Shown piece after piece: positions 1-64,000 of a DNA stretch of 64,000 nt. The stretch is from Chloroflexota bacterium (GTDB lineage Bacteria; Chloroflexota; Anaerolineae; Anaerolineales; Villigracilaceae). The stretch lies in assembly GCA_016195815.1 (NCBI GenBank), contig JACPYX010000003.1, positions 1 to 64,000 of the forward strand, written 5' to 3'. The notes beneath the pieces were generated by a model, which was not told where the DNA came from, searched no databases, and saw only the letters and a list, made by a program, of their open reading frames with translations. A program made the translations under genes and the position numbers. Numbering within the stretch: position 1 is the first letter of the stretch; each line of letters opens with the position of its first letter.

Positions 1-293
1 GGCAGACGAAACTTGCCTGAACGCACTAAAATGTTTTCCACTTTCCGTATGGTTCGGCAGACTGTCGCTTCGCTGACACCATAAGACTGGGCAATATGAA
101 ACTCTGTCCGATATTCACGCCAATACATCAAGGTCATCAGCAATTGATCAGCTCGGCTCAACTTGCTGGGTCTGCCGAACTCTCGCAGACCTTTTTCAAC
201 CACTGCCAACATTGTTTCAAAGGTTCCGCGTTGTACGCCTGTCAGTCGTTTGAAATCGGGCCCTTTTAGTTGTTTGATCGTTTCGTATCTCAT
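1..293 (-). CDS. IS5-type transposase, N-terminal part (cut by window edge)
   Basis: Reading leftwards from an ATG at 291-293 there is an open frame of 97 codons that runs off the window. It begins MRYETIKQLKGPDF and contains GRPSKLSRADQLLMTLMYW followed by a helix-turn-helix-like stretch (YGVSEATVCRTIRKVE). This matches the N-terminal DNA-binding domain (HTH_Tnp_4 type) of IS5-superfamily transposases. The DDE catalytic part would lie outside the window, so integrity cannot be judged. The element end (311-326) lies just upstream of the start codon, as expected for a compact insertion sequence. Family assignment rests on my recognition of the motif pattern. Confidence 0.8.
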   Translation of the reverse strand, partial: MRYETIKQLKGPDFKRLTGVQRGTFETMLAVVEKGLREFGRPSKLSRADQLLMTLMYWREYRTEFHIAQSYGVSEATVCRTIRKVENILVRSGKFRL

Positions 294-310
294 GTGCCTA
301 TTATGGCACA

Positions 311-326
311 CTTATGCAAGAGGTCT
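311..326. repeat. Probable terminal inverted repeat of the IS5-type element
   Basis: The sequence reading AGACCTCTTGCATAAG on the minus strand sits 18 bases upstream of the transposase start. It resembles the GAGACCTTTGCA-type ends common in IS5-family elements. The partner end is outside the window, so this is inferred from position and resemblance. The boundary falls 39 bp before the start codon of the EamA gene. Confidence 0.5.
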
Positions 327-364
327 ATTCAATAAAATCCAGTATCGGTTTGTGAGGAAAAACT

Positions 365-1210
365 TTGATCTCAATCTTTTATGGTCTTATGTCCGCGCTC
401 ACATGGGGCGCAGGCGATTTTGCAGGCGGACTGTCCGGCAGAAAACTCGGCGCGTACCGCGCGGTGCTTTTCGGCGATTTCTTCGGGCTCCTGATCTTGT
501 TCGTTGTGGCCGGCATCTACCGCGAAAACTTTCCAACGCTTTATCCATTATTGGTCGCCGCGCTGGCCGGCATGCTCGGTTCAATGGGTTTGTTTGTTCT
601 TTATTACAGCATGATCAAAGGACAAATGAGCATCGCCGCGCCCGTCTCGGCATTACTGGCCGCAACGCTGCCGGTCATTGTCGGCGGAATGCTGGATGGT
701 TTGCCCAAACCGCTTCAATTCCTCGGCTTTGGATTTGCACTGCTCGCAGTCTGGATGATCTCGCAGGGCGACTCGGCTGAAAAATTTCATATTGGCCGAT
801 TGGCCGATCTGCGCCTGCCGCTGCTGGCGGGACTTGGGTTCGGATTCTACTTCGTGTTGATGGACGCCGCCACCCGCGCCACAACATCCACCTTCTGGCC
901 GATGATCTCTTCACGCACAGCCGGAACTTTGCTGCTGCTGGTCTTTGTTGTGGCACGGCGCGAATCACTTGGAGTGCCGCGCAACGCATGGAAGGTGATT
1001 CTGATCAATGCCGTGTTGGATGTCAGTGGAAATTTATTTTATATACTGGCTCTTAAGACCGGCCGGCTGGATGTGTCCGCCGTGCTCAGTTCGCTGTATC
1101 CGGGTGCGACAGTTTTGCTGGCCTGGCTGATTCTCAAAGAACGCATTTCGACCAGCCAGTGGCTGGGCATCGTGGCCGCGTTGATCGCCATTGCCTTGAT
1201 GACTTTATAA
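365..1210 (+). CDS. EamA/DMT-family membrane transporter
   Basis: This 281-residue protein is almost entirely hydrophobic, with about ten predicted membrane segments in two halves, the layout of EamA (drug/metabolite transporter) proteins. The second half contains the typical ending in which a long helix is followed by a LKERIS turn and a final helix. The start is a TTG at 365, chosen because GAGG lies eight bases upstream and the first helix follows at once. The substrate cannot be read from sequence; such proteins export metabolites or amino acids. An IS end lies just upstream, so the gene's promoter may have been altered or supplied by the insertion. The SDR gene follows after 10 bp, probably co-transcribed. 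Confidence 0.85.
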   Translation: MISIFYGLMSALTWGAGDFAGGLSGRKLGAYRAVLFGDFFGLLILFVVAGIYRENFPTLYPLLVAALAGMLGSMGLFVLYYSMIKGQMSIAAPVSALLAATLPVIVGGMLDGLPKPLQFLGFGFALLAVWMISQGDSAEKFHIGRLADLRLPLLAGLGFGFYFVLMDAATRATTSTFWPMISSRTAGTLLLLVFVVARRESLGVPRNAWKVILINAVLDVSGNLFYILALKTGRLDVSAVLSSLYPGATVLLAWLILKERISTSQWLGIVAALIAIALMTL

Positions 1211-1220
1211 AGAGGATTCC

Positions 1221-2000
1221 ATGACAGGGAAACTAAATGGGCACATCGCCATCGTCACCGGCGCCACCTCCGGGATCGGAAAAGCCACAGCGCTTCTTTT
1301 CGCGGACGAAGGGGCGGACATCGTTATCACAGGCCGGCGCGCGGATTTAGGCGAAGGCGCGTTAAACGAGATCCGCTCGAAGGGCGTGCGAGGCGTCTTC
1401 ATCGCCGCCGATCACACTCAGGCAGACGACTGTCGGCGCGTGGTGGATGTCACGATTAAAGAGTTCGGCCGCATTGACATTCTGTTCAACAATGCCGGTA
1501 TTGTCACCAGTGGAACAGCGGAATCGACTTCCGATGAGGTTTGGAACGACACGCTGGCGATCAATGTAAGCGCGGTCTGGCGCATGTGCAAGCTGGTCAT
1601 TCCGCACATGAAGAAGCAAGGCAAAGGCGCCATCGTCAACAACGGCTCCGATTGGTCGGTGGTGGCGGGGAGGAATGCGTTTGCATACATCGCCAGCAAA
1701 GGCGCGGTGGGATTGATGACGAAATCCATGGCACTAGATTTCGCACAAGATGGCATTCGCGTGAACGCAGTTTGTCCGGGCGATACATTTGTGGACCGCT
1801 GGATGGAAAAGGGTTACTTTGAACACTCCGGCCCTGTAACGCTCGAAGAAGCCATGAAAGAATCCAGCGCATACATTCCGATGAGACGCTTCGGCAAGCC
1901 TGAAGAAATCGCGCAGGCTGTTTTGTTTTTAGCTTCAGACGATTCTTCTTTTGTGACAGGCCACCTGCTGTTGGTGGACGGGGGCAATACGGCGCAGTGA
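1221..2000 (+). CDS. Short-chain dehydrogenase/reductase (SDR)
   Basis: This 259-residue protein is a classical SDR and should be a soluble NAD(P)-dependent oxidoreductase. The cofactor glycine motif TGATSGIG is at residues 13-20, NNAG at 90-93, and the catalytic Ser143, Tyr156 and Lys160 are all present (the last two in YIASK). The C-terminus has the usual VTGHLLLVDGG. An acidic residue region after the second strand is replaced by ITGRRAD, whose arginines would suit NADP(H), though this is only an inference. The start ATG has GAGG six bases upstream. Substrate is unknown. Only 10 bp separates it from the EamA gene, so the two may form a small operon. Confidence 0.9.
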   Translation: MTGKLNGHIAIVTGATSGIGKATALLFADEGADIVITGRRADLGEGALNEIRSKGVRGVFIAADHTQADDCRRVVDVTIKEFGRIDILFNNAGIVTSGTAESTSDEVWNDTLAINVSAVWRMCKLVIPHMKKQGKGAIVNNGSDWSVVAGRNAFAYIASKGAVGLMTKSMALDFAQDGIRVNAVCPGDTFVDRWMEKGYFEHSGPVTLEEAMKESSAYIPMRRFGKPEEIAQAVLFLASDDSSFVTGHLLLVDGGNTAQ

Positions 2001-2173
2001 GGGCTGTGCAATTCCGGACATAATCGGTTTTACAGAAAGTTTTGCACTGCTATTCTTCAAATTGATTCTGATTGACCAATGGCAGAATTAGTTTGACGCA
2101 CATGTTCTTGATAGCCTGTTTCCCGGATTTGTTTTACACATCATCTTTGCCAACCTTGAAACAATCATCTTAA

Positions 2174-2202
2174 TTGACTTGATATTTAACCTGTGGTATT
2201 AT
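2174..2202 (+). promoter_or_regulatory. metK promoter (sigma-70 type)
   Basis: A -35 box TTGACT (2174-2179) and a -10 box TATTAT (2197-2202) are separated by exactly 17 bases. Transcription would begin near 2209, about 24 bases before the first strand of the SAM riboswitch, which is the arrangement expected for an S-box leader. The stretch before it (2001-2173) shows nothing I can interpret. Confidence 0.7.
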
Positions 2203-2232
2203 CCCGACACAATTCAACAGCCTAGATCGGCA

Positions 2233-2389
2233 CTCTTATCCAGAGAGGCGGAGGGAACGGCCCTGCGATGCCTCGACAACCTGACAGTGCGCAGCGGACA
2301 ACGATTGTTATCAACAATGAAAATGTCCGCATTTAGTAAACACTGAGAAGGTGCCAATTCCGACAGAAAGATGTTCTGGAAGATGAGAG
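2233..2389 (+). promoter_or_regulatory. SAM-I (S-box) riboswitch
   Basis: The leader carries the S-box landmarks in order: CTCTTATCCAGAGAGGCGGA with the kink-turn and P1/P2 strands, GGCCCTGCGA, AACC, then GGTGCCAATTCC, CAGAAAGAT and a closing GATGAGAG. The P1 helix pairs CTCTTATC (2233-2240) with GATGAGAG (2382-2389) over all eight positions (one G-U). It stands upstream of metK, the enzyme that makes S-adenosylmethionine, so binding of the product should switch off its own synthesis through the terminator that follows. Confidence 0.95.
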
Positions 2390-2410
2390 GGCAGCCCATG
2401 CTTAACGCGT

Positions 2411-2449
2411 AAATTGCCCTTTCGATACCGAACGGGCAATTTCATTTTC
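2411..2449 (+). terminator. Attenuator terminator of the metK leader
   Basis: The arms AAATTGCCC (2411-2419) and GGGCAATTT (2434-2442) form a perfect stem followed by a T-rich run. It lies between the riboswitch aptamer and metK, the position of the S-box expression-platform terminator. Which upstream strand forms the antiterminator was not worked out. Confidence 0.8.
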
Positions 2450-2465
2450 AGAAAGGAAAAAAACA

Positions 2466-3677
2466 ATGAGCAATACTTTTATGACATCACCAAAATTAAT
2501 GTTCACGTCCGAATCTGTGACAGAGGGCCATCCAGACAAAATGTGCGATCAAATCTCGGACGCAGTGCTGGATGCTTGTCTCGAACAGGATCCAATGTCA
2601 CGCGTGGCCTGTGAAACGGCCACCAAGACCGGCTTCGTGGCCCTGCTCGGCGAAATCACCACGCACGCCTACGTCAACTTCGACGAACTCGTGCGCCGGG
2701 TCGTTAAAGAGATAGGCTATGACAGCAGCGATAAAGGCTTCGATGGCAATACCTGCGGCGTGCTATCCGCCGTTGCCAGCCAAAGCCCGGATATCGCCAT
2801 GGGCGTTGACCATGCACTGGAAGATAAAAGTGGTGAGATGACAGATGCAAATATCGAACATGTTGGCGCGGGCGATCAAGGCATGATGTTTGGTTTTGCC
2901 TGTAATGAAACTCCCACGTTGATGCCAATGCCAATTTACATGGCGCACAAATTGTCACGTCAACTCTCAGAGATGCGCAAGAAAGGCACAATGCCCTGGC
3001 TGCGCCCGGACGGTAAGAGCCAGGTTACCGTTGAATATTCGCTCGGCAAGCCGAAACGCATTGACACAGTCTTGATCTCCACTCAACATGCGCCAGACAT
3101 TTCCCATGCGGAGATTACCGAACAGGTCATGGAGAATGTTATCAATCCGACCCTGCCGAAGGATATGGTTGACAGCCATCTCAAAATCTTCGTCAACCCG
3201 ACCGGCCGTTTTGTCATTGGCGGCCCAATGGGTGACGCGGGCGTGACCGGCCGCAAAATCATCGTGGACACCTATGGCGGCATGGGCCGTCACGGTGGCG
3301 GCGCCTTCAGCGGCAAAGATCCGACAAAGGTAGACCGCTCAGCCGCTTATGCCGCGCGCTATGTAGCCAAGAATATTGTGGCAGCCGGGTTGGCGGACCG
3401 CGTCGAGATTCAGGTGGCTTACGCCATCGGTGTGGCGCACCCGCTTTCCGTCAATGTTGAGACGTTCGGGACAGGCAAGATCGCAGACGAAAAAATCGCG
3501 GCACTCATCAGCGAATACTTTGATCTCCGCCCCGGCGCGATCATCCGCGACCTGGACTTGCGCCGCCCCATCTATCGCAAGACCGCCGCTTACGGTCATT
3601 TTGGCCGGGACGATATTGAGTTCCCCTGGGAAAAAACGGACAAGGCAGCCGCTTTGAAAAAGGCTGCAAGCCTGTAG
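2466..3677 (+). CDS. metK: S-adenosylmethionine synthetase
   Basis: MetK condenses methionine with ATP to S-adenosylmethionine in the cytoplasm. The 403-residue product has the family's normal length and the landmark segments [21 protein letters not shown] near the N-terminus, [12 protein letters not shown] in the middle, and [18 protein letters not shown] with the phosphate-binding loop. The start ATG has AAAGGA about eight bases upstream. It is preceded by its own promoter, an S-box riboswitch and attenuator, and followed by a strong hairpin terminator, so it appears to be a monocistronic unit regulated by its product. Confidence 0.98.
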
Positions 3678-3693
3678 TTTAAATCGGTCCTAA

Positions 3694-3730
3694 AAAGGGC
3701 GCCTCTGTTTGGCAGAGGCGCCTTTGATTC
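3694..3730. terminator. Intrinsic terminator after metK
   Basis: AAAGGGCGCCTCTG (3694-3707) pairs with CAGAGGCGCCTTT (3713-3725), with one bulged G. The hairpin lies 16 bases after the metK stop and between convergent genes, so it may act in both directions; the T-run is short on each side. Confidence 0.85.
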
Positions 3731-3846
3731 CAATCCAAGATAACGCTTTACAATTCTTTTTTCTTAATTGACGGCATATAAAAAAAGCGACAGCAGGTTA
3801 TTTCCATCCACTGTCGCTCGCGATTCACATCGGCTGCAGATCGCAG

Positions 3847-4620
3847 TTATGGTTCCCATTGGAATTGCATAATCGCACGAAGATACGGTTTGCCATTTAC
3901 ATATTCCATGCCGATCAACCAGGTACGCCAATCGAGACTGCCATTGCCCTGCGTGCCAGCGAAATAGGCCGAATAGAAATTGACGCCCGCATACGGCCAC
4001 GCGGCTTGATATGTCGTCCCGCCGACTTGAATTTGATTGCAAGTCAATGTGTAGTTCCTGTTGAATACATCCAGCAAGGCCGGGAGAATGATTTCATGAA
4101 AAGAACCTTTGGTCGGCAGGCCGCTTCCGGGTGCGTCGCCCCAACTGAAAACGTCATAAGTGGATTCAAATAGAAACTTTGCATGTCTTTGGTCATAATT
4201 AATAACGCGGCCATTGCGATAGTAACGCGCATCCATGCCGCGCACAGGGCTGACAAGAGACGCCAGTAAGCCGCCGTTGGATGTTTGCAAAGCATTCTTG
4301 AAACTATCAATCAACGCAGTGACCTGGCTGTCGGCGCAAAAAGCAGGCGGCGGAGGCTGCGTCAAGGGCACTGGCAGATTGGGCGTGACCGGAAGGAATG
4401 TAAGCGGCAGGGCTGTGAGAGTAGTTGAGGCGGGCGTATTGGGCGTTAATGGAATAGCTGTCAGCGAACCGGGAACCAGCGTGGATGGAGTCAGGGTTGG
4501 AACAACCAAAACGGTCGGCGTAAAAAGTGTCGCAGGCCGGGAAGCCAGAGGGAAAGAGCACCCCGATATGCCAACAAAGATCAATAACACAACCGGCAAA
4601 ATCCATTGGGATTTTCGCAT
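3847..4620 (-). CDS. Hypothetical lipoprotein with Thr/Pro-rich linker
   Basis: The start chosen is the ATG at 4618-4620 because AAAGGAG lies just upstream and the peptide then begins with a textbook lipoprotein signal: MRK, a hydrophobic stretch, and the lipobox ISGC with the lipidated cysteine at residue 21. The longer open frame upstream lacks these signs. Residues about 25-100 are a low-complexity Thr/Pro/Leu linker, as in many surface lipoproteins of Chloroflexota. The remaining 150 residues form one globular domain I do not recognise (motifs SPVRGMDARYYRNGRVINYD and LDWRTWLIGMEYV). It follows the small protein and the NACHT gene on the same strand, so co-transcription is possible; a role in that module is unproven. 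Confidence 0.8.
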   Translation of the reverse strand: MRKSQWILPVVLLIFVGISGCSFPLASRPATLFTPTVLVVPTLTPSTLVPGSLTAIPLTPNTPASTTLTALPLTFLPVTPNLPVPLTQPPPPAFCADSQVTALIDSFKNALQTSNGGLLASLVSPVRGMDARYYRNGRVINYDQRHAKFLFESTYDVFSWGDAPGSGLPTKGSFHEIILPALLDVFNRNYTLTCNQIQVGGTTYQAAWPYAGVNFYSAYFAGTQGNGSLDWRTWLIGMEYVNGKPYLRAIMQFQWEP

Positions 4621-4669
4621 TGCTACTCCTTTCAAGAAGGAACCGGCGGACCATCCGCCGGTTCCTATT

Positions 4670-5074
4670 TTACTGCTTTGGCTTTGCTTCGTCAGCCATT
4701 TTCTGAGCGATTTTCTTTGCGGCCATTCCCAACCCTGCGACTGGATTGGACAAAGCGGCGACGACAACATCCAAAATATCCGGTGCCATGCGTTGGATAT
4801 TTCGCAAGTGCCGCATCATTCCCTCCTCTTCGGCCTGCCCGCCTTTTTGTATCTCTTTCTCCACATCCTTGATCTCGGCCTTGACATCTGCTTTCACCGC
4901 AGGCGGCAGCGTGAGATGCTCATCTACCGCGCGATATACAGGCTTGAACACATTGGTAATGTTCACTGCATTATTATTGACAAGATTTACACTGCTTCCG
5001 CTCACATCCCCGCTAATGACAATGCTTCCATTGCCCGCATGGATACTTGACTTCTTTTCTTCTTTTTCATCCAT
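4670..5074 (-). CDS. Small acidic protein with GNG/beta-rich N-terminus, partner of the NACHT gene
   Basis: The ATG at 5072-5074 is chosen because GGAGGCGGT precedes it; upstream ATGs in the frame lack a ribosome site. The 134-residue protein has a charged leader, a short Ser/Val/Asn-rich segment (IHAGNGSIVISGDVSGSSV then LVNNNAVNITN), an acidic helical segment (VKADVKAEIKDVEKEI) and a C-terminal helix pair around RHLRNIQRMAPDILDVVVAAL. No enzyme motif is visible. The GNG-type segment resembles short tags I associate with small proteins beside NACHT/STAND genes, and a related segment occurs inside the NACHT protein encoded 40 bp upstream (residues 66-90). An adaptor or regulator role for that protein is inference. 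Confidence 0.75.
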   Translation of the reverse strand: MDEKEEKKSSIHAGNGSIVISGDVSGSSVNLVNNNAVNITNVFKPVYRAVDEHLTLPPAVKADVKAEIKDVEKEIQKGGQAEEEGMMRHLRNIQRMAPDILDVVVAALSNPVAGLGMAAKKIAQKMADEAKPKQ

Positions 5075-5114
5075 ACCGCCTCCATCCATTTGCTCACTGA
5101 ACATTGATGAATGA

Positions 5115-7871
5115 CTATTCTTCCAGCCTCGGCGCAATCACCACACGAAGACCGATGTCATCGTTGAACATCAGCGGCGTAGACCAGTTCATGAACGAGC
5201 CGCGCGCAAACCACTGATAGCCCATCCACGAACCGCCGCGTACCACGCGATAACGTTTATCTTCATCGTACCACGCGCGCGTCCACTCCCACACATTGCC
5301 GCTCATATCCCACGCGCCCGCCGGGCTGACTCCCTGCGGAAACGTGGCAACCGCCGTTGTGCCGCCCAGCCCCGAATCGGCCGGGTCGCTATCCCAGGTG
5401 TTGGCGGCGTTCCTATCAAAGCCCTCACCCCACGGATATTCCTGGCCAATGGTTCCGCGCGCCGCGCGTTCCCATTCCAAGCCGGTTGGAAGCCGCACCG
5501 TATAATTCTCCGGCACTGCCACAATCTTCTTTGCCAGCCAATTACAAAAAGCTTCGGCCTCGAACCAGCATACACCCACCAGCGGAAAGATCGGGTTACT
5601 CAAATTTTCGACGTGCCAATAATTCGGAGTCCCGCGCCGATCCGCCGGGCGATGATCGAGCCAATCACGTTCAACAGGCTCTAATTCGCGTTGTTCATAC
5701 TTGCCTGTCCGCCAATCCCAACCATCATCGCTCCAATATTCACGCGTTTGATATCCGCCCTCCTTTACAAAACGCGCATATTGATAATTTGTCACAGGAT
5801 ACTTCGCCATCCAATAACGATAGGGAATCACCTGGGTCTCTTTTTTCAAACCAGAGAGAAATTCACCAGATGGGATTTCAACGAACCGGTCCAGATCCGC
5901 GGGATGCCAGCCAAGCCGTCCGAGCAGGAGGCCTGCGCGCCGCCTCAAATCCGGACGAATAGCCGGACTCTGCATCACTGGGACCAATTCCCGCACGACG
6001 CGTTCGCGGCTCTGCGGCGGAACACCGCCCGGCCATGTATCAAGCACTGCTTCGCCGGCCAGCACAACTGCTTCGCCCACGGGGCCTGGCTTGCTTTTCA
6101 CAAAACTCTCCACCACTTCGCCTGCCACTTTGGGCAATTGCTGGCGGATGCCAAGATAACCAATCGTCAATAGCGTGACTTCATGCCATGTCTGTTCGCC
6201 GATATGCGGCGCAAGCACATCCACAATTGGCTTTGAACTCCCCTGCCCGCCCAAAGCGATTGCCACCGCCGCCAGATATTCCTCGAACGTCAAATGGATG
6301 AAACCAAACTCGCCCGGCCCGCGCTCCAAAAGTAATGCGGCATGATCGCGCACATCCTGCAAAAATTGACGAGCCGCCACCTGAGGAGATGCGTCGCCGC
6401 GCTCAGTAAAGATCTCTTCCAACTTACGGCGCATGTCTTCACGATTAACGAGACCCACACCCGGGCTGACTTCGTGCATCCATAATGCAAGCGGAGCCAG
6501 AACGCGCACGGTCTGAATCTCGTCAAGATCCCGGCCGGGGGCGCGGCCCGATAGACTACGCGCCCGATTCCAGGTTGATAACAGAGTCGAAACATACTGG
6601 TCGTAGAGTTGCACGCGGCGTTCCGGCAGGCTGACGCCCTGGCGTTTCATCAAAGCCAGGATCGTCAACAACAACGGCGTCGAGGCCAATCTGCGGACGC
6701 CGTTATTTTCGCTAATCGCATCCAGCAGTTCGCGTCGATCCCCTTCAGCGTCCGCGCGGGCGACAGCCGTACTGCCCTGCGCCTGTTTCTCGAGCGCGCT
6801 CGTCCAACGAGTTACAAAATCCTCGATCTCATCTTCTTCAAAATCCACAAGCGTACACTCGATCAACCCATCCGCAGACGGACGCACGGCACGATACCCG
6901 ACAATGCGGCTGGTCAATACAAATTTGTTGCCGCCGCGGCGATGGAAGGCATAGAAATCGGTAATGCGTTCAACAACTGTATTACGCAAATTGATATCGC
7001 GCACCTCGTCAAGGCCATCGAGCAGAATCAGGGCGCGCCCCGCCTTGAGGGCCTCATGAAGCATAGGACCAATTGGCAAGTCCGCACCAATACCCGCAAA
7101 ATATTCTGCAATGAATTCATCGAGCGGAACGTCTTTGGATTGAAGCGCATTGGCATATGCGGCAACAGGCATGATGATGGGCAGCCAATCGCCCAAACCA
7201 ATTTGTTCCCCTTCGCCTCGCGCGAGGCGAAGCGCCAAATACTTTAGAAATGTGGTTTTACCCGCCCCCGGATCACCCAGCACAACCACACCCGAATAAT
7301 CGCACAAAATATCCAACACCGGCAAGGGTTCGCCAAGATGAAGCGGATGCGTTCCGCCGTCGGTCGGTGCGCGGCCTGCAAGGCTTAGCCCGCGAGACCA
7401 GGTTTCCCCTTCGGGTAGTTCCATGCGCGCTTTGAGCGGGACATAGAGATCGAGCAGATTAAGCTTGATCGGCACGCGATCCGCGACACCCATGCCTTTT
7501 AAGCTGAGAAAATAATGCCGGTCGAGCAGATAGTTGAGGTAGGCGGTTGTAGCTACGCGCAGATCGGGAACGGCTGGTTCGAAATTCTGCCAGAATCGCT
7601 CGGCCAAAACTACTGTCTGGGCATGGATGATAGTGCTGTCGGCCACGTTGCCTTGCACAGCCACGCTCGAATCCCCGGCCCGTACCAATTCTGTTCTTTT
7701 TTTGACCGGTCTGGTAATTGCCATAACCGAATTCTTCTCAATTGCTTCGATCTGAGCCTCTAGCTCGGCGATTTTTGCAGCTACCGAATCGTTCTGCTCA
7801 GCTTTCTGTAAAGCCTGAAGAGACTGAATTTTCTGCTTTAACTGCGTAATTTTCTTCTGTTGATCAGCCAT
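5115..7871 (-). CDS. NACHT-family STAND ATPase with C-terminal FGE/sulfatase-modifying-factor domain
   Basis: This 918-residue protein has four parts: a coiled coil (residues 1-48); a short beta-type tag (DSSVAVQGNVADSTIIHAQ, about 67-85); a NACHT NTPase with Walker A GDPGAGKTT (199-207), Walker B LILLDGLDE (281-289), the sensor region VLTSR and the FIHLTFEEYLAA motif at 525-536; and a formylglycine-generating-enzyme-like domain (about 663-914) with MAKYPVTNYQYARFV, MSGNVWEWT and VVRGGSW. STAND proteins are signalling or defence switches in which a sensor controls NTP-driven oligomerisation. The FGE-like domain here is probably a ligand-binding or effector fold rather than a sulfatase activator. 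No canonical nuclease, protease or TIR effector is present. The start ATG has AAAGGA upstream. With the downstream small gene it forms a likely two-gene module. Confidence 0.92.
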   Translation of the reverse strand: MADQQKKITQLKQKIQSLQALQKAEQNDSVAAKIAELEAQIEAIEKNSVMAITRPVKKRTELVRAGDSSVAVQGNVADSTIIHAQTVVLAERFWQNFEPAVPDLRVATTAYLNYLLDRHYFLSLKGMGVADRVPIKLNLLDLYVPLKARMELPEGETWSRGLSLAGRAPTDGGTHPLHLGEPLPVLDILCDYSGVVVLGDPGAGKTTFLKYLALRLARGEGEQIGLGDWLPIIMPVAAYANALQSKDVPLDEFIAEYFAGIGADLPIGPMLHEALKAGRALILLDGLDEVRDINLRNTVVERITDFYAFHRRGGNKFVLTSRIVGYRAVRPSADGLIECTLVDFEEDEIEDFVTRWTSALEKQAQGSTAVARADAEGDRRELLDAISENNGVRRLASTPLLLTILALMKRQGVSLPERRVQLYDQYVSTLLSTWNRARSLSGRAPGRDLDEIQTVRVLAPLALWMHEVSPGVGLVNREDMRRKLEEIFTERGDASPQVAARQFLQDVRDHAALLLERGPGEFGFIHLTFEEYLAAVAIALGGQGSSKPIVDVLAPHIGEQTWHEVTLLTIGYLGIRQQLPKVAGEVVESFVKSKPGPVGEAVVLAGEAVLDTWPGGVPPQSRERVVRELVPVMQSPAIRPDLRRRAGLLLGRLGWHPADLDRFVEIPSGEFLSGLKKETQVIPYRYWMAKYPVTNYQYARFVKEGGYQTREYWSDDGWDWRTGKYEQRELEPVERDWLDHRPADRRGTPNYWHVENLSNPIFPLVGVCWFEAEAFCNWLAKKIVAVPENYTVRLPTGLEWERAARGTIGQEYPWGEGFDRNAANTWDSDPADSGLGGTTAVATFPQGVSPAGAWDMSGNVWEWTRAWYDEDKRYRVVRGGSWMGYQWFARGSFMNWSTPLMFNDDIGLRVVIAPRLEE

Positions 7872-8237
7872 ATCCCAATCCTTTAAGGTTCGGAATGAGT
7901 ATACAGTGATTTGGCAGGGCGCGGGTTAACTATCTTGTAAGGTGCACCCAGAGCACGGACAAGGCGTTGGCCTTGAGCCTGCCGAAGGGTCGTTAAAGTT
8001 CAAGTGCGTTTGAGGTAAACCTGCGGGGCGGTGCGTAACATCGTCAATAATATTCAGGTTCACCACAATTGCTTTACAAGCTTATGCTCTCGGCGGCTTG
8101 AGCAAGGATTTTGTATTGGGCAATTTATGTTAACCAGAATAATTTAGCAAATGCCGGGACGATCTCCATAAACCCGCATGAAATCTTACATGGGACATTT
8201 CCCCCAGTTCGGATTTTCGTGGACGCAAGATCTGTAT
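7872..8237. other. Gene-free stretch between the FIST and NACHT genes
   Basis: No open frame with coding character was found on either strand. A minus-strand TATACT at 7898-7903 could be the -10 box for the NACHT gene, but no convincing -35 accompanies it. The segment around 7970-7990 contains a short CTTGAGCCTGCCGAAGG motif of the kind found in dispersed intergenic repeats. Confidence 0.4.
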
Positions 8238-9395
8238 TTATTTCTCTTCGCCAAACGCAACCACCACCATGTGCTGATTCAGGAAGCGCGGAACTGCACC
8301 TTCCCTGCCGGGAACGATCTGGCCCAAAGTATATCCGCCCGCAATCGGAACGCCCGTGCCTAGAATATCTTGAACGGCGGCGACTTCCGCACCGGGATTG
8401 GATTTTAGAAGCATCTGCCAGGCGATATCCACCAGCACAAGTGCAAACGAAGGTTTGACATCACCCAGCGCATGCAAGGCTTGCTGTGCAGCTTGTGTGG
8501 CTGCCTTCTCGCAGGAAGCCCGGCTTCCAACCAACAAGTAGGCGTCAATGCCATCTCGGACTGAGGCATTCATACGAAAACTGCCATCAGCTTCGACCCG
8601 GATCGGGGCGCGCACGAGCAGGTCTTCGCCCTGCTCCACGCCAAGCGGATATAAACGGGCAAGATAACTTAGCGGAGGGAAAGCCCAGTCGCGGGCGGGA
8701 TAGCCGAAGAGTTCCGCGTAGGTTTCCGAAGCCGGGCGCCCGTCAAGGGTCCGCAGCCAGAAGCCGCGCGAACGCGTCACGCGGAATTGTCTCCCGACCG
8801 AATCCCAGCCGTGACCGGAGCCAATCCCGACACGAATGTTTCCGCGCAAAATTGCAGCGGCCATACTTCCGGTGCCGGTCTGGTTTCCAGACATCTGATA
8901 AGTATTTCCGGTATGAAGATCGCCGCTGGAAAGTCCGCCGGCAAGGGGCAAATGATCCGGCGGAATGGATGCGCAAAATTGTTCGGCATCGCCGTTGAAT
9001 CCATCTGCAAATAAGAGCGAGGCTTTATTATCTTTTTTGAGACCCGCCAGGTGCATTAAAAGATTGGCAGTATCACGGGCAGATTGGGCATAACCGGGAA
9101 GCCAATGAGCCTCGGCTTGAAAATCGCCGCTCAACAAGGCAAGCACAACTGAATGCGGATGCTGGCCATCGCTTGTCAAGCCGGCAGGCGCGCTGAAACC
9201 GATCACAGGCGTGTCGCCTAATAGACTTGCAACGCCGCTTACGACTTCACGAGCCTGATATTGATTCGATGAGATCAGAATGCCAAGTCCGGGCGTTCCA
9301 ACGCCAAGGCGATTAAGCGCCTGATGCGCGGCTTGTAATCCGGCCTCACGTCCATCAAGGGCTTGCGCAGATCCAACAGCGGCATGTAAAGTCAT
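8238..9395 (-). CDS. FIST N/C domain sensory protein
   Basis: The 385-residue soluble protein has the FIST_N layout (alternating strands and helices, PVIGFSAPAGL, GGLSSGDLHTGNTYQ) followed by a FIST_C domain (VEADGSFRMNASVRDG, then the glycine-rich ending VPIAGGYTLGQIVP and FLNQHMVVVAFGE). FIST domains are thought to bind small ligands, perhaps amino acids, and to feed signal-transduction proteins. The gene lies 33 bp downstream of a large histidine kinase on the same strand, so the FIST protein may supply an input to that kinase; this is inferred from the frequent pairing of the families. A weak AGGA precedes the start. No membrane segment or signal peptide is seen. Confidence 0.88.
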   Translation of the reverse strand: MTLHAAVGSAQALDGREAGLQAAHQALNRLGVGTPGLGILISSNQYQAREVVSGVASLLGDTPVIGFSAPAGLTSDGQHPHSVVLALLSGDFQAEAHWLPGYAQSARDTANLLMHLAGLKKDNKASLLFADGFNGDAEQFCASIPPDHLPLAGGLSSGDLHTGNTYQMSGNQTGTGSMAAAILRGNIRVGIGSGHGWDSVGRQFRVTRSRGFWLRTLDGRPASETYAELFGYPARDWAFPPLSYLARLYPLGVEQGEDLLVRAPIRVEADGSFRMNASVRDGIDAYLLVGSRASCEKAATQAAQQALHALGDVKPSFALVLVDIAWQMLLKSNPGAEVAAVQDILGTGVPIAGGYTLGQIVPGREGAVPRFLNQHMVVVAFGEEK

Positions 9396-9428
9396 GAAGT
9401 CTTGTCCTAAATTGTCCGTGCTGGCAAA

Positions 9429-12400
9429 CTAATTCTCCGCAATCGGGACCGTGAAATGGAAGGTTGTCCCTTTACGAAATTCGCTTTCAAACCAAATACG
9501 CCCGCCCTGCATCTCAACCAGGCTCTTTGTGATGTTCAGACCCAAACCAGTGCCGGGCGCTTCACGCGCCTTTTGATCTTCGGAACGGAAAAATTTCTGG
9601 AATATTTTTTGCTGGTCCTCCGGATTAATTCCAATACCGTCATCTTTTACCCAGATATGCACCACTTTGCCCGCGCCGTCCGCGTCCCAACGATTGGCGG
9701 ATGTCTCGGCGCCGATCACAAGCACTCCACCTTCAGGTGTGTACTTGTTGGCATTGCTCACAAGATTGGTCAACACCTGCCCCAGGCGCGTGCGGTCACC
9801 CCAGACCATGGGCAGGCTGGCTGAAATCTCGGCGTGAACGGTTTGTTTCTTGTCTTCCATTTGTCGTTTGGTCGAGCGCACGACCTCTTCCACCAGGTCA
9901 TTGACACCCACGGGCTTGAAGTCAAGGCGCAATCGCCCGGCCTCGATTTTGGAATTATCATTCAAATCTGAAACCAGGGTAGACATACGTTCGACGTTTG
10001 AACGAATCGTATTCAAGAAATTCGATTGCATTTCATTGATCTGGCCCACTGCGCCGCCCGCCAGCAATTCGGTATATCCCTTAATGGAAGTCATCGGGTT
10101 CTTAAGCTCGTGCGCCACAAACGAAACAAACTCGCTCTTCGCCAAATTCGCGCGCTCGACTTCACCGTAAAGCTGCGCATTTGAAATCGCGATAGCGGCA
10201 TGATCGCTCAAGCGGTTGAGGAAGGTCAGGTCTTCCTGTGAATCACTGGTGCTTTCCAACATCACCAAACCGATAACGGACGCCTCGCGGCGGATCGGGA
10301 TCACGATCTGCGTGTGCGCGCCCGTCAGCAGCCCGCCTCCCGCGCCCGCATCCAACGATATCCTCTGCGGAAGTCCCGTTTCGACTGCATTTTTCAAGGC
10401 CGGTAAATTCAGCGGCATGGCTTGTTCCGTGTATCCGGCCAGGTTACCTTCGTAACCTTGTTGAGCCACGATCCGCAGCTTGCCGTCTTCCAACATGCCA
10501 ATCAAGCCCGCCTCAGCCCTGGACTGGCGCATGGCCCACTCAAGCGTGATGCGCATGGCGCGGTCCATTTCAAGGCTGGCGTTGAGTTCACGGTCAATGC
10601 GCTGCATGACTGAAAGTTCTTCCACGCGCGCGGCCAGTTCCTGATCGGTCAATGTGTATAAGCGCGCATTTTCCATGGCAACGGCGGCCTGGCCTGCAAA
10701 AGCTGTCAACAGAGTCTGGTCTTCTTCAACGAACGGCAACCCGTCACGGCGGTTGATCACCTCGACGACGCCCATTACATTGTCTTTGATCTGCAAAGGC
10801 ACAGCCAGCAAGGAGCGGGTCGTAAAGCCGGTCTGATGATCCGCATTGGCACTCCAGCCTTGTGAACGCTTGACATCATTTTCCATAACGGGGCCGCGGG
10901 TGTTTACCGCACGACCCACAATGCCGCTGCCGGGCGCAAGGCGTTGACCCAGCAGGTCTTTTGCCACGGGGCCAACTGTTACCTTGAAGATCAACTCACC
11001 TGTTTGTTCGTCCAACAGGAAGAGACTGCCCGCTTCGCAATTCAAGATACCCACTGCGCTCTCTAAAACGTTTTGGAGCAAAGGCTCCAGTTCCAGAGTG
11101 GACGTCAGCCGCCGCGTGACATCGTTCAGCGTGGAAAGTTGCCGGGCGCGCTGCTGGGTTTCCTGAAGCAGGCGCGCCTTCACAATCGCGCCCGCCGTCT
11201 GATTGGCAATGGCCTGCAAAAGTTCAAGCTGGCCGCGCGTATAGGCGATGGCCGGGTCGCGGCTGCCGACGCTCAATGCGCCAATCGATTCGGCGCCGGC
11301 ATTGAGCGGTACCCCCATCCAGGCATAAATGCCTTCGGTTTCAGGTGTCAAACCGCGGGATTGATTTTCGCGCAGATGATCCTGTGTCTGGATCGGGCGG
11401 CCTTTGCGGATGATCTCCGGCGCGAGACCGGTGTTGGGCGGGAAGGGAACGTTTTCGCGCACTGTAATTCGATCATTATTTTCCACAGCAAAACCATAGT
11501 AATAGTAATCATTATCTTTGTTGTAGAGCGTGATATGAAAATGAGAAGTCGGTATGATCTGCGCGGTCTGGGCGTAGATCAATTCCAAGACATCATCAAA
11601 GGTCACTGTTATGTTTACGCCCTGCGAGACGCGTGTCAGCGCATTCATTTCCTGCACGCGGCGCTCAAGGTTTGCGACTGTCTGTATTCGCTGGAATGCG
11701 ATGGAGGCCTGATCCGCCAGATTCTCCAAAAAGGTCAGGTCACGCGGCCCATAAGGCTGACCCGACAGCCGCGGGCCAAGCGCCAGCCAGCCAACGGCTT
11801 GTCCACGTGCCGGCAGGGCGGCAAACAGGCGGGCGCCCAGCAAAGCCAAACGCGTCTGTTCGAGTTTGAGGCTGGCGGGCAGGGACGCGCCATCCAGATA
11901 GAGCGGCAATTTTTCATTGGCAAAGTATTGCGCCAGTGGACTGCTGGATGAGAAACGAATGTCTGTGCTGGCGCGATTGTCATCCGCGGGCAGGGAAACA
12001 TATTGATCATTGAGCAGGTCGTAGGTGAAGATGTGGAGGCGGTTAGGCGTCAGCGTGGAGATGATCTGTTGGCGCAAGACCCGCCCAATGGCCGGAAGAT
12101 CGAGGGCGTTGGTCAAGTCATGGGTGAATTTCTGAAGGCTTTCCGCATAAACGCGCTGGCCGCGGAAAAAGGTCGCATCAACGAACCCTTGCAAGCGCAG
12201 GCGAATCGGGTCGAGCAGAATGGCGACCAGGAATACAAGGCCGCCGATCCAAATGGGATTGCTCGACGGCATCGCAAAGGAAAAGATCAAGCTAAGGCCG
12301 CTCACCAGTAATGCGTATCCGCCGACGATCAAAATAGAGAGCAAAAGATAAGTAACGCCCTGCCGCACCCAATCATCGGTACGCAGAAAGCGGAAGCGTA

Positions 12401-13409
12401 AAATAGTGTAACCAAGCGTAATTGGGAAAATGATGACCGGCACAAACATCATCGGTGTGAATGGCATAAATGAAGTCAATAGCCAGGCCGCGATCCAGCC
12501 AAACGAAAACAAGGCGCCTGTCAAGATCATGCGCGCTTGAGTCTTGACAACCGGAGATGGCGCTGTAAAACCGTAAAATACATTTATCAGCAGATAGGCA
12601 ATGCTGGCGAGACCTACAAAGTAATAGATGGCTTGCCAGGCAGCGATATAAGCTGTGGGGCTTGCGAAATTGAAGAGCGTGGTGTATGCGTAAGCAGATA
12701 ACGCAATGGCAAGAATATATCCAAACCAACGCAAGTAGGGACGCCGCGTGGCAATGCGCGATTCATGCGGGAAGGAGAGTGCAAGGTCGAGCAGGGCGCC
12801 GCCGACCAGCGCAAGACCAAGGGTCCAGATATAAGTCAGATAATGGGTGGTAAACAAGTCGAAGAGGGAACCGGTAACGATGCTCAAGGATGATGCAAAA
12901 AGCGCGAAGGCCCTCCCAGCAGACTCTGTGCGCCGCATTCCGAAAATCCATAAGCCGATAATCAGAAAGAATAAACTAATCACAGATGGGATCACAAAGT
13001 AAGCGGTCTGATCTTGTGGTGAAAATGCATTCAACTTCACTTCAAGAGTCTTCTGCTCGCCACTGGCGGCGCGGATACCAACCGGGATGGATTCCCCGGG
13101 GAAGAATCCGTTCAAGATTTTTTGTGCGTCAGCCGCGCTGTAAACGTTCACGCCGTTCACAGAGATTAACCGGTCGCCAAGTTTAACGCCTTGAGAATAA
13201 AGATCCCAGCCTGCGCCATCGCCCGCCGGGTTAGCTCCGTTGAAAACCAGAGTCTGCTCATAGAATTTCCCCAGGAAAGGCGTCTTCATCCAGGAAGTCG
13301 CAAAGAACAGCGCGAGAATAAAGACCGCCACCGCCAAAAGTTGATAAGCAACAACGGCTATCTGGAGGGCTTGGTTGAGAAGAATGTTGGATCGCTCGGA
13401 AGAAAACAT
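9429..13409 (-). CDS. Membrane histidine kinase with PDZ, multiple GAF, HisKA and HATPase domains
   Basis: From the ATG at 13407-13409 the product has 1326 residues; a TTG 48 bases further upstream is possible and neither start has a clear ribosome site. Order: one N-terminal membrane helix, a PDZ-like domain (VKLGDRLISVNGVNV), about eight membrane helices, four GAF-type domains (roughly residues 410-1090), then HisKA with the phosphoacceptor in FVAHELKNPMTSIKGY and an HATPase with DDGIGI and GTGLGLNI boxes. GAF domains bind small ligands or chromophores; PDZ suggests contact with an exported peptide or protein. No receiver domain is attached, and no response regulator is adjacent. The FIST gene lies 33 bp downstream and probably shares the transcript. 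Confidence 0.93.
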   Translation of the reverse strand: MFSSERSNILLNQALQIAVVAYQLLAVAVFILALFFATSWMKTPFLGKFYEQTLVFNGANPAGDGAGWDLYSQGVKLGDRLISVNGVNVYSAADAQKILNGFFPGESIPVGIRAASGEQKTLEVKLNAFSPQDQTAYFVIPSVISLFFLIIGLWIFGMRRTESAGRAFALFASSLSIVTGSLFDLFTTHYLTYIWTLGLALVGGALLDLALSFPHESRIATRRPYLRWFGYILAIALSAYAYTTLFNFASPTAYIAAWQAIYYFVGLASIAYLLINVFYGFTAPSPVVKTQARMILTGALFSFGWIAAWLLTSFMPFTPMMFVPVIIFPITLGYTILRFRFLRTDDWVRQGVTYLLLSILIVGGYALLVSGLSLIFSFAMPSSNPIWIGGLVFLVAILLDPIRLRLQGFVDATFFRGQRVYAESLQKFTHDLTNALDLPAIGRVLRQQIISTLTPNRLHIFTYDLLNDQYVSLPADDNRASTDIRFSSSSPLAQYFANEKLPLYLDGASLPASLKLEQTRLALLGARLFAALPARGQAVGWLALGPRLSGQPYGPRDLTFLENLADQASIAFQRIQTVANLERRVQEMNALTRVSQGVNITVTFDDVLELIYAQTAQIIPTSHFHITLYNKDNDYYYYGFAVENNDRITVRENVPFPPNTGLAPEIIRKGRPIQTQDHLRENQSRGLTPETEGIYAWMGVPLNAGAESIGALSVGSRDPAIAYTRGQLELLQAIANQTAGAIVKARLLQETQQRARQLSTLNDVTRRLTSTLELEPLLQNVLESAVGILNCEAGSLFLLDEQTGELIFKVTVGPVAKDLLGQRLAPGSGIVGRAVNTRGPVMENDVKRSQGWSANADHQTGFTTRSLLAVPLQIKDNVMGVVEVINRRDGLPFVEEDQTLLTAFAGQAAVAMENARLYTLTDQELAARVEELSVMQRIDRELNASLEMDRAMRITLEWAMRQSRAEAGLIGMLEDGKLRIVAQQGYEGNLAGYTEQAMPLNLPALKNAVETGLPQRISLDAGAGGGLLTGAHTQIVIPIRREASVIGLVMLESTSDSQEDLTFLNRLSDHAAIAISNAQLYGEVERANLAKSEFVSFVAHELKNPMTSIKGYTELLAGGAVGQINEMQSNFLNTIRSNVERMSTLVSDLNDNSKIEAGRLRLDFKPVGVNDLVEEVVRSTKRQMEDKKQTVHAEISASLPMVWGDRTRLGQVLTNLVSNANKYTPEGGVLVIGAETSANRWDADGAGKVVHIWVKDDGIGINPEDQQKIFQKFFRSEDQKAREAPGTGLGLNITKSLVEMQGGRIWFESEFRKGTTFHFTVPIAEN

Positions 13410-13587
13410 GCTATTAGGAAAGATTTTCGACGAACATACCCGGAAATCATCGGTCAATCAGAAAAATTGTACTCAGATTACATGGAAGAAGTATGCTACT
13501 TTCATAACAAAGCTCGCGGCTTGCTGCATAAACGCCAAACTTGCCGGCAGAAATCACCGTGAAAATCATAAACGGCATCCTGCAAAC

Positions 13588-13621
13588 AAAGCGGGGTGGA
13601 TCCTAAGGTCCACCCCGCTTT
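13588..13621 (-). terminator. Intrinsic terminator of gyrB
   Basis: GCGGGGTGGA (13591-13600) pairs perfectly with TCCACCCCGC (13609-13618) around an 8-base loop. Read on the minus strand the hairpin is followed by TTTGTTTG. It begins 17 bases after the gyrB stop codon. Confidence 0.88.
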
Positions 13622-13634
13622 ATTGATATGGCGA

Positions 13635-15566
<1,932 letters not shown>

Positions 15567-15618
15567 TCACCGCTATTGCATAGAAAAATTATTTCTCTGC
15601 AATCAACGATAGATCATG

Positions 15619-16611
15619 CTAAACCTGTTGTGTTGGCATGCTTGAACGCATTCGATCAAGCACAGTTTGCAGCCAGGCGGTCATATCGCTATAGTAAACA
15701 AAAGATGAGGCCAGCAGCGCAGTGGTGATAAATGCATGGCCGAGAATACCGACCAATGTCAGCCAGGAGTTATCGGGGGGAACCGCCCACAGAAGATTCG
15801 AGCCGATCCCAATTATGAGGACTGTCAGCACAAAAAGACTGCTGGATGGCATTATAAAACGCGACATTCGAAAACTGGCTATAATGGAATCTACCGCGTT
15901 TTGTTTGCGGACGAACATGCCGAATGACGAGAAGAAGATCGGCACGACCAGCCACATTGAAAGAAACCCCAAAAATAGCAGGACACCTTCTCCGATTAAC
16001 GGATTAAACATGTAGATAAGATATATGATGAAAGCGGCGGGTATGCCCAAGATCCAGAAAAGAAGCGACCAGATGAAGGAGTAGGCAAGCGTCTGAATCA
16101 GGGTGCGTCCCACAGATATCTGCGAATCTGATTTTGCAATGAGACCGGCAATCCAGCGAAAATACAATCCGCCAAGAATCCAGCCTGCAATCAGAAATAA
16201 AAAGATCAAACCATAAAAGTGGAAAACCGTATCCACCTGAAAAGTTAATGGCGCGCCCAATGGGGTTTGCGCCGAGCCTTTCCCGCTGATCAAACTGGGA
16301 AGGCCGATCGGAAAGGTACGCAGACTGCTGAATAGATTGACCTGGTTCAAAGATTCCTGAACCTGGTCCAACTTCTGGATGTCGGTGAGTGAGACGCCGC
16401 TGTCTGCAAACATCTTCTTGACATCGCCGAGTGTGGACAGAAATAATTGGGAAATACTGAGATGCGGACCGAGCCATAAAAACAGATCGAAAGCAAATGG
16501 CAAAAGAATAGCCGTGATATGCGCTGCAACTGTATCGAAGCCCGTTTTCAGCGACCTGATAATGCCAGGCGGAGGGGGTAAAAGCATAGTTTCATTTTTT
16601 TGCGATTCCAT
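15619..16611 (-). CDS. Multi-spanning membrane protein of unknown function
   Basis: I do not recognise a family in this 330-residue protein. It has a short polar N-terminus containing MLLPPPPGIIRSLKTGFD, an early hydrophobic helix, a soluble loop of about 90 residues, and then five or six membrane helices ending in FITTALLASSFVYYSDMTAWLQ. The helix-rich C-terminal half recalls DUF4013 or YIP1-like integral membrane proteins, but this is a guess. There is no Shine-Dalgarno; a promoter (TTGCAG-17-TAGAAT, 16621-16649) ends nine bases before the ATG, implying a transcript with almost no leader. It is divergent from the gene at 16724 and 70 bp upstream of gyrB on the same strand. Confidence 0.78.
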   Translation of the reverse strand: MESQKNETMLLPPPPGIIRSLKTGFDTVAAHITAILLPFAFDLFLWLGPHLSISQLFLSTLGDVKKMFADSGVSLTDIQKLDQVQESLNQVNLFSSLRTFPIGLPSLISGKGSAQTPLGAPLTFQVDTVFHFYGLIFLFLIAGWILGGLYFRWIAGLIAKSDSQISVGRTLIQTLAYSFIWSLLFWILGIPAAFIIYLIYMFNPLIGEGVLLFLGFLSMWLVVPIFFSSFGMFVRKQNAVDSIIASFRMSRFIMPSSSLFVLTVLIIGIGSNLLWAVPPDNSWLTLVGILGHAFITTALLASSFVYYSDMTAWLQTVLDRMRSSMPTQQV

Positions 16612-16620
16612 AGCCGTATG

Positions 16621-16649
16621 ATTCTACCATACCGAGGCAGGCACTGCAA
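16621..16649 (-). promoter_or_regulatory. Promoter of the 15619-16611 membrane protein
   Basis: On the minus strand TTGCAG (16644-16649) and TAGAAT (16621-16626) are 17 bases apart. The -10 box ends nine bases from the start codon, so the transcript would have a leader of only about three bases. Confidence 0.55.
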
Positions 16650-16710
16650 ATCTGTTCTACTTTTTAAGGAGATTAATCGGTCCCTCCGCCTTTCATTTGC
16701 ATAAATCGGG

Positions 16711-16716
16711 TAGAAT
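16711..16716 (+). promoter_or_regulatory. -10 box close to the start at 16724
   Basis: TAGAAT ends seven bases before the ATG at 16724. No clear -35 is present at the usual spacing. There is no Shine-Dalgarno before this ATG, so leaderless initiation is likely. Confidence 0.45.
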
Positions 16717-16723
16717 CCAGTTT

Positions 16724-17539
16724 ATGCAAGAGCAACAACGCTATTTTCCCGATGCCAATCGTGTTGGGGTGTTGGCGGCAGTCGTCCTGCTCACTTACGC
16801 ACTTAACCGTCTTGTAAAAGCGCCGGGCGTTACTCTAACCCTTGACCTCCCCGGTTTTTATTTTGCCTATCCTCTCACCCTCAGCACGGCCATGACTCTT
16901 ATGGCCTCCGGCCTGACCGCCACCGGCATGGACTGGCTTTTGCGCGGCCATCCCAGCCTGCAGGGCCGGCGCACCATCGAACACTGGCTTTTGCCAACGC
17001 TGACCGCTTTTATTCTGGGCATATTGCTCGACATTCTACCCGTTGGCCTTTCCTGGTGGATAGGCTTTGCGTTAAGCGCGGGTATTCTAATTTCCGTTTA
17101 TCTAGCCGAATACATCACTGTAGATCCCGGCGCATCGGCTTATCCAGTCGCTTCAGCAGGATTGGCCGCCCTCTCCTACGCGCTATTCTTTCTGCTGGTG
17201 ATTGCATTCCGCACAGCCGGGGCGCGCTTATTCGTGATCATCCCGGGAATTTTTCTTGCGGCCGGCCTCGTTTCACTGCGCACATTGCATCTGCGGTTAA
17301 GCGGCCGCTGGGAATATCCATGGGCGATAGGGATTGGGATCGTCTCCGCGCAGATCGCCGGAGGCTTGCATTACTGGCCTTTATCGCCCGTGCAATTCGG
17401 CCTGATCTTACTTGGCCCGCTATATGCGTTGACGACCCTTGCCTACAGCATCGGCGAAGACATCCCCGTGCGTCGTGCATTGGCCGAACCGGGTATCATC
17501 CTCGCGCTTTCATGGGGCACAGCCATTTTCCTTCGTTGA
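16724..17539 (+). CDS. Integral membrane protein of unknown function
   Basis: The 271-residue product (start ATG at 16724; an upstream TTG at 16697 would add nine residues but overlaps the promoter region) has about eight membrane helices. The first is VLAAVVLLTYALNRLV, and the others include GLSWWIGFALSAGILISVYL and PVQFGLILLGPLYALTTLAY. Conserved polar points include RTIEHWLLP and GLHYWPLSP. I do not recognise a family with certainty. Its stop codon overlaps the start of the JAMM protease gene (TGATG), so the two are translationally coupled and may act together at the membrane. That the protein anchors or is a substrate of the protease is inference. Confidence 0.8.
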   Translation: MQEQQRYFPDANRVGVLAAVVLLTYALNRLVKAPGVTLTLDLPGFYFAYPLTLSTAMTLMASGLTATGMDWLLRGHPSLQGRRTIEHWLLPTLTAFILGILLDILPVGLSWWIGFALSAGILISVYLAEYITVDPGASAYPVASAGLAALSYALFFLLVIAFRTAGARLFVIIPGIFLAAGLVSLRTLHLRLSGRWEYPWAIGIGIVSAQIAGGLHYWPLSPVQFGLILLGPLYALTTLAYSIGEDIPVRRALAEPGIILALSWGTAIFLR

Positions 17540-17970
17540 TGAAAATTAAGCGCGAATACTGGAATGCAATGCGCGACCATGTCGCGGCCAACGCACCGCT
17601 TGAAGCCTGTGGACTACTGGCAGGCAAAAACGATACAGTTGAGAAAATTTTCCTGATCGCGAATCAAGTTCAAAGTCCGGTCAGGTTTCGGATGAATCCA
17701 ACCGAGCAGCTACAGGCATTCAACTGGATCGAGTCAAATGGACTGGAATTGCTTTCTATTTTTCATTCGCATCCCGCGGGACCTGAAACGGCCTCCGTTA
17801 CCGACATCGAAGAGGCCGCCTATCCCGTTGTCCACATAATCTGGTCGCGGAACGCCGGCGCATGGCAGGCGCGCGGATTTTGGATTGAGGACATGCGCGT
17901 GACTGAAGTAACACTACGAATTACAGACAGTAACCATCCAGAATTTCCTGTGTTACCAGTCATGACTTAA
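17539..17970 (+). CDS. JAMM/MPN+ metallopeptidase
   Basis: This 143-residue cytoplasmic protein consists of one MPN domain. The full JAMM zinc-protease signature is present with exact spacing: Glu22 in LEACGLL, His76 and His78 in HSHP, Ser86 and Asp89 (H-x-H-x7-S-x2-D). JAMM enzymes cleave isopeptide or peptide bonds next to a small beta-grasp protein; bacterial stand-alone forms process sulfur carriers (Mec+ type) or ubiquitin-like proteins. No beta-grasp or ThiF-like partner is adjacent in the window. The start overlaps the stop of the membrane gene, and plsY follows 15 bp later, giving a three-gene operon. Confidence 0.9.
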   Translation: MKIKREYWNAMRDHVAANAPLEACGLLAGKNDTVEKIFLIANQVQSPVRFRMNPTEQLQAFNWIESNGLELLSIFHSHPAGPETASVTDIEEAAYPVVHIIWSRNAGAWQARGFWIEDMRVTEVTLRITDSNHPEFPVLPVMT

Positions 17971-17985
17971 CTTGGAGGAACACTT

Positions 17986-18660
17986 ATGCAAATGCTTATA
18001 AATGCCGGCCTTGTTGCCCTGGCGTATATTCTGGGTTCAATCCCCTTCGGCCTTTTGGTGGTGAGGGCAAGCACCGGCAAAGATATTCGCGATGTTGCGA
18101 GCGGTCGCACGGGCGGGACAAATGCCATGCGTGCTGCAGGCTTGGGCGCGGGTCTGGCAACCGCCCTGCTTGATATCCTCAAAGGGGCTGTTACAGTCTG
18201 GGCGGCACAAATCCTGACGGGCAACGATTGGGTCCGCATGTTGACGCCGATTGCCGCCATCCTCGGGCATAATTATTCGATCTTCCTGGCCGAACGTGAT
18301 GAGACCGGTAAACTGCGCCTGCGCGGCGGAGCGGGCGGCGCGCCGACCGTCGGCGGAGCGGTCGGGTTATGGTGGCCGTCTTTCTTCATTATCATTCCAG
18401 TTGGCGCGTTGATCTTCTTCGGCGTTGGCTACGCATCTGTAACGACAATCAGCGTGGCGCTGATTGCAACCGCCATTTTCACTGTCCGCTATTTCATGGG
18501 CACCTCACCCTGGCAGGATATTCTATACGGGGTCATTGCATTTCTTCTGTTGGTGTATGCCTTGCGCCCAAACATCAAAGCTCTGATGGAAGGCAGGGAA
18601 CGTTTTCATGGCTGGCGTCCATGGAAGAAGAAAGAAACAGAAGAAATAAAGGACGAATGA
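17986..18660 (+). CDS. plsY: Glycerol-3-phosphate acyltransferase PlsY
   Basis: PlsY transfers an acyl group from acyl-phosphate to glycerol-3-phosphate, the first step of phospholipid synthesis, in the inner membrane. The 224-residue product has about five to six helices and the family blocks YILGSIPFG, SGRTGGTNAMRA, LDILKG and ILGHNYSIF. Two active-site motifs deviate from the usual: motif 1 is SGRTGGTN rather than SGN-GATN, and motif 3 is GGAGGAPTVGG, in which the usual lysine of GGKG is alanine. The charged tail (RPWKKKETEEIKDE) is longer than normal. TTGGAGGAACAC precedes the start. A strong hairpin terminates the operon. Confidence 0.92.
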   Translation: MQMLINAGLVALAYILGSIPFGLLVVRASTGKDIRDVASGRTGGTNAMRAAGLGAGLATALLDILKGAVTVWAAQILTGNDWVRMLTPIAAILGHNYSIFLAERDETGKLRLRGGAGGAPTVGGAVGLWWPSFFIIIPVGALIFFGVGYASVTTISVALIATAIFTVRYFMGTSPWQDILYGVIAFLLLVYALRPNIKALMEGRERFHGWRPWKKKETEEIKDE

Positions 18661-18684
18661 CCACGGCTCTTGGTTTATAAGCAA

Positions 18685-18722
18685 CAATCCCGGCATAAAA
18701 CATGCCGGGATTGTTTTGTTTT
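18685..18722. terminator. Intrinsic terminator between plsY and the MBL gene
   Basis: CAATCCCGGCAT (18685-18696) and ATGCCGGGATTG (18702-18713) are perfect complements, followed by TTTTGTTTT on the plus strand and flanked by A-rich sequence on the other side. It lies between convergent genes and probably works in both directions. Confidence 0.9.
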
Positions 18723-18732
18723 ATAAAAAATG

Positions 18733-19563
18733 TCATGCCTCGCGTGCGTCTCGTATCAACTTTTGCAAATTGCGTTTATGCAGAGCATCAGCCAATCCGC
18801 CGAGGTAGACACGGCTCTTGCCACACGCTTCAATCCCTGCATTATCCGCCATCTCTTCAGTCGGCTTGCGGCGGGCGGCTGCCTTGGCAACCTTTTTAAT
18901 ATTACTGATATAAGTTAAATTCTCTTTTACCGCCGCCTCGATCTCACCGCGCAGAATGATATCGCCGTGGCCCTGCACTATATTTTCAAGTCCCATTCGT
19001 CCGATCTTTTTAATGGAGACTGCAATTTCGTCTGCATTGCCATCCACTACATAGGGCAAAGGCATGAAAGCATCTCCCGCAAAAAGCACGCGATCTTCCT
19101 CTACCAGCACTGCAATTCCGTCTTCGCTGTGACCCGCCGCCGGTATGATCGTCAGATTCTTTTTGCCAACCCGCAGATTCATTTCACCGCTGCTGAACGT
19201 CATTTGCGGCAACACAATTTTGACCTGACGAAGCGCGGCGTTTTGCTTGCGCGCCGCTTCCAGCGACGGCCGCCCGAACTCATCCAAAAGACTACGGCAT
19301 CGTTCATGGGCAATAATGGTCGCACCGGGAAAGAAACAATTTCCCCAGGCGTGATCTGCATGATAATGGGTGTTGATCACATAACGCACCGGGACGCTCA
19401 ATTCATGTTCGATGAACTCGCGCATGCCGAGAGTCTCATCGGGCAACGCCAGCGTATCAATCACTATTGCCCATTGAGGCCCGGTCACTACTCCCGCCGT
19501 CACCTGGGCATAGACTTCACTCTGGAACCAAAAAACGTTTTCGGAAATTCGTTCGCGATGCAT
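18733..19563 (-). CDS. MBL-fold metal-dependent hydrolase
   Basis: The start is the ATG at 19561-19563, with GAGG seven bases upstream; a TTG four codons earlier is less likely. The 276-residue product has the metallo-beta-lactamase fold ligands THYHADHAWGN, the later histidine in AAGHSED, the aspartate in LFAGDAFMP and a final GHGD. The metal-binding set is complete, so a binuclear zinc hydrolase is expected. The substrate cannot be read; relatives include glyoxalase II and quinoprotein-relay-type MBL proteins. The C-terminal extension after residue 205 is helical and basic. The gene stands alone, convergent with plsY and divergent from the receiver-type gene at 19779. Confidence 0.88.
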   Translation of the reverse strand: MHRERISENVFWFQSEVYAQVTAGVVTGPQWAIVIDTLALPDETLGMREFIEHELSVPVRYVINTHYHADHAWGNCFFPGATIIAHERCRSLLDEFGRPSLEAARKQNAALRQVKIVLPQMTFSSGEMNLRVGKKNLTIIPAAGHSEDGIAVLVEEDRVLFAGDAFMPLPYVVDGNADEIAVSIKKIGRMGLENIVQGHGDIILRGEIEAAVKENLTYISNIKKVAKAAARRKPTEEMADNAGIEACGKSRVYLGGLADALHKRNLQKLIRDAREA

Positions 19564-19743
19564 TGATAACCTCAATTAGTGTTTCTATATAGATAGCACA
19601 AAGGGACAATAAAATCAAGTTGTTTAGACGTATTTCCGGGAAATTTCGTCCAATAATACGCCACAACAAAAAATTAGGCCCTAAAACATCAAAACACCAC
19701 ATTCACAGAGGCCAACCATTTCCTAAAAAAATTGCAAACTGGC

Positions 19744-19772
19744 TTGCTCCACTGCCCCTGCCGTGATAAACT
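19744..19772 (+). promoter_or_regulatory. Promoter of the receiver-Roadblock gene
   Basis: TTGCTC (19744-19749) and TAAACT (19767-19772) are 17 bases apart. The -10 box ends exactly six bases before the GTG at 19779, which predicts that transcription starts on the start codon itself. Confidence 0.55.
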
Positions 19773-19778
19773 TTGTCC

Positions 19779-21419
19779 GTGACCGAAAACTTGCTGGTTG
19801 TCACACCAAGCCCGAATTTCGGGGAAATGATCAGCCGTTCGCTTCAAGATGCGGATTCTTATCGCGTACATGTGGTCAGCAACAAGGCCGCGGCAGTTGT
19901 ACGCGCAGATGAACAAGGCTGCAAAATGGCCTTTCTCGATCTGAATTTGGGTGAACAATGGGTTGAAGAGATTGGACAATCGCTTCGCACAATCATCCCC
20001 GGCATTCAACTTTTTGTATTAGCCGATAACGAAACACCCCCGGCCTTGGATGTTATACGCCCGTGGACTCTCGTATGCAAACCCTTTCATTTTCCCGATA
20101 TTCTTAAATCAATTGCCTTCCCCAATACCGCACCCAAGACAACGCCGGCCCAGACACTTCCCTGGCTAAACGATGTCAGCAAGGCCGCGCAACACCTTAC
20201 TCGCATCACCCTTGAGAGTTCTTCACAGGCCGCGCTCATCACACGCGGCAGCGAGTTGTGGGCCTATGCAGGTCAACTTTCACAGGCCGCCGCGAAAGAG
20301 ATTGCACAAACCCTGGCTAAAAATTGGAGCGCACAAAAAGGCAGCGACCTTTTGCGCTTTGTCCGCCTAGAAAGTACAAAAGCCGAGCACATGCTCTACG
20401 CCACCGAACTTGCTGAAGATGCCCTGCTTGCCATGGTCTTCGACGCAGAAACGCCTTTCAGCACCATCCGTTCACAGGCCGGACAACTTGTAACCTCCCT
20501 CAGCGAAAACGAATCCAAAGAACAAAAGACCGAAAAACCGGCTGGGCCGAAAACATCCAAAACCGAACCGATCCTGGCCGCAAGCGAAATGGACGATGAA
20601 GACAGTGATGGCATTGACATTCCGGCCATTTCAGAAATCTTGACCGACATTCCCTCACCGGATCCAAAACCGGCCGCGAAAGTTCCACCGCAAGTGGACG
20701 ACAAACCCGCTCCGCTCCCGGACTTTAGCCGGCCACCCGTTGAACCGGGCGAAACCCGCCGTTCAATTTTTTCGCGTGAATCATCCACGCCTGTCCCGCT
20801 CAAAGATTTACTCCTCGCCGACCAACCCGCTAACACGGACCAAACTCTTCCATCGCAATCACAATCTTTAGAAAACCTGGAAGTCACCGCGCCTTCCAAA
20901 TCACAGCCGCGGCCTCAGACACCCGTTCGACGCCCCATGCCCGGCGAGTTGGATGATACACGACCGCATTCGATCAACGAAGTGGCGGGACGCATCGTGC
21001 TCGAACCGGTTTCAGCGGGTGTCTACCAGTTGACGTACGCCTGTTTGCTGGTGCCCCGCTTCACGTCCCACTATCTGACCGGCGACATTGCCGACCAGAT
21101 CTCAGCCTGGCTCCCCAACATCTGCATCGCCTTTGGCTGGCGACTGGAACATCTCGCCGTCCGTCCGGAATATTTGCAGTGGGTCGTCAATGTCCCGCCC
21201 GCAACTTCGCCGGGATATCTCATGCGCATCATGCGCCAGCAAACATCAGAAAAAGTTTTCGGCGAATTCCCGCGTCTGAAAAAAGAAAACCCCTCCGGCG
21301 ATTTTTGGGCGCCCGGCTACCTTATCATGGGCGGAACCCAGCCTCATCCTCCTCAACTGGTCAAGGATTACATCAAGCAAATCCGCCAGCGGCAGGGAAT
21401 CGAAAAACAGCATCGCTAA
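19779..21419 (+). CDS. Receiver-Roadblock protein with C-terminal degenerate IS200-type (Y1) transposase domain
   Basis: The 546-residue protein starts at GTG 19779 (a TTG two codons earlier is also open). Numbering from that TTG: residues 5-115 form a receiver-like fold with the phosphoacceptor candidate Asp56 (AFLDLNLG) and Lys103 (VCKPF), although the acidic pair after strand 1 is replaced by TPSP. Residues 134-243 resemble a Roadblock/LC7 domain. Residues 245-400 are a Pro/Ser/Thr-rich linker. Residues 405-542 follow the IS200/IS605 TnpA pattern: GWRLEHLAVRPEYLQWVV, MRQQTSEKVFGEFP, FWAPGYLIMGG and DYIKQIRQRQ. The HUH motif H-x-H is Y467-L-Q469, so nuclease activity should be lost while Tyr533 remains. 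A domesticated DNA- or RNA-binding module is inferred. Confidence 0.82.
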   Translation: MTENLLVVTPSPNFGEMISRSLQDADSYRVHVVSNKAAAVVRADEQGCKMAFLDLNLGEQWVEEIGQSLRTIIPGIQLFVLADNETPPALDVIRPWTLVCKPFHFPDILKSIAFPNTAPKTTPAQTLPWLNDVSKAAQHLTRITLESSSQAALITRGSELWAYAGQLSQAAAKEIAQTLAKNWSAQKGSDLLRFVRLESTKAEHMLYATELAEDALLAMVFDAETPFSTIRSQAGQLVTSLSENESKEQKTEKPAGPKTSKTEPILAASEMDDEDSDGIDIPAISEILTDIPSPDPKPAAKVPPQVDDKPAPLPDFSRPPVEPGETRRSIFSRESSTPVPLKDLLLADQPANTDQTLPSQSQSLENLEVTAPSKSQPRPQTPVRRPMPGELDDTRPHSINEVAGRIVLEPVSAGVYQLTYACLLVPRFTSHYLTGDIADQISAWLPNICIAFGWRLEHLAVRPEYLQWVVNVPPATSPGYLMRIMRQQTSEKVFGEFPRLKKENPSGDFWAPGYLIMGGTQPHPPQLVKDYIKQIRQRQGIEKQHR

Positions 21420-21440
21420 TAATTGCCTGCAATGAGTGAG

Positions 21441-21479
21441 CGCAGAGACGGTAAAATAAATCCGCTCTCTGCGTTTTTT
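21441..21479 (+). terminator. Intrinsic terminator before polA
   Basis: CGCAGAGA (21441-21448) pairs with TCTCTGCG (21466-21473), extended inward by CGG/CCG, and is followed by TTTTTT. It begins 21 bases after the previous stop, so polA needs its own promoter, which I could not place. Confidence 0.85.
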
Positions 21480-21515
21480 ATTCAACCGCTCGAACATCGA
21501 ACACTGGATACTGCC

Positions 21516-24311
21516 ATGCCACCTACACTTTATCTCATTGACGGGCACGCCCTCGCATACCGCATGTACTTCGCCCTGACTGCCGGATCGAACACACAAC
21601 GCTGGCAAACTTCCAAAGGCGAGCCGACTGCCGGCATTTATGGATTCGCACGCGAACTGTTACGCGTTCTCGAACATGAAAGGCCGGAATACCTGGCGGT
21701 CGCATTCGATGTTGGAAAAACTTTCCGCGATGAAATTTTTCCCGCATACAAAGGCACGCGCGAAAAAATGCCGTATGATTTGCGCCCACAGATCGAGCGC
21801 ATTCGCCAGATGGTGGATGCCTTCAATATTCCGCGCCTTGAAAGGGATGGCTACGAAGCAGACGACGTACTCGGCTCGGTGGCGCGCATCGCCGCCGAAC
21901 AGGGACTCGGCGTCAAGATCATCACCGGCGACCGCGACCTTTTGCAACTCGTCAACAAACGCACCGCGGTCTATCTGGCAGGCGATGACCAGAATTACAT
22001 CACCGATGAAGATGTGATCAAAAAACTTGGCGTGCGTCCCGATCAGGTTGTAGATTACAAAGCCATCGTCGGCGACAAATCCGATAACATCCCCGGCGTG
22101 CCCGGTGTCGGCGAAAAGACCGCTATTTCGTTGCTCGAAAAATTCGGCACACTCGATAACATTTATAAAAATATTGATCGAGTCGAGAATCGCTGGAAGA
22201 CAAAACTCGAAGCCGGAAAAGAATCGGCGCAGATGAGCCGCGAGCTGGCACACATCCACACTGACCTTGAATTCAAACTCGACCTCGAGCACGCCAAAGC
22301 CAACGCGTTCGACCCGGCAGCAATCGAAGCCTTCTTCGAGGAGCTTGAATTCCGCTCCCTTATCAAGACGTTGAACCGGCTGACCGGCAAAGAAGATTTG
22401 TCCACAACGGAGGCCGCTCCCGCCAAAAGAAGAAGCGGACAGCTTTCGATGTTTGTCAACGAGCCACAACCCATCTACGCGCCGAAAATTCAATCCAACA
22501 TCGAAGTTGTCATCGTAGACACGGACGCAAAATTGTCCGCGCTCGCGAAGGAACTCAACAAAGCCAAAGTCATTTCTTTCGACACGGAAACAACTTCAAC
22601 AGAAGAAATGCAGGCCGGGATCGTTGGCATTTCGCTGGCGATCAAAGAAGGCCAGGGGTTTTATATTCCGGTCGGGCATCTTTCAGGAAACAATCTAGAT
22701 TTACAAAAAGTTCTATCCGTTCTCCATGAACCATTAACCGATTCAAAAATTTCCAAGATCGCCCACAATGCAAAATATGATTACATCGTTCTCGCCAAAC
22801 ATGGACTAACGGTCTCGCCCATCACCTTCGATACGATGATCGCCGAATTCGTCGTTGACCCATCCTCGCGCAATCTGGGACTCAAGAACCTGGCCTTCAC
22901 GCGCCTCGGCGAAGAAATGACGCACATCGAAGAATTGATCGGCAAAGGCAAAAAACAAATCAGCATGGCAGAAGTTGCAATCGAATCCGTTGCGCCCTAC
23001 GCGGCCGCCGATGCGGAAAACACACTGCGGTTGCTGCCCATCATGCAAGCGGAAGTTGAGCACGTGCACGGACAAAAATTGATGGACGAAATCGAAATGC
23101 CGCTCATCTCAGTTTTGGCTGAAATGGAAATGACAGGCGTGCTTTTAGATTTGCCTTTCTTCAAAAAGTTGAACGCGGAACTTACCGGGCGCATGGATGA
23201 AATCGAGAAGCAGGTTTTCGAATCGGTCGGCAAGCCTTTCAATATCAATTCCACGCAACAGCTTTCGGATGTGCTGTTCAATCGTCTGCGCCTTGAGCCG
23301 CCGGATAAGGGCAGGAAGACCGCCAGCGGACATTATTCAACTTCGGCAGATGTGCTGGACGCTTTGAGCGGAAAACATCCTGTGGTGGATATGGTTCTTG
23401 AACACCGCGAACTTTCCAAGATCAAATCAACGTATGTGGACGCTCTGCCTGAAGCCGTTGATTCAAAAACGGGCCGCGTGCATACCTCCTACAGCCAAAC
23501 CGGCGCGGTGACCGGGCGTTTATCTTCATCGAATCCGAATCTGCAAAACATCCCGATCCGCACCGAGGAAGGCCGCCGCGTGCGAAATGGATTTATCGCC
23601 GCGAAAGGAAATGTTTTGCTCTCGGTGGATTACTCGCAGATCGAACTGCGCATTGTGGCGCACATGGCAAAAGATGAAGGCATGTTGTCTGCTTTCCGCG
23701 CCGGACAGGATATTCACGCCACAACCGCCGCCGCGATTTACAATATTCCGCTCGAACAAGTGACCAAAGAAATGCGCCGCCACGCCAAAGCCATCAACTT
23801 CGGGCTGATCTATGGCATGTCATCTTTTGGCCTGATGCGTTCGACAGAACTCACGCTGGCCGAGGCTGAAGATTTCGTCAAGGCATATTTCAGGCAATTC
23901 CCCGGAGTCAAAAAATATCTGGATGGCATCCGCGATCTGGCCGCGAAACAAGGTTACGTTGAAACGCTTTTAGGACGCCGGCGCTACTTCCCGGCTTTGC
24001 AGAGCAAGCAAAACGTGCAAATGAAAAATCGCGAAGAACGTGAAGCCATCAACGCGCCCATTCAAGGCACTGCGGCGGATATTATGAAAATCGCCATGCT
24101 TCGCATCCCGCCCGCGTTGAAAAAGGCCAAACTCAGTGCGCAGATGCTTTTGCAAGTTCACGATGAGTTGGTGCTGGAAGTTCCGAAAGCAGAACTGGAG
24201 AATACCGTCGAAGTTGTGAAAGAGGTAATGGAATCTGCTTACAGGTTGGACATTCCTCTTGAAACGGAAGCCCGTTCAGGTCCGAGTTGGGGCGAAATGA
24301 AAGTCCTGTGA
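21516..24311 (+). CDS. polA: DNA polymerase I
   Basis: PolA fills gaps and removes RNA primers during replication and repair. The start is the ATG at 21516, giving MPPTLYLIDGHALAYRMYF as in the family; the open frame upstream spans the previous terminator. The 931-residue product has three domains: the 5'-3' exonuclease with helix-hairpin-helix (DGYEADDVLG, ITGDRDLLQL, GVPGVGEKTA), a 3'-5' exonuclease that keeps its acidic residues (FDTETTS, HNAKYDY, AAADAENTLRL) and so should proofread, and the polymerase (TGRLSSSNPNLQNIP, SVDYSQIELRI, RRHAKAINFGLIYG, QVHDELVLEV). No Shine-Dalgarno is seen before the ATG. Confidence 0.97.
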   Translation: MPPTLYLIDGHALAYRMYFALTAGSNTQRWQTSKGEPTAGIYGFARELLRVLEHERPEYLAVAFDVGKTFRDEIFPAYKGTREKMPYDLRPQIERIRQMVDAFNIPRLERDGYEADDVLGSVARIAAEQGLGVKIITGDRDLLQLVNKRTAVYLAGDDQNYITDEDVIKKLGVRPDQVVDYKAIVGDKSDNIPGVPGVGEKTAISLLEKFGTLDNIYKNIDRVENRWKTKLEAGKESAQMSRELAHIHTDLEFKLDLEHAKANAFDPAAIEAFFEELEFRSLIKTLNRLTGKEDLSTTEAAPAKRRSGQLSMFVNEPQPIYAPKIQSNIEVVIVDTDAKLSALAKELNKAKVISFDTETTSTEEMQAGIVGISLAIKEGQGFYIPVGHLSGNNLDLQKVLSVLHEPLTDSKISKIAHNAKYDYIVLAKHGLTVSPITFDTMIAEFVVDPSSRNLGLKNLAFTRLGEEMTHIEELIGKGKKQISMAEVAIESVAPYAAADAENTLRLLPIMQAEVEHVHGQKLMDEIEMPLISVLAEMEMTGVLLDLPFFKKLNAELTGRMDEIEKQVFESVGKPFNINSTQQLSDVLFNRLRLEPPDKGRKTASGHYSTSADVLDALSGKHPVVDMVLEHRELSKIKSTYVDALPEAVDSKTGRVHTSYSQTGAVTGRLSSSNPNLQNIPIRTEEGRRVRNGFIAAKGNVLLSVDYSQIELRIVAHMAKDEGMLSAFRAGQDIHATTAAAIYNIPLEQVTKEMRRHAKAINFGLIYGMSSFGLMRSTELTLAEAEDFVKAYFRQFPGVKKYLDGIRDLAAKQGYVETLLGRRRYFPALQSKQNVQMKNREEREAINAPIQGTAADIMKIAMLRIPPALKKAKLSAQMLLQVHDELVLEVPKAELENTVEVVKEVMESAYRLDIPLETEARSGPSWGEMKVL

Positions 24312-24374
24312 GTTCGATTCAAGCCGTCACATTCCTGCAATGCCACCCTGAAGTCAAAATACTTCGCAATCCGT

Positions 24375-24380
24375 TATAAT
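24375..24380 (+). promoter_or_regulatory. Consensus -10 box abutting the TPR gene
   Basis: A perfect TATAAT ends six bases before the ATG at 24387, placing the predicted transcription start on the A of the start codon. No Shine-Dalgarno is present and no good -35 was found. Confidence 0.55.
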
Positions 24381-24386
24381 CCAATC

Positions 24387-26696
24387 ATGCCCGGACGAGA
24401 TGACGTTTACCAGAAAGTAATGAATGAGGGCCATTCGGCGGCCTGGGATCAGGATTGGAAGAAGGCCGCCGCTGCATATCGCAAAGCCCTGCAGGAATTC
24501 CCCGACCAGCCCAAGGCGCTAAACAGCCTCGGGTTGGCATTGTATCAATTGGGCGAACTTGATGAAGCTTTGCGTATTTATGAACGGGTCGCGCAGATCT
24601 CCATTGATGATCCCGTGCCGCTCGAAAAAGTTGCTCAAATCTCCGAACGCAAGGGCGATCTCAACACAGCCATAGAAGCCGCCATGAAAGCATCTGAAAT
24701 GTTCCTCAGCCAGCGGGATGTTGATAAAGCCATCGAGAACTGGGTGCGCGTCACAACGCTCAACCCCGATCATGTGATGGCACATTCGCGGCTGGCTATG
24801 GTGCATGAACGCCTCGCACAGCCGCAGCAAGCCGCCACAGAATATCTCGCCATCGCCAGCATCCTGCAACGCTCAGGCAAACCGGATAAAGCGCAGGAAC
24901 TGGTGGCCCGCTCACTGCGGCTTGTGCCGCAAAGTCCCGAAGCCAAGCAGGCCCAAACCCTTTTAAGATCAGGGCAACTGCTTCCCAAACCGGTGCGGCC
25001 CAAAGGCGGGACGGGGCCGATCAACATGGCCAAGGTGAAACAGTTGCAGGAGCCGAAAACACAGCCCGCCTCCAGCCTGGACCCGGTAATGGAGGCGCGT
25101 CAAAAAGCCCTCACCAAGCTGGCAGAGGTGCTCTTCGATTACGCTGACGAGAGTCCCAGCGCGCAGGAACGACGCGGCCTGTCCGCCATCGTCAAAGGCA
25201 CCGGGCAACTTTCCCTGCAGCAATCAGAACAGATCAAAGTGGTCATGCACATCGGCCAGGCCATTGATGCGCAAACAAAAAATCAAGAGAGTGTCGCATC
25301 GGAAGAACTGGAACATGCCATCGAAGCAGGTTTCAACCATCCGGCCTTGTACTTCAATCTTGGGTATCTGCGCGCCAAAAGCGACCGGTTGGAAAGCGCC
25401 ATCCGTAATCTGTCACACTCCATCAAACACAACGATTATGGTCTGGGATCGCGGCTTTTACTCGGAGAAATCTTATTCAAAAAGGGACAGGTCAAACAGG
25501 CCGCGTTGGAATATCTCGAAGCGTTGAAACTGGCCGATTCAATGACCGTTCCCGCCGAACAGGCGGATGAAATCCGCCAGCTTTACGAGCCGATAATCGA
25601 GACTCAGCAAAACCAGACAGATGATACGGCCAATCGCCGCCTGTGTGAAAACGTCAGCAAAATGTTGATGCGCCGCGACTGGCGCGATCAAGCGCATCAC
25701 ACGCGCGAGCAGATGCGAAAAACGCAGGAGGGCGATACACTCACGCCTCTGGCCGAAGTTGTCTTGCAGGCGCAAAGCTCCAGCGTCATCGAATCGATCA
25801 ACCGTATTCACCAGTTGGCGCGCATTGGCAGTCTGCGTTCGGCAATGGATGAGGCTTACGATGCCGTCCGACATGCGCCGACCTATTTGCCTCTTCACAC
25901 CCTGATGGGCGATCTGCTCATTCAGGAGGGCCGCAATCCGGATGCCATTGCCAAGTTCAAAGTAGTGGCACACGCATACAGTGTGCGCGGTGAAGTGGTA
26001 CAGGCCACCAAGCTTTTACGCCGCATCATCCAGATCGCACCGATGGATCTATCGGCGCGTGCGCGTTTAATTGACCAGCTTATTGCGCGCGGCCAGGTGG
26101 ATGATGCGATCAAGGAATATCTCGAACAGGCGGATATTTACTACCGCCTGGCCGAACTCGACATGGCGCGCAAGACCTACACCACCGCCCTGCGCCTCGT
26201 TCAACAAGCAAACGCCGACCGGGCCTGGAACGTCCACATCCTGCAGCGCATGGCCGACATAGACATGCAGCGCCTGGATTGGAAGCAGGCCCTGCGCGTC
26301 TATGAACAAATCCGCACCCTGCGCCCCGACGATCAAGGTTCACGCAAACAACTGATTGAACTCTATATGCGCATGGGCCAACAAACACAAGCCCTGGCCG
26401 AACTTGAAAGCTTCATGGGGTATCTTGACAGCAACAACAAGGCCAATGATTCGCTCCCCTTCCTGGAGGATATGATCAAGGAGCATGAAGACCAGATTAT
26501 CTTCCAACGCATTCTGGCCGAGCAACTAAACAGGCTTGGCCGCAAAGACGAAGCCATTGCTAAACTCGACGCGCTGGGCGAATCGCTGTTGGCGAACGGC
26601 AAAAGGACAGAAGCGAAGGAGGTCATCAACCAGATCATGCTGATGAATCCGCCTAACGCAGAAGACTACCGTCAATTGCTGATACAGATCGGATAA
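24387..26696 (+). CDS. Tetratricopeptide-repeat protein
   Basis: The 769-residue protein is built of TPR-type helix pairs along most of its length, clear at residues 14-110 (WDQDWKKAAAAYRKALQEFP, ALNSLGLALYQLGELDEALR), again around 310-390 and over 480-740. A basic, proline-containing linker (LLPKPVRPKGGTGP) at about 200-215 divides the protein in two. There is no signal peptide, membrane helix or enzyme motif, so a cytoplasmic scaffold is likely; its partners are unknown. A consensus -10 box six bases upstream of the ATG suggests leaderless initiation. A hairpin terminator follows directly, so it appears to be its own transcription unit. Confidence 0.88.
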   Translation: MPGRDDVYQKVMNEGHSAAWDQDWKKAAAAYRKALQEFPDQPKALNSLGLALYQLGELDEALRIYERVAQISIDDPVPLEKVAQISERKGDLNTAIEAAMKASEMFLSQRDVDKAIENWVRVTTLNPDHVMAHSRLAMVHERLAQPQQAATEYLAIASILQRSGKPDKAQELVARSLRLVPQSPEAKQAQTLLRSGQLLPKPVRPKGGTGPINMAKVKQLQEPKTQPASSLDPVMEARQKALTKLAEVLFDYADESPSAQERRGLSAIVKGTGQLSLQQSEQIKVVMHIGQAIDAQTKNQESVASEELEHAIEAGFNHPALYFNLGYLRAKSDRLESAIRNLSHSIKHNDYGLGSRLLLGEILFKKGQVKQAALEYLEALKLADSMTVPAEQADEIRQLYEPIIETQQNQTDDTANRRLCENVSKMLMRRDWRDQAHHTREQMRKTQEGDTLTPLAEVVLQAQSSSVIESINRIHQLARIGSLRSAMDEAYDAVRHAPTYLPLHTLMGDLLIQEGRNPDAIAKFKVVAHAYSVRGEVVQATKLLRRIIQIAPMDLSARARLIDQLIARGQVDDAIKEYLEQADIYYRLAELDMARKTYTTALRLVQQANADRAWNVHILQRMADIDMQRLDWKQALRVYEQIRTLRPDDQGSRKQLIELYMRMGQQTQALAELESFMGYLDSNNKANDSLPFLEDMIKEHEDQIIFQRILAEQLNRLGRKDEAIAKLDALGESLLANGKRTEAKEVINQIMLMNPPNAEDYRQLLIQIG

Positions 26697-26698
26697 CA

Positions 26699-26728
26699 AA
26701 ACAACTCTCCATAATTGGAGAGTTGTTT
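26699..26728 (+). terminator. Intrinsic terminator of the TPR gene
   Basis: AACAACTCTCC and GGAGAGTTGTT form a perfect stem with a short loop (TATAATT region), beginning three bases after the stop codon and followed by TTTCC. Confidence 0.85.
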
Positions 26729-26732
26729 CCCA

Positions 26733-26785
26733 TGACCGACCAGGGACTCGAATAGCATCCTCCCTGTGAGGGCGCTGAACCAAAC
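26733..26785 (-). pseudogene. Degenerate tRNA 3' fragment
   Basis: On the minus strand this reads as the 3' half of a tRNA: a GGTTCAGCGCCCTCACAGGGAGG stretch shaped like an anticodon arm with CAC (valine-like), then TTCGAGTCCC and GGTCGGTCA. The last 20 bases are identical to the 3' end of the tRNA-Lys at 32678. However the anticodon stem and the T stem do not pair properly and the 5' half is absent, so it is not a working tRNA. It probably records an older insertion or a decayed tRNA next to the lysine gene. Confidence 0.5.
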
Positions 26786-26815
26786 AAAAAACATCCTCAA
26801 GTCAGGATGTTTTTT
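26786..26815. terminator. Intrinsic terminator, originally of tRNA-Lys
   Basis: AAAAAACATCCT (26786-26797) pairs perfectly with AGGATGTTTTTT (26804-26815) around a six-base loop. On the minus strand it directly follows the left 45-bp repeat, i.e. the displaced 3' end of tRNA-Lys, so it is the natural terminator of that gene from before the element inserted. Confidence 0.85.
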
Positions 26816-26859
26816 GTGACCGACCAGGGACTCGAACCCTGAACCAATTGATTAAGAGT
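26815..26859. repeat. Left attachment repeat (45 bp)
   Basis: Identical over 45 bp to 32676-32720. It is the 3' part of tRNA-Lys, from the anticodon region to the 3' end plus two bases, left behind when the element inserted and supplied its own copy to the functional gene. Confidence 0.92.
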
Positions 26860-26970
26860 TTCTAAAGGAGATGTCTATAGTGTCAAAATAGTCAAAAAAC
26901 GTATATTTTTGTATCATTTTGAGGGTAAATCGGTCAATAGTATCAATAAATTCTATGCTGTTGAATCTGA

Positions 26971-26992
26971 TCTGCACCCGATCTGCACCCGA
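26971..26992. promoter_or_regulatory. Putative integrase arm sites, left end
   Basis: Two tandem copies of TCTGCACCCGA. The same 11-base unit is repeated near the right end of the element (32560-32600). In the excised circle both clusters would flank the 45-bp core, as arm-type sites of tyrosine integrases do. Confidence 0.55.
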
Positions 26993-27029
26993 TATGGAAA
27001 GGCGACTCTAATCTTTGTCAGAACTGAAA

Positions 27030-27164
27030 CGCTCAACGGTTTGCGTTAGCGGTGGACGCGGGCGGGTGAGGAAAAGGCTTGAGATGTAGAAAAAACTCAA
27101 AGTCAGAAAACTGCCTAAAAACGCGCAGAATCCCACTTGTCGGCTGCACACTGTGTTGGGCGGC
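27030..27164 (-). other. attC-like site after the methylase gene (tentative)
   Basis: On the minus strand GCCGCCCAAC starts three bases after the methylase stop codon. GCCCAAC (27155-27161) fits the integron R-box consensus RYYYAAC, and GTTGAGC near 27030-27036 fits the opposite GTTRRRY box. The internal symmetry expected of attC is weak, so this is only a suggestion. The remaining stretch 26860-27029 has the arm sites and otherwise nothing I can interpret. Confidence 0.25.
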
Positions 27165-27166
27165 TC

Positions 27167-28063
27167 TTATGGAACGGCAACCGTGAAGAACGAACGGCTT
27201 TCTAACAACTGCAACTGTATCGCTCTTTCAGTTGGATAGTTTGTGACAATCAATTCTGTCATCTTGCCCCGCCGATTGCCGTTGCAGTTAATAGCACGAT
27301 TGGCTAAAACTTCGTTTATCTCAAAAGAATATGACGAGAATAGATCGCGGACTGTTTCAGTGTCAGAATTAGACAAGATAATATAAATGTTTCGCTTGGT
27401 CAATTCAATACAAACATCTCTTAATCTGCGCTGATCGTTTATTGAAAATCCATTTGCTTGATATGATGTAAAATTTGCCGTTTGTGAAACTGGAACATAA
27501 GGAGGGTCAAAATAAACTAAATCACCTTCATTTGCGTACTCCAGCACTGTTTCAAAAGATGCGTTGTGAATATCAACTTCCTGCAATGCAGAACTTACGG
27601 CTTGTAAATTCTCTTTGTCCAAATACTTCGGGTTTTTATATTTACCAAAAGGAACATTAAACCCACCGCTTTTATTCACCCGATACAAGCCGTTATATCC
27701 TGTCTTGTTCATGTAAATCATTCTTGCGGCTCTGGCAGGCAAATTCAAATCTAAAGGATTTTTAGAACGCAACTGATAATAAAATTCTTCATCGTGCGGA
27801 TATTTTGACAACTCTTTAATAACTGAGTTCCGATTGTTGCGAATGGCGCAATAAACATCTATTAATTCTGAGTTTAGATCAGAAATGCGAGCATGTTTAA
27901 TTTTTCCATCTCGATACAAGTTGAAAAATAAAGCCCCTCCCCCTAAAAATGGTTCGTGGTAATTATTAAACTCAACTGGTAGGCGATTAACTAACTCATC
28001 TACTAATTGAGTTTTACCACCAGCCCATTTTATAAACGGACGAGGAAGCGAATTATTATTCAT
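27167..28063 (-). CDS. DNA adenine N6-methyltransferase, Dam/D12 class
   Basis: The 298-residue protein has the D12-class layout: motif [12 protein letters not shown] at residues 10-20 for S-adenosylmethionine binding, [12 protein letters not shown] shortly after, the region [13 protein letters not shown] and the catalytic motif IV DPPY at 186-189. Dam-class enzymes methylate adenine, often in GATC; the specificity here is inferred from family only. It lies 12 bp downstream of a PD-(D/E)xK nuclease gene on the same strand, which makes a type II restriction-modification pair the simplest reading. Codon use is AT-richer than in the neighbouring core genes. An attC-like box follows the stop codon. 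Confidence 0.93.
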
Positions 28064-28075
28064 CAGAAGTTACCT

Positions 28076-28465
28076 TTATAATGCGAAGTAAAGTTTTAAC
28101 CAGTCGCTCAAATCATCAAACCAAACTACTTTACCAGTTGACATCAAATAGCCTTGCATATTGGCTGAAAAACCTTCGCCATCAATTACGACAATCCCAG
28201 GGATTGGCCAAGATTCAATATCTGAAACTGTTGCAGGAATTTTTTCTTCAGCAGAACCACTACCACCTTGAAATTTACATTCTATGCCGAGATTTTTCCC
28301 AGTCTTTTCTTGAGTAATAACAACGTCAATGTGTCGTTTTGCTCCCCATAAACGGCGTGCCGCAGTAACTTCCGTGTCAACTTTTAGACCGAGACTGAGT
28401 GCTAAATCGGCAACTCTGTTTTTCAATTCGTCGCCACTTTTGGGTGCAGTTCCTTTACCTGGCAT
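28076..28465 (-). CDS. PD-(D/E)xK nuclease, probable restriction endonuclease
   Basis: This 129-residue protein has the core of the PD-(D/E)xK nuclease fold: Asp47 in HIDVVI, then Glu62-x-Lys64 in GIECKFQGG, with a preceding helix (DELKNRVADLALSLGLKV). The following segment (SAEEKIPATVSDIESW-IPGIVVIDG) is the strand-helix unit found in restriction-type members. It is short for a restriction enzyme and might alternatively be a repair-type or accessory nuclease, but its position directly before an adenine methylase on the same strand supports a restriction role. GAGGTAAAT precedes the ATG. An extended -10 promoter lies at 28508-28516. Confidence 0.75.
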   Translation of the reverse strand: MPGKGTAPKSGDELKNRVADLALSLGLKVDTEVTAARRLWGAKRHIDVVITQEKTGKNLGIECKFQGGSGSAEEKIPATVSDIESWPIPGIVVIDGEGFSANMQGYLMSTGKVVWFDDLSDWLKLYFAL

Positions 28466-28507
28466 ATTTACCTCATTGCTGGAATAGATTTTAGAACGCT
28501 TGATCTG

Positions 28508-28516
28508 AGTATACCA
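28508..28516 (-). promoter_or_regulatory. Extended -10 promoter of the nuclease-methylase operon
   Basis: The minus strand reads TGGTATACT, an extended -10 (TG-n-TATACT), about 43 bases upstream of the nuclease start. A recognisable -35 at standard distance is missing. The 17-bp block containing it (28507-28523) recurs with one mismatch at 28688-28704. Confidence 0.45.
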
Positions 28517-28560
28517 TTATGCACAAGAGGCAAAAAGAATACGAAAGTTATAGCAAGACA

Positions 28561-28654
28561 GCCGCCCAACTAGGGGTTATGCGGCGAGTGTCCGTATAAC
28601 TGACTATGGACAGAACTCGCCGACTAAGCGGCTAAATCGTTTCGGACGTTAGGC
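28561..28654 (-). other. attC-like imperfect palindrome upstream of the nuclease operon
   Basis: The outer arms GCCGCCCAAC (28561-28570) and GTTAGGCGGC (28648-28657 region) are complementary at nine of ten bases and contain GCCCAAC and GTTAGGC, fitting the integron boxes RYYYAAC and GTTRRRY. An inner stem joins GGCGAGT (28583-28589) to ACTCGCC (28615-28621). Total length, about 91 bases, is in the attC range, but the unpaired part on one side is longer than in standard sites. The gene-free stretch 28466-28738 holds this site and two promoter-like repeats. Confidence 0.35.
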
Positions 28655-28688
28655 GGCCATAGGTTAAAATATATGAGCGATTGTTCGG

Positions 28689-28697
28689 AGTATACCA
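28689..28697 (-). promoter_or_regulatory. Second copy of the extended -10 motif
   Basis: TGGTATACT recurs on the minus strand inside a 17-bp block repeated from 28507-28523. No gene lies directly downstream of this copy before the attC-like site, so it may be a relic of a promoter whose gene was replaced. Confidence 0.3.
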
Positions 28698-28738
28698 TCA
28701 TGCAAGAATCTAAACTTCTCGTTCAGGGTAGGTGAGAC

Positions 28739-29662
28739 TTGAAAACTAACCAACTACTTAGGCAAAATCAAAAAGTTGTTAGACACAGTGTCCACGCTAA
28801 AAAGTTTAGAATTCCTGACGCTCGCAAGCGGACTGAAAAGGTTTTGGGCAAGGTTCTTCCCGTCGTTCCTGGTGTTTCAAAATTACTTGCGGATATTAGA
28901 AAGGAATTCAACATCCCTTTAATAGAGCCTGGGGATCGATTAGAAGATTTTATAGAATCTGAGGATGAAATTGATTGGAAGGCAGTCAGAAAAGAACTTG
29001 AAGCAAGGCTTCGCAAACTGCCGGACATTTTGCCGAGAGAATTGGCTCGTTATCAGAAGGCAATGGACGCCAAGAAGAAACTGCCGAAAACGCTGAGATT
29101 TACCGAGCCAATAACGCAGAAGCTCAAAATAGATGTGAGAATGCTTTATAAGGGTTTTGTGAAGCTCTATAGCCTCGCCACTGACAACCTGGCTTTACCC
29201 TGGATAAAAGCAGCAGATAATTTTTTTACAGCAGCAACCGACAATTTGATTGAGTTTTTGAAAACAGGTATAGCGCAAGAAGTTCCAAGCGATTGGATAA
29301 ACGCTGTTCAGACAGTTCCTTTTTTCGGAGAAAATGTTGTAATTGTTATGGCGGGCGAACTTTCTGATCCTGAAGAAGTGGCAGAATTTTTCCAAAAAGA
29401 ATTTGCCAAAACTTTCAAAAGAAGAAAGCCGAAGTTTACAAAAACCGATGCGGCTATAGCTGAATATCTAGTTATGAGACTTGAAGGGTCGGCTTACAAG
29501 GATATTGCTTACGAATATATCCAAAGACATCCTGACGAATTTCCTGACGATCCAGAATCGGAAAAATATCGGGTGGCAAAAGAAAAACTTGAAGACACAT
29601 TGAAGCATAGCATTCGAAATGCGCTCGATAGACTTGACGATAAAGCAGGGGATAAAAAATAG
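28739..29662 (+). CDS. Element-encoded protein of unknown function
   Basis: The 307-residue protein starts at TTG 28739, preceded closely by AGGTGAG. I recognise no family. It is highly charged: a basic N-terminus (VRHSVHAKKFRIPDARKRTEK), an acidic patch (LEDFIESEDEIDW), several helices rich in Lys and Arg, and a C-terminal region (FTKTDAAIAEYLVMRLEGSAYKDIAYEYIQRHPDEFPDDPE) that could be a DNA-contacting helical domain. No membrane segment, signal peptide or catalytic motif is obvious. It is the only gene between the restriction cargo and the replication part of the element and points towards the relaxase. Cargo or accessory mobilisation protein are both possible. Confidence 0.7.
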   Translation: MKTNQLLRQNQKVVRHSVHAKKFRIPDARKRTEKVLGKVLPVVPGVSKLLADIRKEFNIPLIEPGDRLEDFIESEDEIDWKAVRKELEARLRKLPDILPRELARYQKAMDAKKKLPKTLRFTEPITQKLKIDVRMLYKGFVKLYSLATDNLALPWIKAADNFFTAATDNLIEFLKTGIAQEVPSDWINAVQTVPFFGENVVIVMAGELSDPEEVAEFFQKEFAKTFKRRKPKFTKTDAAIAEYLVMRLEGSAYKDIAYEYIQRHPDEFPDDPESEKYRVAKEKLEDTLKHSIRNALDRLDDKAGDKK

Positions 29663-29705
29663 ATCATTTTTATCCCGTAGATTAAGAAGCCGTTTCGTAA
29701 AATGA

Positions 29706-29732
29706 ATCCAGACTTTCTAGTCTGGATTTTTT
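29706..29732 (+). terminator. Intrinsic terminator after the unknown gene
   Basis: ATCCAGACT pairs with AGTCTGGAT around a short TTCT loop and is followed by TTTTTTG. It starts about 45 bases after the stop codon. Confidence 0.85.
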
Positions 29733-29747
29733 GTTAAGGAGATAAAT

Positions 29748-30122
29748 TTGCAGACCTATATAACCTTCAGAAATACTATGCAATCAAGCTCGATGGCTGG
29801 TGCGCTGTCAAGAGCGGCAACCGAGTGCGAGGGACGAGCTACTTTAGAGCCTAAGAACGCGGGCTCAAGCCTGCCCGCTCTTGACAGCATCCCAACAAAC
29901 ATAATTGATCATAGTTGGGGACAAGATGGGTTGCGCCAGGCTTCAAAATCATCAATCGGGAAAATCTTGCCCCAGCCTAACGGAAACAAGGCTCTCGGCG
30001 AACCTGTGCGCCGACTGGAGCAATCGGACATGGCTTGGCGGCGCGACAGCCGACGCGCCCGCATGCGTGAGCGAGGACGCGCGGCGCGCACCGCTAGCCG
30101 ATCATATCACCCCCTATACTGA
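29748..30122 (+). CDS. Doubtful small ORF upstream of the relaxase
   Basis: A TTG at 29748 is well placed after AAGGAGAT and opens a 124-codon frame. The first 50 codons look moderately plausible, but the second half (arginine-rich, RRDSRRARMRERGRAARTAS) runs through a very GC-rich, palindromic stretch unlike the rest of the element, and the frame ends inside the oriT-like palindrome. The good ribosome site argues for translation; the structure-rich DNA suggests the region serves mainly as a replication or transfer origin. No family is recognised. The stretch 29663-30152 otherwise contains only the terminator and palindromes listed separately. Confidence 0.3.
   Translation: MQTYITFRNTMQSSSMAGALSRAATECEGRATLEPKNAGSSLPALDSIPTNIIDHSWGQDGLRQASKSSIGKILPQPNGNKALGEPVRRLEQSDMAWRRDSRRARMRERGRAARTASRSYHPLY
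29804..29888. repeat. Large inverted repeat in the origin region
   Basis: GCTGTCAAGAGCGG (29804-29817) and CCGCTCTTGACAGC (29875-29888) are perfect 14-bp complements separated by 57 bases. The position, about 260 bp upstream of the relaxase or initiator gene, suggests a single-strand origin, a protein-binding array or an origin accessory; nothing in the sequence decides among these. Confidence 0.6.
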
Positions 30123-30132
30123 TAGGGGGGTG
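30108..30132. promoter_or_regulatory. Putative oriT/double-strand origin palindrome
   Basis: CACCCCCTAT and ATAGGGGGGTG form an interrupted palindrome 20 bp before the Rep_trans gene. Its shape (C-run, short spacer, AGGGGGGT) closely resembles the nick-site palindrome used by the NicK relaxase of ICEBs1 and related elements, as I recall them. The matching protein family directly downstream supports the reading. An alternative is an operator controlling the relaxase gene. Confidence 0.55.
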
Positions 30133-30152
30133 GAGATTTAGAAGGTTTATAC

Positions 30153-31085
30153 ATGAGACAGTATAGATGCGGTGTACATTGGCTTTCACTCGTTGTAGCA
30201 GGTTCAAGACAAAGAGCCTTTATGATTTATGACCTATTCTTCAAAGACTCTTTCGGAGAATTGCAGAGCATGGGACACGGCGGGCGTGGTTTCCAAGAGA
30301 TATGGTTTTCCCTGCTTGGGTTCAAGGTTTACGCTTCGCCAAGTCAAGGTGACTTGGAATACTTCCATTTCGAAATACCAGGTCAAGCCTGCGAAGTCAT
30401 ATCCTGGGAAATCTTGCAAGGTTTGGACGATGTGCTAAGAAGCAATTACGGCGAACATTATCATTATTCGCGCTTGGATTTTGCATTTGATGAACTGCCA
30501 TTCACGCCCCAAGATGTCGAGCAGGCTATCAGAGACGGCAAGGTTAGGTCATTAGCTAAGCGTAAAACGATGGCGGTCAAGCAATCGCCTTTTGAGATCA
30601 AAGAGAATGGTGAGATTGGAACGTATACAGTTTATTTCGGCTCTCGACAATCGGAAAGAATGATCCGTGTATATGATCGGCGTGGCTTCACTCGACTTGA
30701 ATTGGAGTTGAAAGCCAAACGAGCTGACCTAATCGCCAAGCAGATTTTCAGAGAGTCCGAAGTATCGGAAGCCTTCGAAATAGTGATGTCACATCTTCGG
30801 GATTACGTCAATTTTGATGCGCCCTGGTGGACTGAGTTTGTAAGCGGTATCGGGCGAGCCTGGGCAATCGTAAGCACTCCAAGAGAGATCAAGGAAGCAA
30901 GCATCATAACCTGGCTAACTCAGCAAGTCGGGCCATCTCTGAGCGTCATCCATGACCTGAATCCTGACTTTACAAAGACTTTGATTGCATCCGGCAGAGT
31001 CAAGCGAAAAAAGGCAAAGAAATACAAATTGCTATTAGATGCAAAAAGGCAAGATCAGGAAAATCAAAAAGGAAAACAAGAATGA
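30153..31085 (+). CDS. Rep_trans-family relaxase / rolling-circle replication initiator
   Basis: The 310-residue protein matches the replication-initiation-factor family (Rep_trans, pfam02486) that includes plasmid initiators such as those of pT181 and the ICEBs1 relaxase NicK. Visible features are the early YHYSRLDFAFDE segment and the core TYTVYFGSRQSERMIRVYDRRGFTRLELELK, in which the YD-x(n)-R-x-E pattern is characteristic. The C-terminus is strongly basic (RVKRKKAKKYK). It should nick one strand of the element for replication or mobilisation. AGAAGG precedes the ATG, and an oriT-like palindrome lies 20 bp upstream. The stop overlaps the start of the excisionase gene (ATGA). Confidence 0.85.
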   Translation: MRQYRCGVHWLSLVVAGSRQRAFMIYDLFFKDSFGELQSMGHGGRGFQEIWFSLLGFKVYASPSQGDLEYFHFEIPGQACEVISWEILQGLDDVLRSNYGEHYHYSRLDFAFDELPFTPQDVEQAIRDGKVRSLAKRKTMAVKQSPFEIKENGEIGTYTVYFGSRQSERMIRVYDRRGFTRLELELKAKRADLIAKQIFRESEVSEAFEIVMSHLRDYVNFDAPWWTEFVSGIGRAWAIVSTPREIKEASIITWLTQQVGPSLSVIHDLNPDFTKTLIASGRVKRKKAKKYKLLLDAKRQDQENQKGKQE

Positions 31086-31288
31086 ATGAATTAGGAATTA
31101 CGCAAGACGAACGATTACTTAAAGCTGCTGACGTAGCCAGAATTTTAAATATCAGTAAGGCAATGGCATACAGACTGATTCAACAAAGGGAGATTCCAGT
31201 AGTGCGGATTAGTCATGCCGTGCGCGTCAAGCCTTCGGATTTAGAGACTTATATCAGGCGATGTAGCGAAGCGGCTATCTCAGGTTAA
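31082..31288 (+). CDS. AlpA/Xis-type excisionase
   Basis: This 68-residue protein is a single winged helix-turn-helix of the excisionase family (HTH_17): LLKAADVARILNISKAMAYRLIQQREIPVVRISHAVRVKPSDLETYI. Such proteins bend DNA at attachment sites and steer integrase toward excision, or act as small regulators. Its start overlaps the relaxase stop by four bases, so the two are translationally coupled, and the integrase follows 140 bp later. The 31289-31428 gap contains a ribosome site for the integrase and no other gene. Confidence 0.88.
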   Translation: MNELGITQDERLLKAADVARILNISKAMAYRLIQQREIPVVRISHAVRVKPSDLETYIRRCSEAAISG

Positions 31289-31428
31289 ATAGTGAAACTC
31301 TTGCAATGCTCTACCATTCGGTGTATAAGAATCCCTTGTAAAGTCTTACCTGGGGAAATCTGCACTTTAACAACCTGGCAGAGCAAAAGAGTCGCCTTTC
31401 CTAAACTCAAAACACAGGAGTAAAGGAA

Positions 31429-32613
31429 ATGGCGAATAGAGGAAGAAACGAAGGTTCGATTTTCAAAAAGGCCAATGGTAAATGGCGGGCGCAAGTCTCG
31501 ATCAAAGGCAAGCGCCTTAGCCTTACAGCCAATACAAGAGCCGAATGTAATGATTGGCTTCGCAAGATGCTTGACCAGATTGATCGTGGCATGACCTTTG
31601 AAGGCCGAAATCTAACCCTGGCCGAATATCTCAAAAGCTGGATCACGGTCAAGAAAAATGCCCTGCGGCTAAATACCGGACTTCAATATGAACAATTGAT
31701 TAAGTTGAATGTTGAGCCAAGTTTTGGAAAGATGAAACTGAAGGATTTGAATGTGCACGTGGTCAATCGGTTTTATCAAGGCTTGGTGGAAAGAGGAGTT
31801 GGTATTTCAAGCATTGGATATACTCATCGAATATTACACAGTGCACTTGAAGAAGCCGAAAGGAATGGCATACTTGGGAGAAATCCGGCTCATGGCGCAA
31901 CAGTGCCGCGACTCAAACATAAAGAGATGAAGATACTCAACGAGCAACAGGTGGGTTTGTTCTTAGTCGTAGCCAGTAATTCGAGATATAAAAATCTTTA
32001 CCATCTAGCCGTAACAACGGGCATGAGAATCTCAGAACTGCGGGGATTATCTTGGTCGGATATTGACTGGATCAAGGGGACGGTAACAGTCAGGCGTCAG
32101 ATACAAGATATACAAGGTAATGGTGCTGTATCGGGTCGACCTAAGACTTTTGCGGGTATTCGGACTATTCTCTTAGGCGAAACAACTCTCAACAAGCTAA
32201 GAGAGCAAAAGAGCATTATTGAAAATGAGTCTAAAGCTTGTGATAGTTGGCAAACTAACGACTTGGTTTTCCCATCAAGCGTTGGTACACCGTTTGAGCA
32301 AAGTCACGTGCATAAGGATTTTATAAAAGTATTGGAAGCAGCCAATCTTCAAAGAATCCGATTTCATGATCTGCGACATACTGCCGCGAGTCTCATGCTA
32401 AATCATGGCGTTCCCGCATTAGTAGTGTCAAAGATATTAGGTCATTCAAATCCAAGTGTGACACTTATTATCTATGCTCATTCAACACTGGACATGCAAA
32501 CAAAAGCGGCCAGCGTAATGGATGAAATTATCACACCGATACCTGTTAACATTTCACAACTGCACCCATCTGCACCCGATCTGCACCCAATTGCACCCGA
32601 TCAAAAAAGATAG
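31429..32613 (+). CDS. Tyrosine-recombinase integrase
   Basis: The 394-residue protein has the three parts of a Tn916/phage-type integrase: an N-terminal arm-binding domain (GSIFKKANGKWRAQVSIKGKRLSL), a SAM-like core-binding domain (about 65-165) and the catalytic domain with Arg in TTGMRISELRGL, HDLRHTA, GHSN and the nucleophilic Tyr in IIYAHST. It should insert and excise the element at the tRNA-Lys core. AGGAGTAAAGGAA precedes the start. The last codons (LHPSAPDLHPIAPDQ) are themselves the translated copies of the repeated arm-type DNA sites, so protein end and binding sites overlap. Confidence 0.96.
   Translation: MANRGRNEGSIFKKANGKWRAQVSIKGKRLSLTANTRAECNDWLRKMLDQIDRGMTFEGRNLTLAEYLKSWITVKKNALRLNTGLQYEQLIKLNVEPSFGKMKLKDLNVHVVNRFYQGLVERGVGISSIGYTHRILHSALEEAERNGILGRNPAHGATVPRLKHKEMKILNEQQVGLFLVVASNSRYKNLYHLAVTTGMRISELRGLSWSDIDWIKGTVTVRRQIQDIQGNGAVSGRPKTFAGIRTILLGETTLNKLREQKSIIENESKACDSWQTNDLVFPSSVGTPFEQSHVHKDFIKVLEAANLQRIRFHDLRHTAASLMLNHGVPALVVSKILGHSNPSVTLIIYAHSTLDMQTKAASVMDEIITPIPVNISQLHPSAPDLHPIAPDQKR
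32560..32600. promoter_or_regulatory. Putative integrase arm sites, right end
   Basis: Four tandem copies of a (T)CTGCACCC(G/A)A unit start at about 32560, 32569, 32580 and 32591, a spacing near one helical turn. They lie within the 3' end of the integrase gene and match the pair at 26971-26992. Confidence 0.6.
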
Positions 32614-32650
32614 GTTTTCCATACCCCCATATATAGGTCAATTAAACGAA

Positions 32651-32672
32651 GATACCGTGTTTTCACGGTATC
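32651..32672 (-). terminator. Terminator after the restored tRNA-Lys
   Basis: GATACCGTG and CACGGTATC form a perfect nine-pair stem with a four-base loop. On the minus strand it follows the tRNA 3' end and is succeeded by TTCGTTT. It belongs to the element and replaces the original terminator now at 26786-26815. Confidence 0.75.
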
Positions 32673-32675
32673 TTG

Positions 32676-32749
<74 letters not shown>

Positions 32750-32801
32750 AGATAGCGAACGGTATGATACCCCAAAGAAAACAGCGTGTCAATAAGCGGG
32801 T

Positions 32802-32807
32802 TATAAT
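32802..32807 (+). promoter_or_regulatory. Consensus -10 box close to the HAD gene
   Basis: TATAAT ends eight bases before the ATG at 32816, with no Shine-Dalgarno, implying a very short leader or none. The -35 region is not recognisable. Confidence 0.5.
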
Positions 32808-32815
32808 TAACCGCA

Positions 32816-33286
32816 ATGATCGAGCTCAACATCCCCGGACGCAGCGATATACGGATTGAACATCTCGTCAGCGATGTCAACGGCACACTGGCAGTGGATG
32901 GCTTTCTACTGGATGGTCTCGCCAAACGCATCGCATTCCTGCGTAACCGATTGACGATTCACCTGCTCACTGCTGACACACATGGGCGGCAGGCTGTGAT
33001 CGATCAACAACTTAACCTGACCGCCACACACCTGACCAAAGGCAGCGAACAGGAACAAAAGCGCGCCTTCATCGAAAGCCTTGGCGCGGATTCGGTTGTT
33101 GCCATCGGCCAGGGTGCAAATGACGCGGCCATGCTCAAAGCCGCCGCTCTTGGTATCTGCGTCATGTCCGCGGAGGGCGTAGCCATCGAAACACTGCTTG
33201 CCGCAGACCTGGTTGTCCCCAACATCTTCACCGCATTCGACCTGCTCGACAAACCATTACGAATTGCCGCGAGTCTTCGCAAATGA
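32816..33286 (+). CDS. HAD-superfamily protein (soluble P-type-ATPase-like)
   Basis: The 156-residue protein has a HAD core: motif I is DVNGTL (usual phosphatases have DxDGT), a threonine-containing second motif (HLLTADTHG), a lysine-bearing segment and the metal motif GQGANDAAML. The nucleophilic Asp is kept but the second Asp, the general acid of HAD phosphatases, is Asn. This recalls the small soluble proteins related to the phosphorylation domain of P-type ATPases. Substrate and activity are unknown; weak or altered phosphatase activity is expected. The stop overlaps the next start (ATGA), so it is translationally coupled with the DUF389 membrane protein. Confidence 0.82.
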   Translation: MIELNIPGRSDIRIEHLVSDVNGTLAVDGFLLDGLAKRIAFLRNRLTIHLLTADTHGRQAVIDQQLNLTATHLTKGSEQEQKRAFIESLGADSVVAIGQGANDAAMLKAAALGICVMSAEGVAIETLLAADLVVPNIFTAFDLLDKPLRIAASLRK

Positions 33287-34602
33287 CCCTATCCAATCCT
33301 ACCCCCCCATTACAAGAACCAAGTCTGCCGCACGAAGGCGCTTCACGCGGGCGCGCCCGCCGACGCCGACGCGGCCAGCTCATCGTCCCGGCTGACGCGG
33401 AAGGCCGCGCTGAGTTACTTCAATCGCTGGCCAGGCGCGCCTATCCGTCGTATGAGTTGTTCGTCTTCGCCGTCGCGTGTGGAGCGATCATCGGCCTCGG
33501 CTTTGTTCTCGACCAGCAATCCTTCCTGGTATTGGGCGTCCTGCTGGCCCCACTGATGACACCCTGGATCGGCCTTTTGTTGGCCGCTATCACCGGCTCG
33601 CTGCGTTTCTTCTTCGAAACCTTCATGGCATTACTGATCAGCGCCACGCTGGTGTTCCTGATCGGTTTATTATCAGGCTTTGCCGTGCGCCCATTTCTGC
33701 CGCGCACCCTCAACGAAGCTTTTATTCACAGCAGTTTGTGGTGGCCAGATCTGATCATCCTGGCGTTCGCGGCCATCATTCTTACATTGTCTTTCGTACG
33801 CTCAGAAGAAAAACCGTTCCTGCCAAGCGTAATGCTGGCTTATGAATTATTCGTGCCGCTCAGCGCAGGCGGCTTCGGTTTGGGTAGCGGCGTCGGAAAC
33901 ATTTGGCCGAACGGCCTGCAGGTTTTCATCGTGCACTTTGCATGGGCCAGCCTGTTTGGCCTGCTGACCCTGATCGTCCTGCGATTCCTGCCGACCAATT
34001 TTGGCGGGCTGATCCTGACATCGGGAATGACCCTGACCTTGTTGATAACGCTTATCCTGCTAATGAACGGCGGCAAATGGATTCCGCTGTATACGCCGCA
34101 AACGACAAGCCCTACATCGCTGCCAACCCTGACCATCAGCCTGCCTCCCGTTTCGGGATTCACTTCTCAACCCAAGCCTTCCGCCACGCCCCAAATTGAA
34201 ACAGCCACACTCCAGGTTGAGACAGTCACGCCCACTCCGACCTCACCATTCACGCCCATACCGCTCACGCTAGAAGTGACTCTGCCCCCCACCGAATCCC
34301 CGACCGTAACCTTGACCATCGAGCCGACCCCGGTCTATGCGCGCATTCTATCCAATCAAGGCGGAGGCGCATACTTGCGCAAGACGCCCAATGGAAAATA
34401 TCTCGCCACGCTTGATAACTATACCTTCGTCGAAGTATTGCCCGATACCTTCGACGACAAAGGTGTAACGTGGGCGCACGTTATCGCCGTCAAGAATGGC
34501 ATCAAACTCGATGGCTGGGTCCTGCAACTCGTCCTGGATGTGGCGACGCCCGTGCCCAACTGGCAGCCATCGGCAACGCCATCAATCACTTCGACACCAT
34601 AA
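33283..34602 (+). CDS. DUF389-type membrane protein with C-terminal SH3-like domain
   Basis: This 439-residue protein starts with an arginine-rich cytoplasmic leader, followed by a DUF389-like membrane region (about residues 55-265) with six or seven helices and the characteristic GVLLAPLMTPWIGLLLA segment. A Thr/Pro linker of about 85 residues leads to a C-terminal bacterial-SH3-like domain (ARILSNQGGGAYLRKTPNGKYLATLDNYTFVEVLP) that should lie outside the membrane and may bind cell-wall material. DUF389 proteins have no settled function. It overlaps the HAD gene by four bases. The Thr/Pro linker is a style shared with the lipoprotein at 3847 and the kinase at 52801. Confidence 0.85.
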   Translation: MTLSNPTPPLQEPSLPHEGASRGRARRRRRGQLIVPADAEGRAELLQSLARRAYPSYELFVFAVACGAIIGLGFVLDQQSFLVLGVLLAPLMTPWIGLLLAAITGSLRFFFETFMALLISATLVFLIGLLSGFAVRPFLPRTLNEAFIHSSLWWPDLIILAFAAIILTLSFVRSEEKPFLPSVMLAYELFVPLSAGGFGLGSGVGNIWPNGLQVFIVHFAWASLFGLLTLIVLRFLPTNFGGLILTSGMTLTLLITLILLMNGGKWIPLYTPQTTSPTSLPTLTISLPPVSGFTSQPKPSATPQIETATLQVETVTPTPTSPFTPIPLTLEVTLPPTESPTVTLTIEPTPVYARILSNQGGGAYLRKTPNGKYLATLDNYTFVEVLPDTFDDKGVTWAHVIAVKNGIKLDGWVLQLVLDVATPVPNWQPSATPSITSTP

Positions 34603-34656
34603 ATTTTGATACGGGCGAGGCATTGCCTCGTCCTATTATTTCATTTGGAGAATTAA

Positions 34657-36117
34657 ATGCCCATTCATTTCGGCACAGACGGCTGGCGCGCCGTCATCTC
34701 AGATAGTTTTACATTCGACAATCTGCGCATCGTGGCACAGGCCATCGCGGACGCGGTCGCATCCGATCACTGGGACAAATCCGGCAAGGGCGGCGAAAAA
34801 ACCGACCCTAAGAAAATTGTCATCGGTTTCGATACCCGTTTCCTGTCCGATCGGTTTGCGGGAGAAGTTGCGCGCGTGCTGGCCGCCAACGGATTCACAG
34901 TCCTGCTGGCGCAGTCCGATGCGCCGACTCCGGCAATTTCATTCGCGGTCAAACATCAACGCGCCATCGCGGGTGTGATGATTACCGCTTCGCACAACGC
35001 GCCGCGCTACAACGGCGTCAAGCTCAAAGGCGCGTTCGGCGGATCAGCTCTGCCCGAACAGTGCCGACGCGTGGAAGTGTATATCAATGACAACGAAGAG
35101 CAGGCGCGCGGCCCAAACCTGATGGACTTCAAGAAGGCGCGTGAGATGGGATTGATCCAAAGGTTTAATCCGCTCACGGCTTACTTCGATCACCTGCGTA
35201 CGCTTATCAACACGGACCTCATTGCCGAGAATCCCCAGCGCTTCGTGGTGGACGCCATGTACGGTTCGGGGCGCGGTGTGATCAAATCTTTTCTACAAGG
35301 CACGGGCTGTGACATTGCCGAGATTCGCGGCGAGATGAACCCCGGTTTCGGCGGGATTCATCCCGAACCGATCGCCAAGAATCTCGGCGCGCTGGCCTCG
35401 GCGGTCAGTTCAGGCATGGGCAACTTCGGCGTTGTGACCGACGGCGACGCAGACCGTATCGGCGCGATGGATGAGCGCGGCGCGTTCGTTGACCCACACA
35501 AGATCTTTGCTCTATCGCTGAAGTATCTGGTCGAACAGCGCGGCATGAGCGGCGCGGTCGTGCGGACTGTGTCTACGACGCGCATGATTGACCGCCTCGC
35601 GAAAAAATATGGGTTGAAAGTGTACGAAACGCCGGTGGGATTCAACCACATCGCGGATTATATGATGCAGGAAGATGTGCTGATCGGCGGCGAAGAATCG
35701 GGCGGCATCTCGTTCAAAGGGCACATCCCCGAAGGCGACGGCCCGATCATGGGACTCTTGCTGGTCGAGATGATCGCCTCGTCTAAGAAACCGCTGGGCG
35801 AATTGGTCGGCGCATTGCTGGACGAAGTCGGCCCCGCTTTTTACGAGCGCGTGGATTTGCGCCTGAGCCGTCCAGTTGCCAAGACAGAGATGACCGAGTT
35901 TCTGACCAAGCAAGCGCCAAATGAAATCGGCGGCCAGAAGGTGAATGAAGTCGGCCAGCGCGACGGCGTGAAATACATCATGGCCGATGACTCATGGTTG
36001 TTGATCCGTCCATCGGGAACGGAGCCTGTTTTGCGCGTGTATGCAGAAGGCAGGACGCAGGAGATGGTCAAGGCGTTGATGGGTTATGGTCAGAAGGTGG
36101 CGGAGAGCGTGGTGTAG
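34657..36117 (+). CDS. Phosphoglucomutase/phosphomannomutase family protein
   Basis: The 486-residue enzyme belongs to the alpha-D-phosphohexomutase superfamily and should interconvert sugar 1- and 6-phosphates. All four active-site loops are visible: the phosphoserine loop TASHNAPRYNG, the metal loop DGDADR, the sugar loop GGEESGG and the phosphate-binding loop RPSGTEP. The N-terminus FGTDGWRAVI is also typical. Whether glucose, mannose or glucosamine phosphate is the substrate cannot be decided; the GGEESGG loop and length fit the phosphoglucomutase/phosphomannomutase group rather than GlmM. TTTGGAG precedes the ATG. Downstream lies the terminator shared with the convergent rRNA operon. Confidence 0.95.
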   Translation: MPIHFGTDGWRAVISDSFTFDNLRIVAQAIADAVASDHWDKSGKGGEKTDPKKIVIGFDTRFLSDRFAGEVARVLAANGFTVLLAQSDAPTPAISFAVKHQRAIAGVMITASHNAPRYNGVKLKGAFGGSALPEQCRRVEVYINDNEEQARGPNLMDFKKAREMGLIQRFNPLTAYFDHLRTLINTDLIAENPQRFVVDAMYGSGRGVIKSFLQGTGCDIAEIRGEMNPGFGGIHPEPIAKNLGALASAVSSGMGNFGVVTDGDADRIGAMDERGAFVDPHKIFALSLKYLVEQRGMSGAVVRTVSTTRMIDRLAKKYGLKVYETPVGFNHIADYMMQEDVLIGGEESGGISFKGHIPEGDGPIMGLLLVEMIASSKKPLGELVGALLDEVGPAFYERVDLRLSRPVAKTEMTEFLTKQAPNEIGGQKVNEVGQRDGVKYIMADDSWLLIRPSGTEPVLRVYAEGRTQEMVKALMGYGQKVAESVV

Positions 36118-36174
36118 GTATCACTATTAGCGCAAGGTCTCGTAAAGCAATTACGGTGGACCTGAATAGTTTAA

Positions 36175-36206
36175 ATAAAGAGAGACGCTTGCGCGTCTCT
36201 CTTTAT
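36175..36206. terminator. Bidirectional terminator between the mutase gene and the rRNA operon
   Basis: ATAAAGAGAGACGC (36175-36188) and GCGTCTCTCTTTAT (36193-36206) are perfect complements with a four-base loop. It terminates the convergent mutase gene and, on the minus strand, the rRNA operon after 5S. Confidence 0.85.
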
Positions 36207-36235
36207 CGGACAGTACGTATTAAGTACTGTCAAGC

Positions 36236-36356
36236 CCCTTGGCAATGACCTACTCTCCCAGGAGGTCGCCCTCCAAGTACCATCGGCGCTGACATGCTTA
36301 ACTACCGGGTTCGAGATGGGACCGGGTGTACCCATGCCGCTCAAATCACCAAGGGA
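36236..36356 (-). rRNA. rrf: 5S ribosomal RNA
   Basis: The minus strand has the complementary 5S ends CCCTTGG and CCAAGGG and the internal hallmarks CCCATCTCGAACCCGG and GGGAGAGTAGGTC. Length is about 120 bases; ends are accurate to a few bases. Confidence 0.93.
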
Positions 36357-36374
36357 CGTTTTCACAACGTTGAC

Positions 36375-36423
36375 CTGAATAGCGTTTAATGATGTATGTT
36401 CGAAAAGTACCAAGTTCTCCGCA
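36375..36423 (-). other. Pre-23S processing stem, 3' strand
   Basis: This spacer between 23S and 5S is an imperfect complement of 39385-39460, sharing CTGAATAGC, GATGATGTA, CGAAAAGTA and TTCTCCGCA blocks. Paired in the transcript, the two would close a long stem around 23S rRNA, as RNase III substrates do. Confidence 0.6.
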
Positions 36424-36431
36424 CCACGGGA

Positions 36432-39382
<2,951 letters not shown>

Positions 39383-39384
39383 GA

Positions 39385-39460
39385 TGCGGAGAAATTGATA
39401 CTTTTCGCTTTATTTCGATAAATTGCTTTATCGGCCTACATCATCAATTGCTATTCAGTT
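39385..39460 (-). other. Pre-23S processing stem, 5' strand, in the tRNA-Ala/23S spacer
   Basis: It pairs imperfectly with 36375-36423. The rest of the 324-bp spacer (39461-39706) contains short palindromes (e.g. around 39474-39528) but no gene that I can support. Confidence 0.55.
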
Positions 39461-39706
39461 TTTAAGGTGCATTCACCGTTGACCGGTGACCGATGCCATC
39501 AATCTTGATCAAGGGCATCGGTTACCCTTCAACACATTCTCGTTTTTTGAGACAAAAAGACCCAGCTTACACCGCCGGGCCGCGTTCAAAACCCAAATCA
39601 ACGGTGCTTTCTTCGACTTTACGTTTGCTTGCCGTTTAACAATTTCTTGTCTCACTCCTAAACGGTAAGGTCCACACCCTACCAAAACGCGCTCGCGACA
39701 ACTCAG

Positions 39707-39778
39707 TGGAGATGACGGGATTTGAACCCGTGACCTTCGCCTTGCAAAGGCGCTGCTCTCCCGCTGAGCTACATCCCC
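39707..39778 (-). tRNA. tRNA-Ala (anticodon TGC)
   Basis: A complete cloverleaf on the minus strand: GGGGATG with CATCTCC, D arm GCTCAGCGGGAGAGC, anticodon loop with TGC flanked by GCGCCT and AGGCG, and T arm CGGGTTCAAATCCCG. It lies in the 16S-23S spacer, as usual. CCA is not encoded. Confidence 0.97.
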
Positions 39779-39798
39779 AAGACCTGCACATGGGTTAG

Positions 39799-39872
39799 TG
39801 GGCTTGACAGGACTCGAACCTGTGACCCCAGTCTTATCAGGACTGTGCTCTAACCAGCTGAGCTACAAGCCC
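39799..39872 (-). tRNA. tRNA-Ile (anticodon GAT)
   Basis: A complete cloverleaf on the minus strand: GGGCTTG with CAAGCCC, D arm GCTCAGCTGGTTAGAGC, anticodon loop CTGATAA, T arm CAGGTTCGAGTCCTG. It is the first gene after 16S in the operon. CCA is not encoded. Confidence 0.97.
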
Positions 39873-39878
39873 AGGGCC

Positions 39879-39909
39879 GCACTTTGACAACTGAGAAGTG
39901 ATAGGAAGC
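39879..39909 (-). other. Pre-16S processing stem, 3' strand
   Basis: This 31-bp block is complementary to 41556-41586 at 29 of 31 positions. The two flank 16S rRNA and would form the long RNase III-type processing stem. Confidence 0.75.
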
Positions 39910-39993
39910 GCCTTGCAAATCCAACATGCCCCACACCGTGAGGGGCCGAACTGGAGCAAAGGTCTGTCGTAGGACCTTGCTCGGAAAATCTAG

Positions 39994-41500
<1,507 letters not shown>

Positions 41501-41555
41501 AAAAATTCACTCTTGCGAGTGTAAGTTACGGATTTTCGGATTGACAAGGTTTGTT

Positions 41556-41586
41556 GCTTCCTATCACTTTTCAGTTGTTAAAGTGC
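41556..41586 (-). other. Pre-16S processing stem, 5' strand
   Basis: Complementary to 39879-39909 over 31 bp with two mismatches; it lies about 56 bases upstream of the 16S 5' end. Confidence 0.75.
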
Positions 41587-41808
41587 CGTTTATAGCTGGC
41601 GGATTTTATCCGTTAAGAGCAACGGACTTTCCGCTGCGTCTTCACCTGCCAAGACTTTCTTACAGACGAAAATACCGATGCTTCTTTCGCATCGGCTGGT
41701 CAGACTGCAAAGCCATACGGCCTGTGTCTCTGACTTGAGACGCTCTACTCAGTTTTCATTGATCTGTCAGAGTGACGAGATCCGTTTGTATTTCACTGGC
41801 GAATGGTG

Positions 41809-41836
41809 ATTATATGCGTTTCAACGACTTTGTCAA
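41809..41836 (-). promoter_or_regulatory. Near-consensus rRNA promoter
   Basis: On the minus strand a perfect TTGACA (41831-41836) and a perfect TATAAT (41809-41814) are separated by 16 bases. This is the strongest promoter in the window and drives the rRNA operon. Confidence 0.9.
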
Positions 41837-41877
41837 TACTTATCAGGCAATTTAACCTTAAAAAATCGTTCTCGTCG

Positions 41878-42483
41878 TCATCCCATCTCTTGTCTGCCAG
41901 ACAATGCTCTCAACAAGGTGTTTTGATCTGCGTATTCAAGGTCTCCTCCTACAGGCAGGCCGCGCGCTAAACGGGTAACTTGAATTTCAAATGGGCGCAA
42001 TTGCTGCTGTAAATAAAGAGCAGTCGCATCACCTTCCATACTGGGATTGGTCGCCAGAACAACTTCCTTGACCCCGCCCTTGGCCACGCGCTCGATCAAC
42101 TGACGGGCCTTAATGTCATCTGGGCCAATGCCTTCGATGGGAGATAAAACTCCATGCAAAACATGATACCTTCCCGAATACGCGTTGATTCGCTCCAAAG
42201 CTAACACATCCAACGCTTCTTCAACTACACAAATCACCCCCCCATCGCGTTTTGGATTCTCGCAAATTTCACAACGGGATCGCCCGGCTTCTGTGATATT
42301 AAAGCACTCTTCGCAAAAAGCAATCTTGTCTTTCAGACCGTTCAACGCCTCAGACAAATCTCGCGAAATATCATCAGGCGCGCGCAGAAGAAAGAACGCC
42401 AGCCGCGAAGCGGATTTCGGCCCAATGCCCGGCAAACGTTCAAAAGAGTTGATAAGTTTTTGAATCGGTTCAGGTAATATCAT
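41878..42483 (-). CDS. recR: Recombination protein RecR
   Basis: RecR acts with RecO/RecF to load RecA at gaps. The 201-residue product is full length: helix-hairpin-helix region (RLPGIGPKSASRLAFFLL), a four-cysteine zinc motif (CEECFNITEAGRSRCEIC at about residues 57-74) and a Toprim domain (GGVICVVEEALDVLAL through ATNPSMEGDATALYL), ending with the usual ARGLPVGGDLEYADQNTLLRAL. It follows ybaB and dnaX on the same strand, the common dnaX-ybaB-recR order, after a 62-bp spacer. The start ATG has no clear Shine-Dalgarno. Confidence 0.97.
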   Translation of the reverse strand: MILPEPIQKLINSFERLPGIGPKSASRLAFFLLRAPDDISRDLSEALNGLKDKIAFCEECFNITEAGRSRCEICENPKRDGGVICVVEEALDVLALERINAYSGRYHVLHGVLSPIEGIGPDDIKARQLIERVAKGGVKEVVLATNPSMEGDATALYLQQQLRPFEIQVTRLARGLPVGGDLEYADQNTLLRALSGRQEMG

Positions 42484-42545
42484 GAATCCATTGAAAGTTT
42501 AGAAGTTGAAACGTTCAAAACCTGCAGCTTCCCAGCATTCAAACA

Positions 42546-42875
42546 CTAGAACGGCAACCCGCCCGCCAGCGGACCCAGCCGCTGATTCGCCAGTTCGCGC
42601 GATTGATCGAGCGCCATATTCACGACTGATAAAACCAAATCTTGCAGCATCTCGGCATCTGCATCTTTCAGCAGATCGGGGCTGATCTCAACCGCAGTGC
42701 ATTTCTGATCACCGGTCATTGTGACTTTGATCGCGCCGCCGCCTGCTGTCGCCGTGACTGTTTCATCGGCAAGTTTCGCCTGTGCTTCAGCCAGTTGTTG
42801 TTGCATTCGCTGAAGCTGTTGCATCATTCCACTTTGACCACCCATAGCTGGACCTTTGTTAAATCCTTTAGCCAT
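42546..42875 (-). CDS. ybaB: YbaB/EbfC nucleoid-associated protein
   Basis: The 109-residue protein has the family's glutamine-rich start (MMQQLQRMQQQLAEAQAKLAD), the central strand set (VTATAGGGAIKVTMTGDQKCTAVEISPDLL) and the C-terminal helix that packs in the dimer. YbaB-type dimers bind DNA without strong sequence preference. GAGG lies before the ATG. The gene sits between dnaX and recR, its almost invariant place. Confidence 0.95.
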   Translation of the reverse strand: MAKGFNKGPAMGGQSGMMQQLQRMQQQLAEAQAKLADETVTATAGGGAIKVTMTGDQKCTAVEISPDLLKDADAEMLQDLVLSVVNMALDQSRELANQRLGPLAGGLPF

Positions 42876-42952
42876 AAGAGAACCTCGTTATTCGATATTG
42901 GTTATTCAATCAAGAATCAAGCTCAACACAATTCCCAAATTACCAACTTCCG

Positions 42953-44491
42953 TCATTCCTGCACATCCACGATCTCGCCGCCATGATTGAGAGCGGTCGC
43001 CACCATTCCATCATGTGACACATCCGGCGGCAATTTTCCTTTCGCATTCGTCACCACGCACTTGACTTGCAAATCCACGCCCAGCACATCATGGATCGCC
43101 TTGCGCGTCACTTCCAACTGTTCCGGCCTATCCATCAACGCCAAAACTTTATCAGATTGGAATCCCAAATACAACTCATCGCCGCGCACATCCATTGGCT
43201 TGCATGAATTGAGCAATGCTTCGATACCGGGATGCGCAGGCTTGATCACCAGCCGGATATCTTTCCAGGCCTTCGCGATTTCTGCCAGACTGATCAGCGC
43301 TTCCTTGCCAGACGTTTTAGCGGACTCCGTTTTAACGGGCTGACTCACAGCCGAAACTTTTGTCTGCTTAACGGGAGCCGCTTTCGGCGTCGAAATAGAA
43401 GCGGGCGGCTCCGTCGGAATCTCCAGCGATTCAGCCAGGGCCAATTCCAGAGAAAGGGACGGCTGCCATCCGCCGCGCGTATCCACTGCCGCGTTGTTGA
43501 AGAGTTTCATCATCCGCAAAACATCCGGCGTGGAAAAATATTTGGAATGCAAAGTCATGCGCTCTTTGACATCTTTCGTCGTCTCGACTTGTTCGCCGTT
43601 GTCGAGTTGAATCAGCATCAGGCCGCGCAGGTATTCAACAATCTGGCGCGCCAGCGAACGCGGATCGGCGCCGGCATCGAGGGCGCGATGAATCGTCTCG
43701 AGGCCGCTGGCCGGTGATTGATCTTGAATTGATCCGATGAGGTCGAGCACGGTTTGACTGGTGGCCGTGCCAAGAACGGTTTGCGTAAGTTGAAGCGTGA
43801 TTTTCGTCCCGGTTGACGAAAGTTGATCGAGCAGAGAAATTGCGTCGCGCATTCCCCCACCTGCTTGACGCGCAATGACCGCCAACGCTTCATCATCAAC
43901 TTGAATATTTTCAGCCTTTGCAATCGCCTTGAGCTGGCCGACAATCTCGTTCACCGGCACGCGGCGAAACTCATGACGCTGGCAACGCGATAAAACCGTA
44001 GCGGGAATTTTATGAATCTCCGTGGTAGCCAAAACAAAAATCGCGTGCGGTGGCGGCTCCTCCAAAGTTTTGAGCAATGCATTAAAGGCCGCAGTCGAAA
44101 GCATGTGGACTTCGTCAATGATGTAGATTTTATATTTGCCCTGCGAAGGCGAGAAGTTGATCTTGTCACGCAAGTCGCGCACATCGTCCACGCTGGTATT
44201 GGAAGCCGCATCAATTTCGATCAAATCCATAAAACGATTTTCATTGACGGCCTTGCAATAATCGCATTCATTACACGGACGATTAGCGCGGTCTTCAGCG
44301 AGGCAGTTGACCGCCTTCGCCAACAAGCGCGCAAGCGTGGTCTTACCCGTGCCGCGCGGCCCCGCGAACAAATACGCGTGACCGACGCGGTCCGCAGCGA
44401 TGGCATTCTTCAGCGTCTGGACAACATGTTCCTGTCCGATGACTTCGGCCCATCCTTGTGGGCGGTATTTGCGGTAAAGGGCTTGTGACAT
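42953..44491 (-). CDS. dnaX: DNA polymerase III subunit gamma/tau
   Basis: DnaX is the ATPase of the clamp loader. The 512-residue product shows the AAA+ motifs in order: LYRKYRPQGWAEVIGQEHVV, Walker A GPRGTGKTTLA, the zinc module CLAEDRANRPCNECDYC, Walker B IYIIDEVHML, and sensor 1 ATTEIHKIPATVLSRCQRHEF, followed by the gamma lid and a C-terminal part after a Pro/Lys-rich linker that resembles domain V of short tau proteins. No clear Shine-Dalgarno precedes the ATG, which lies 11 bp after the stop of the lamin-tail gene, so translation could be coupled to it. Confidence 0.96.
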   Translation of the reverse strand: MSQALYRKYRPQGWAEVIGQEHVVQTLKNAIAADRVGHAYLFAGPRGTGKTTLARLLAKAVNCLAEDRANRPCNECDYCKAVNENRFMDLIEIDAASNTSVDDVRDLRDKINFSPSQGKYKIYIIDEVHMLSTAAFNALLKTLEEPPPHAIFVLATTEIHKIPATVLSRCQRHEFRRVPVNEIVGQLKAIAKAENIQVDDEALAVIARQAGGGMRDAISLLDQLSSTGTKITLQLTQTVLGTATSQTVLDLIGSIQDQSPASGLETIHRALDAGADPRSLARQIVEYLRGLMLIQLDNGEQVETTKDVKERMTLHSKYFSTPDVLRMMKLFNNAAVDTRGGWQPSLSLELALAESLEIPTEPPASISTPKAAPVKQTKVSAVSQPVKTESAKTSGKEALISLAEIAKAWKDIRLVIKPAHPGIEALLNSCKPMDVRGDELYLGFQSDKVLALMDRPEQLEVTRKAIHDVLGVDLQVKCVVTNAKGKLPPDVSHDGMVATALNHGGEIVDVQE

Positions 44492-44502
44492 AATTTTATG
44501 TT

Positions 44503-44991
44503 TTATGGAACAGGATAAGAATCTTGCACATCGCCTTGCGGGTTGGTCAATAACACAGTTTCGCCTGATTGCCAGACGGCTTTATTCTGACCCCAGAATA
44601 AATCAACGGCGGTGTTCGCGCCGCTTGTAGTATGTATCCGGATCGCGCCGTTCGTAAATAACTTAAACGGCGGAAACGTGTAGGTGTTGCCGTTTTTATC
44701 CTTGATCTGCCAGTTGGTCAGGTTGAGTTCACCTTCGCCGGCATACTTGATCGTAACCATCTCGACGGCCAGCGTCCCCGCACCGACCACGCTGACAATT
44801 TGCACTGTCCCCTGCTGGACAGGCTGGGTTGGTCCAAAAGATGTCGCACTGGTTGAAACGACCGGCGCTTGCGCCAGCGGCAGGCTGACCGAGCGATAGT
44901 TGCGGTCATACCAATACAGAATGACCGACGTAACGCAAGCAGACACAAAGATATTCAAAAGCAGGTAATAGATCAGGCGACGGCGATCCAT
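44503..44991 (-). CDS. Membrane-anchored lamin-tail-domain protein
   Basis: The start is taken as the ATG at 44989-44991 (MDRRRLIYYLLLNIFVSACVTSVILYWY), since it begins the membrane anchor; the longer frame upstream runs into prmA. The 162-residue protein has one N-terminal membrane helix, a short Ser/Thr/Pro linker and an immunoglobulin-like lamin-tail domain (LTD): EMVTIKYAGEGELNLTNWQIKDKNGNTYTFP, then IRIHTTSGANTAVDLFWGQNKAVW and GETVLLTNPQGDVQDSY. The domain should face outward and may bind surface or nucleic-acid components; its role in bacteria is not settled. TATCAT (45001-45006) ends nine bases before the ATG, so a near-leaderless transcript is possible. Confidence 0.8.
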   Translation of the reverse strand: MDRRRLIYYLLLNIFVSACVTSVILYWYDRNYRSVSLPLAQAPVVSTSATSFGPTQPVQQGTVQIVSVVGAGTLAVEMVTIKYAGEGELNLTNWQIKDKNGNTYTFPPFKLFTNGAIRIHTTSGANTAVDLFWGQNKAVWQSGETVLLTNPQGDVQDSYPVP

Positions 44992-45032
44992 GTTGTGATT
45001 ATGATAGCACAAAATGTTTGAAGGATGCAGGC

Positions 45033-45956
45033 TTAAAGTTTTCGACAGGCCAGCGCGACCCAATCCCCCATTTGACTCATCTCGTTCATTCTTAGACCTT
45101 TGGCCTGCGCGGCCTCAATCACGCTTTGACTCTGCTCTTGCAGGATCCCGCTTAAGATGATTGCGCCGTTCGGCTCGACCACATCCGCCAGCCCCGCGTC
45201 GAAGAGACGGATGATGACCGGCGCAAGGATATTCGCCACCACCAGCGGCGCAGACTTGAAAGCAAACTTTCCATCGCGGATTTCCGTCACCGAGCCAACG
45301 CCGAGCAACAACTCAGAACCAATCTCATTGATATCTGCATTCTCGCGCGAATTTTTGATCGAAGGCTCATCTATGTCCACGCCAAGAACTTGTTTTGCCC
45401 CAAGCTTCAATGCCGCAATGGACAGAATGCCGGAACCACAGCCAACATCAATGACGGTCAATTCTTTCTTGTTTCTTCTTTCATCAAAGAATTTCTCCAT
45501 GAGCGCGAGGCACAACTGCGTCGTTGGATGCGTGCCAGTTCCAAACGCCATGCCCGGATCAATCTTGATCGGAATGCGTCCCGGCTCCGGCGAATCGATC
45601 CAGGCCGGGACGATGATGAGCCGCCGTCCGATGGGGATTGGTTTGTAGTTTTGCTTCCAGGCTTCCATCCAGTTTTGATCGGCGATCATTTTAAAAGCCG
45701 CGGGCGGGAGCGGTTGGATCATCCCCAAATAATAAAGCGACTCTTCCAGCTTCTGCCGCGCCTCCTCGATGTGTTCATCCATCGGCAAATACGCGCGCAC
45801 CGTGATCGGGCCGGTGGCAGTGCCCTCGTCTTCATCGTTGACGAATTTGACGCCCTGTTCGGTCATCACGCCGTTGGGTGCGAAGCGCGCCAGCACATCC
45901 GCCACAGCTTCGGCCAGTTCGCCATTCACAGTCAAAGAAACTTCAAGCCAGTTCAT
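45033..45956 (-). CDS. prmA: Ribosomal protein L11 methyltransferase
   Basis: PrmA trimethylates ribosomal protein L11 using S-adenosylmethionine. The 307-residue product has the N-terminal substrate-recognition domain (MNWLEVSLTVNGELAEAVADVL) and a Rossmann methyltransferase domain with FGTGTHPTTQLCL, the SAM-binding VIDVGCGSGILSIAALKLGA and the later LVVANILAPV, in which the N-(I/L)-L-A motif is diagnostic. No Shine-Dalgarno is obvious. The genes for the lamin-tail protein and dnaX follow on the same strand. Confidence 0.95.
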   Translation of the reverse strand: MNWLEVSLTVNGELAEAVADVLARFAPNGVMTEQGVKFVNDEDEGTATGPITVRAYLPMDEHIEEARQKLEESLYYLGMIQPLPPAAFKMIADQNWMEAWKQNYKPIPIGRRLIIVPAWIDSPEPGRIPIKIDPGMAFGTGTHPTTQLCLALMEKFFDERRNKKELTVIDVGCGSGILSIAALKLGAKQVLGVDIDEPSIKNSRENADINEIGSELLLGVGSVTEIRDGKFAFKSAPLVVANILAPVIIRLFDAGLADVVEPNGAIILSGILQEQSQSVIEAAQAKGLRMNEMSQMGDWVALACRKL

Positions 45957-45964
45957 ATATGTCT

Positions 45965-46041
45965 GTCATTGCGAGCGCCGAAGGCGCGCGGCAATCTCAA
46001 GTAACTTGTAAACAAATTGATTGCATAGGACATGCAATGAC
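45965..46041. repeat. Dispersed intergenic palindromic repeat, copy 1
   Basis: The spacer between the MFS and prmA genes begins with GTCATTG and ends with CAATGAC, with internal GCGCCGAAGGCGCGC and GGCAATCT. A structurally similar unit occurs at 60189-60275. This is the pattern of REP/MITE-like intergenic repeats. Confidence 0.55.
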
Positions 46042-46042
46042 A

Positions 46043-47269
46043 TTAACTCTCCTCCGGCGGTTTTACCGCTTTGAAACTGCGATAGAGCAGGACATCATAG
46101 ACGATTTTCAATCCGCCCGCAAGAAAGAAAGGCAGGCTCAATAAAGATGGAACGGCGAGAAAGATTCCCGTCAGCGAGGGTGAGATGGCTGCGCCAATCG
46201 AACGCGCAATGGATGTCACGCCTGAAGCCGCGGAGCGTTCATCGGGTGCGACAACCGCCATCGTATACGACTGGCGCGTCGGCACATCCATTTGCGAGAT
46301 GCTGAAGCGCAAAAGCAAAACGGCGATCGCCAGCGGAAGCGTCGGCATCAATGGAACAAGGATGAGCAGGATATTTGACGGGACGTGTGTGAAGACCATC
46401 GTGTTGATCAACCCGATCTTATTTGCAATTCGCACGGCCAGCAAAGCGGAGATGCCCGCTAAAACATTCGCGCCAAAAAAGATCGAACCGATGACGCCCG
46501 CGTCGATTCCGAATTTGACGTAGAACCAATACGCGATCAGGGATTGGACGACAAATCCGCCCGCGAAGGCATCAATGGAAAATAACGCGCTGAGTCGAAT
46601 GACCACGCTGCGCGATTTATGGAGTCCAAACACTCGCGGCATGGATTCTTTTTGGGAGGCTGCGCCCGCTTCAACATCCCGCGAGAGCGAGAGGAAGAGC
46701 AGGCCAAGGATGAGTCCGCCGATGGAATATCCCATCAATACCACACGATACGCCTCCAGTGCAGACATCCCGCCGGCTTGCAGTAACTGAGCCAGCCACC
46801 CGCCTGACAGCGCGCCCGTCGCGGTGGCGAACGATCCGACAAGGTTGTACCATGCAAAAACCTGGGTGCGTTTTTCGTTCGGAAGAAGATGACTCAACGA
46901 AGCCTGTTCAACCGAAAGGAAGGGACCGATCTCGTTGCCGCTCGGACTGATGACACCGATGATGGCGGCGGCCATAAGGATGACGACGTTGCGCGTGGCG
47001 ATAAAGACCGCGCCCGCGCCGAGCATGAGCAGCGCGCCGACGATGAGCGTGCGCTTGCGACCGAAACGGTCTGCAGATGTTGTGAGCCAAAGCGTGATGC
47101 CCGCGTCGCCGGCGAGCGTGAGCGTGAAGAGTAAACCGATTTGCTGTTCAAGCAGGCCGACCTGCGCGAGATACAGCACCAGAATGACGGAGAGAAATCC
47201 GTAGCAGAAGAGACGGATAATGCGGGTGGAAAAGAGAATCGCGATATCGCGTTTGTAGGGGCGAGTCAT
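46043..47269 (-). CDS. Major facilitator superfamily transporter
   Basis: The start is the ATG at 47267-47269, preceded by AGGGGCGTC; the longer frame upstream overlaps the ChrB-like gene in another frame. The 408-residue protein has about twelve membrane helices in two halves, with the MFS loop motif after helix 2 (TTSADRFGRKRTLIVGALL) and a long central loop. The substrate is unknown. It lies seven bp downstream of a ChrB-like gene, which suggests an operon, possibly for export of a toxic anion or compound; this link is inference. Confidence 0.88.
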   Translation of the reverse strand: MTRPYKRDIAILFSTRIIRLFCYGFLSVILVLYLAQVGLLEQQIGLLFTLTLAGDAGITLWLTTSADRFGRKRTLIVGALLMLGAGAVFIATRNVVILMAAAIIGVISPSGNEIGPFLSVEQASLSHLLPNEKRTQVFAWYNLVGSFATATGALSGGWLAQLLQAGGMSALEAYRVVLMGYSIGGLILGLLFLSLSRDVEAGAASQKESMPRVFGLHKSRSVVIRLSALFSIDAFAGGFVVQSLIAYWFYVKFGIDAGVIGSIFFGANVLAGISALLAVRIANKIGLINTMVFTHVPSNILLILVPLMPTLPLAIAVLLLRFSISQMDVPTRQSYTMAVVAPDERSAASGVTSIARSIGAAISPSLTGIFLAVPSLLSLPFFLAGGLKIVYDVLLYRSFKAVKPPEES

Positions 47270-47276
47270 GACGCCC

Positions 47277-47711
47277 CTATTGTTTTGCAACATCGAGTTT
47301 GCACCACGCATACAGCGCGTCGTAGACTTCAAATTGATGCTCGAGGTTTTCCATGTCTTCGGGGAAGCGCAGGCTGTAACCGCTGGCAATCGCTTCCAGT
47401 CCGCGCGCGAGCGGGTCTTTGTCAATATCTTCGCTCACGTCCGCGGCATGGACGATTCTTGCCAGCCGCAAAAGTCCCGGGTCTTTCAATTCATATTTCA
47501 ATATAATGGATTCAAATGAACAGCGTCCATCGTGATGGCCGAGTTCAGCGCCGGGCGCATCGAAGGGGATTGCCCCCGTTTCTTTGGCGGCTTTCTCGAT
47601 CTGGTTTTTCGGCACAAATAAAAATTCCGCTTCGTTATCAATGAAGCGGGTGATCAGCCACGGGCAGGCAACGCGGTCCACATGGACGTGCGAACGGGTA
47701 ATCCATTTCAC
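47277..47711 (-). CDS. ChrB C-terminal-domain (chromate-resistance-like) protein
   Basis: The 144-residue protein starts at a GTG (47709-47711) with GGAGAATGCC before it. Its N-terminus KWITRSHVHVDRVACPWLITRFID, followed by AEFLFVP, PFDAPGAELGHHDGRCSFE and RIVHAADV, matches the ChrB C-terminal family, whose members occur with chromate resistance genes and as stand-alone proteins. The His, Cys and Asp residues in these blocks may bind metal. No chrA transporter is present; instead an MFS gene follows within seven bp. The function is therefore left as a family assignment. Confidence 0.82.
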   Translation of the reverse strand: MKWITRSHVHVDRVACPWLITRFIDNEAEFLFVPKNQIEKAAKETGAIPFDAPGAELGHHDGRCSFESIILKYELKDPGLLRLARIVHAADVSEDIDKDPLARGLEAIASGYSLRFPEDMENLEHQFEVYDALYAWCKLDVAKQ

Positions 47712-47801
47712 GGCATTCTCCTTTTATGTAATTCATTATAAACAAAAGGCGGACTTTCGCCCGCCCACGATTGCCGCGCGCCAAACGCTGGATACTGAAA
47801 A

Positions 47802-48923
47802 CTATCCTCCCAGCGCTTCATTGAGCCAATCTAAAAATCCCTTTTCCGTCGGCTTGACCTTCGTGCCGAGCGACTCGGCCAGTTTGGCAAATAATTCGCG
47901 CTGTTCCTTCGTCAGTTTGGTTGGGATTTCGATGTTGACGATCACAAGTTGGTCGCCGCGCCCGCCGCGCCGCAGATGAGGCACGCCTTTGCCTTTAATA
48001 TGCAAAACTTTTCCCGGCTGTGTTCCGGCATGAATTTTTAATTTCTCATTCCCGTCTATGGTCGGGACATCAACCTCCGCGCCGAGCGTGGCCTGGGCGA
48101 TGTTGATGTCAAGATTCAAAAGAATATCATTCTCGCGGCGCTTAAAGAACTTATGCGGCTGGACATCGAGCAGGAGGAACAAACTTCCATTCGGACCGCC
48201 GAGTGTGCCGGGACCGCCCTCCCCCGCCAAACGGATCTGCGTGCCGCTGTCCACACCCGCCGGGACTTGTACTTTCTTCTTGATACGTTTGCGTTCCAAC
48301 CCACCGCCGCGACAGGTATGGCACGGTGACGAAATGACTTCGCCGCGCCCGCCGCATGTTGGGCAAACTGCGGTCTGCACCATTTGTCCGAGAATGGTCT
48401 GGCGCACCTGCCGCACTTCACCCTGACCATTGCAGGTTGAGCAGCGCGCGGGTGTTGTGCCGGGCTCGGCGCCAGACCCGTTACAGCGCGAGCAAGTCTC
48501 TTCGCGTTCGAACTCGATCTCTTTCTCGACGCCAAAGACAGCCTCTTCAAACGTCAGCGTGAGGGACATTTGCAGATCGCGTCCCCGCCTCGGGGTCCGG
48601 CGCGAACTGCGGTTGCCCGTCGAGAATCCGAACTGGCCGAATAATTCATCGAAGATGTCGGTAAAGTCGGCGCTGTAATCGTGGAAGCCGCCGCCCATGT
48701 TACCAAGGCCTTCTTTGCCAAAGCGGTCATAGCGGGCGCGTTTGTCCGCGTCCGAAAGCACACCATAGGCCTCGTTGAGCTCTTTGAATTTCTCCTCGGC
48801 GTCGTGTTCTTTGTTTACATCGGGATGATACTGGCGCGCGAGTTTACGGAACGCGCCTTTGATCTCATCATCGCTCGCGTTCCGTCCGACACCAAGAATT
48901 TCGTAGTAATCACGGTTGGTCAT
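47802..48923 (-). CDS. dnaJ: Chaperone DnaJ
   Basis: The start is the ATG at 48921-48923, giving [12 protein letters not shown]; the open frame further upstream runs through an intergenic hairpin. The 373-residue co-chaperone has a J domain with the HPD tripeptide ([25 protein letters not shown]), a short Gly/Phe region, four CxxCxGxG-type zinc repeats ([32 protein letters not shown]) and two beta-sandwich substrate domains. It stimulates DnaK ATPase. It is the last gene of the hrcA-grpE-dnaK-dnaJ cluster. No clear ribosome site is seen. Confidence 0.97.
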
Positions 48924-48933
48924 AATCTTTATT

Positions 48934-48986
48934 GAAGGTTCAAGGTTGCAGGTCGAAGGCCGCCAACCTGTAACCTTCAAACCTTA
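48934..48986. repeat. Intergenic hairpin between dnaK and dnaJ
   Basis: AAGGTTCAAGGTTGCAGGT (48935-48953) and the near-complement starting ACCTGTAACCTT (48966-48985) form an imperfect stem of about 19 pairs. It has no T-run, so it is not a standard terminator. It may be a repeat unit or an mRNA processing or stabilising element within the operon. Confidence 0.6.
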
Positions 48987-48999
48987 AACTTTCACCCAT

Positions 49000-50883
49000 T
49001 TATTCCTTCACTTCGCCCTCGACAACATCCGGCCCATCGGATTTCGATTCGGGTTCACCGCCCGGCGCGGCAGAATCAGGTTGTCCTTGATAGACAGCCG
49101 CGCCAATCTTCTGGATGACTTCACCAAGCGCTTCGGTCGCGGACTTTATGGCGGCCACATCGTCACCCTTGGCTTTTTCTTTCACTTCGGCTGTTTTGGT
49201 TTCGATCTCGCTGCGGATTTCGGCGGGGACTTTATCGCCGAATTCTTTCAAGGCCTTCTCGGCGGCATAGGCGGTGTTATCGGCCTGGTTACGCGCTTCG
49301 ATCAATTCTTTGCGCTTGCGATCTTCGTCGGCGTGCGCTTCCGCGTCCTGACGCATCTTCTCGACTTCTTTATCCGAAAGGCCGGAGGAGGCTGTGATGG
49401 TAATATGCTGGCTGCGTCCTGTGGCTTTATCTTTCGCAGTGACTTTGAGAATCCCGTTTGCATCAATGTCAAACGTGACTTCGATCTGCGGCACGCCGCG
49501 CGGCGCGGGCGGAATTCCATCCAGGATAAATTTGCCGAGCGTCTTGTTATCCGCGGCCATCGGGCGTTCGCCTTGCAGGATGTGAATCTCGACCTGCGTC
49601 TGGCTATCGGAGGCAGTCGAGAAAACCTGACTCTTGCGGGTCGGGATGGTGGTGTTGCGTTCGATCTGCGGCGTGGCGACTCCGCCCAAAGTTTCAATGG
49701 AAAGCGAAAGAGGCGTCACGTCCAGCAAAAGAATATCCTTGACTTCACCGCCCAGCACACCTGCTTGAATGGCCGCTCCGATTGCAACGACTTCATCCGG
49801 ATTCACACCTTTATGCGGTTCCTTGCCGAAGAAAGAGCGAACTCGATCCTGGACGGCAGGCATGCGCGTCATACCGCCGACCATCACCACTTCGTTAATT
49901 TGTCCCGCTTGCAGGCCGGCATCGGCCAGAGCCTGTTTGAGCGGAGCAATTGTCCGGTCAACAAGATCGCCGGTGATTTGTTCGAGTTTGGAACGCGTCA
50001 GCGTGGTGACAAGATGTTTCGGGCCGCTGGCATCGGCTGTAATGTAAGGCAAATTAATTTCGGTTTGCATCGTGGTCGAAAGTTCGATCTTGGCTTTTTC
50101 GGAGGCTTCCTTCAAACGTTGAAGCGCCTGGCGATCCTTTCGCAGGTCAATGCCATTATCTTTTTGGAACGTCTCGGCCAGAAAATCCATGATGCGCTGA
50201 TCGAAGTCGTCGCCGCCGAGGAAAGTATCGCCGCTGGTCGAGCGCACCTGGAAGACGCCGTCGCCGACATCCAGGATGGAAATATCGAATGTGCCGCCGC
50301 CCAGATCATAAACAGCAATAATTTCATTTTTCTTTTTGTCCAAGCCATACGCCAGCGAGGAAGCCGTCGGCTCATTGATGATGCGCAAAACTTCAAGCCC
50401 TGCGATCTTGCCCGCGTCTTTGGTGGCGTTGCGCTGTGCATCGTTGAAATACGCCGGGACGGTGATAACCGCCTGTGTGACCGGCTCACCAAGATAGGCC
50501 TCCGCATCCGCTTTGATCTTGGCCAAAATCATGGCCGAGACTTCAGGCGGACTATATTCTTTATCGTCCAGCACAACGCGCACATCGCCATTCGTGCCTT
50601 CGGCCACCGTATAAGGCACGCGCTTCTTCGTACGTTCGACTTCGGCATCATCGGCCTTGCGTCCCATAAAACGCTTGATCGAGAAAACAGTATTCTGCGC
50701 GTTGATGATGGCCTGATTGCGCGCTACGCGTCCGACCAAACGCTCATGATTTTTATTCACCGCTACAACTGACGGGACCAATCGCTCGCCCTCCGCCGAC
50801 GGGATCACAATCGGCTCGCCGCCGCTCATAACTGCCGCAACCGAGTTGGTTGTGCCGAGATCAATGCCAATGATTTTTGCCAT
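49000..50883 (-). CDS. dnaK: Chaperone DnaK (Hsp70)
   Basis: The 627-residue protein is a complete Hsp70. The actin-like ATPase opens with [15 protein letters not shown] and has [49 protein letters not shown] and VGGMTRMP. The substrate domain begins at [17 protein letters not shown] and is followed by the helical lid and an acidic, Gly/Pro-rich tail ([16 protein letters not shown]). AGGAGA precedes the ATG. Its co-chaperones grpE and dnaJ flank it in the same operon. Confidence 0.98.
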
Positions 50884-50986
50884 AACTTCTCCTGAAAAAT
50901 TTTTAACACAAATTTTGCATAAAAGCGAATATCTCGAATTTGTTTTATTCGCAAAATTTGTCCATTCGCACCATTCGCGTTTTAAT

Positions 50987-51541
50987 TCATTGTGCGACGC
51001 GCACCAACGCGGGCCGAATCACTTTATCTCCCAGCATGTAACCGTTCTGCGCGACCGCGATGATATATCCGCTTTCGACCGCCTCACTTGGCTCATGCGA
51101 AATCGCTTCGTGAAAAGCCGGGTCAAACATCACACCTTCCGCTTCAATACGCTTGACGCCCTCTGACTCCAAAATATTTTGGAGCTTGCGCGCGATCAAT
51201 TCAACGCCGCTCGCCCACGCATTGTCTGCGGGACGGTTTTGCAAAGCGCGCTCCAGGTCGTCCAGCGCGGGCAGGACTTTTTTGATGATGTCGCCCTTCA
51301 TCGAGACATACGTCAACTCGTTGTCACGCTCGATGCGCTTCCGATAATTTTGGAATTCAGCTTGTGTCCTCAACCAGCCATCTTTAAATTCGGATGCCTG
51401 CGCCTCAACCTCGACCAGCTTTTGTTGAAGCGCGTCGAACTCCGCCCGGGTTGGGTCACCGCTTTCAGGCGTTGCCACAGCCTCGGCTTTGGTCTCGTTA
51501 ACTTCTTCGTCTTTATGTTTGTGATGCTTTTTTTCAGTCAT
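50987..51541 (-). CDS. grpE: Nucleotide exchange factor GrpE
   Basis: GrpE releases ADP from DnaK. The 184-residue product has a charged N-terminal segment ([18 protein letters not shown]), the long coiled-coil helix ([34 protein letters not shown]) and the beta domain with [17 protein letters not shown] and the ending [11 protein letters not shown] weak GAGAG precedes the ATG. It stands between hrcA and dnaK. Confidence 0.96.
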
Positions 51542-51613
51542 ACTTTTCTCTCGTTATGCGATATTGGATATTCGAAATCCGGCATGCGAGTATCGAATTA
51601 TCGAATGTCTTAT

Positions 51614-52651
51614 TTATTCGCCTGCGATGCGATCATTCACCAAATCGCTTAATAACCCAGCCACAAATCGAACGGTAGGAATTGTGCGCGCGTAAGACAT
51701 TCGCATCGGGCCCAGTACGCCCAATGTGCCGGTCGCCATGCCGGGAACGCCATAACGCGCCAGCACGATTGAACATTGACGAAGTTCATCCCATCCGCCT
51801 TCGCCGCCGATCAACACTTGCAATCCGCCGACTCTGCTATTCGTAGATGCGCGCGCCATGAAGTCCTGCAAGGTCGAGCGTTCCTCCAACAGACGCAGGG
51901 TGCGCCTGCCATCATCAGACTCGGCAAATTCAGGCTCGCCCATAAAATTAGTCAGGCCGTCCGTGTAGAGTTCGCCAGAGACGCTTGCTTCGGTGCGGTG
52001 CAAGTCCTGAACAATGATGGTCAATACGTCCTGTTCTAGCGCGTCGGTATGAGCTGAAAAGGCCGCGATACCGTCCACAGCCTGGCCCACTAACAGTCTG
52101 TTAAGGCGCGAGGCCGTTTGGCTGAGTCGCTCCTGCGAGACAGGTTCGGCCAGCGTCAGGATTTGTTGTGAGACTTCACCGCCCGTCATCACGAACACCA
52201 TCAACACCTGCCTGCCCTGGGTGGAAATTAATTCCACATGTTGAAAGCGGGCTTCTTCGGCGCGCGGCGCGGTGACAACTGAAACACCCTGCGATTGATG
52301 CGCCAGCACAGACGCTGCCAGGTGCATCCATTGATCCACATCCGGGCGCGCCTGATAAAACTGATGCGAGATGGTCTGCCGAACCGATTCGGGCAACTCG
52401 GCCTGGTGAATCATTTGGCCGACGAAATAACGATAACCCTCTTCGCTGGGCACGCGGCCGGCGGAGGTGTGAGGCTGACGCAGATAGCCCATCTCAGTTA
52501 ACGCCGACATCTCATTGCGAATGGTGGCCGAGGAGAGATCGAGATGGTAATGCTCTGCCAACCGCTTCGAGCCGACGGGCTGAGCGGTATCAATATAATC
52601 ACGGATGATCAGAACCAGCAAAGTTCTTTGGCGTTCGGTCAGTTCATACAT
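51614..52651 (-). CDS. hrcA: Heat-inducible transcription repressor HrcA
   Basis: HrcA represses class I heat-shock genes by binding CIRCE. The 345-residue protein opens with a winged helix-turn-helix (LTERQRTLLVLIIRDYIDTAQPVGSKRLAEHYHLDLSSATIRNEM) and the family segment GYLRQPHTSAGRVPSEEGYRYFV, then a GAF-like dimerisation domain and a C-terminal block (QCSIVLARYGVPGMATGTLGVLGPMRMSYARTI region). AAGG precedes the ATG. It is the first gene after the CIRCE operator, so it regulates itself and the chaperone genes downstream. Confidence 0.97.
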   Translation of the reverse strand: MYELTERQRTLLVLIIRDYIDTAQPVGSKRLAEHYHLDLSSATIRNEMSALTEMGYLRQPHTSAGRVPSEEGYRYFVGQMIHQAELPESVRQTISHQFYQARPDVDQWMHLAASVLAHQSQGVSVVTAPRAEEARFQHVELISTQGRQVLMVFVMTGGEVSQQILTLAEPVSQERLSQTASRLNRLLVGQAVDGIAAFSAHTDALEQDVLTIIVQDLHRTEASVSGELYTDGLTNFMGEPEFAESDDGRRTLRLLEERSTLQDFMARASTNSRVGGLQVLIGGEGGWDELRQCSIVLARYGVPGMATGTLGVLGPMRMSYARTIPTVRFVAGLLSDLVNDRIAGE

Positions 52652-52668
52652 TTATGCCTTCGCACAAG

Positions 52669-52695
52669 CTGGCACTCTCTTTTGGAGAGTGCCAG
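52669..52695. promoter_or_regulatory. CIRCE operator
   Basis: CTGGCACTC (52669-52677), nine bases, then GAGTGCCAG (52687-52695): a perfect inverted repeat with the CIRCE spacing. It differs from the common TTAGCACTC by a G for A at the outer side. Only 18 bp separate it from the hrcA start codon, and it would lie just downstream of the transcription start. Confidence 0.93.
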
Positions 52696-52708
52696 TATAA
52701 CGGTGAGA

Positions 52709-52737
52709 ATCATAACATGCGGGAGGGACGAGGTCAA
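52709..52737 (-). promoter_or_regulatory. Promoter of the hrcA operon
   Basis: On the minus strand TTGACC (52732-52737) and TATGAT (52709-52714) are 17 bases apart. Transcription would start near 52702, immediately before CIRCE, so a bound repressor would block initiation. Confidence 0.75.
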
Positions 52738-52758
52738 TAAGAGGAGTGTAAGAATAAG

Positions 52759-52782
52759 AGAGACGACCCGGCGGGTCGTCTC
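52759..52782 (-). terminator. Terminator of the Ser/Thr kinase gene
   Basis: GAGACGACCC and GGGTCGTCTC form a perfect ten-pair stem with a three-base loop. On the minus strand it is followed by a T-rich stretch (TCTTATTCTT). It lies 19 bases after the kinase stop. Confidence 0.8.
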
Positions 52783-52800
52783 GTTAGTTTCATATTTTGA

Positions 52801-54981
52801 TTAAGGACTGACCGGCCGCCAGGCGGGATCGAAGTCCACGCCGGGGTCTTTGGTGAGGCGTGTACGCTGTTCGCCGGCAGCAGTTATAAAAAAGATATCT
52901 TTATTCTCGCCGTCGCTCTGGCCTTCGAAGACAAGCCAATTCCCATCGGGAGAATAATCAATATGCTGAATTGGAAGGGTTCCAAGTTTCAGTCTTGCGG
53001 CTTGCTCAATATTGCGATTTTCATAGGTAATGCTCATGATCCACGGCTGGACAGGCCCGCCAGCATTACGCTCGTTGAATATGACCGTCTTTCCGTCTGG
53101 CGACCAGGCTGGGAGATAATCCCAAAATTGCTGGCCGCTGCGGACGATTTGTTGTTGGCCCTGACCGGTATCTGTCATCGTCCAGATTTGATAAGCGCCG
53201 AAGCGTTTGACAACGTAAGCAATCTGATTGCTAAATGGCGACCAGGCCGGTTGGCGGGCGTCATTGCCGGAGGGCGTGTTCGTCAGGCGCGCGACAGTTT
53301 GATCGGTTAGGTTGTAAACATAGACCTGCATGTACCCATCTCGCAAAGAAGTGAAGGCAATACGATTACCGTCAGGCGCCCAGGCCGGCTCAAAGTCCGC
53401 GCCAGGAACGGTGGGTAGAGGTGTCGGATTACTGCCGTCAGCATTGATAATGTATAAGGCCGAGTCTTTTGTGGGGGGTTCTGTAATATCTGCATGACGA
53501 CTACAGGGCGAAACAAAGACCAACTGCGACCCATCTGGCGACCAGGATGGTTGGCAGGCGCCCCCGGGCATATTCGTAAGCGGACGGACAACATTGCCAA
53601 TTAAATCGCTCAAATAAATTTGCGGAATGCCGCTTCTATCAGACGCAAAGGCAATTTGTCCGAGGCCGCCGCCCACTGGTGTCGGCCCGGCTGTGGGAGA
53701 TTCGGTTGGGGTACCAACCGGGATCAATGTTTCAGTCACAACCCCGAGCAGAATTTTTGTTGGGGTAATTGTAAAAGTTGGCGATGGCGGAACGGGCGAG
53801 GCGGTTTGAGTCGCGACAGGAATTATTTCTGTTGGTTTTGGAACATCAGTTGGTAGTAGTGTGGCAGTGGATGTGGGACTACCAAACGGAAATACATTAC
53901 GCAAATTGGCGGGCAGGACAGAAGGATAAAGAACTGCCACGGCCAGAAAGGCTGCAACCAACAACAATAGAAACCAAAGCCATGCGCCATTTCCGCGGCG
54001 GCGCTTGTTTGGCGGGATAAAAGGCTTGTCTTCGTCCATCGGTGGAGGCGGAGGCGGCACACCTGGCTTGTCAGACTTAGGCTCGCTCTTTTTCTCTTTC
54101 CCGCCTTCAGAAGGCGCATCCGGCACGTCTGGCGGCGGGGCAACGGTGAACTCCCCGTTCAGATGCTGAGTCCTGGATTTTGAATTAAGAAGTGCTTTCT
54201 TGAATTCATCCGGCAATTGAAAACGATCGGCGGGGTCAATTGCCATGGCCTTCTCAATTGCGGCGGCCAGGCGGCGGGATATTTTTGTATTGCGTTTGCG
54301 AAGCGGGGTCAGCTGGGCATTATCCATGGCGCGCGCCAAGCCGTCTTCGGGAATCATGCCGCATAGCGCGGCATATAATGTAGCGCCGAGCGAATAAATA
54401 TCCGTGCGCGGATCGGTACGGGCCGTGCCATATTGTTCCGGCGGAGAGTAACCGGGCGTCATGGCACGCGCGCCAGTGGTCGTGGCCTGACTGCCCTGCA
54501 CCACTTTTGCGAGACCAAAATCCACGAGGAAAATATGACCTTCGGGCGTGATCTTGACGTTGCCCGGCTTGATATCGCGATGGAGGATCGGCGGCTTGCG
54601 CGTGTGCAAATAGGTCAGCGCGTCACAAATGGCTGCGCCAACCATGACGGCATCGTCTTCGGTGATGGTGCCCATACGCTCCATGCGCTGGCGAAGATCC
54701 TCGCCTTCGATGAAATCCATCACAAGATATTGTCCGGTATCGCCCATCACAAAATGATCGGAGACGCGCGGCATATTCGGGTGACGCAGGTTCGCCAGGA
54801 TGACCGCTTCCAAACGGAACTGGCGCGAATATTCATCTGTCGTAAAAAGATTTTCCTTGACGGCTACATCCACGCCGAGGTTTTCATCCACCGCACGGTA
54901 AACTGATCCCATGCCGCCCTGGCCCAGAATCTCTACAATGCGATATCGTTTGTGTAAAAGTGTTCCGCGTTCGAGGGTCAT
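52801..54981 (-). CDS. Membrane Ser/Thr protein kinase with extracellular PD40 beta-propeller
   Basis: The 726-residue protein is a PknB-like kinase. The cytoplasmic domain (about 1-265) has GQGGMGSVYRA, the ATP-binding lysine in VAVKENLF, LHRDIKPGNV, VDFGLAKV and the activation-loop end SPPEQYG. A Lys/Pro-rich segment leads to a membrane helix (about 335-355, WLWFLLLLVAAFLAVAVLYP), then a Thr/Pro linker and repeated WD40-like PD40 blades (GQIAFASDRSGIPQIYLSD, PSWSPDGSQLVFVS, PAWAPDGNRIAFTSLRD, PAWSPDGKTVIFNE). The propeller probably senses an external ligand or protein. Substrates are unknown. The ribosome site is weak. The PAP2 gene ends upstream on the same strand. Confidence 0.94.
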   Translation of the reverse strand: MTLERGTLLHKRYRIVEILGQGGMGSVYRAVDENLGVDVAVKENLFTTDEYSRQFRLEAVILANLRHPNMPRVSDHFVMGDTGQYLVMDFIEGEDLRQRMERMGTITEDDAVMVGAAICDALTYLHTRKPPILHRDIKPGNVKITPEGHIFLVDFGLAKVVQGSQATTTGARAMTPGYSPPEQYGTARTDPRTDIYSLGATLYAALCGMIPEDGLARAMDNAQLTPLRKRNTKISRRLAAAIEKAMAIDPADRFQLPDEFKKALLNSKSRTQHLNGEFTVAPPPDVPDAPSEGGKEKKSEPKSDKPGVPPPPPPMDEDKPFIPPNKRRRGNGAWLWFLLLLVAAFLAVAVLYPSVLPANLRNVFPFGSPTSTATLLPTDVPKPTEIIPVATQTASPVPPSPTFTITPTKILLGVVTETLIPVGTPTESPTAGPTPVGGGLGQIAFASDRSGIPQIYLSDLIGNVVRPLTNMPGGACQPSWSPDGSQLVFVSPCSRHADITEPPTKDSALYIINADGSNPTPLPTVPGADFEPAWAPDGNRIAFTSLRDGYMQVYVYNLTDQTVARLTNTPSGNDARQPAWSPFSNQIAYVVKRFGAYQIWTMTDTGQGQQQIVRSGQQFWDYLPAWSPDGKTVIFNERNAGGPVQPWIMSITYENRNIEQAARLKLGTLPIQHIDYSPDGNWLVFEGQSDGENKDIFFITAAGEQRTRLTKDPGVDFDPAWRPVSP

Positions 54982-55038
54982 TTAAATCCCATCATACGTT
55001 TTTGGCGCTAGCGGTGGTGATTATATCAGATTGCCCCC

Positions 55039-56019
55039 TCAGGGGTTTGGCCTGACGATTTTGAAATGAAAAAACAACCAAGGCGCGCCGCCCGAAATCC
55101 AAAAACCGATCAACGCATAACGAAGGTAGCGGAAGAAATAAGCGGGAAGCGAATCGCCGTCTGGAAAAATCACCTTCAATCCCAAATATAAAATCAGGAT
55201 GCCTATCAGGCCGACGACAAAAGCCAGGACCCGCATTACCAGCGGACCCGAAGGTTGAAACCCGCCTCGACGTGTTATCCAGGCCGCGCCCACCAGCAGC
55301 CCAAACAACACGCCAGCCGAGGTGAGAGTCGCATCCATCGAAACGGGGGCCGGTAACGGGTCGCCGGCTCGAAGCGCATTCGTCATCCATTCCTGCGGAA
55401 GGACGTAATCGCGCGCTCCATAAAACGCGAGAGCACCGAGCAAGACCATCACCAGCGAAACTATCAACGCTAAAAACATTTGTTGGATGAATGATTTTTG
55501 TTTTACCCAAACCGCGCCGCGATCCCATAATGCGATAAAAGACCACAGGATTAGCGCGCCTAGAATCCAGCCGATCACAACATCATGCGGAAAATGAACG
55601 GCCAAAAATATGCGCGAGAAGCCGATCAAAAAGATGATCAGCCCGGCGACGATCCATGCCCAGGCTTTGCCAAAACGATTGGCGAGTGTGCCCCATACCA
55701 CGACCGCGTTTTGTGCGTGCCCAGACGGCACACCGAAAGATGCCTCAGCCGACAGCGCCCTAACCTGCGCGCTAAGCCAATATGGACGCGGGCCGCGCAG
55801 GGCCATCTTGACAATATCGTTCAAGCCCCCGGTGAAAAGCAGGCTTACACCAATGCGAAGGCCAAGAGCCGAATCAATGCACCAGTAGATAACCGGCAAA
55901 GCAAACAGGAAAAAATATTCGGAACCGAGGAAGGTGAAGAAACGCATGGGCGCTTCAAGCCAGGAAAAATTTTGAACCAGAAGAATCAAGCGAATGCCGC
56001 TATCAAACAGGAAGTTCAT
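55039..56019 (-). CDS. PAP2-family membrane phosphatase
   Basis: The 326-residue protein has seven or more membrane helices and the PAP2 lipid-phosphatase signature: KMALRGPRPYW, GVPSGHAQNAVV and SRIFLAVHFPHDVVIGW, containing the conserved Lys, Arg, Ser-Gly-His and Arg/His/Asp residues. Such enzymes remove phosphate from phosphatidate or isoprenoid diphosphates at the outer face of the membrane. The C-terminal 130 residues form an additional membrane part not found in minimal PAP2 proteins. AAAGGAG precedes the ATG. The gene is divergent from the transglutaminase gene. Confidence 0.9.
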   Translation of the reverse strand: MNFLFDSGIRLILLVQNFSWLEAPMRFFTFLGSEYFFLFALPVIYWCIDSALGLRIGVSLLFTGGLNDIVKMALRGPRPYWLSAQVRALSAEASFGVPSGHAQNAVVVWGTLANRFGKAWAWIVAGLIIFLIGFSRIFLAVHFPHDVVIGWILGALILWSFIALWDRGAVWVKQKSFIQQMFLALIVSLVMVLLGALAFYGARDYVLPQEWMTNALRAGDPLPAPVSMDATLTSAGVLFGLLVGAAWITRRGGFQPSGPLVMRVLAFVVGLIGILILYLGLKVIFPDGDSLPAYFFRYLRYALIGFWISGGAPWLFFHFKIVRPNP

Positions 56020-56039
56020 GGCAACTCCTTTGCATCAGG

Positions 56040-56069
56040 TTGACGAGGAAGTATCAACTATTGTACACT
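56040..56069 (+). promoter_or_regulatory. Promoter of the transglutaminase gene
   Basis: TTGACG (56040-56045) and TACACT (56064-56069, preceded directly by TG) are 18 bases apart. The -10 box ends six bases before the ATG at 56076, predicting a leaderless transcript. The -35 box coincides with a TTG that would otherwise be read as an upstream start codon. Confidence 0.65.
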
Positions 56070-56075
56070 CAGACC

Positions 56076-58388
56076 ATGCAAAAAACATCCGCGCGAGCCT
56101 GGGACTGGTTGTCGGCCGGCCTGCTCTTCCTCATCATTCAGGTGGCCGCGGCGCGGCTCGTCACCGCCGACTGGACGTCTTATCTTTATTTTGCCGAGAT
56201 CCTGTCCGCCTTCGGAACCGCGCTCGGACTGGCGCTCGGCATCAGCCGCTTTCGACGCGGCGCAGTCATCTGGCTGGCGATCGGCTATTCGCTGATCGTG
56301 CTTCCGTGGCAAATGATCAAAACGATGGATCAGAAATTATCAATTCTGGATCAACTCATCAGTGTGAGCAAGATCCTGTTTGTCTCGCTCGTTCAATTTA
56401 TCCAGCGCCAGCCTGTTAAAGATTCGCTTTTCTTCGTGGCCTTCATCTCGTTTGGATTCTGGCTGCTGGGCCTGAGCGCGGGTTACTGGTTAACGCGGCG
56501 CAATAATCTAATGGCCGCCATCCTCCCGGCCGGGGTTGTAACCCTGTTCATCCAAATTTACGATAATTATCAAACGTACAGTTCGTGGTGGCTGGCAATC
56601 TACCTCGCCTTCGCGCTTTTATTAATCGGACGCGATTACTACCGGCACAACCAGGTTGAATGGACGCGCCAGCGCGTCTCAACCAACGAAGAAGCCTGGC
56701 CAAATATTTTCAGCGGATTGTTTGTCACCGTTGCCGGCATCGTGTTCATCGCCTGGATAATACCGACCTCGCTCTCCGGCTGGCAATCCGCATCCGACGG
56801 ATGGAACCAATTCACCAAACCATTGCGCGACCGATTATCGAACGCGGTCAGTTCGCTTGATTCGCCGTATGCCAACGGCGGCACGAATTTCTATGGCGAG
56901 GCCCTGCCGCTCGGACGCAATGCGGCGCTTGGCGATTCTCCCATCTTCACAGTTAAGGTTATAAGCGAGCCGCAAACCAGATCACGTTATTATTGGCGCG
57001 GACGCGTCTACGATGTTTACAGCAATGGTCAATGGATCACCGCGCCCGCTGCCCGCCTCGACTTTCAGCCGGGCAACAGCGACTTGAAGATTCCCAACGC
57101 TGATAACCGCGCCGGGGCAACCCTGCTATTCACGCTCCAGCTTGCGCGGCAAAGCCTGTTGTACGCGCCCTCACAACCTGTGTGGGTGGATAAACCGGGA
57201 ACGATCTCGGCCACGCCTGTAGATACCGGACTTAACGATCTGTTGTCATGGGATGCGAATCCGGCGCTTGAAACGGGGACCAACTACCAGGTCCGCGCGC
57301 AGGTCGCGAATCCAACCGTCGAGCAGCTGCGCGCCGCCGGAACAGAATATCCAGATTGGGTTAGGAAGCGCTATCTCGGAGTTCCTGACGCTATCAAACC
57401 TGAGATGAAAGCCTTGGCTGAAAAGATCGGTAGTGGTAATGAAACGCCGTACGATAAAGCCTCGGCTATCACAAATTATCTGCGCGCCAACATTCGATAC
57501 GCCACCAGCCTGCCGCCCGCGCCCGAAAGCCGCGATCCGATCTTATGGTTTTTGTTCGAGTATAAAAAAGGCTTTTGCAATTATTATGCCTCCGCTGAAG
57601 TGTTGTTGCTTCGTTCGATTGGAATCCCGGCGCGGCTGGCAGTGGGCTTTGCGCAGGGCACACTTCAAAACGATACCTACACCGTTCGCAAGCGCGACAC
57701 GCACGCCTGGCCCGAAGTGTATTTCCCCGGCATTGGTTGGGTGGAGTTCGAGCCGACCGTCAGCCAGGAGGCGCTGACACGCCCAGCCGCGAGCCAAAAC
57801 AACGCAGGCATCAATCCCGTCCCGCCGCAGCAAAAGGCGCGCGGCGAAGGCGATGAAACGGCAACTGCCAATGGGATCACAGCGGCCCAGCCCAGGCCGG
57901 CGCAATTCGCAAAGACGCCGCTTGGGATCGGTCTGATATTCTTCGTTCCGATTCTGGCCACGGCCCTGATGGCGTTCCTCATTCATCGCTATCGTTTGAT
58001 CGGCAGACTGACCTTATACTTGTTCAAGTCCTGGGAGAATAGCGGACTGACAACCCCTTTGTGGGCCGAGAACTGGCGGCGCTGGAATCATCTCACACCG
58101 CTCGAGCGGGCTTTTGCAAATGTCAATCTCAGCCTGCGCTGGCTGGGCAAACCACAGCCGCTGTACGCCACGCCCGCCGAACGGGCCGCCTTGTTGATCA
58201 AGCTGATGCCGTCCGCCGCGGCGCATATCGAAGCGTTGACGTTCGAACATGAGTCTGCGCTCTTTACGCCGCGCCCCGCCAATTTGTCCCGCGCCCGGCG
58301 CGCAAGTTTCTTTATCCTGCTGCATACCCTCCGCGCCCTGCTCCAGCGAATCGCAAACGTTTTTACCGGCGAAGAAGCCGCAAGGTAA
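56076..58388 (+). CDS. Membrane transglutaminase-like protein
   Basis: The ATG at 56076 is chosen because the upstream TTG forms the -35 box. The 770-residue protein has five or six N-terminal membrane helices, an extracytoplasmic region, a transglutaminase-like cysteine-peptidase domain with its triad in GFCNYYASAEVLLLRSIGIPARL, RDTHAWPEVYF and WVEFEPT, a Pro/Ala-rich linker, another membrane helix (LGIGLIFFVPILATALMAFL) and a C-terminal DUF4129-like segment. Proteins of this layout occur in many bacteria, often beside MoxR ATPase and DUF58 genes, which are absent here. Protein cross-linking or proteolysis outside the membrane is the expected activity. Confidence 0.92.
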   Translation: MQKTSARAWDWLSAGLLFLIIQVAAARLVTADWTSYLYFAEILSAFGTALGLALGISRFRRGAVIWLAIGYSLIVLPWQMIKTMDQKLSILDQLISVSKILFVSLVQFIQRQPVKDSLFFVAFISFGFWLLGLSAGYWLTRRNNLMAAILPAGVVTLFIQIYDNYQTYSSWWLAIYLAFALLLIGRDYYRHNQVEWTRQRVSTNEEAWPNIFSGLFVTVAGIVFIAWIIPTSLSGWQSASDGWNQFTKPLRDRLSNAVSSLDSPYANGGTNFYGEALPLGRNAALGDSPIFTVKVISEPQTRSRYYWRGRVYDVYSNGQWITAPAARLDFQPGNSDLKIPNADNRAGATLLFTLQLARQSLLYAPSQPVWVDKPGTISATPVDTGLNDLLSWDANPALETGTNYQVRAQVANPTVEQLRAAGTEYPDWVRKRYLGVPDAIKPEMKALAEKIGSGNETPYDKASAITNYLRANIRYATSLPPAPESRDPILWFLFEYKKGFCNYYASAEVLLLRSIGIPARLAVGFAQGTLQNDTYTVRKRDTHAWPEVYFPGIGWVEFEPTVSQEALTRPAASQNNAGINPVPPQQKARGEGDETATANGITAAQPRPAQFAKTPLGIGLIFFVPILATALMAFLIHRYRLIGRLTLYLFKSWENSGLTTPLWAENWRRWNHLTPLERAFANVNLSLRWLGKPQPLYATPAERAALLIKLMPSAAAHIEALTFEHESALFTPRPANLSRARRASFFILLHTLRALLQRIANVFTGEEAAR

Positions 58389-58391
58389 GCC

Positions 58392-60107
58392 ATGAGTTCA
58401 GACAAAACCAGACCCACAACCATCCACGATCAAATCCTGGCGCTTGGCCTGCAGGCCGCCAGATTGCGCGACGCCTTGCAGAAAAAGAAGGCGCGTGACC
58501 TGCCGCCCAATACTGTTGAAGACCTGACGAATTTAACGAACACACTCAACAACGTCGGCCTGCAAATTGAATCGTTCGAAGCCGAGCATAGCAAGCTGAT
58601 GGCGCTTGCAGACATCGGACAGGTGGTCAATTCGTCGCTCGAACTCGACGAGGTGCTGAGAATCGTGATGGATAACATCGTGCTCCTGACGCGCGCCGAG
58701 CGCGGCTTCCTGATGCTGCGCGATGAAAGCGGGCAAATGTCCACGCACATGGCGCGCAACTGGGAACAGGAATCCATCAAGTCGAACGAGGCGGCCACCA
58801 GCCGCACCATCGTGCAGCGCGTCATCGAAAGCGGCCAGCCGGTCATCACAACCAACGCGCAGGAAGACCAGCGTTTCAGCGGACAGGAAAGCATCATGAC
58901 GCTTAACCTGCGTTCGATCCTGTGTGTGCCGCTCAAAGTCAAGAATGACCTGATCGGGGTGATCTATGCCGATAATCGCATCCGCGCCGGCATTTTCGCC
59001 GAGACCGAACGCGACCTGCTGGCGGCTTTTGCCAACCAGGCCGCGGTTGCAATCGAGAACGCGCGGCTCTTTTCATCGCTTCGGCACACACTCGCCGAAG
59101 TGACCGAACTCAAGAATTTGATGGACAACGTGTTTTCGTCCATCGCCAGCGGCGTCATCACTGCCGATATCGGCAACCAGATCACACTCGCCAACCGCGC
59201 CGCGCAGTCCATCCTGGGCCGCGCTTCGACGGAGATCGTCGGCCACCAACTGGACGAAGCGCTGGCTTCCGTTTCGAAAGAGCTTCAGCCGCATCTGGCC
59301 GAAGTCCGCCAAACCGACAAACCAATCGTTGATCTCGAGATCAGCCATAAAAGCTCGAACGGCGGCAGCGTGGATTGGCGCTTCAACCTGTCTCCATTAA
59401 AAGATGCGGGACAAAAGACCCAGGGCCTGGCGATTGTGCTGGATGATATGACCGAGCGCAAGAAACTCGAAGCCCAACGCCGACTCCTGGAGCGCATGGT
59501 TTCGCCCGCCATGCTCGACCAGATTGACCCGAACAGTTTGCAGATCGGCGGCAAGAAAGCGGACATCACCATTTTGTTCGCCGACATCCGCGGTTTTACA
59601 TCTTATAGTGAGAGACAATCCCCGGAAAAACTCGTGGCCGTTTTGAATCGCTATCTGGCCGCCGCGGCCGAGGCCGTGCTCGAACATGAAGGCACAGTGG
59701 ATAAGTTCCTTGGCGATGCCATCATGGCCTGGTACAACGCGCCCATCATCCAGCCTGACCACACACTGCGGGCGGTCAAGACCGCCCTCTCCATTCGCAA
59801 TGCAATCGCAAAACTGCACGCCGAACTGCACCAGGAAGCTCACCTCGATTTCGGCGTCGGCATTCATTACGGCGAGGCGGTACTGGGCTGGATCGGCACG
59901 GAGAAACGTCTCGAGTTCACCGCCATCGGCGACAGCATTAATTCGACCAAGAGAATCCAGGAGAACGCCAGCAAGAATCAAATCCTGATCAGCAATGAGG
60001 CCTATGCGCGCGTCGAGAAATGGGTGGATGCAAAACCCTACGCCCCACTGGTGGTCAAAGGCAAGAGCCAGCCGATTGATGTGTTGGAAGTGACGGGATT
60101 GAAATAA
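58392..60107 (+). CDS. Class III adenylate/guanylate cyclase with GAF and PAS domains
   Basis: The 571-residue cytoplasmic protein has an N-terminal coiled coil, a GAF domain (about 65-225, FLMLRDESGQM through LLAAFANQAAVAIENARLF), a PAS domain (about 238-355) and a class III cyclase domain. The two metal-binding aspartates are in FADIRGF and FLGDAIMAW, and the transition-state Asn and Arg in GDSINSTKRIQ. The lysine preceding FLGDA favours ATP, so cAMP is the likely product. It should convert ligand binding by GAF/PAS into cyclic-nucleotide synthesis. AAGG precedes the ATG, three bases after the transglutaminase stop, indicating an operon. Confidence 0.94.
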   Translation: MSSDKTRPTTIHDQILALGLQAARLRDALQKKKARDLPPNTVEDLTNLTNTLNNVGLQIESFEAEHSKLMALADIGQVVNSSLELDEVLRIVMDNIVLLTRAERGFLMLRDESGQMSTHMARNWEQESIKSNEAATSRTIVQRVIESGQPVITTNAQEDQRFSGQESIMTLNLRSILCVPLKVKNDLIGVIYADNRIRAGIFAETERDLLAAFANQAAVAIENARLFSSLRHTLAEVTELKNLMDNVFSSIASGVITADIGNQITLANRAAQSILGRASTEIVGHQLDEALASVSKELQPHLAEVRQTDKPIVDLEISHKSSNGGSVDWRFNLSPLKDAGQKTQGLAIVLDDMTERKKLEAQRRLLERMVSPAMLDQIDPNSLQIGGKKADITILFADIRGFTSYSERQSPEKLVAVLNRYLAAAAEAVLEHEGTVDKFLGDAIMAWYNAPIIQPDHTLRAVKTALSIRNAIAKLHAELHQEAHLDFGVGIHYGEAVLGWIGTEKRLEFTAIGDSINSTKRIQENASKNQILISNEAYARVEKWVDAKPYAPLVVKGKSQPIDVLEVTGLK

Positions 60108-60143
60108 ACAAATCAGTGATTGGTAATAAGTCATTTGTAAATA

Positions 60144-60178
60144 AACTTCCGAGGTGATAATGACTTCGGAAGTTTTTT
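60144..60178 (+). terminator. Intrinsic terminator of the cyclase gene
   Basis: AACTTCCGA (60144-60152) pairs with TCGGAAGTT (60166-60174), followed by TTTTTTG-type sequence. It lies about 37 bases after the cyclase stop. Confidence 0.85.
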
Positions 60179-60188
60179 GTTATTCAGC

Positions 60189-60275
60189 ATGTCATTGTGA
60201 ACGTACTTCGCGAAGCAACCCCCATATCGGCGAGGAGGCTGCTTTGGGCGGGCGAACGCCCCCTTGCAATGACAT
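60189..60275. repeat. Dispersed intergenic palindromic repeat, copy 2
   Basis: ATGTCATTG (60189-60197) and CAATGACAT (60267-60275) are perfect inverted ends of an 87-bp unit with inner GC-rich palindromes such as GGGCGGGCGAACGCCC. The layout matches 45965-46041. Confidence 0.6.
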
Positions 60276-60317
60276 GGATTCAATCTGGTTAATACAAAAC
60301 CCCTGCAAAGCGGAGCC

Positions 60318-60488
60318 TGGATAAACTGTTATCTCAACCCATTCGATCATTTTGTCAAACGAAATCTCAAATGCAAAGGTTGCGTCCACTACTATATGGA
60401 TGACTTTTTATTGTTTTCAAACGATAAACAGGAACTTAATGAATGGCGCACACGAGTCATTTACCGCCTGCGCCATTCTGATCACTGA
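60318..60488 (+). pseudogene. Reverse-transcriptase remnant
   Basis: In the plus frame beginning at 60318 the translation reads WINCYLNPFDHFVKRNL, then KCKGCVHYYMDDFLLFSNDK and QELNEWRTRVIYRLRH before a stop at 60486. YMDD (60393-60404) with its flanks is the catalytic core of bacterial reverse transcriptases (retron, group II or DGR-like, COG3344). The rest of the enzyme is missing on both sides and an extra residue appears before YMDD, so it is a fragment. Its end overlaps the last 32 bases of the peptidase gene on the other strand. The remaining bases of the 60108-60456 gap hold the terminator and repeat listed above. Confidence 0.8.
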
Positions 60489-61572
60489 TCTTCACTACAA
60501 ATTCAGTCAAACATTCCATTCCCCTCCCGACCGGCTCAACATCAATATATTCATGTACAGTATGCGCGCTGCCGCCAGTTGTGATTCCCAAAACAAGGGC
60601 CGGATAGCCGCGGCTCAACGGAATATTCGCATCCGTCGAGCCGGAAGTCAGCGTGGCGTTCAAGCCCTGTTCGCCCAGGCATTCCTGCGCCAATTGAACC
60701 AGCGGGTGATGCGCGGCGATCTCGCCCGCCGGCCGCGAACCAATTACTTCCATTTCAATTTTTACATACCGCCCATTGGCCGATCGAATTATTTTTTCGA
60801 CCTGCCCGATCAACATATTCAACTCGTCTGTGCTTTCGGAGCGCATGTCGAGATCGAAGGCCGCATCTGCGGCCAGCACATTGACTCCCGTCCCGCCTTT
60901 GATGAGTCCAACATTCAATGTCGTGCGCGGATGGGCCGGCAAAGCCAGGGACGTGATGTGAGTCACGAGGCGCGCCGCTTCATGCACCGCCGACGGCTGG
61001 CCGTAATCGGACCACGAATGCCCGCCCGCCGTCCGCACGGTGACGCGGTAACGGCGCACGCCAATCGCGCGGTGATACACATGTCCAAGCGCCATGCCTT
61101 CAAGCACGAGATAAGCTTTCACATCTGCGCCAAAACGCTCCACAACAGCCTTTATGCCGCGCAGGTCGCCTAACCCCTCTTCGCAGGCGCTCGCGGCAAA
61201 CCAAATATCAAAAGGCAATTCGATCCTGCGCGCGCGCAAATTCCAAAGCAAGCCAAACAAAGCCGCAACGCCCAAAGAGTTATCGCCGATGCCCGGCCCA
61301 TAAATGCGGCTCTCTTCGCGCGTGACGTGCAGGCCGGTGTTTTCCGGGAACACCGTGTCCATGTGCGCGCTGACGATCAAAGGCAGTCCCTCCCTTTTTC
61401 CGGGCAAACGCGCGAAGACATTATTCAGGGCATCCATCGAAACGTCTTGCAGATTTTCTTTGATAAAAAGACCGCGCACGAACTCCGCGCGCTGCCCTTC
61501 GTGAAAAGTCGGCGAGGGAACCTGTTGGATTTGAATTGCAAGATCGAGCAAACGATTAATGATTGCGGCCAT
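60457..61572 (-). CDS. M20-family metallopeptidase
   Basis: The 371-residue enzyme is an M20 aminoacylase/carboxypeptidase-type zinc hydrolase. Ligand motifs are SAHMDTVF (first His/Asp), GPGIGDNSLGVAAL (bridging Asp), ACEEGLGDL (catalytic Glu and ligand), a later Asp region and the C-terminal His in GGSAHTVHEYIDV. The central lid domain (TVRTAGGHSWSDYGQPSAVHEA) is typical and contains the conserved substrate-binding His. The substrate, a peptide or acylated amino acid, is unknown. There is no signal peptide, so it is cytoplasmic. No Shine-Dalgarno precedes the ATG. The C-terminal codons overlap the reverse-transcriptase remnant, so the original end may have been altered by that insertion. 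Confidence 0.93.
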   Translation of the reverse strand: MAAIINRLLDLAIQIQQVPSPTFHEGQRAEFVRGLFIKENLQDVSMDALNNVFARLPGKREGLPLIVSAHMDTVFPENTGLHVTREESRIYGPGIGDNSLGVAALFGLLWNLRARRIELPFDIWFAASACEEGLGDLRGIKAVVERFGADVKAYLVLEGMALGHVYHRAIGVRRYRVTVRTAGGHSWSDYGQPSAVHEAARLVTHITSLALPAHPRTTLNVGLIKGGTGVNVLAADAAFDLDMRSESTDELNMLIGQVEKIIRSANGRYVKIEMEVIGSRPAGEIAAHHPLVQLAQECLGEQGLNATLTSGSTDANIPLSRGYPALVLGITTGGSAHTVHEYIDVEPVGRGMECLTEFVVKISDQNGAGGK

Positions 61573-61582
61573 AGCTTTACGA

Positions 61583-61606
61583 ATTACGTAATACGTATTA
61601 CGTAAT
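61583..61606. repeat. Perfect 24-bp AT-rich palindrome between two genes
   Basis: The 33-bp spacer between the peptidase and PfkB genes contains a perfect 24-bp palindrome built of TTACGTAA and TACGTA units, reaching into the PfkB stop codon. It has no T-run and no nearby promoter. It could be a protein-binding site or a miniature repeat. Confidence 0.75.
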
Positions 61607-62610
61607 CACATCTCTCTCACCAATTCTTTCAACGCCAGCAGCCTCGCCTCGGCCAGCCCCGGCATCACATCCAGCGGATAGAATGCGCCGCTGCCTTCGA
61701 CCTTCAACGATGCGGACACATTTCCATACAAGGCGGCCCGCAAAGGGTCATACGTCTTTCTATAGCCTGCTAAAAATCCACCGCAAAACGCGTCGCCCGC
61801 GCCGGTTGGGTCGGCCATGCGCGACGGATAGGCAGGTACTTCCCATTTGCGTTTGCCGGGCACGTCGTAAACCAATTGTCCAAGCCCGCCGCGTTTGACG
61901 ACCACCATCTCACATCCATACGCGCCGAGCGCGGCGGCCATTTCCCACAGGTCGTTCGTCTCGCCCCAAAAGAGTCCGCGCAGTTCCTCCTCAGACGGCA
62001 AAAAAGCCGTCAGCCCTGATACGATCACGCGCAGGTCGCGAAAAAAGTTTGGGGCCATGTAACCCGGCGAAGGGTCGAGGGTCAGCGTGGTGACTGATCT
62101 GCCTTTGAATGCGGTAAAAAGCTGGTTGTGACTCACAAAATCCATCGGACATAAATGGACGGCCTGCGCCTCGCGGTAATCAGCCGGGATTTCGATGGGA
62201 AGCGGCGCGAGCGCATCGGGCTTCAACGCGTCTTTCCGGGCTTCGGGCGGACTCTGATACCCAAGCAGGCTCTTCGGGAAGGCGAGTGCGCGCCGCGCAA
62301 ACTGAGAGACCACCGCGCCGCGCGTGATCTCGAATTTTTCGTTATAAGCGATGAACGAGCGCAGATCCAAACTTTGGGGCAAAATCCTGACGCCGCTGAT
62401 ATCCACCCCGCGCGCTGCGATCTCTTTCAGCCAATGCCGAGGATAATCCTCCCCGACGCGCGCCAGCAAACCAATTTCCTGGTCCCAGACATTTAATCCG
62501 CCGGCCGCATAAAGCGCGCTTCCGCCGGCTGCATCGAGCAGGGGTGAACCAACGGGAGGCAGGATGAATTCGCGCGTAATGCGTCCGGCAATGATGAAGG
62601 TTGGCTGCAT
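61606..62610 (-). CDS. PfkB-family carbohydrate kinase
   Basis: The 334-residue protein is a ribokinase/PfkB-type sugar or nucleoside kinase. The second family signature with the catalytic Asp is clear (DPTGAGDAFCGGFLAGYRKTYDPL), and the N-terminal region has the glycine pair of the substrate site in GGSALYAAGGLNVWDQEIGLLARVGEDYP. The phosphate donor site precedes it (VVKRGGLGQLVYD). The substrate cannot be told; an inositol or sugar kinase is possible given the inositol-phosphate synthase nearby, but this is speculation. No Shine-Dalgarno is seen. The genes on each side are on the same strand with short spacers. Confidence 0.9.
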   Translation of the reverse strand: MQPTFIIAGRITREFILPPVGSPLLDAAGGSALYAAGGLNVWDQEIGLLARVGEDYPRHWLKEIAARGVDISGVRILPQSLDLRSFIAYNEKFEITRGAVVSQFARRALAFPKSLLGYQSPPEARKDALKPDALAPLPIEIPADYREAQAVHLCPMDFVSHNQLFTAFKGRSVTTLTLDPSPGYMAPNFFRDLRVIVSGLTAFLPSEEELRGLFWGETNDLWEMAAALGAYGCEMVVVKRGGLGQLVYDVPGKRKWEVPAYPSRMADPTGAGDAFCGGFLAGYRKTYDPLRAALYGNVSASLKVEGSGAFYPLDVMPGLAEARLLALKELVREM

Positions 62611-62624
62611 AATAATGCTGCAAG

Positions 62625-63881
62625 TTACGGCATGAAGACGCGCGAGCCGGCTTCAGCCTGGGCCGGGTTGATCGGCAAAAGGAAAGAGAAGTTACTGCCC
62701 TTGCCCTCCACGCTTTCAGCCCAAATGCGTCCGCCGTGCATTTCGATCATGACTTTTGCGACAGAAAGTCCCAGGCCCATGCCGGCATGGCGGCGCGTGA
62801 GATGTGACTCGACCTGGAAGAACCGCTCAAAGATGCGCGGCAGGTCTTTGTTTGGGATGCCGATGCCATCATCGGCCACCGAAACTTTAATGTAGCCCGG
62901 AACCGCCTGGCCGGTCACAAAAACATGCCCACCCTCATCGGTGAACATGATCGAATTCTTGACGAGGTTGCTGAGTGCGATGGAGATTTTACTGCCGTCC
63001 GCTTCCGCGAATAGATCGTCGCGGCCTAATTCGGCTTTCAATGTAATATTCCGCCTGGATGCCATATCTGCAAAAGAGTCAACGACCTCTTCGATAATGC
63101 GCGCTACAGAGATGGCGCGCTGGTGGATGCGCGCCGCGCCGGTCTGATAGTTATCCACACTGGAGAGGCTTTCGATGATCTCTTTGAGTTTGGATGCGTT
63201 CTTGATAATGACATCCAATTGCTCGCGATGTTCCTCGCCCAGCAATTCGCGCAGGAAGGTTGCGTGGCCGAGGATGAGTCCCAGCGGCGTGCGGAGTTCG
63301 TGTGAGGTGATGGCGATGAAGCCGCTCTTGAGACGGTCGAGTTCGGATAGTTCGGAAAAGCTGGCCTGGATGCGGCGCTGAAGATTGGCGTTCTGAACCG
63401 CCAGTGCGGCAGCCGCGGCCAACGTCTCTAGAATTGTGATGTCTTCCTCGGTATAATGGGCGCTGGCTTTGTTGACCGCTTCCAGCACGCCCAGGGGTTT
63501 TCCGCTGACCAGCAATGGAACAGCCAGCAGGGAATGAGTTTCAAAGGCCGCAGCAAAATCCACGGCGCTGAAATGACGGGAGTCCGCTTTGGGGTCGGAG
63601 ACTTGAAGTGGTTTGATGTTACGATACGCCCAGCCTGCCGCGCTTGCGTCCACAGGCACCTGCATCCCACGCAAAGATTCCTGATGAGTCCAGGGCGCGG
63701 CCAAAAAGCGAAGCGTTCCGCTCAATTCGTCGAATTCCAAAATGGAAGCCGCTTCGCTATCGGTCAGTTCGATGGCCGCCGAGATGACGGCCTGCAAAAA
63801 CGGCTCAAGCTCAGGAATTGCGCCCAAGCCGCGCAACACCTCCGTCAGGCGTTCAAAACGAAGCAGTCGTTCGTTGGACAT
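62625..63881 (-). CDS. Soluble GAF-domain sensor histidine kinase
   Basis: The start is taken at the ATG 63879-63881 (MSNERLLRFERLTEVLRGL); the longer frame upstream would cross the divergent promoter region and the inositol synthase start. The 418-residue kinase has a GAF domain (about 20-170, ILEFDELSGTLRFLAAPW through LAAAAALAVQNANLQ), a HisKA domain with the phosphoacceptor in IAITSHELRTPLGLILGH and an HATPase domain with NSIMFTD, DDGIGIP and GMGLGLSVAK. It has no membrane helix and no cognate regulator nearby. TATAAT (63892-63897) ends ten bases before the ATG, with no Shine-Dalgarno, so the leader would be very short. Confidence 0.92.
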   Translation of the reverse strand: MSNERLLRFERLTEVLRGLGAIPELEPFLQAVISAAIELTDSEAASILEFDELSGTLRFLAAPWTHQESLRGMQVPVDASAAGWAYRNIKPLQVSDPKADSRHFSAVDFAAAFETHSLLAVPLLVSGKPLGVLEAVNKASAHYTEEDITILETLAAAAALAVQNANLQRRIQASFSELSELDRLKSGFIAITSHELRTPLGLILGHATFLRELLGEEHREQLDVIIKNASKLKEIIESLSSVDNYQTGAARIHQRAISVARIIEEVVDSFADMASRRNITLKAELGRDDLFAEADGSKISIALSNLVKNSIMFTDEGGHVFVTGQAVPGYIKVSVADDGIGIPNKDLPRIFERFFQVESHLTRRHAGMGLGLSVAKVMIEMHGGRIWAESVEGKGSNFSFLLPINPAQAEAGSRVFMP

Positions 63882-63891
63882 AAGTAATAAA

Positions 63892-63897
63892 ATTATA
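63892..63897 (-). promoter_or_regulatory. -10 box of the GAF histidine kinase gene
   Basis: A perfect TATAAT on the minus strand ends ten bases before the start codon at 63881. The 40-bp gap to the divergent gene must also hold that gene's ribosome site. Confidence 0.5.
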
Positions 63898-63921
63898 ACC
63901 GGTAAGAAGGAGACAAAACAA

Positions 63922-64000
63922 ATGACAAAAAAGAAAGTACGCGTCGCGATCATCGGCGTGGGCAACTGCGCTTCGTCGCTGGTGCAGGGCGTTCAATTCT
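63922..64000 (+). CDS. Inositol-3-phosphate synthase, N-terminus (cut by window edge)
   Basis: The first 26 codons read MTKKKVRVAIIGVGNCASSL then VQGVQF. This is the NAD-binding start of the inositol-3-phosphate synthase (Ino1) family, in which GVGNCASSL is characteristic of the short bacterial and archaeal type. The enzyme converts glucose 6-phosphate to inositol 3-phosphate. AAGGAG precedes the ATG by about eight bases. The rest is outside the window. Confidence 0.85.
   Translation, partial: MTKKKVRVAIIGVGNCASSLVQGVQF

Follow-up and report, generated by a model that had tools for sequence, protein, structure and literature searches.

TnpA_REP (RAYT) proteins, as described in two papers (PMC6006769, PMC8266576), keep both HuH and Tyr and act on REP hairpins. 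TldR is a non-cutting protein that has been reused as an RNA-guided regulator, according to its description (PMC13418256). Proteins in which a Response_reg domain is fused to a Robl_LC7 domain have been noted (PMC4316618), and that paper contains 0 mentions of transposases. A survey of TnpAY1 proteins was based on a main sample of proteins with both HuH and Tyr and discarded a few unexpectedly long proteins (PMC6006769). A receiver-Roadblock-Y1 family would probably have been removed by these filters of length and of HuH plus Tyr, which may explain why the family considered here was missed. The literature search, whose coverage excluded most subscription journals, returned no description of a Y1 domain together with a receiver or a Roadblock domain and no papers combining Anaerolineae, transposase and Roadblock. 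An earlier reading of this DNA, made from its letters alone (the sequence-only reading), had stated that it knew of no described family with this combination, and none was found in the literature searched.

The gene compared with these systems lies at positions 19779-21419 on the forward strand of the window (the whole stretch of 64,000 nucleotides that was analysed). It encodes 546 residues from a GTG start, comprising in order a receiver, a Roadblock domain, a linker and an apparently dead Y1 domain. An in-frame TTG is present at 19773, and the reading frame continues without internal stop to 21419. The residue numbers used throughout are counted from 19773, and the GTG start at 19779 agrees with a conserved Met column (residue 3). 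The receiver-like domain (residues 4-118, positions 19782-20126) was delimited using the predicted model, its structure match and column counts, and the Roadblock/LC7-like domain (residues 128-245, positions 20154-20507) using Foldseek and its strong conservation. The linker (residues 246-403, positions 20508-20981) is variable and proline-rich, with low conservation and a pN of 0.23-0.30, and the Y1 domain of the IS200/IS605 TnpA type without metal site (residues 411-542, positions 21003-21398) was delimited by profiles and model and has a pN of 0.04-0.07. Downstream on the same strand, a terminator-like hairpin followed by a T run (21438-21473) separates the gene from an ORF at 21516-24311, which we take to be polA (DNA polymerase I) and whose adjacency is conserved. 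The third gene of the conserved block encodes a TPR-repeat protein (24387-26696, forward strand; Pfam TPR matches and synteny). The divergent neighbour on the reverse strand (18733-19575), often conserved in synteny, is presumably a metallo-beta-lactamase-fold gene. Further along the window, at 27167-28465 on the reverse strand, a DNA adenine methylase-like ORF lies beside a small nuclease-like ORF, and the two resemble a restriction-modification pair. PADLOC yielded no family for the window protein.

The C-terminal domain was matched by Pfam Y1_Tnp over residues 417-536 (E 1.8e-12, 47.9 bits, cut-off 23) and by NCBIfam NF033573 (IS200/IS605 transposase, equivalog) over residues 416-536 (57.1 bits, cut-off 55). 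A sequence search of solved structures returned TnpA of Sulfolobus and of ISDra2 with E values of 4.7e-11 to 7.1e-9. A model of the domain was predicted from 28 homologues (pLDDT 90.1, pTM 0.82) and compared with known structures, giving Z scores of 13.9-16.6 for 15 TnpA entries and of 7.2 or less for unrelated rows. The individual comparisons gave Z 16.6 and rmsd 1.9 for Sulfolobus TnpA (2ec2, 109 aligned), Z 14.9 and rmsd 2.1 for IS608 (2vju, 107 aligned) and Z 8.1 and rmsd 3.1 for the REP transposase (4er8, 107 aligned). The fold of the C-terminal domain is genuinely that of an IS200/IS605 (Y1) transposase, and a chance origin of the match is excluded because of the profile scores and the conservation over 91 distinct sequences. 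The sequence-only reading had recognised an IS200/IS605 TnpA-like C-terminus and had suggested that the predicted fold be compared with TnpA of IS608. A fold unlike Y1 or the lack of a significant Y1_Tnp match would, by its own terms, have refuted it; the Pfam, NCBIfam and structure-model matches bear it out on both counts, the fold being Y1-like in the comparison with 2vju and the Y1_Tnp match significant.

In alignments with four solved TnpA structures, the H-x-H columns correspond to Y467 and Q469 of the window protein. The former metal site is thus Tyr467-Leu468-Gln469 (21171-21179, forward strand), the exact bases at which the sequence-only reading had placed Y-L-Q instead of the HUH histidines. 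H-x-H is present in three of the four aligned structures and 2fyx (dr_0177) reads Tyr-Val-His; a Tyr at the first position alone is therefore not diagnostic, the lost second His being the diagnostic change. Among 91 distinct sequences, the window's being one of them, 90 have Tyr at 467, 89 have Gln at 469 and 89 read Y-x-Q; this set leaves out the window's duplicate, the stand-alone TnpA loci L028-L030 and identical proteins, has some members cut at the 5' end and overlaps the 137-protein set described below. Trp512 is retained in the window's Y1 domain, as is Tyr533 at the catalytic Tyr position (21369-21371, forward strand; Phe in 5 of the 91), and the position four residues after Tyr533 is Ile in the window and Gln in most intact TnpAs. 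Judged from its sequence, the Y1 domain is almost certainly unable to cut and rejoin DNA, its metal site being gone.

The class was surveyed using the receiver-Roadblock profile and a widened Y1 profile, with the loci fetched, and at least 137 distinct Roadblock+Y1 proteins were obtained from class Anaerolineae. Among the matches listed, H-x-H plus catalytic Tyr was found in 0 of 137 proteins and Y-x-Q in 91 of 137, the first His being kept in 11, the second in 8 and both only in L250. L250 was considered as a live member and rejected, as its tail is without a Tyr at the expected place. The catalytic Tyr position was Tyr in 84, Phe in 48, Leu in 3 and a gap in 2 of these 137 among the matches listed. 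The His residues that are kept look like relics of H-x-H. A Roadblock match is lacking for 28 Y1 domains; 13 of these carry H-x-H, all 13 with Tyr, and the remaining 15 comprise dead copies of the family, fused genes that are truncated or incomplete, and the TnpA fragment L122. The relic His residues and the 13 of 13 H-x-H domains with Tyr make decay from an active enzyme the natural direction, in a tree that is itself unrooted. This tree (85 rows, 134 columns, with long branches and the Y-x-Q group hand-thinned to 60 fused rows) splits 13 intact TnpAs from the dead domains by a branch with support of 100/99, and it discriminates weakly between a single origin of the dead Y1 domains and independent captures. 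Pfam Y1_Tnp scores in five relatives, all above the Pfam cut-off, were 66.4 (L168), 47.1 (L120), 43.5 (L118), 37.3 (L189) and 26.2 bits (L198).

Y1 profile matches occurred in 105 of 201 genomes of the order and 79 of 298 genomes of the class, stand-alone TnpAs included. The receiver-Roadblock profile matched 21 of 301 phylum genomes at E 1e-20, with no match outside the class at this value, a strict cut-off by which diverged class members (e.g. G232) were missed too. The wide Y1 profile matched 77 of the 301 phylum genomes, and the six long-frame Y1 matches outside the class that were inspected were all H-x-H TnpA-type and without a receiver-Roadblock match. In one locus outside the class (L273, G238:C1), an internally deleted H-x-H TnpA continues in frame into what looks like TnpB sequence.

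The gene was found in all 24 sampled genomes of its family, the window's own included. A contig scan returned 123 relatives, and the titles of 80 listed loci were mainly those of Anaerolineae or Chloroflexi bacteria. The window's genome (97.9% complete) contains no second Y1_Tnp match at E 1 or better; with this single match and the conserved synteny, the gene was found to be neither scattered nor multi-copy. Constraint relative to four genus-level homologues is quoted as pN because dS was near saturation in these comparisons, and was 0.042-0.072 for Y1, 0.096-0.125 for Roadblock, 0.223-0.237 for the receiver and 0.231-0.296 for the linker, Y1 being the most constrained part of the protein in all four. 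The loss of H-x-H and the match of Y1 to a transposase family would be expected of an ordinary insertion-sequence remnant, accidentally fused and drifting, but the presence in 24 of 24 family genomes, the strongest constraint falling in Y1 and the synteny in 13 of 18 families rule out a decaying insertion sequence and leave such a remnant extremely improbable. The best reading of these data is a long-established gene of Anaerolineae chromosomes whose Y1 domain was anciently domesticated and is non-cutting. The domestication that the sequence-only reading had suggested is accordingly upheld by synteny, purifying selection and wide spread in the class, the transposase fold having been retained in the service of the host.

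A model of residues 1-245 (pLDDT 90.7) displays both the receiver and the Roadblock folds. The receiver part aligned with CheY4 (4h60) with Z 17.5 and rmsd 2.0 (115 aligned). The Pfam receiver score of the window protein is 14.7 bits, under the cut-off of 30.2; the cut-off was exceeded in five of seven relatives scanned (L168, L171, L189, L206 and L120, not L118 and L198). Receivers carry an acidic pair, a phospho-Asp and a Lys as functional residues. Of the homologues with a residue at position 56, 80 of 81 retain the Asp, and Lys103 is retained by 80 of 83 (Lys103-Pro104 in the window), whereas the acidic-pair columns (residues 11-12, as assigned by the analysis's own alignment) are without Asp or Glu in 80 of 81 and read Thr-Pro in the window; at residue 13, 12 of the 81 have Asp or Glu. 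Foldseek matched the Roadblock domain to MglB chains (probability 1.00, E 4e-7 to 4e-6, rmsd 2.6-3.7), including MglB 6hjm and 1j3w with E values of about 5e-7. Pfam Robl_LC7 was absent from the matches of the window protein, and NCBIfam MglB scored 16.6 bits, far under its cut-off of 200. The genome encodes two further Roadblock proteins. The Roadblock domain is strongly and the linker weakly conserved in the alignment of 91 distinct sequences. Roadblock and Y1 were found with no receiver match in nine ORFs that have an upstream stop within the locus (L006, L007, L040, L044, L053, L054, L152, L178 and L254; of 15 Roadblock+Y1 proteins lacking a receiver match, the other 6 are cut by the locus edge), so that Roadblock+Y1 may be a more durable core than the receiver. 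The predicted model thus reproduces the receiver-like and Roadblock/LC7-like folds that the earlier reading had placed upstream in the same chain. The signal control that it had proposed is doubtful, since the acidic pair is gone and receiver-less ORFs exist, although Asp56 and Lys103 are kept, and for the receiver in the window's lineage a remnant that binds protein is a likelier reading than a switch worked by phosphorylation. The orthologues L189, L190 and L192 (974-1256 residues) contain an acidic, proline-rich insert of several hundred residues between receiver and Roadblock.

The start of polA is 96 bp after the window gene and the TPR gene is next, an order that recurs across the order Anaerolineales, including homologues L118 and L119 at 26-31% identity. 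Among the matches listed, 115 of the 137 Roadblock+Y1 proteins that could be tested are followed on the same strand by polA at a distance of up to 1 kb (median 109 bp), from 141 distinct C-termini of which 4 with too little downstream DNA were set aside. It was not within 1 kb in 22 of the 137 testable among the matches listed, in 6 of which it lies at 1.1-2.9 kb. By family, the link was present in 13 of 18 Roadblock+Y1 families and not in f116, f125, f134, f135 and f143, in a table of 20 families that was compiled from a hand-made list of the tool's labels and in which related genomes are not independent. Y1 is missing from f11, f132 and one f3 genome; f11 and f132 are both polA-linked. Among 21 testable Y1-less Roadblock homologues, polA was adjacent in 6, three of which overlap it by 4-11 bp, and none was nearby in 15; the family table omits 12 Y1-less loci (L188, L191, L193-L197 and L199-L203), none with polA found nearby. 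As the link occurs in Y1-less homologues, the pairing of receiver-Roadblock and polA may predate the spread of Y1 seen today. Adjacency to polA alone is no proof of shared function.

The 36-bp hairpin at 21438-21473 occurs once in the genome and has a differing sequence in relative L033. A similar terminator-like hairpin with T run was present in 49 of 54 close homologues, where mononucleotide shuffling gave 10 of 54 on average, the intergenic stretches (26-699 bp) being taken from loci L031-L110 and the window, with close pairs that are not independent. With a hairpin between the gene and polA, co-transcription is not assured. Gaps of 3-40 bp or overlaps precede polA in several deeper lineages. 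A REP-type substrate beside the gene was considered and found unsupported, the hairpin being single-copy. The excess of hairpins over shuffled sequence, the restriction of this one to the present site in the genome and the synteny across many families would favour a protein that acts as a local regulator of polA, binding the hairpin in the intervening transcript and controlling read-through or translation. The short gaps or overlaps of deeper lineages, however, leave little room for a hairpin, and the structure, whose sequence changes in L033, may be an ordinary terminator; such a regulator is judged unlikely.

The most likely reading, to which we would give slightly less than an even chance, is that of a structure reader without catalysis, built on a Roadblock scaffold and having Pol I as its partner or target. 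In this reading, an IS200/IS605-type Y1 domain became attached to a receiver-Roadblock protein whose gene lies immediately before polA. With its metal site it lost, almost certainly, the ability to cut and rejoin DNA, and it would still recognise structure, binding single-stranded DNA in a folded form, or else hairpins of RNA, and leaving them uncleaved. In relatives, the Roadblock domain pairs with a second copy or with a GTPase, and here it would provide a dimeric scaffold. The place beside polA would reflect a task shared with DNA polymerase I: structured DNA of the lagging strand or of repair might be marked or held for the polymerase, or the expression of polA adjusted. What we infer here, as against observe, is the binding of hairpins, the signal control and the connection to Pol I. 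A hint of binding is given by Arg485, Arg488 and Lys/Arg494 (conserved in 90, 89 and 89 of 91 distinct sequences, respectively), which would lie on a helix equivalent to the DNA-binding helix of TnpA_REP described in PMC8266576. Arg488 aligns with Lys in 2ec2 and 2fyx. IS608 and ISDra2 target the lagging-strand template, as stated in PMC6006769, which makes a partnership with Pol I attractive.

The mean net charge of the fused Y1 domains is +0.6 (+2.35 in the Y-x-Q group) compared with +5.4 in 13 intact TnpAs, and nucleic-acid binding may therefore be weak or lost. This lower charge is consistent with a Y1 domain that is now purely a protein-protein (dimerisation) module, Roadblock and Y1 together forming a signalling scaffold that perhaps regulates a small GTPase. 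Intact TnpAs act as dimers, and the Roadblock and Y1 halves are both strongly conserved. PMC4316618 connects the Roadblock protein MglB with Ras-like GTPases. The conservation of basic residues on the counterpart of the TnpA_REP helix, the adjacency to polA and the stand-alone copies, which precede a gene for an Mrr-type endonuclease in 6 of 8 testable loci, argue in the other direction, and a pure scaffold is regarded as doubtful.

Stand-alone dead copies occur in the window's family. In the 85-row tree, the eight such copies of family f1 form one clade (support 100/99) among the fused domains and, given this placement, are probably duplicates. The Mrr-type gene is on the same strand and follows directly in L111, L113, L117 and L265 and after one ORF in L112 and L266; in L114, a ninth stand-alone locus, the contig breaks off. 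Pfam Mrr_cat was confirmed in both proteins scanned (L112 and L113), and Pfam TPR matched the product of the third gene at L111, L113 and L117. The QxK motif of the Mrr proteins is kept in L111 and L117 and reads QxR in L112 and L113. A non-cutting module beside a nuclease would fit a targeting role. Two dead Y1 copies were observed close by each other in L117 (2052-2486 and 3234-3680), and genome G387 has five Y1 matches in all. The structure reader favoured above could be extended to class-wide partners of Pol I, in which a non-cutting HUH domain would read folded single-stranded DNA and Roadblock would relay this to Pol I, a replication or repair cofactor born of a transposase whose dead domain was re-released with an Mrr-type endonuclease; this extended form is rather doubtful.

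A fold the same as that of TnpA, in a genome without other Y1_Tnp matches, would also suit a guard against IS200/IS605 elements that captures hairpin ends or forms mixed dimers with the transposase. However, Y1 is strongly constrained though no TnpA was detected in the window's genome, and in genome G464 the fused gene (L256) coexists with a TnpA that has H-x-H (L232), so that exclusion is incomplete; a guard function is considered very unlikely.

Compared with the TnpA proteins of IS200/IS605 elements (IS608, ISDra2), the window protein has the fold in common, at 13-24% identity over structure alignments, and differs in having Y-x-Q where TnpA has H-x-H, in carrying the Y1 domain behind a receiver and a Roadblock domain, and in being encoded by a chromosomal, syntenic gene present as one copy in the genome. 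TnpA_REP (RAYT) is likewise a domesticated Y1 family with a related fold (4er8, Z 8.1), whereas the window protein has lost HuH while keeping Tyr, and its nearby hairpin is single-copy. TldR derives from TnpB and has a fold unrelated to TnpA. It is a sister case, in which the other IS605 protein was made non-cutting and reused, the protein here being TnpA and not TnpB; unlike for TldR, we know of no guide RNA for the window protein. The Response_reg-Robl_LC7 fusions combine receiver and Roadblock in one chain, as here, the window receiver being without the acidic pair. The window protein would belong to a known kind, that of dead or tamed mobile-element proteins, and what appears new against the literature searched is a widespread, metal-dead TnpA that is fused to Roadblock and tied to polA. 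The known reuses of IS200/IS605 proteins are an active TnpA (TnpA_REP) and a dead TnpB (TldR); a metal-dead TnpA beside polA would, if true, be a third route, and whether a HUH domain serves the cell without cutting would become a question testable with one purified protein.
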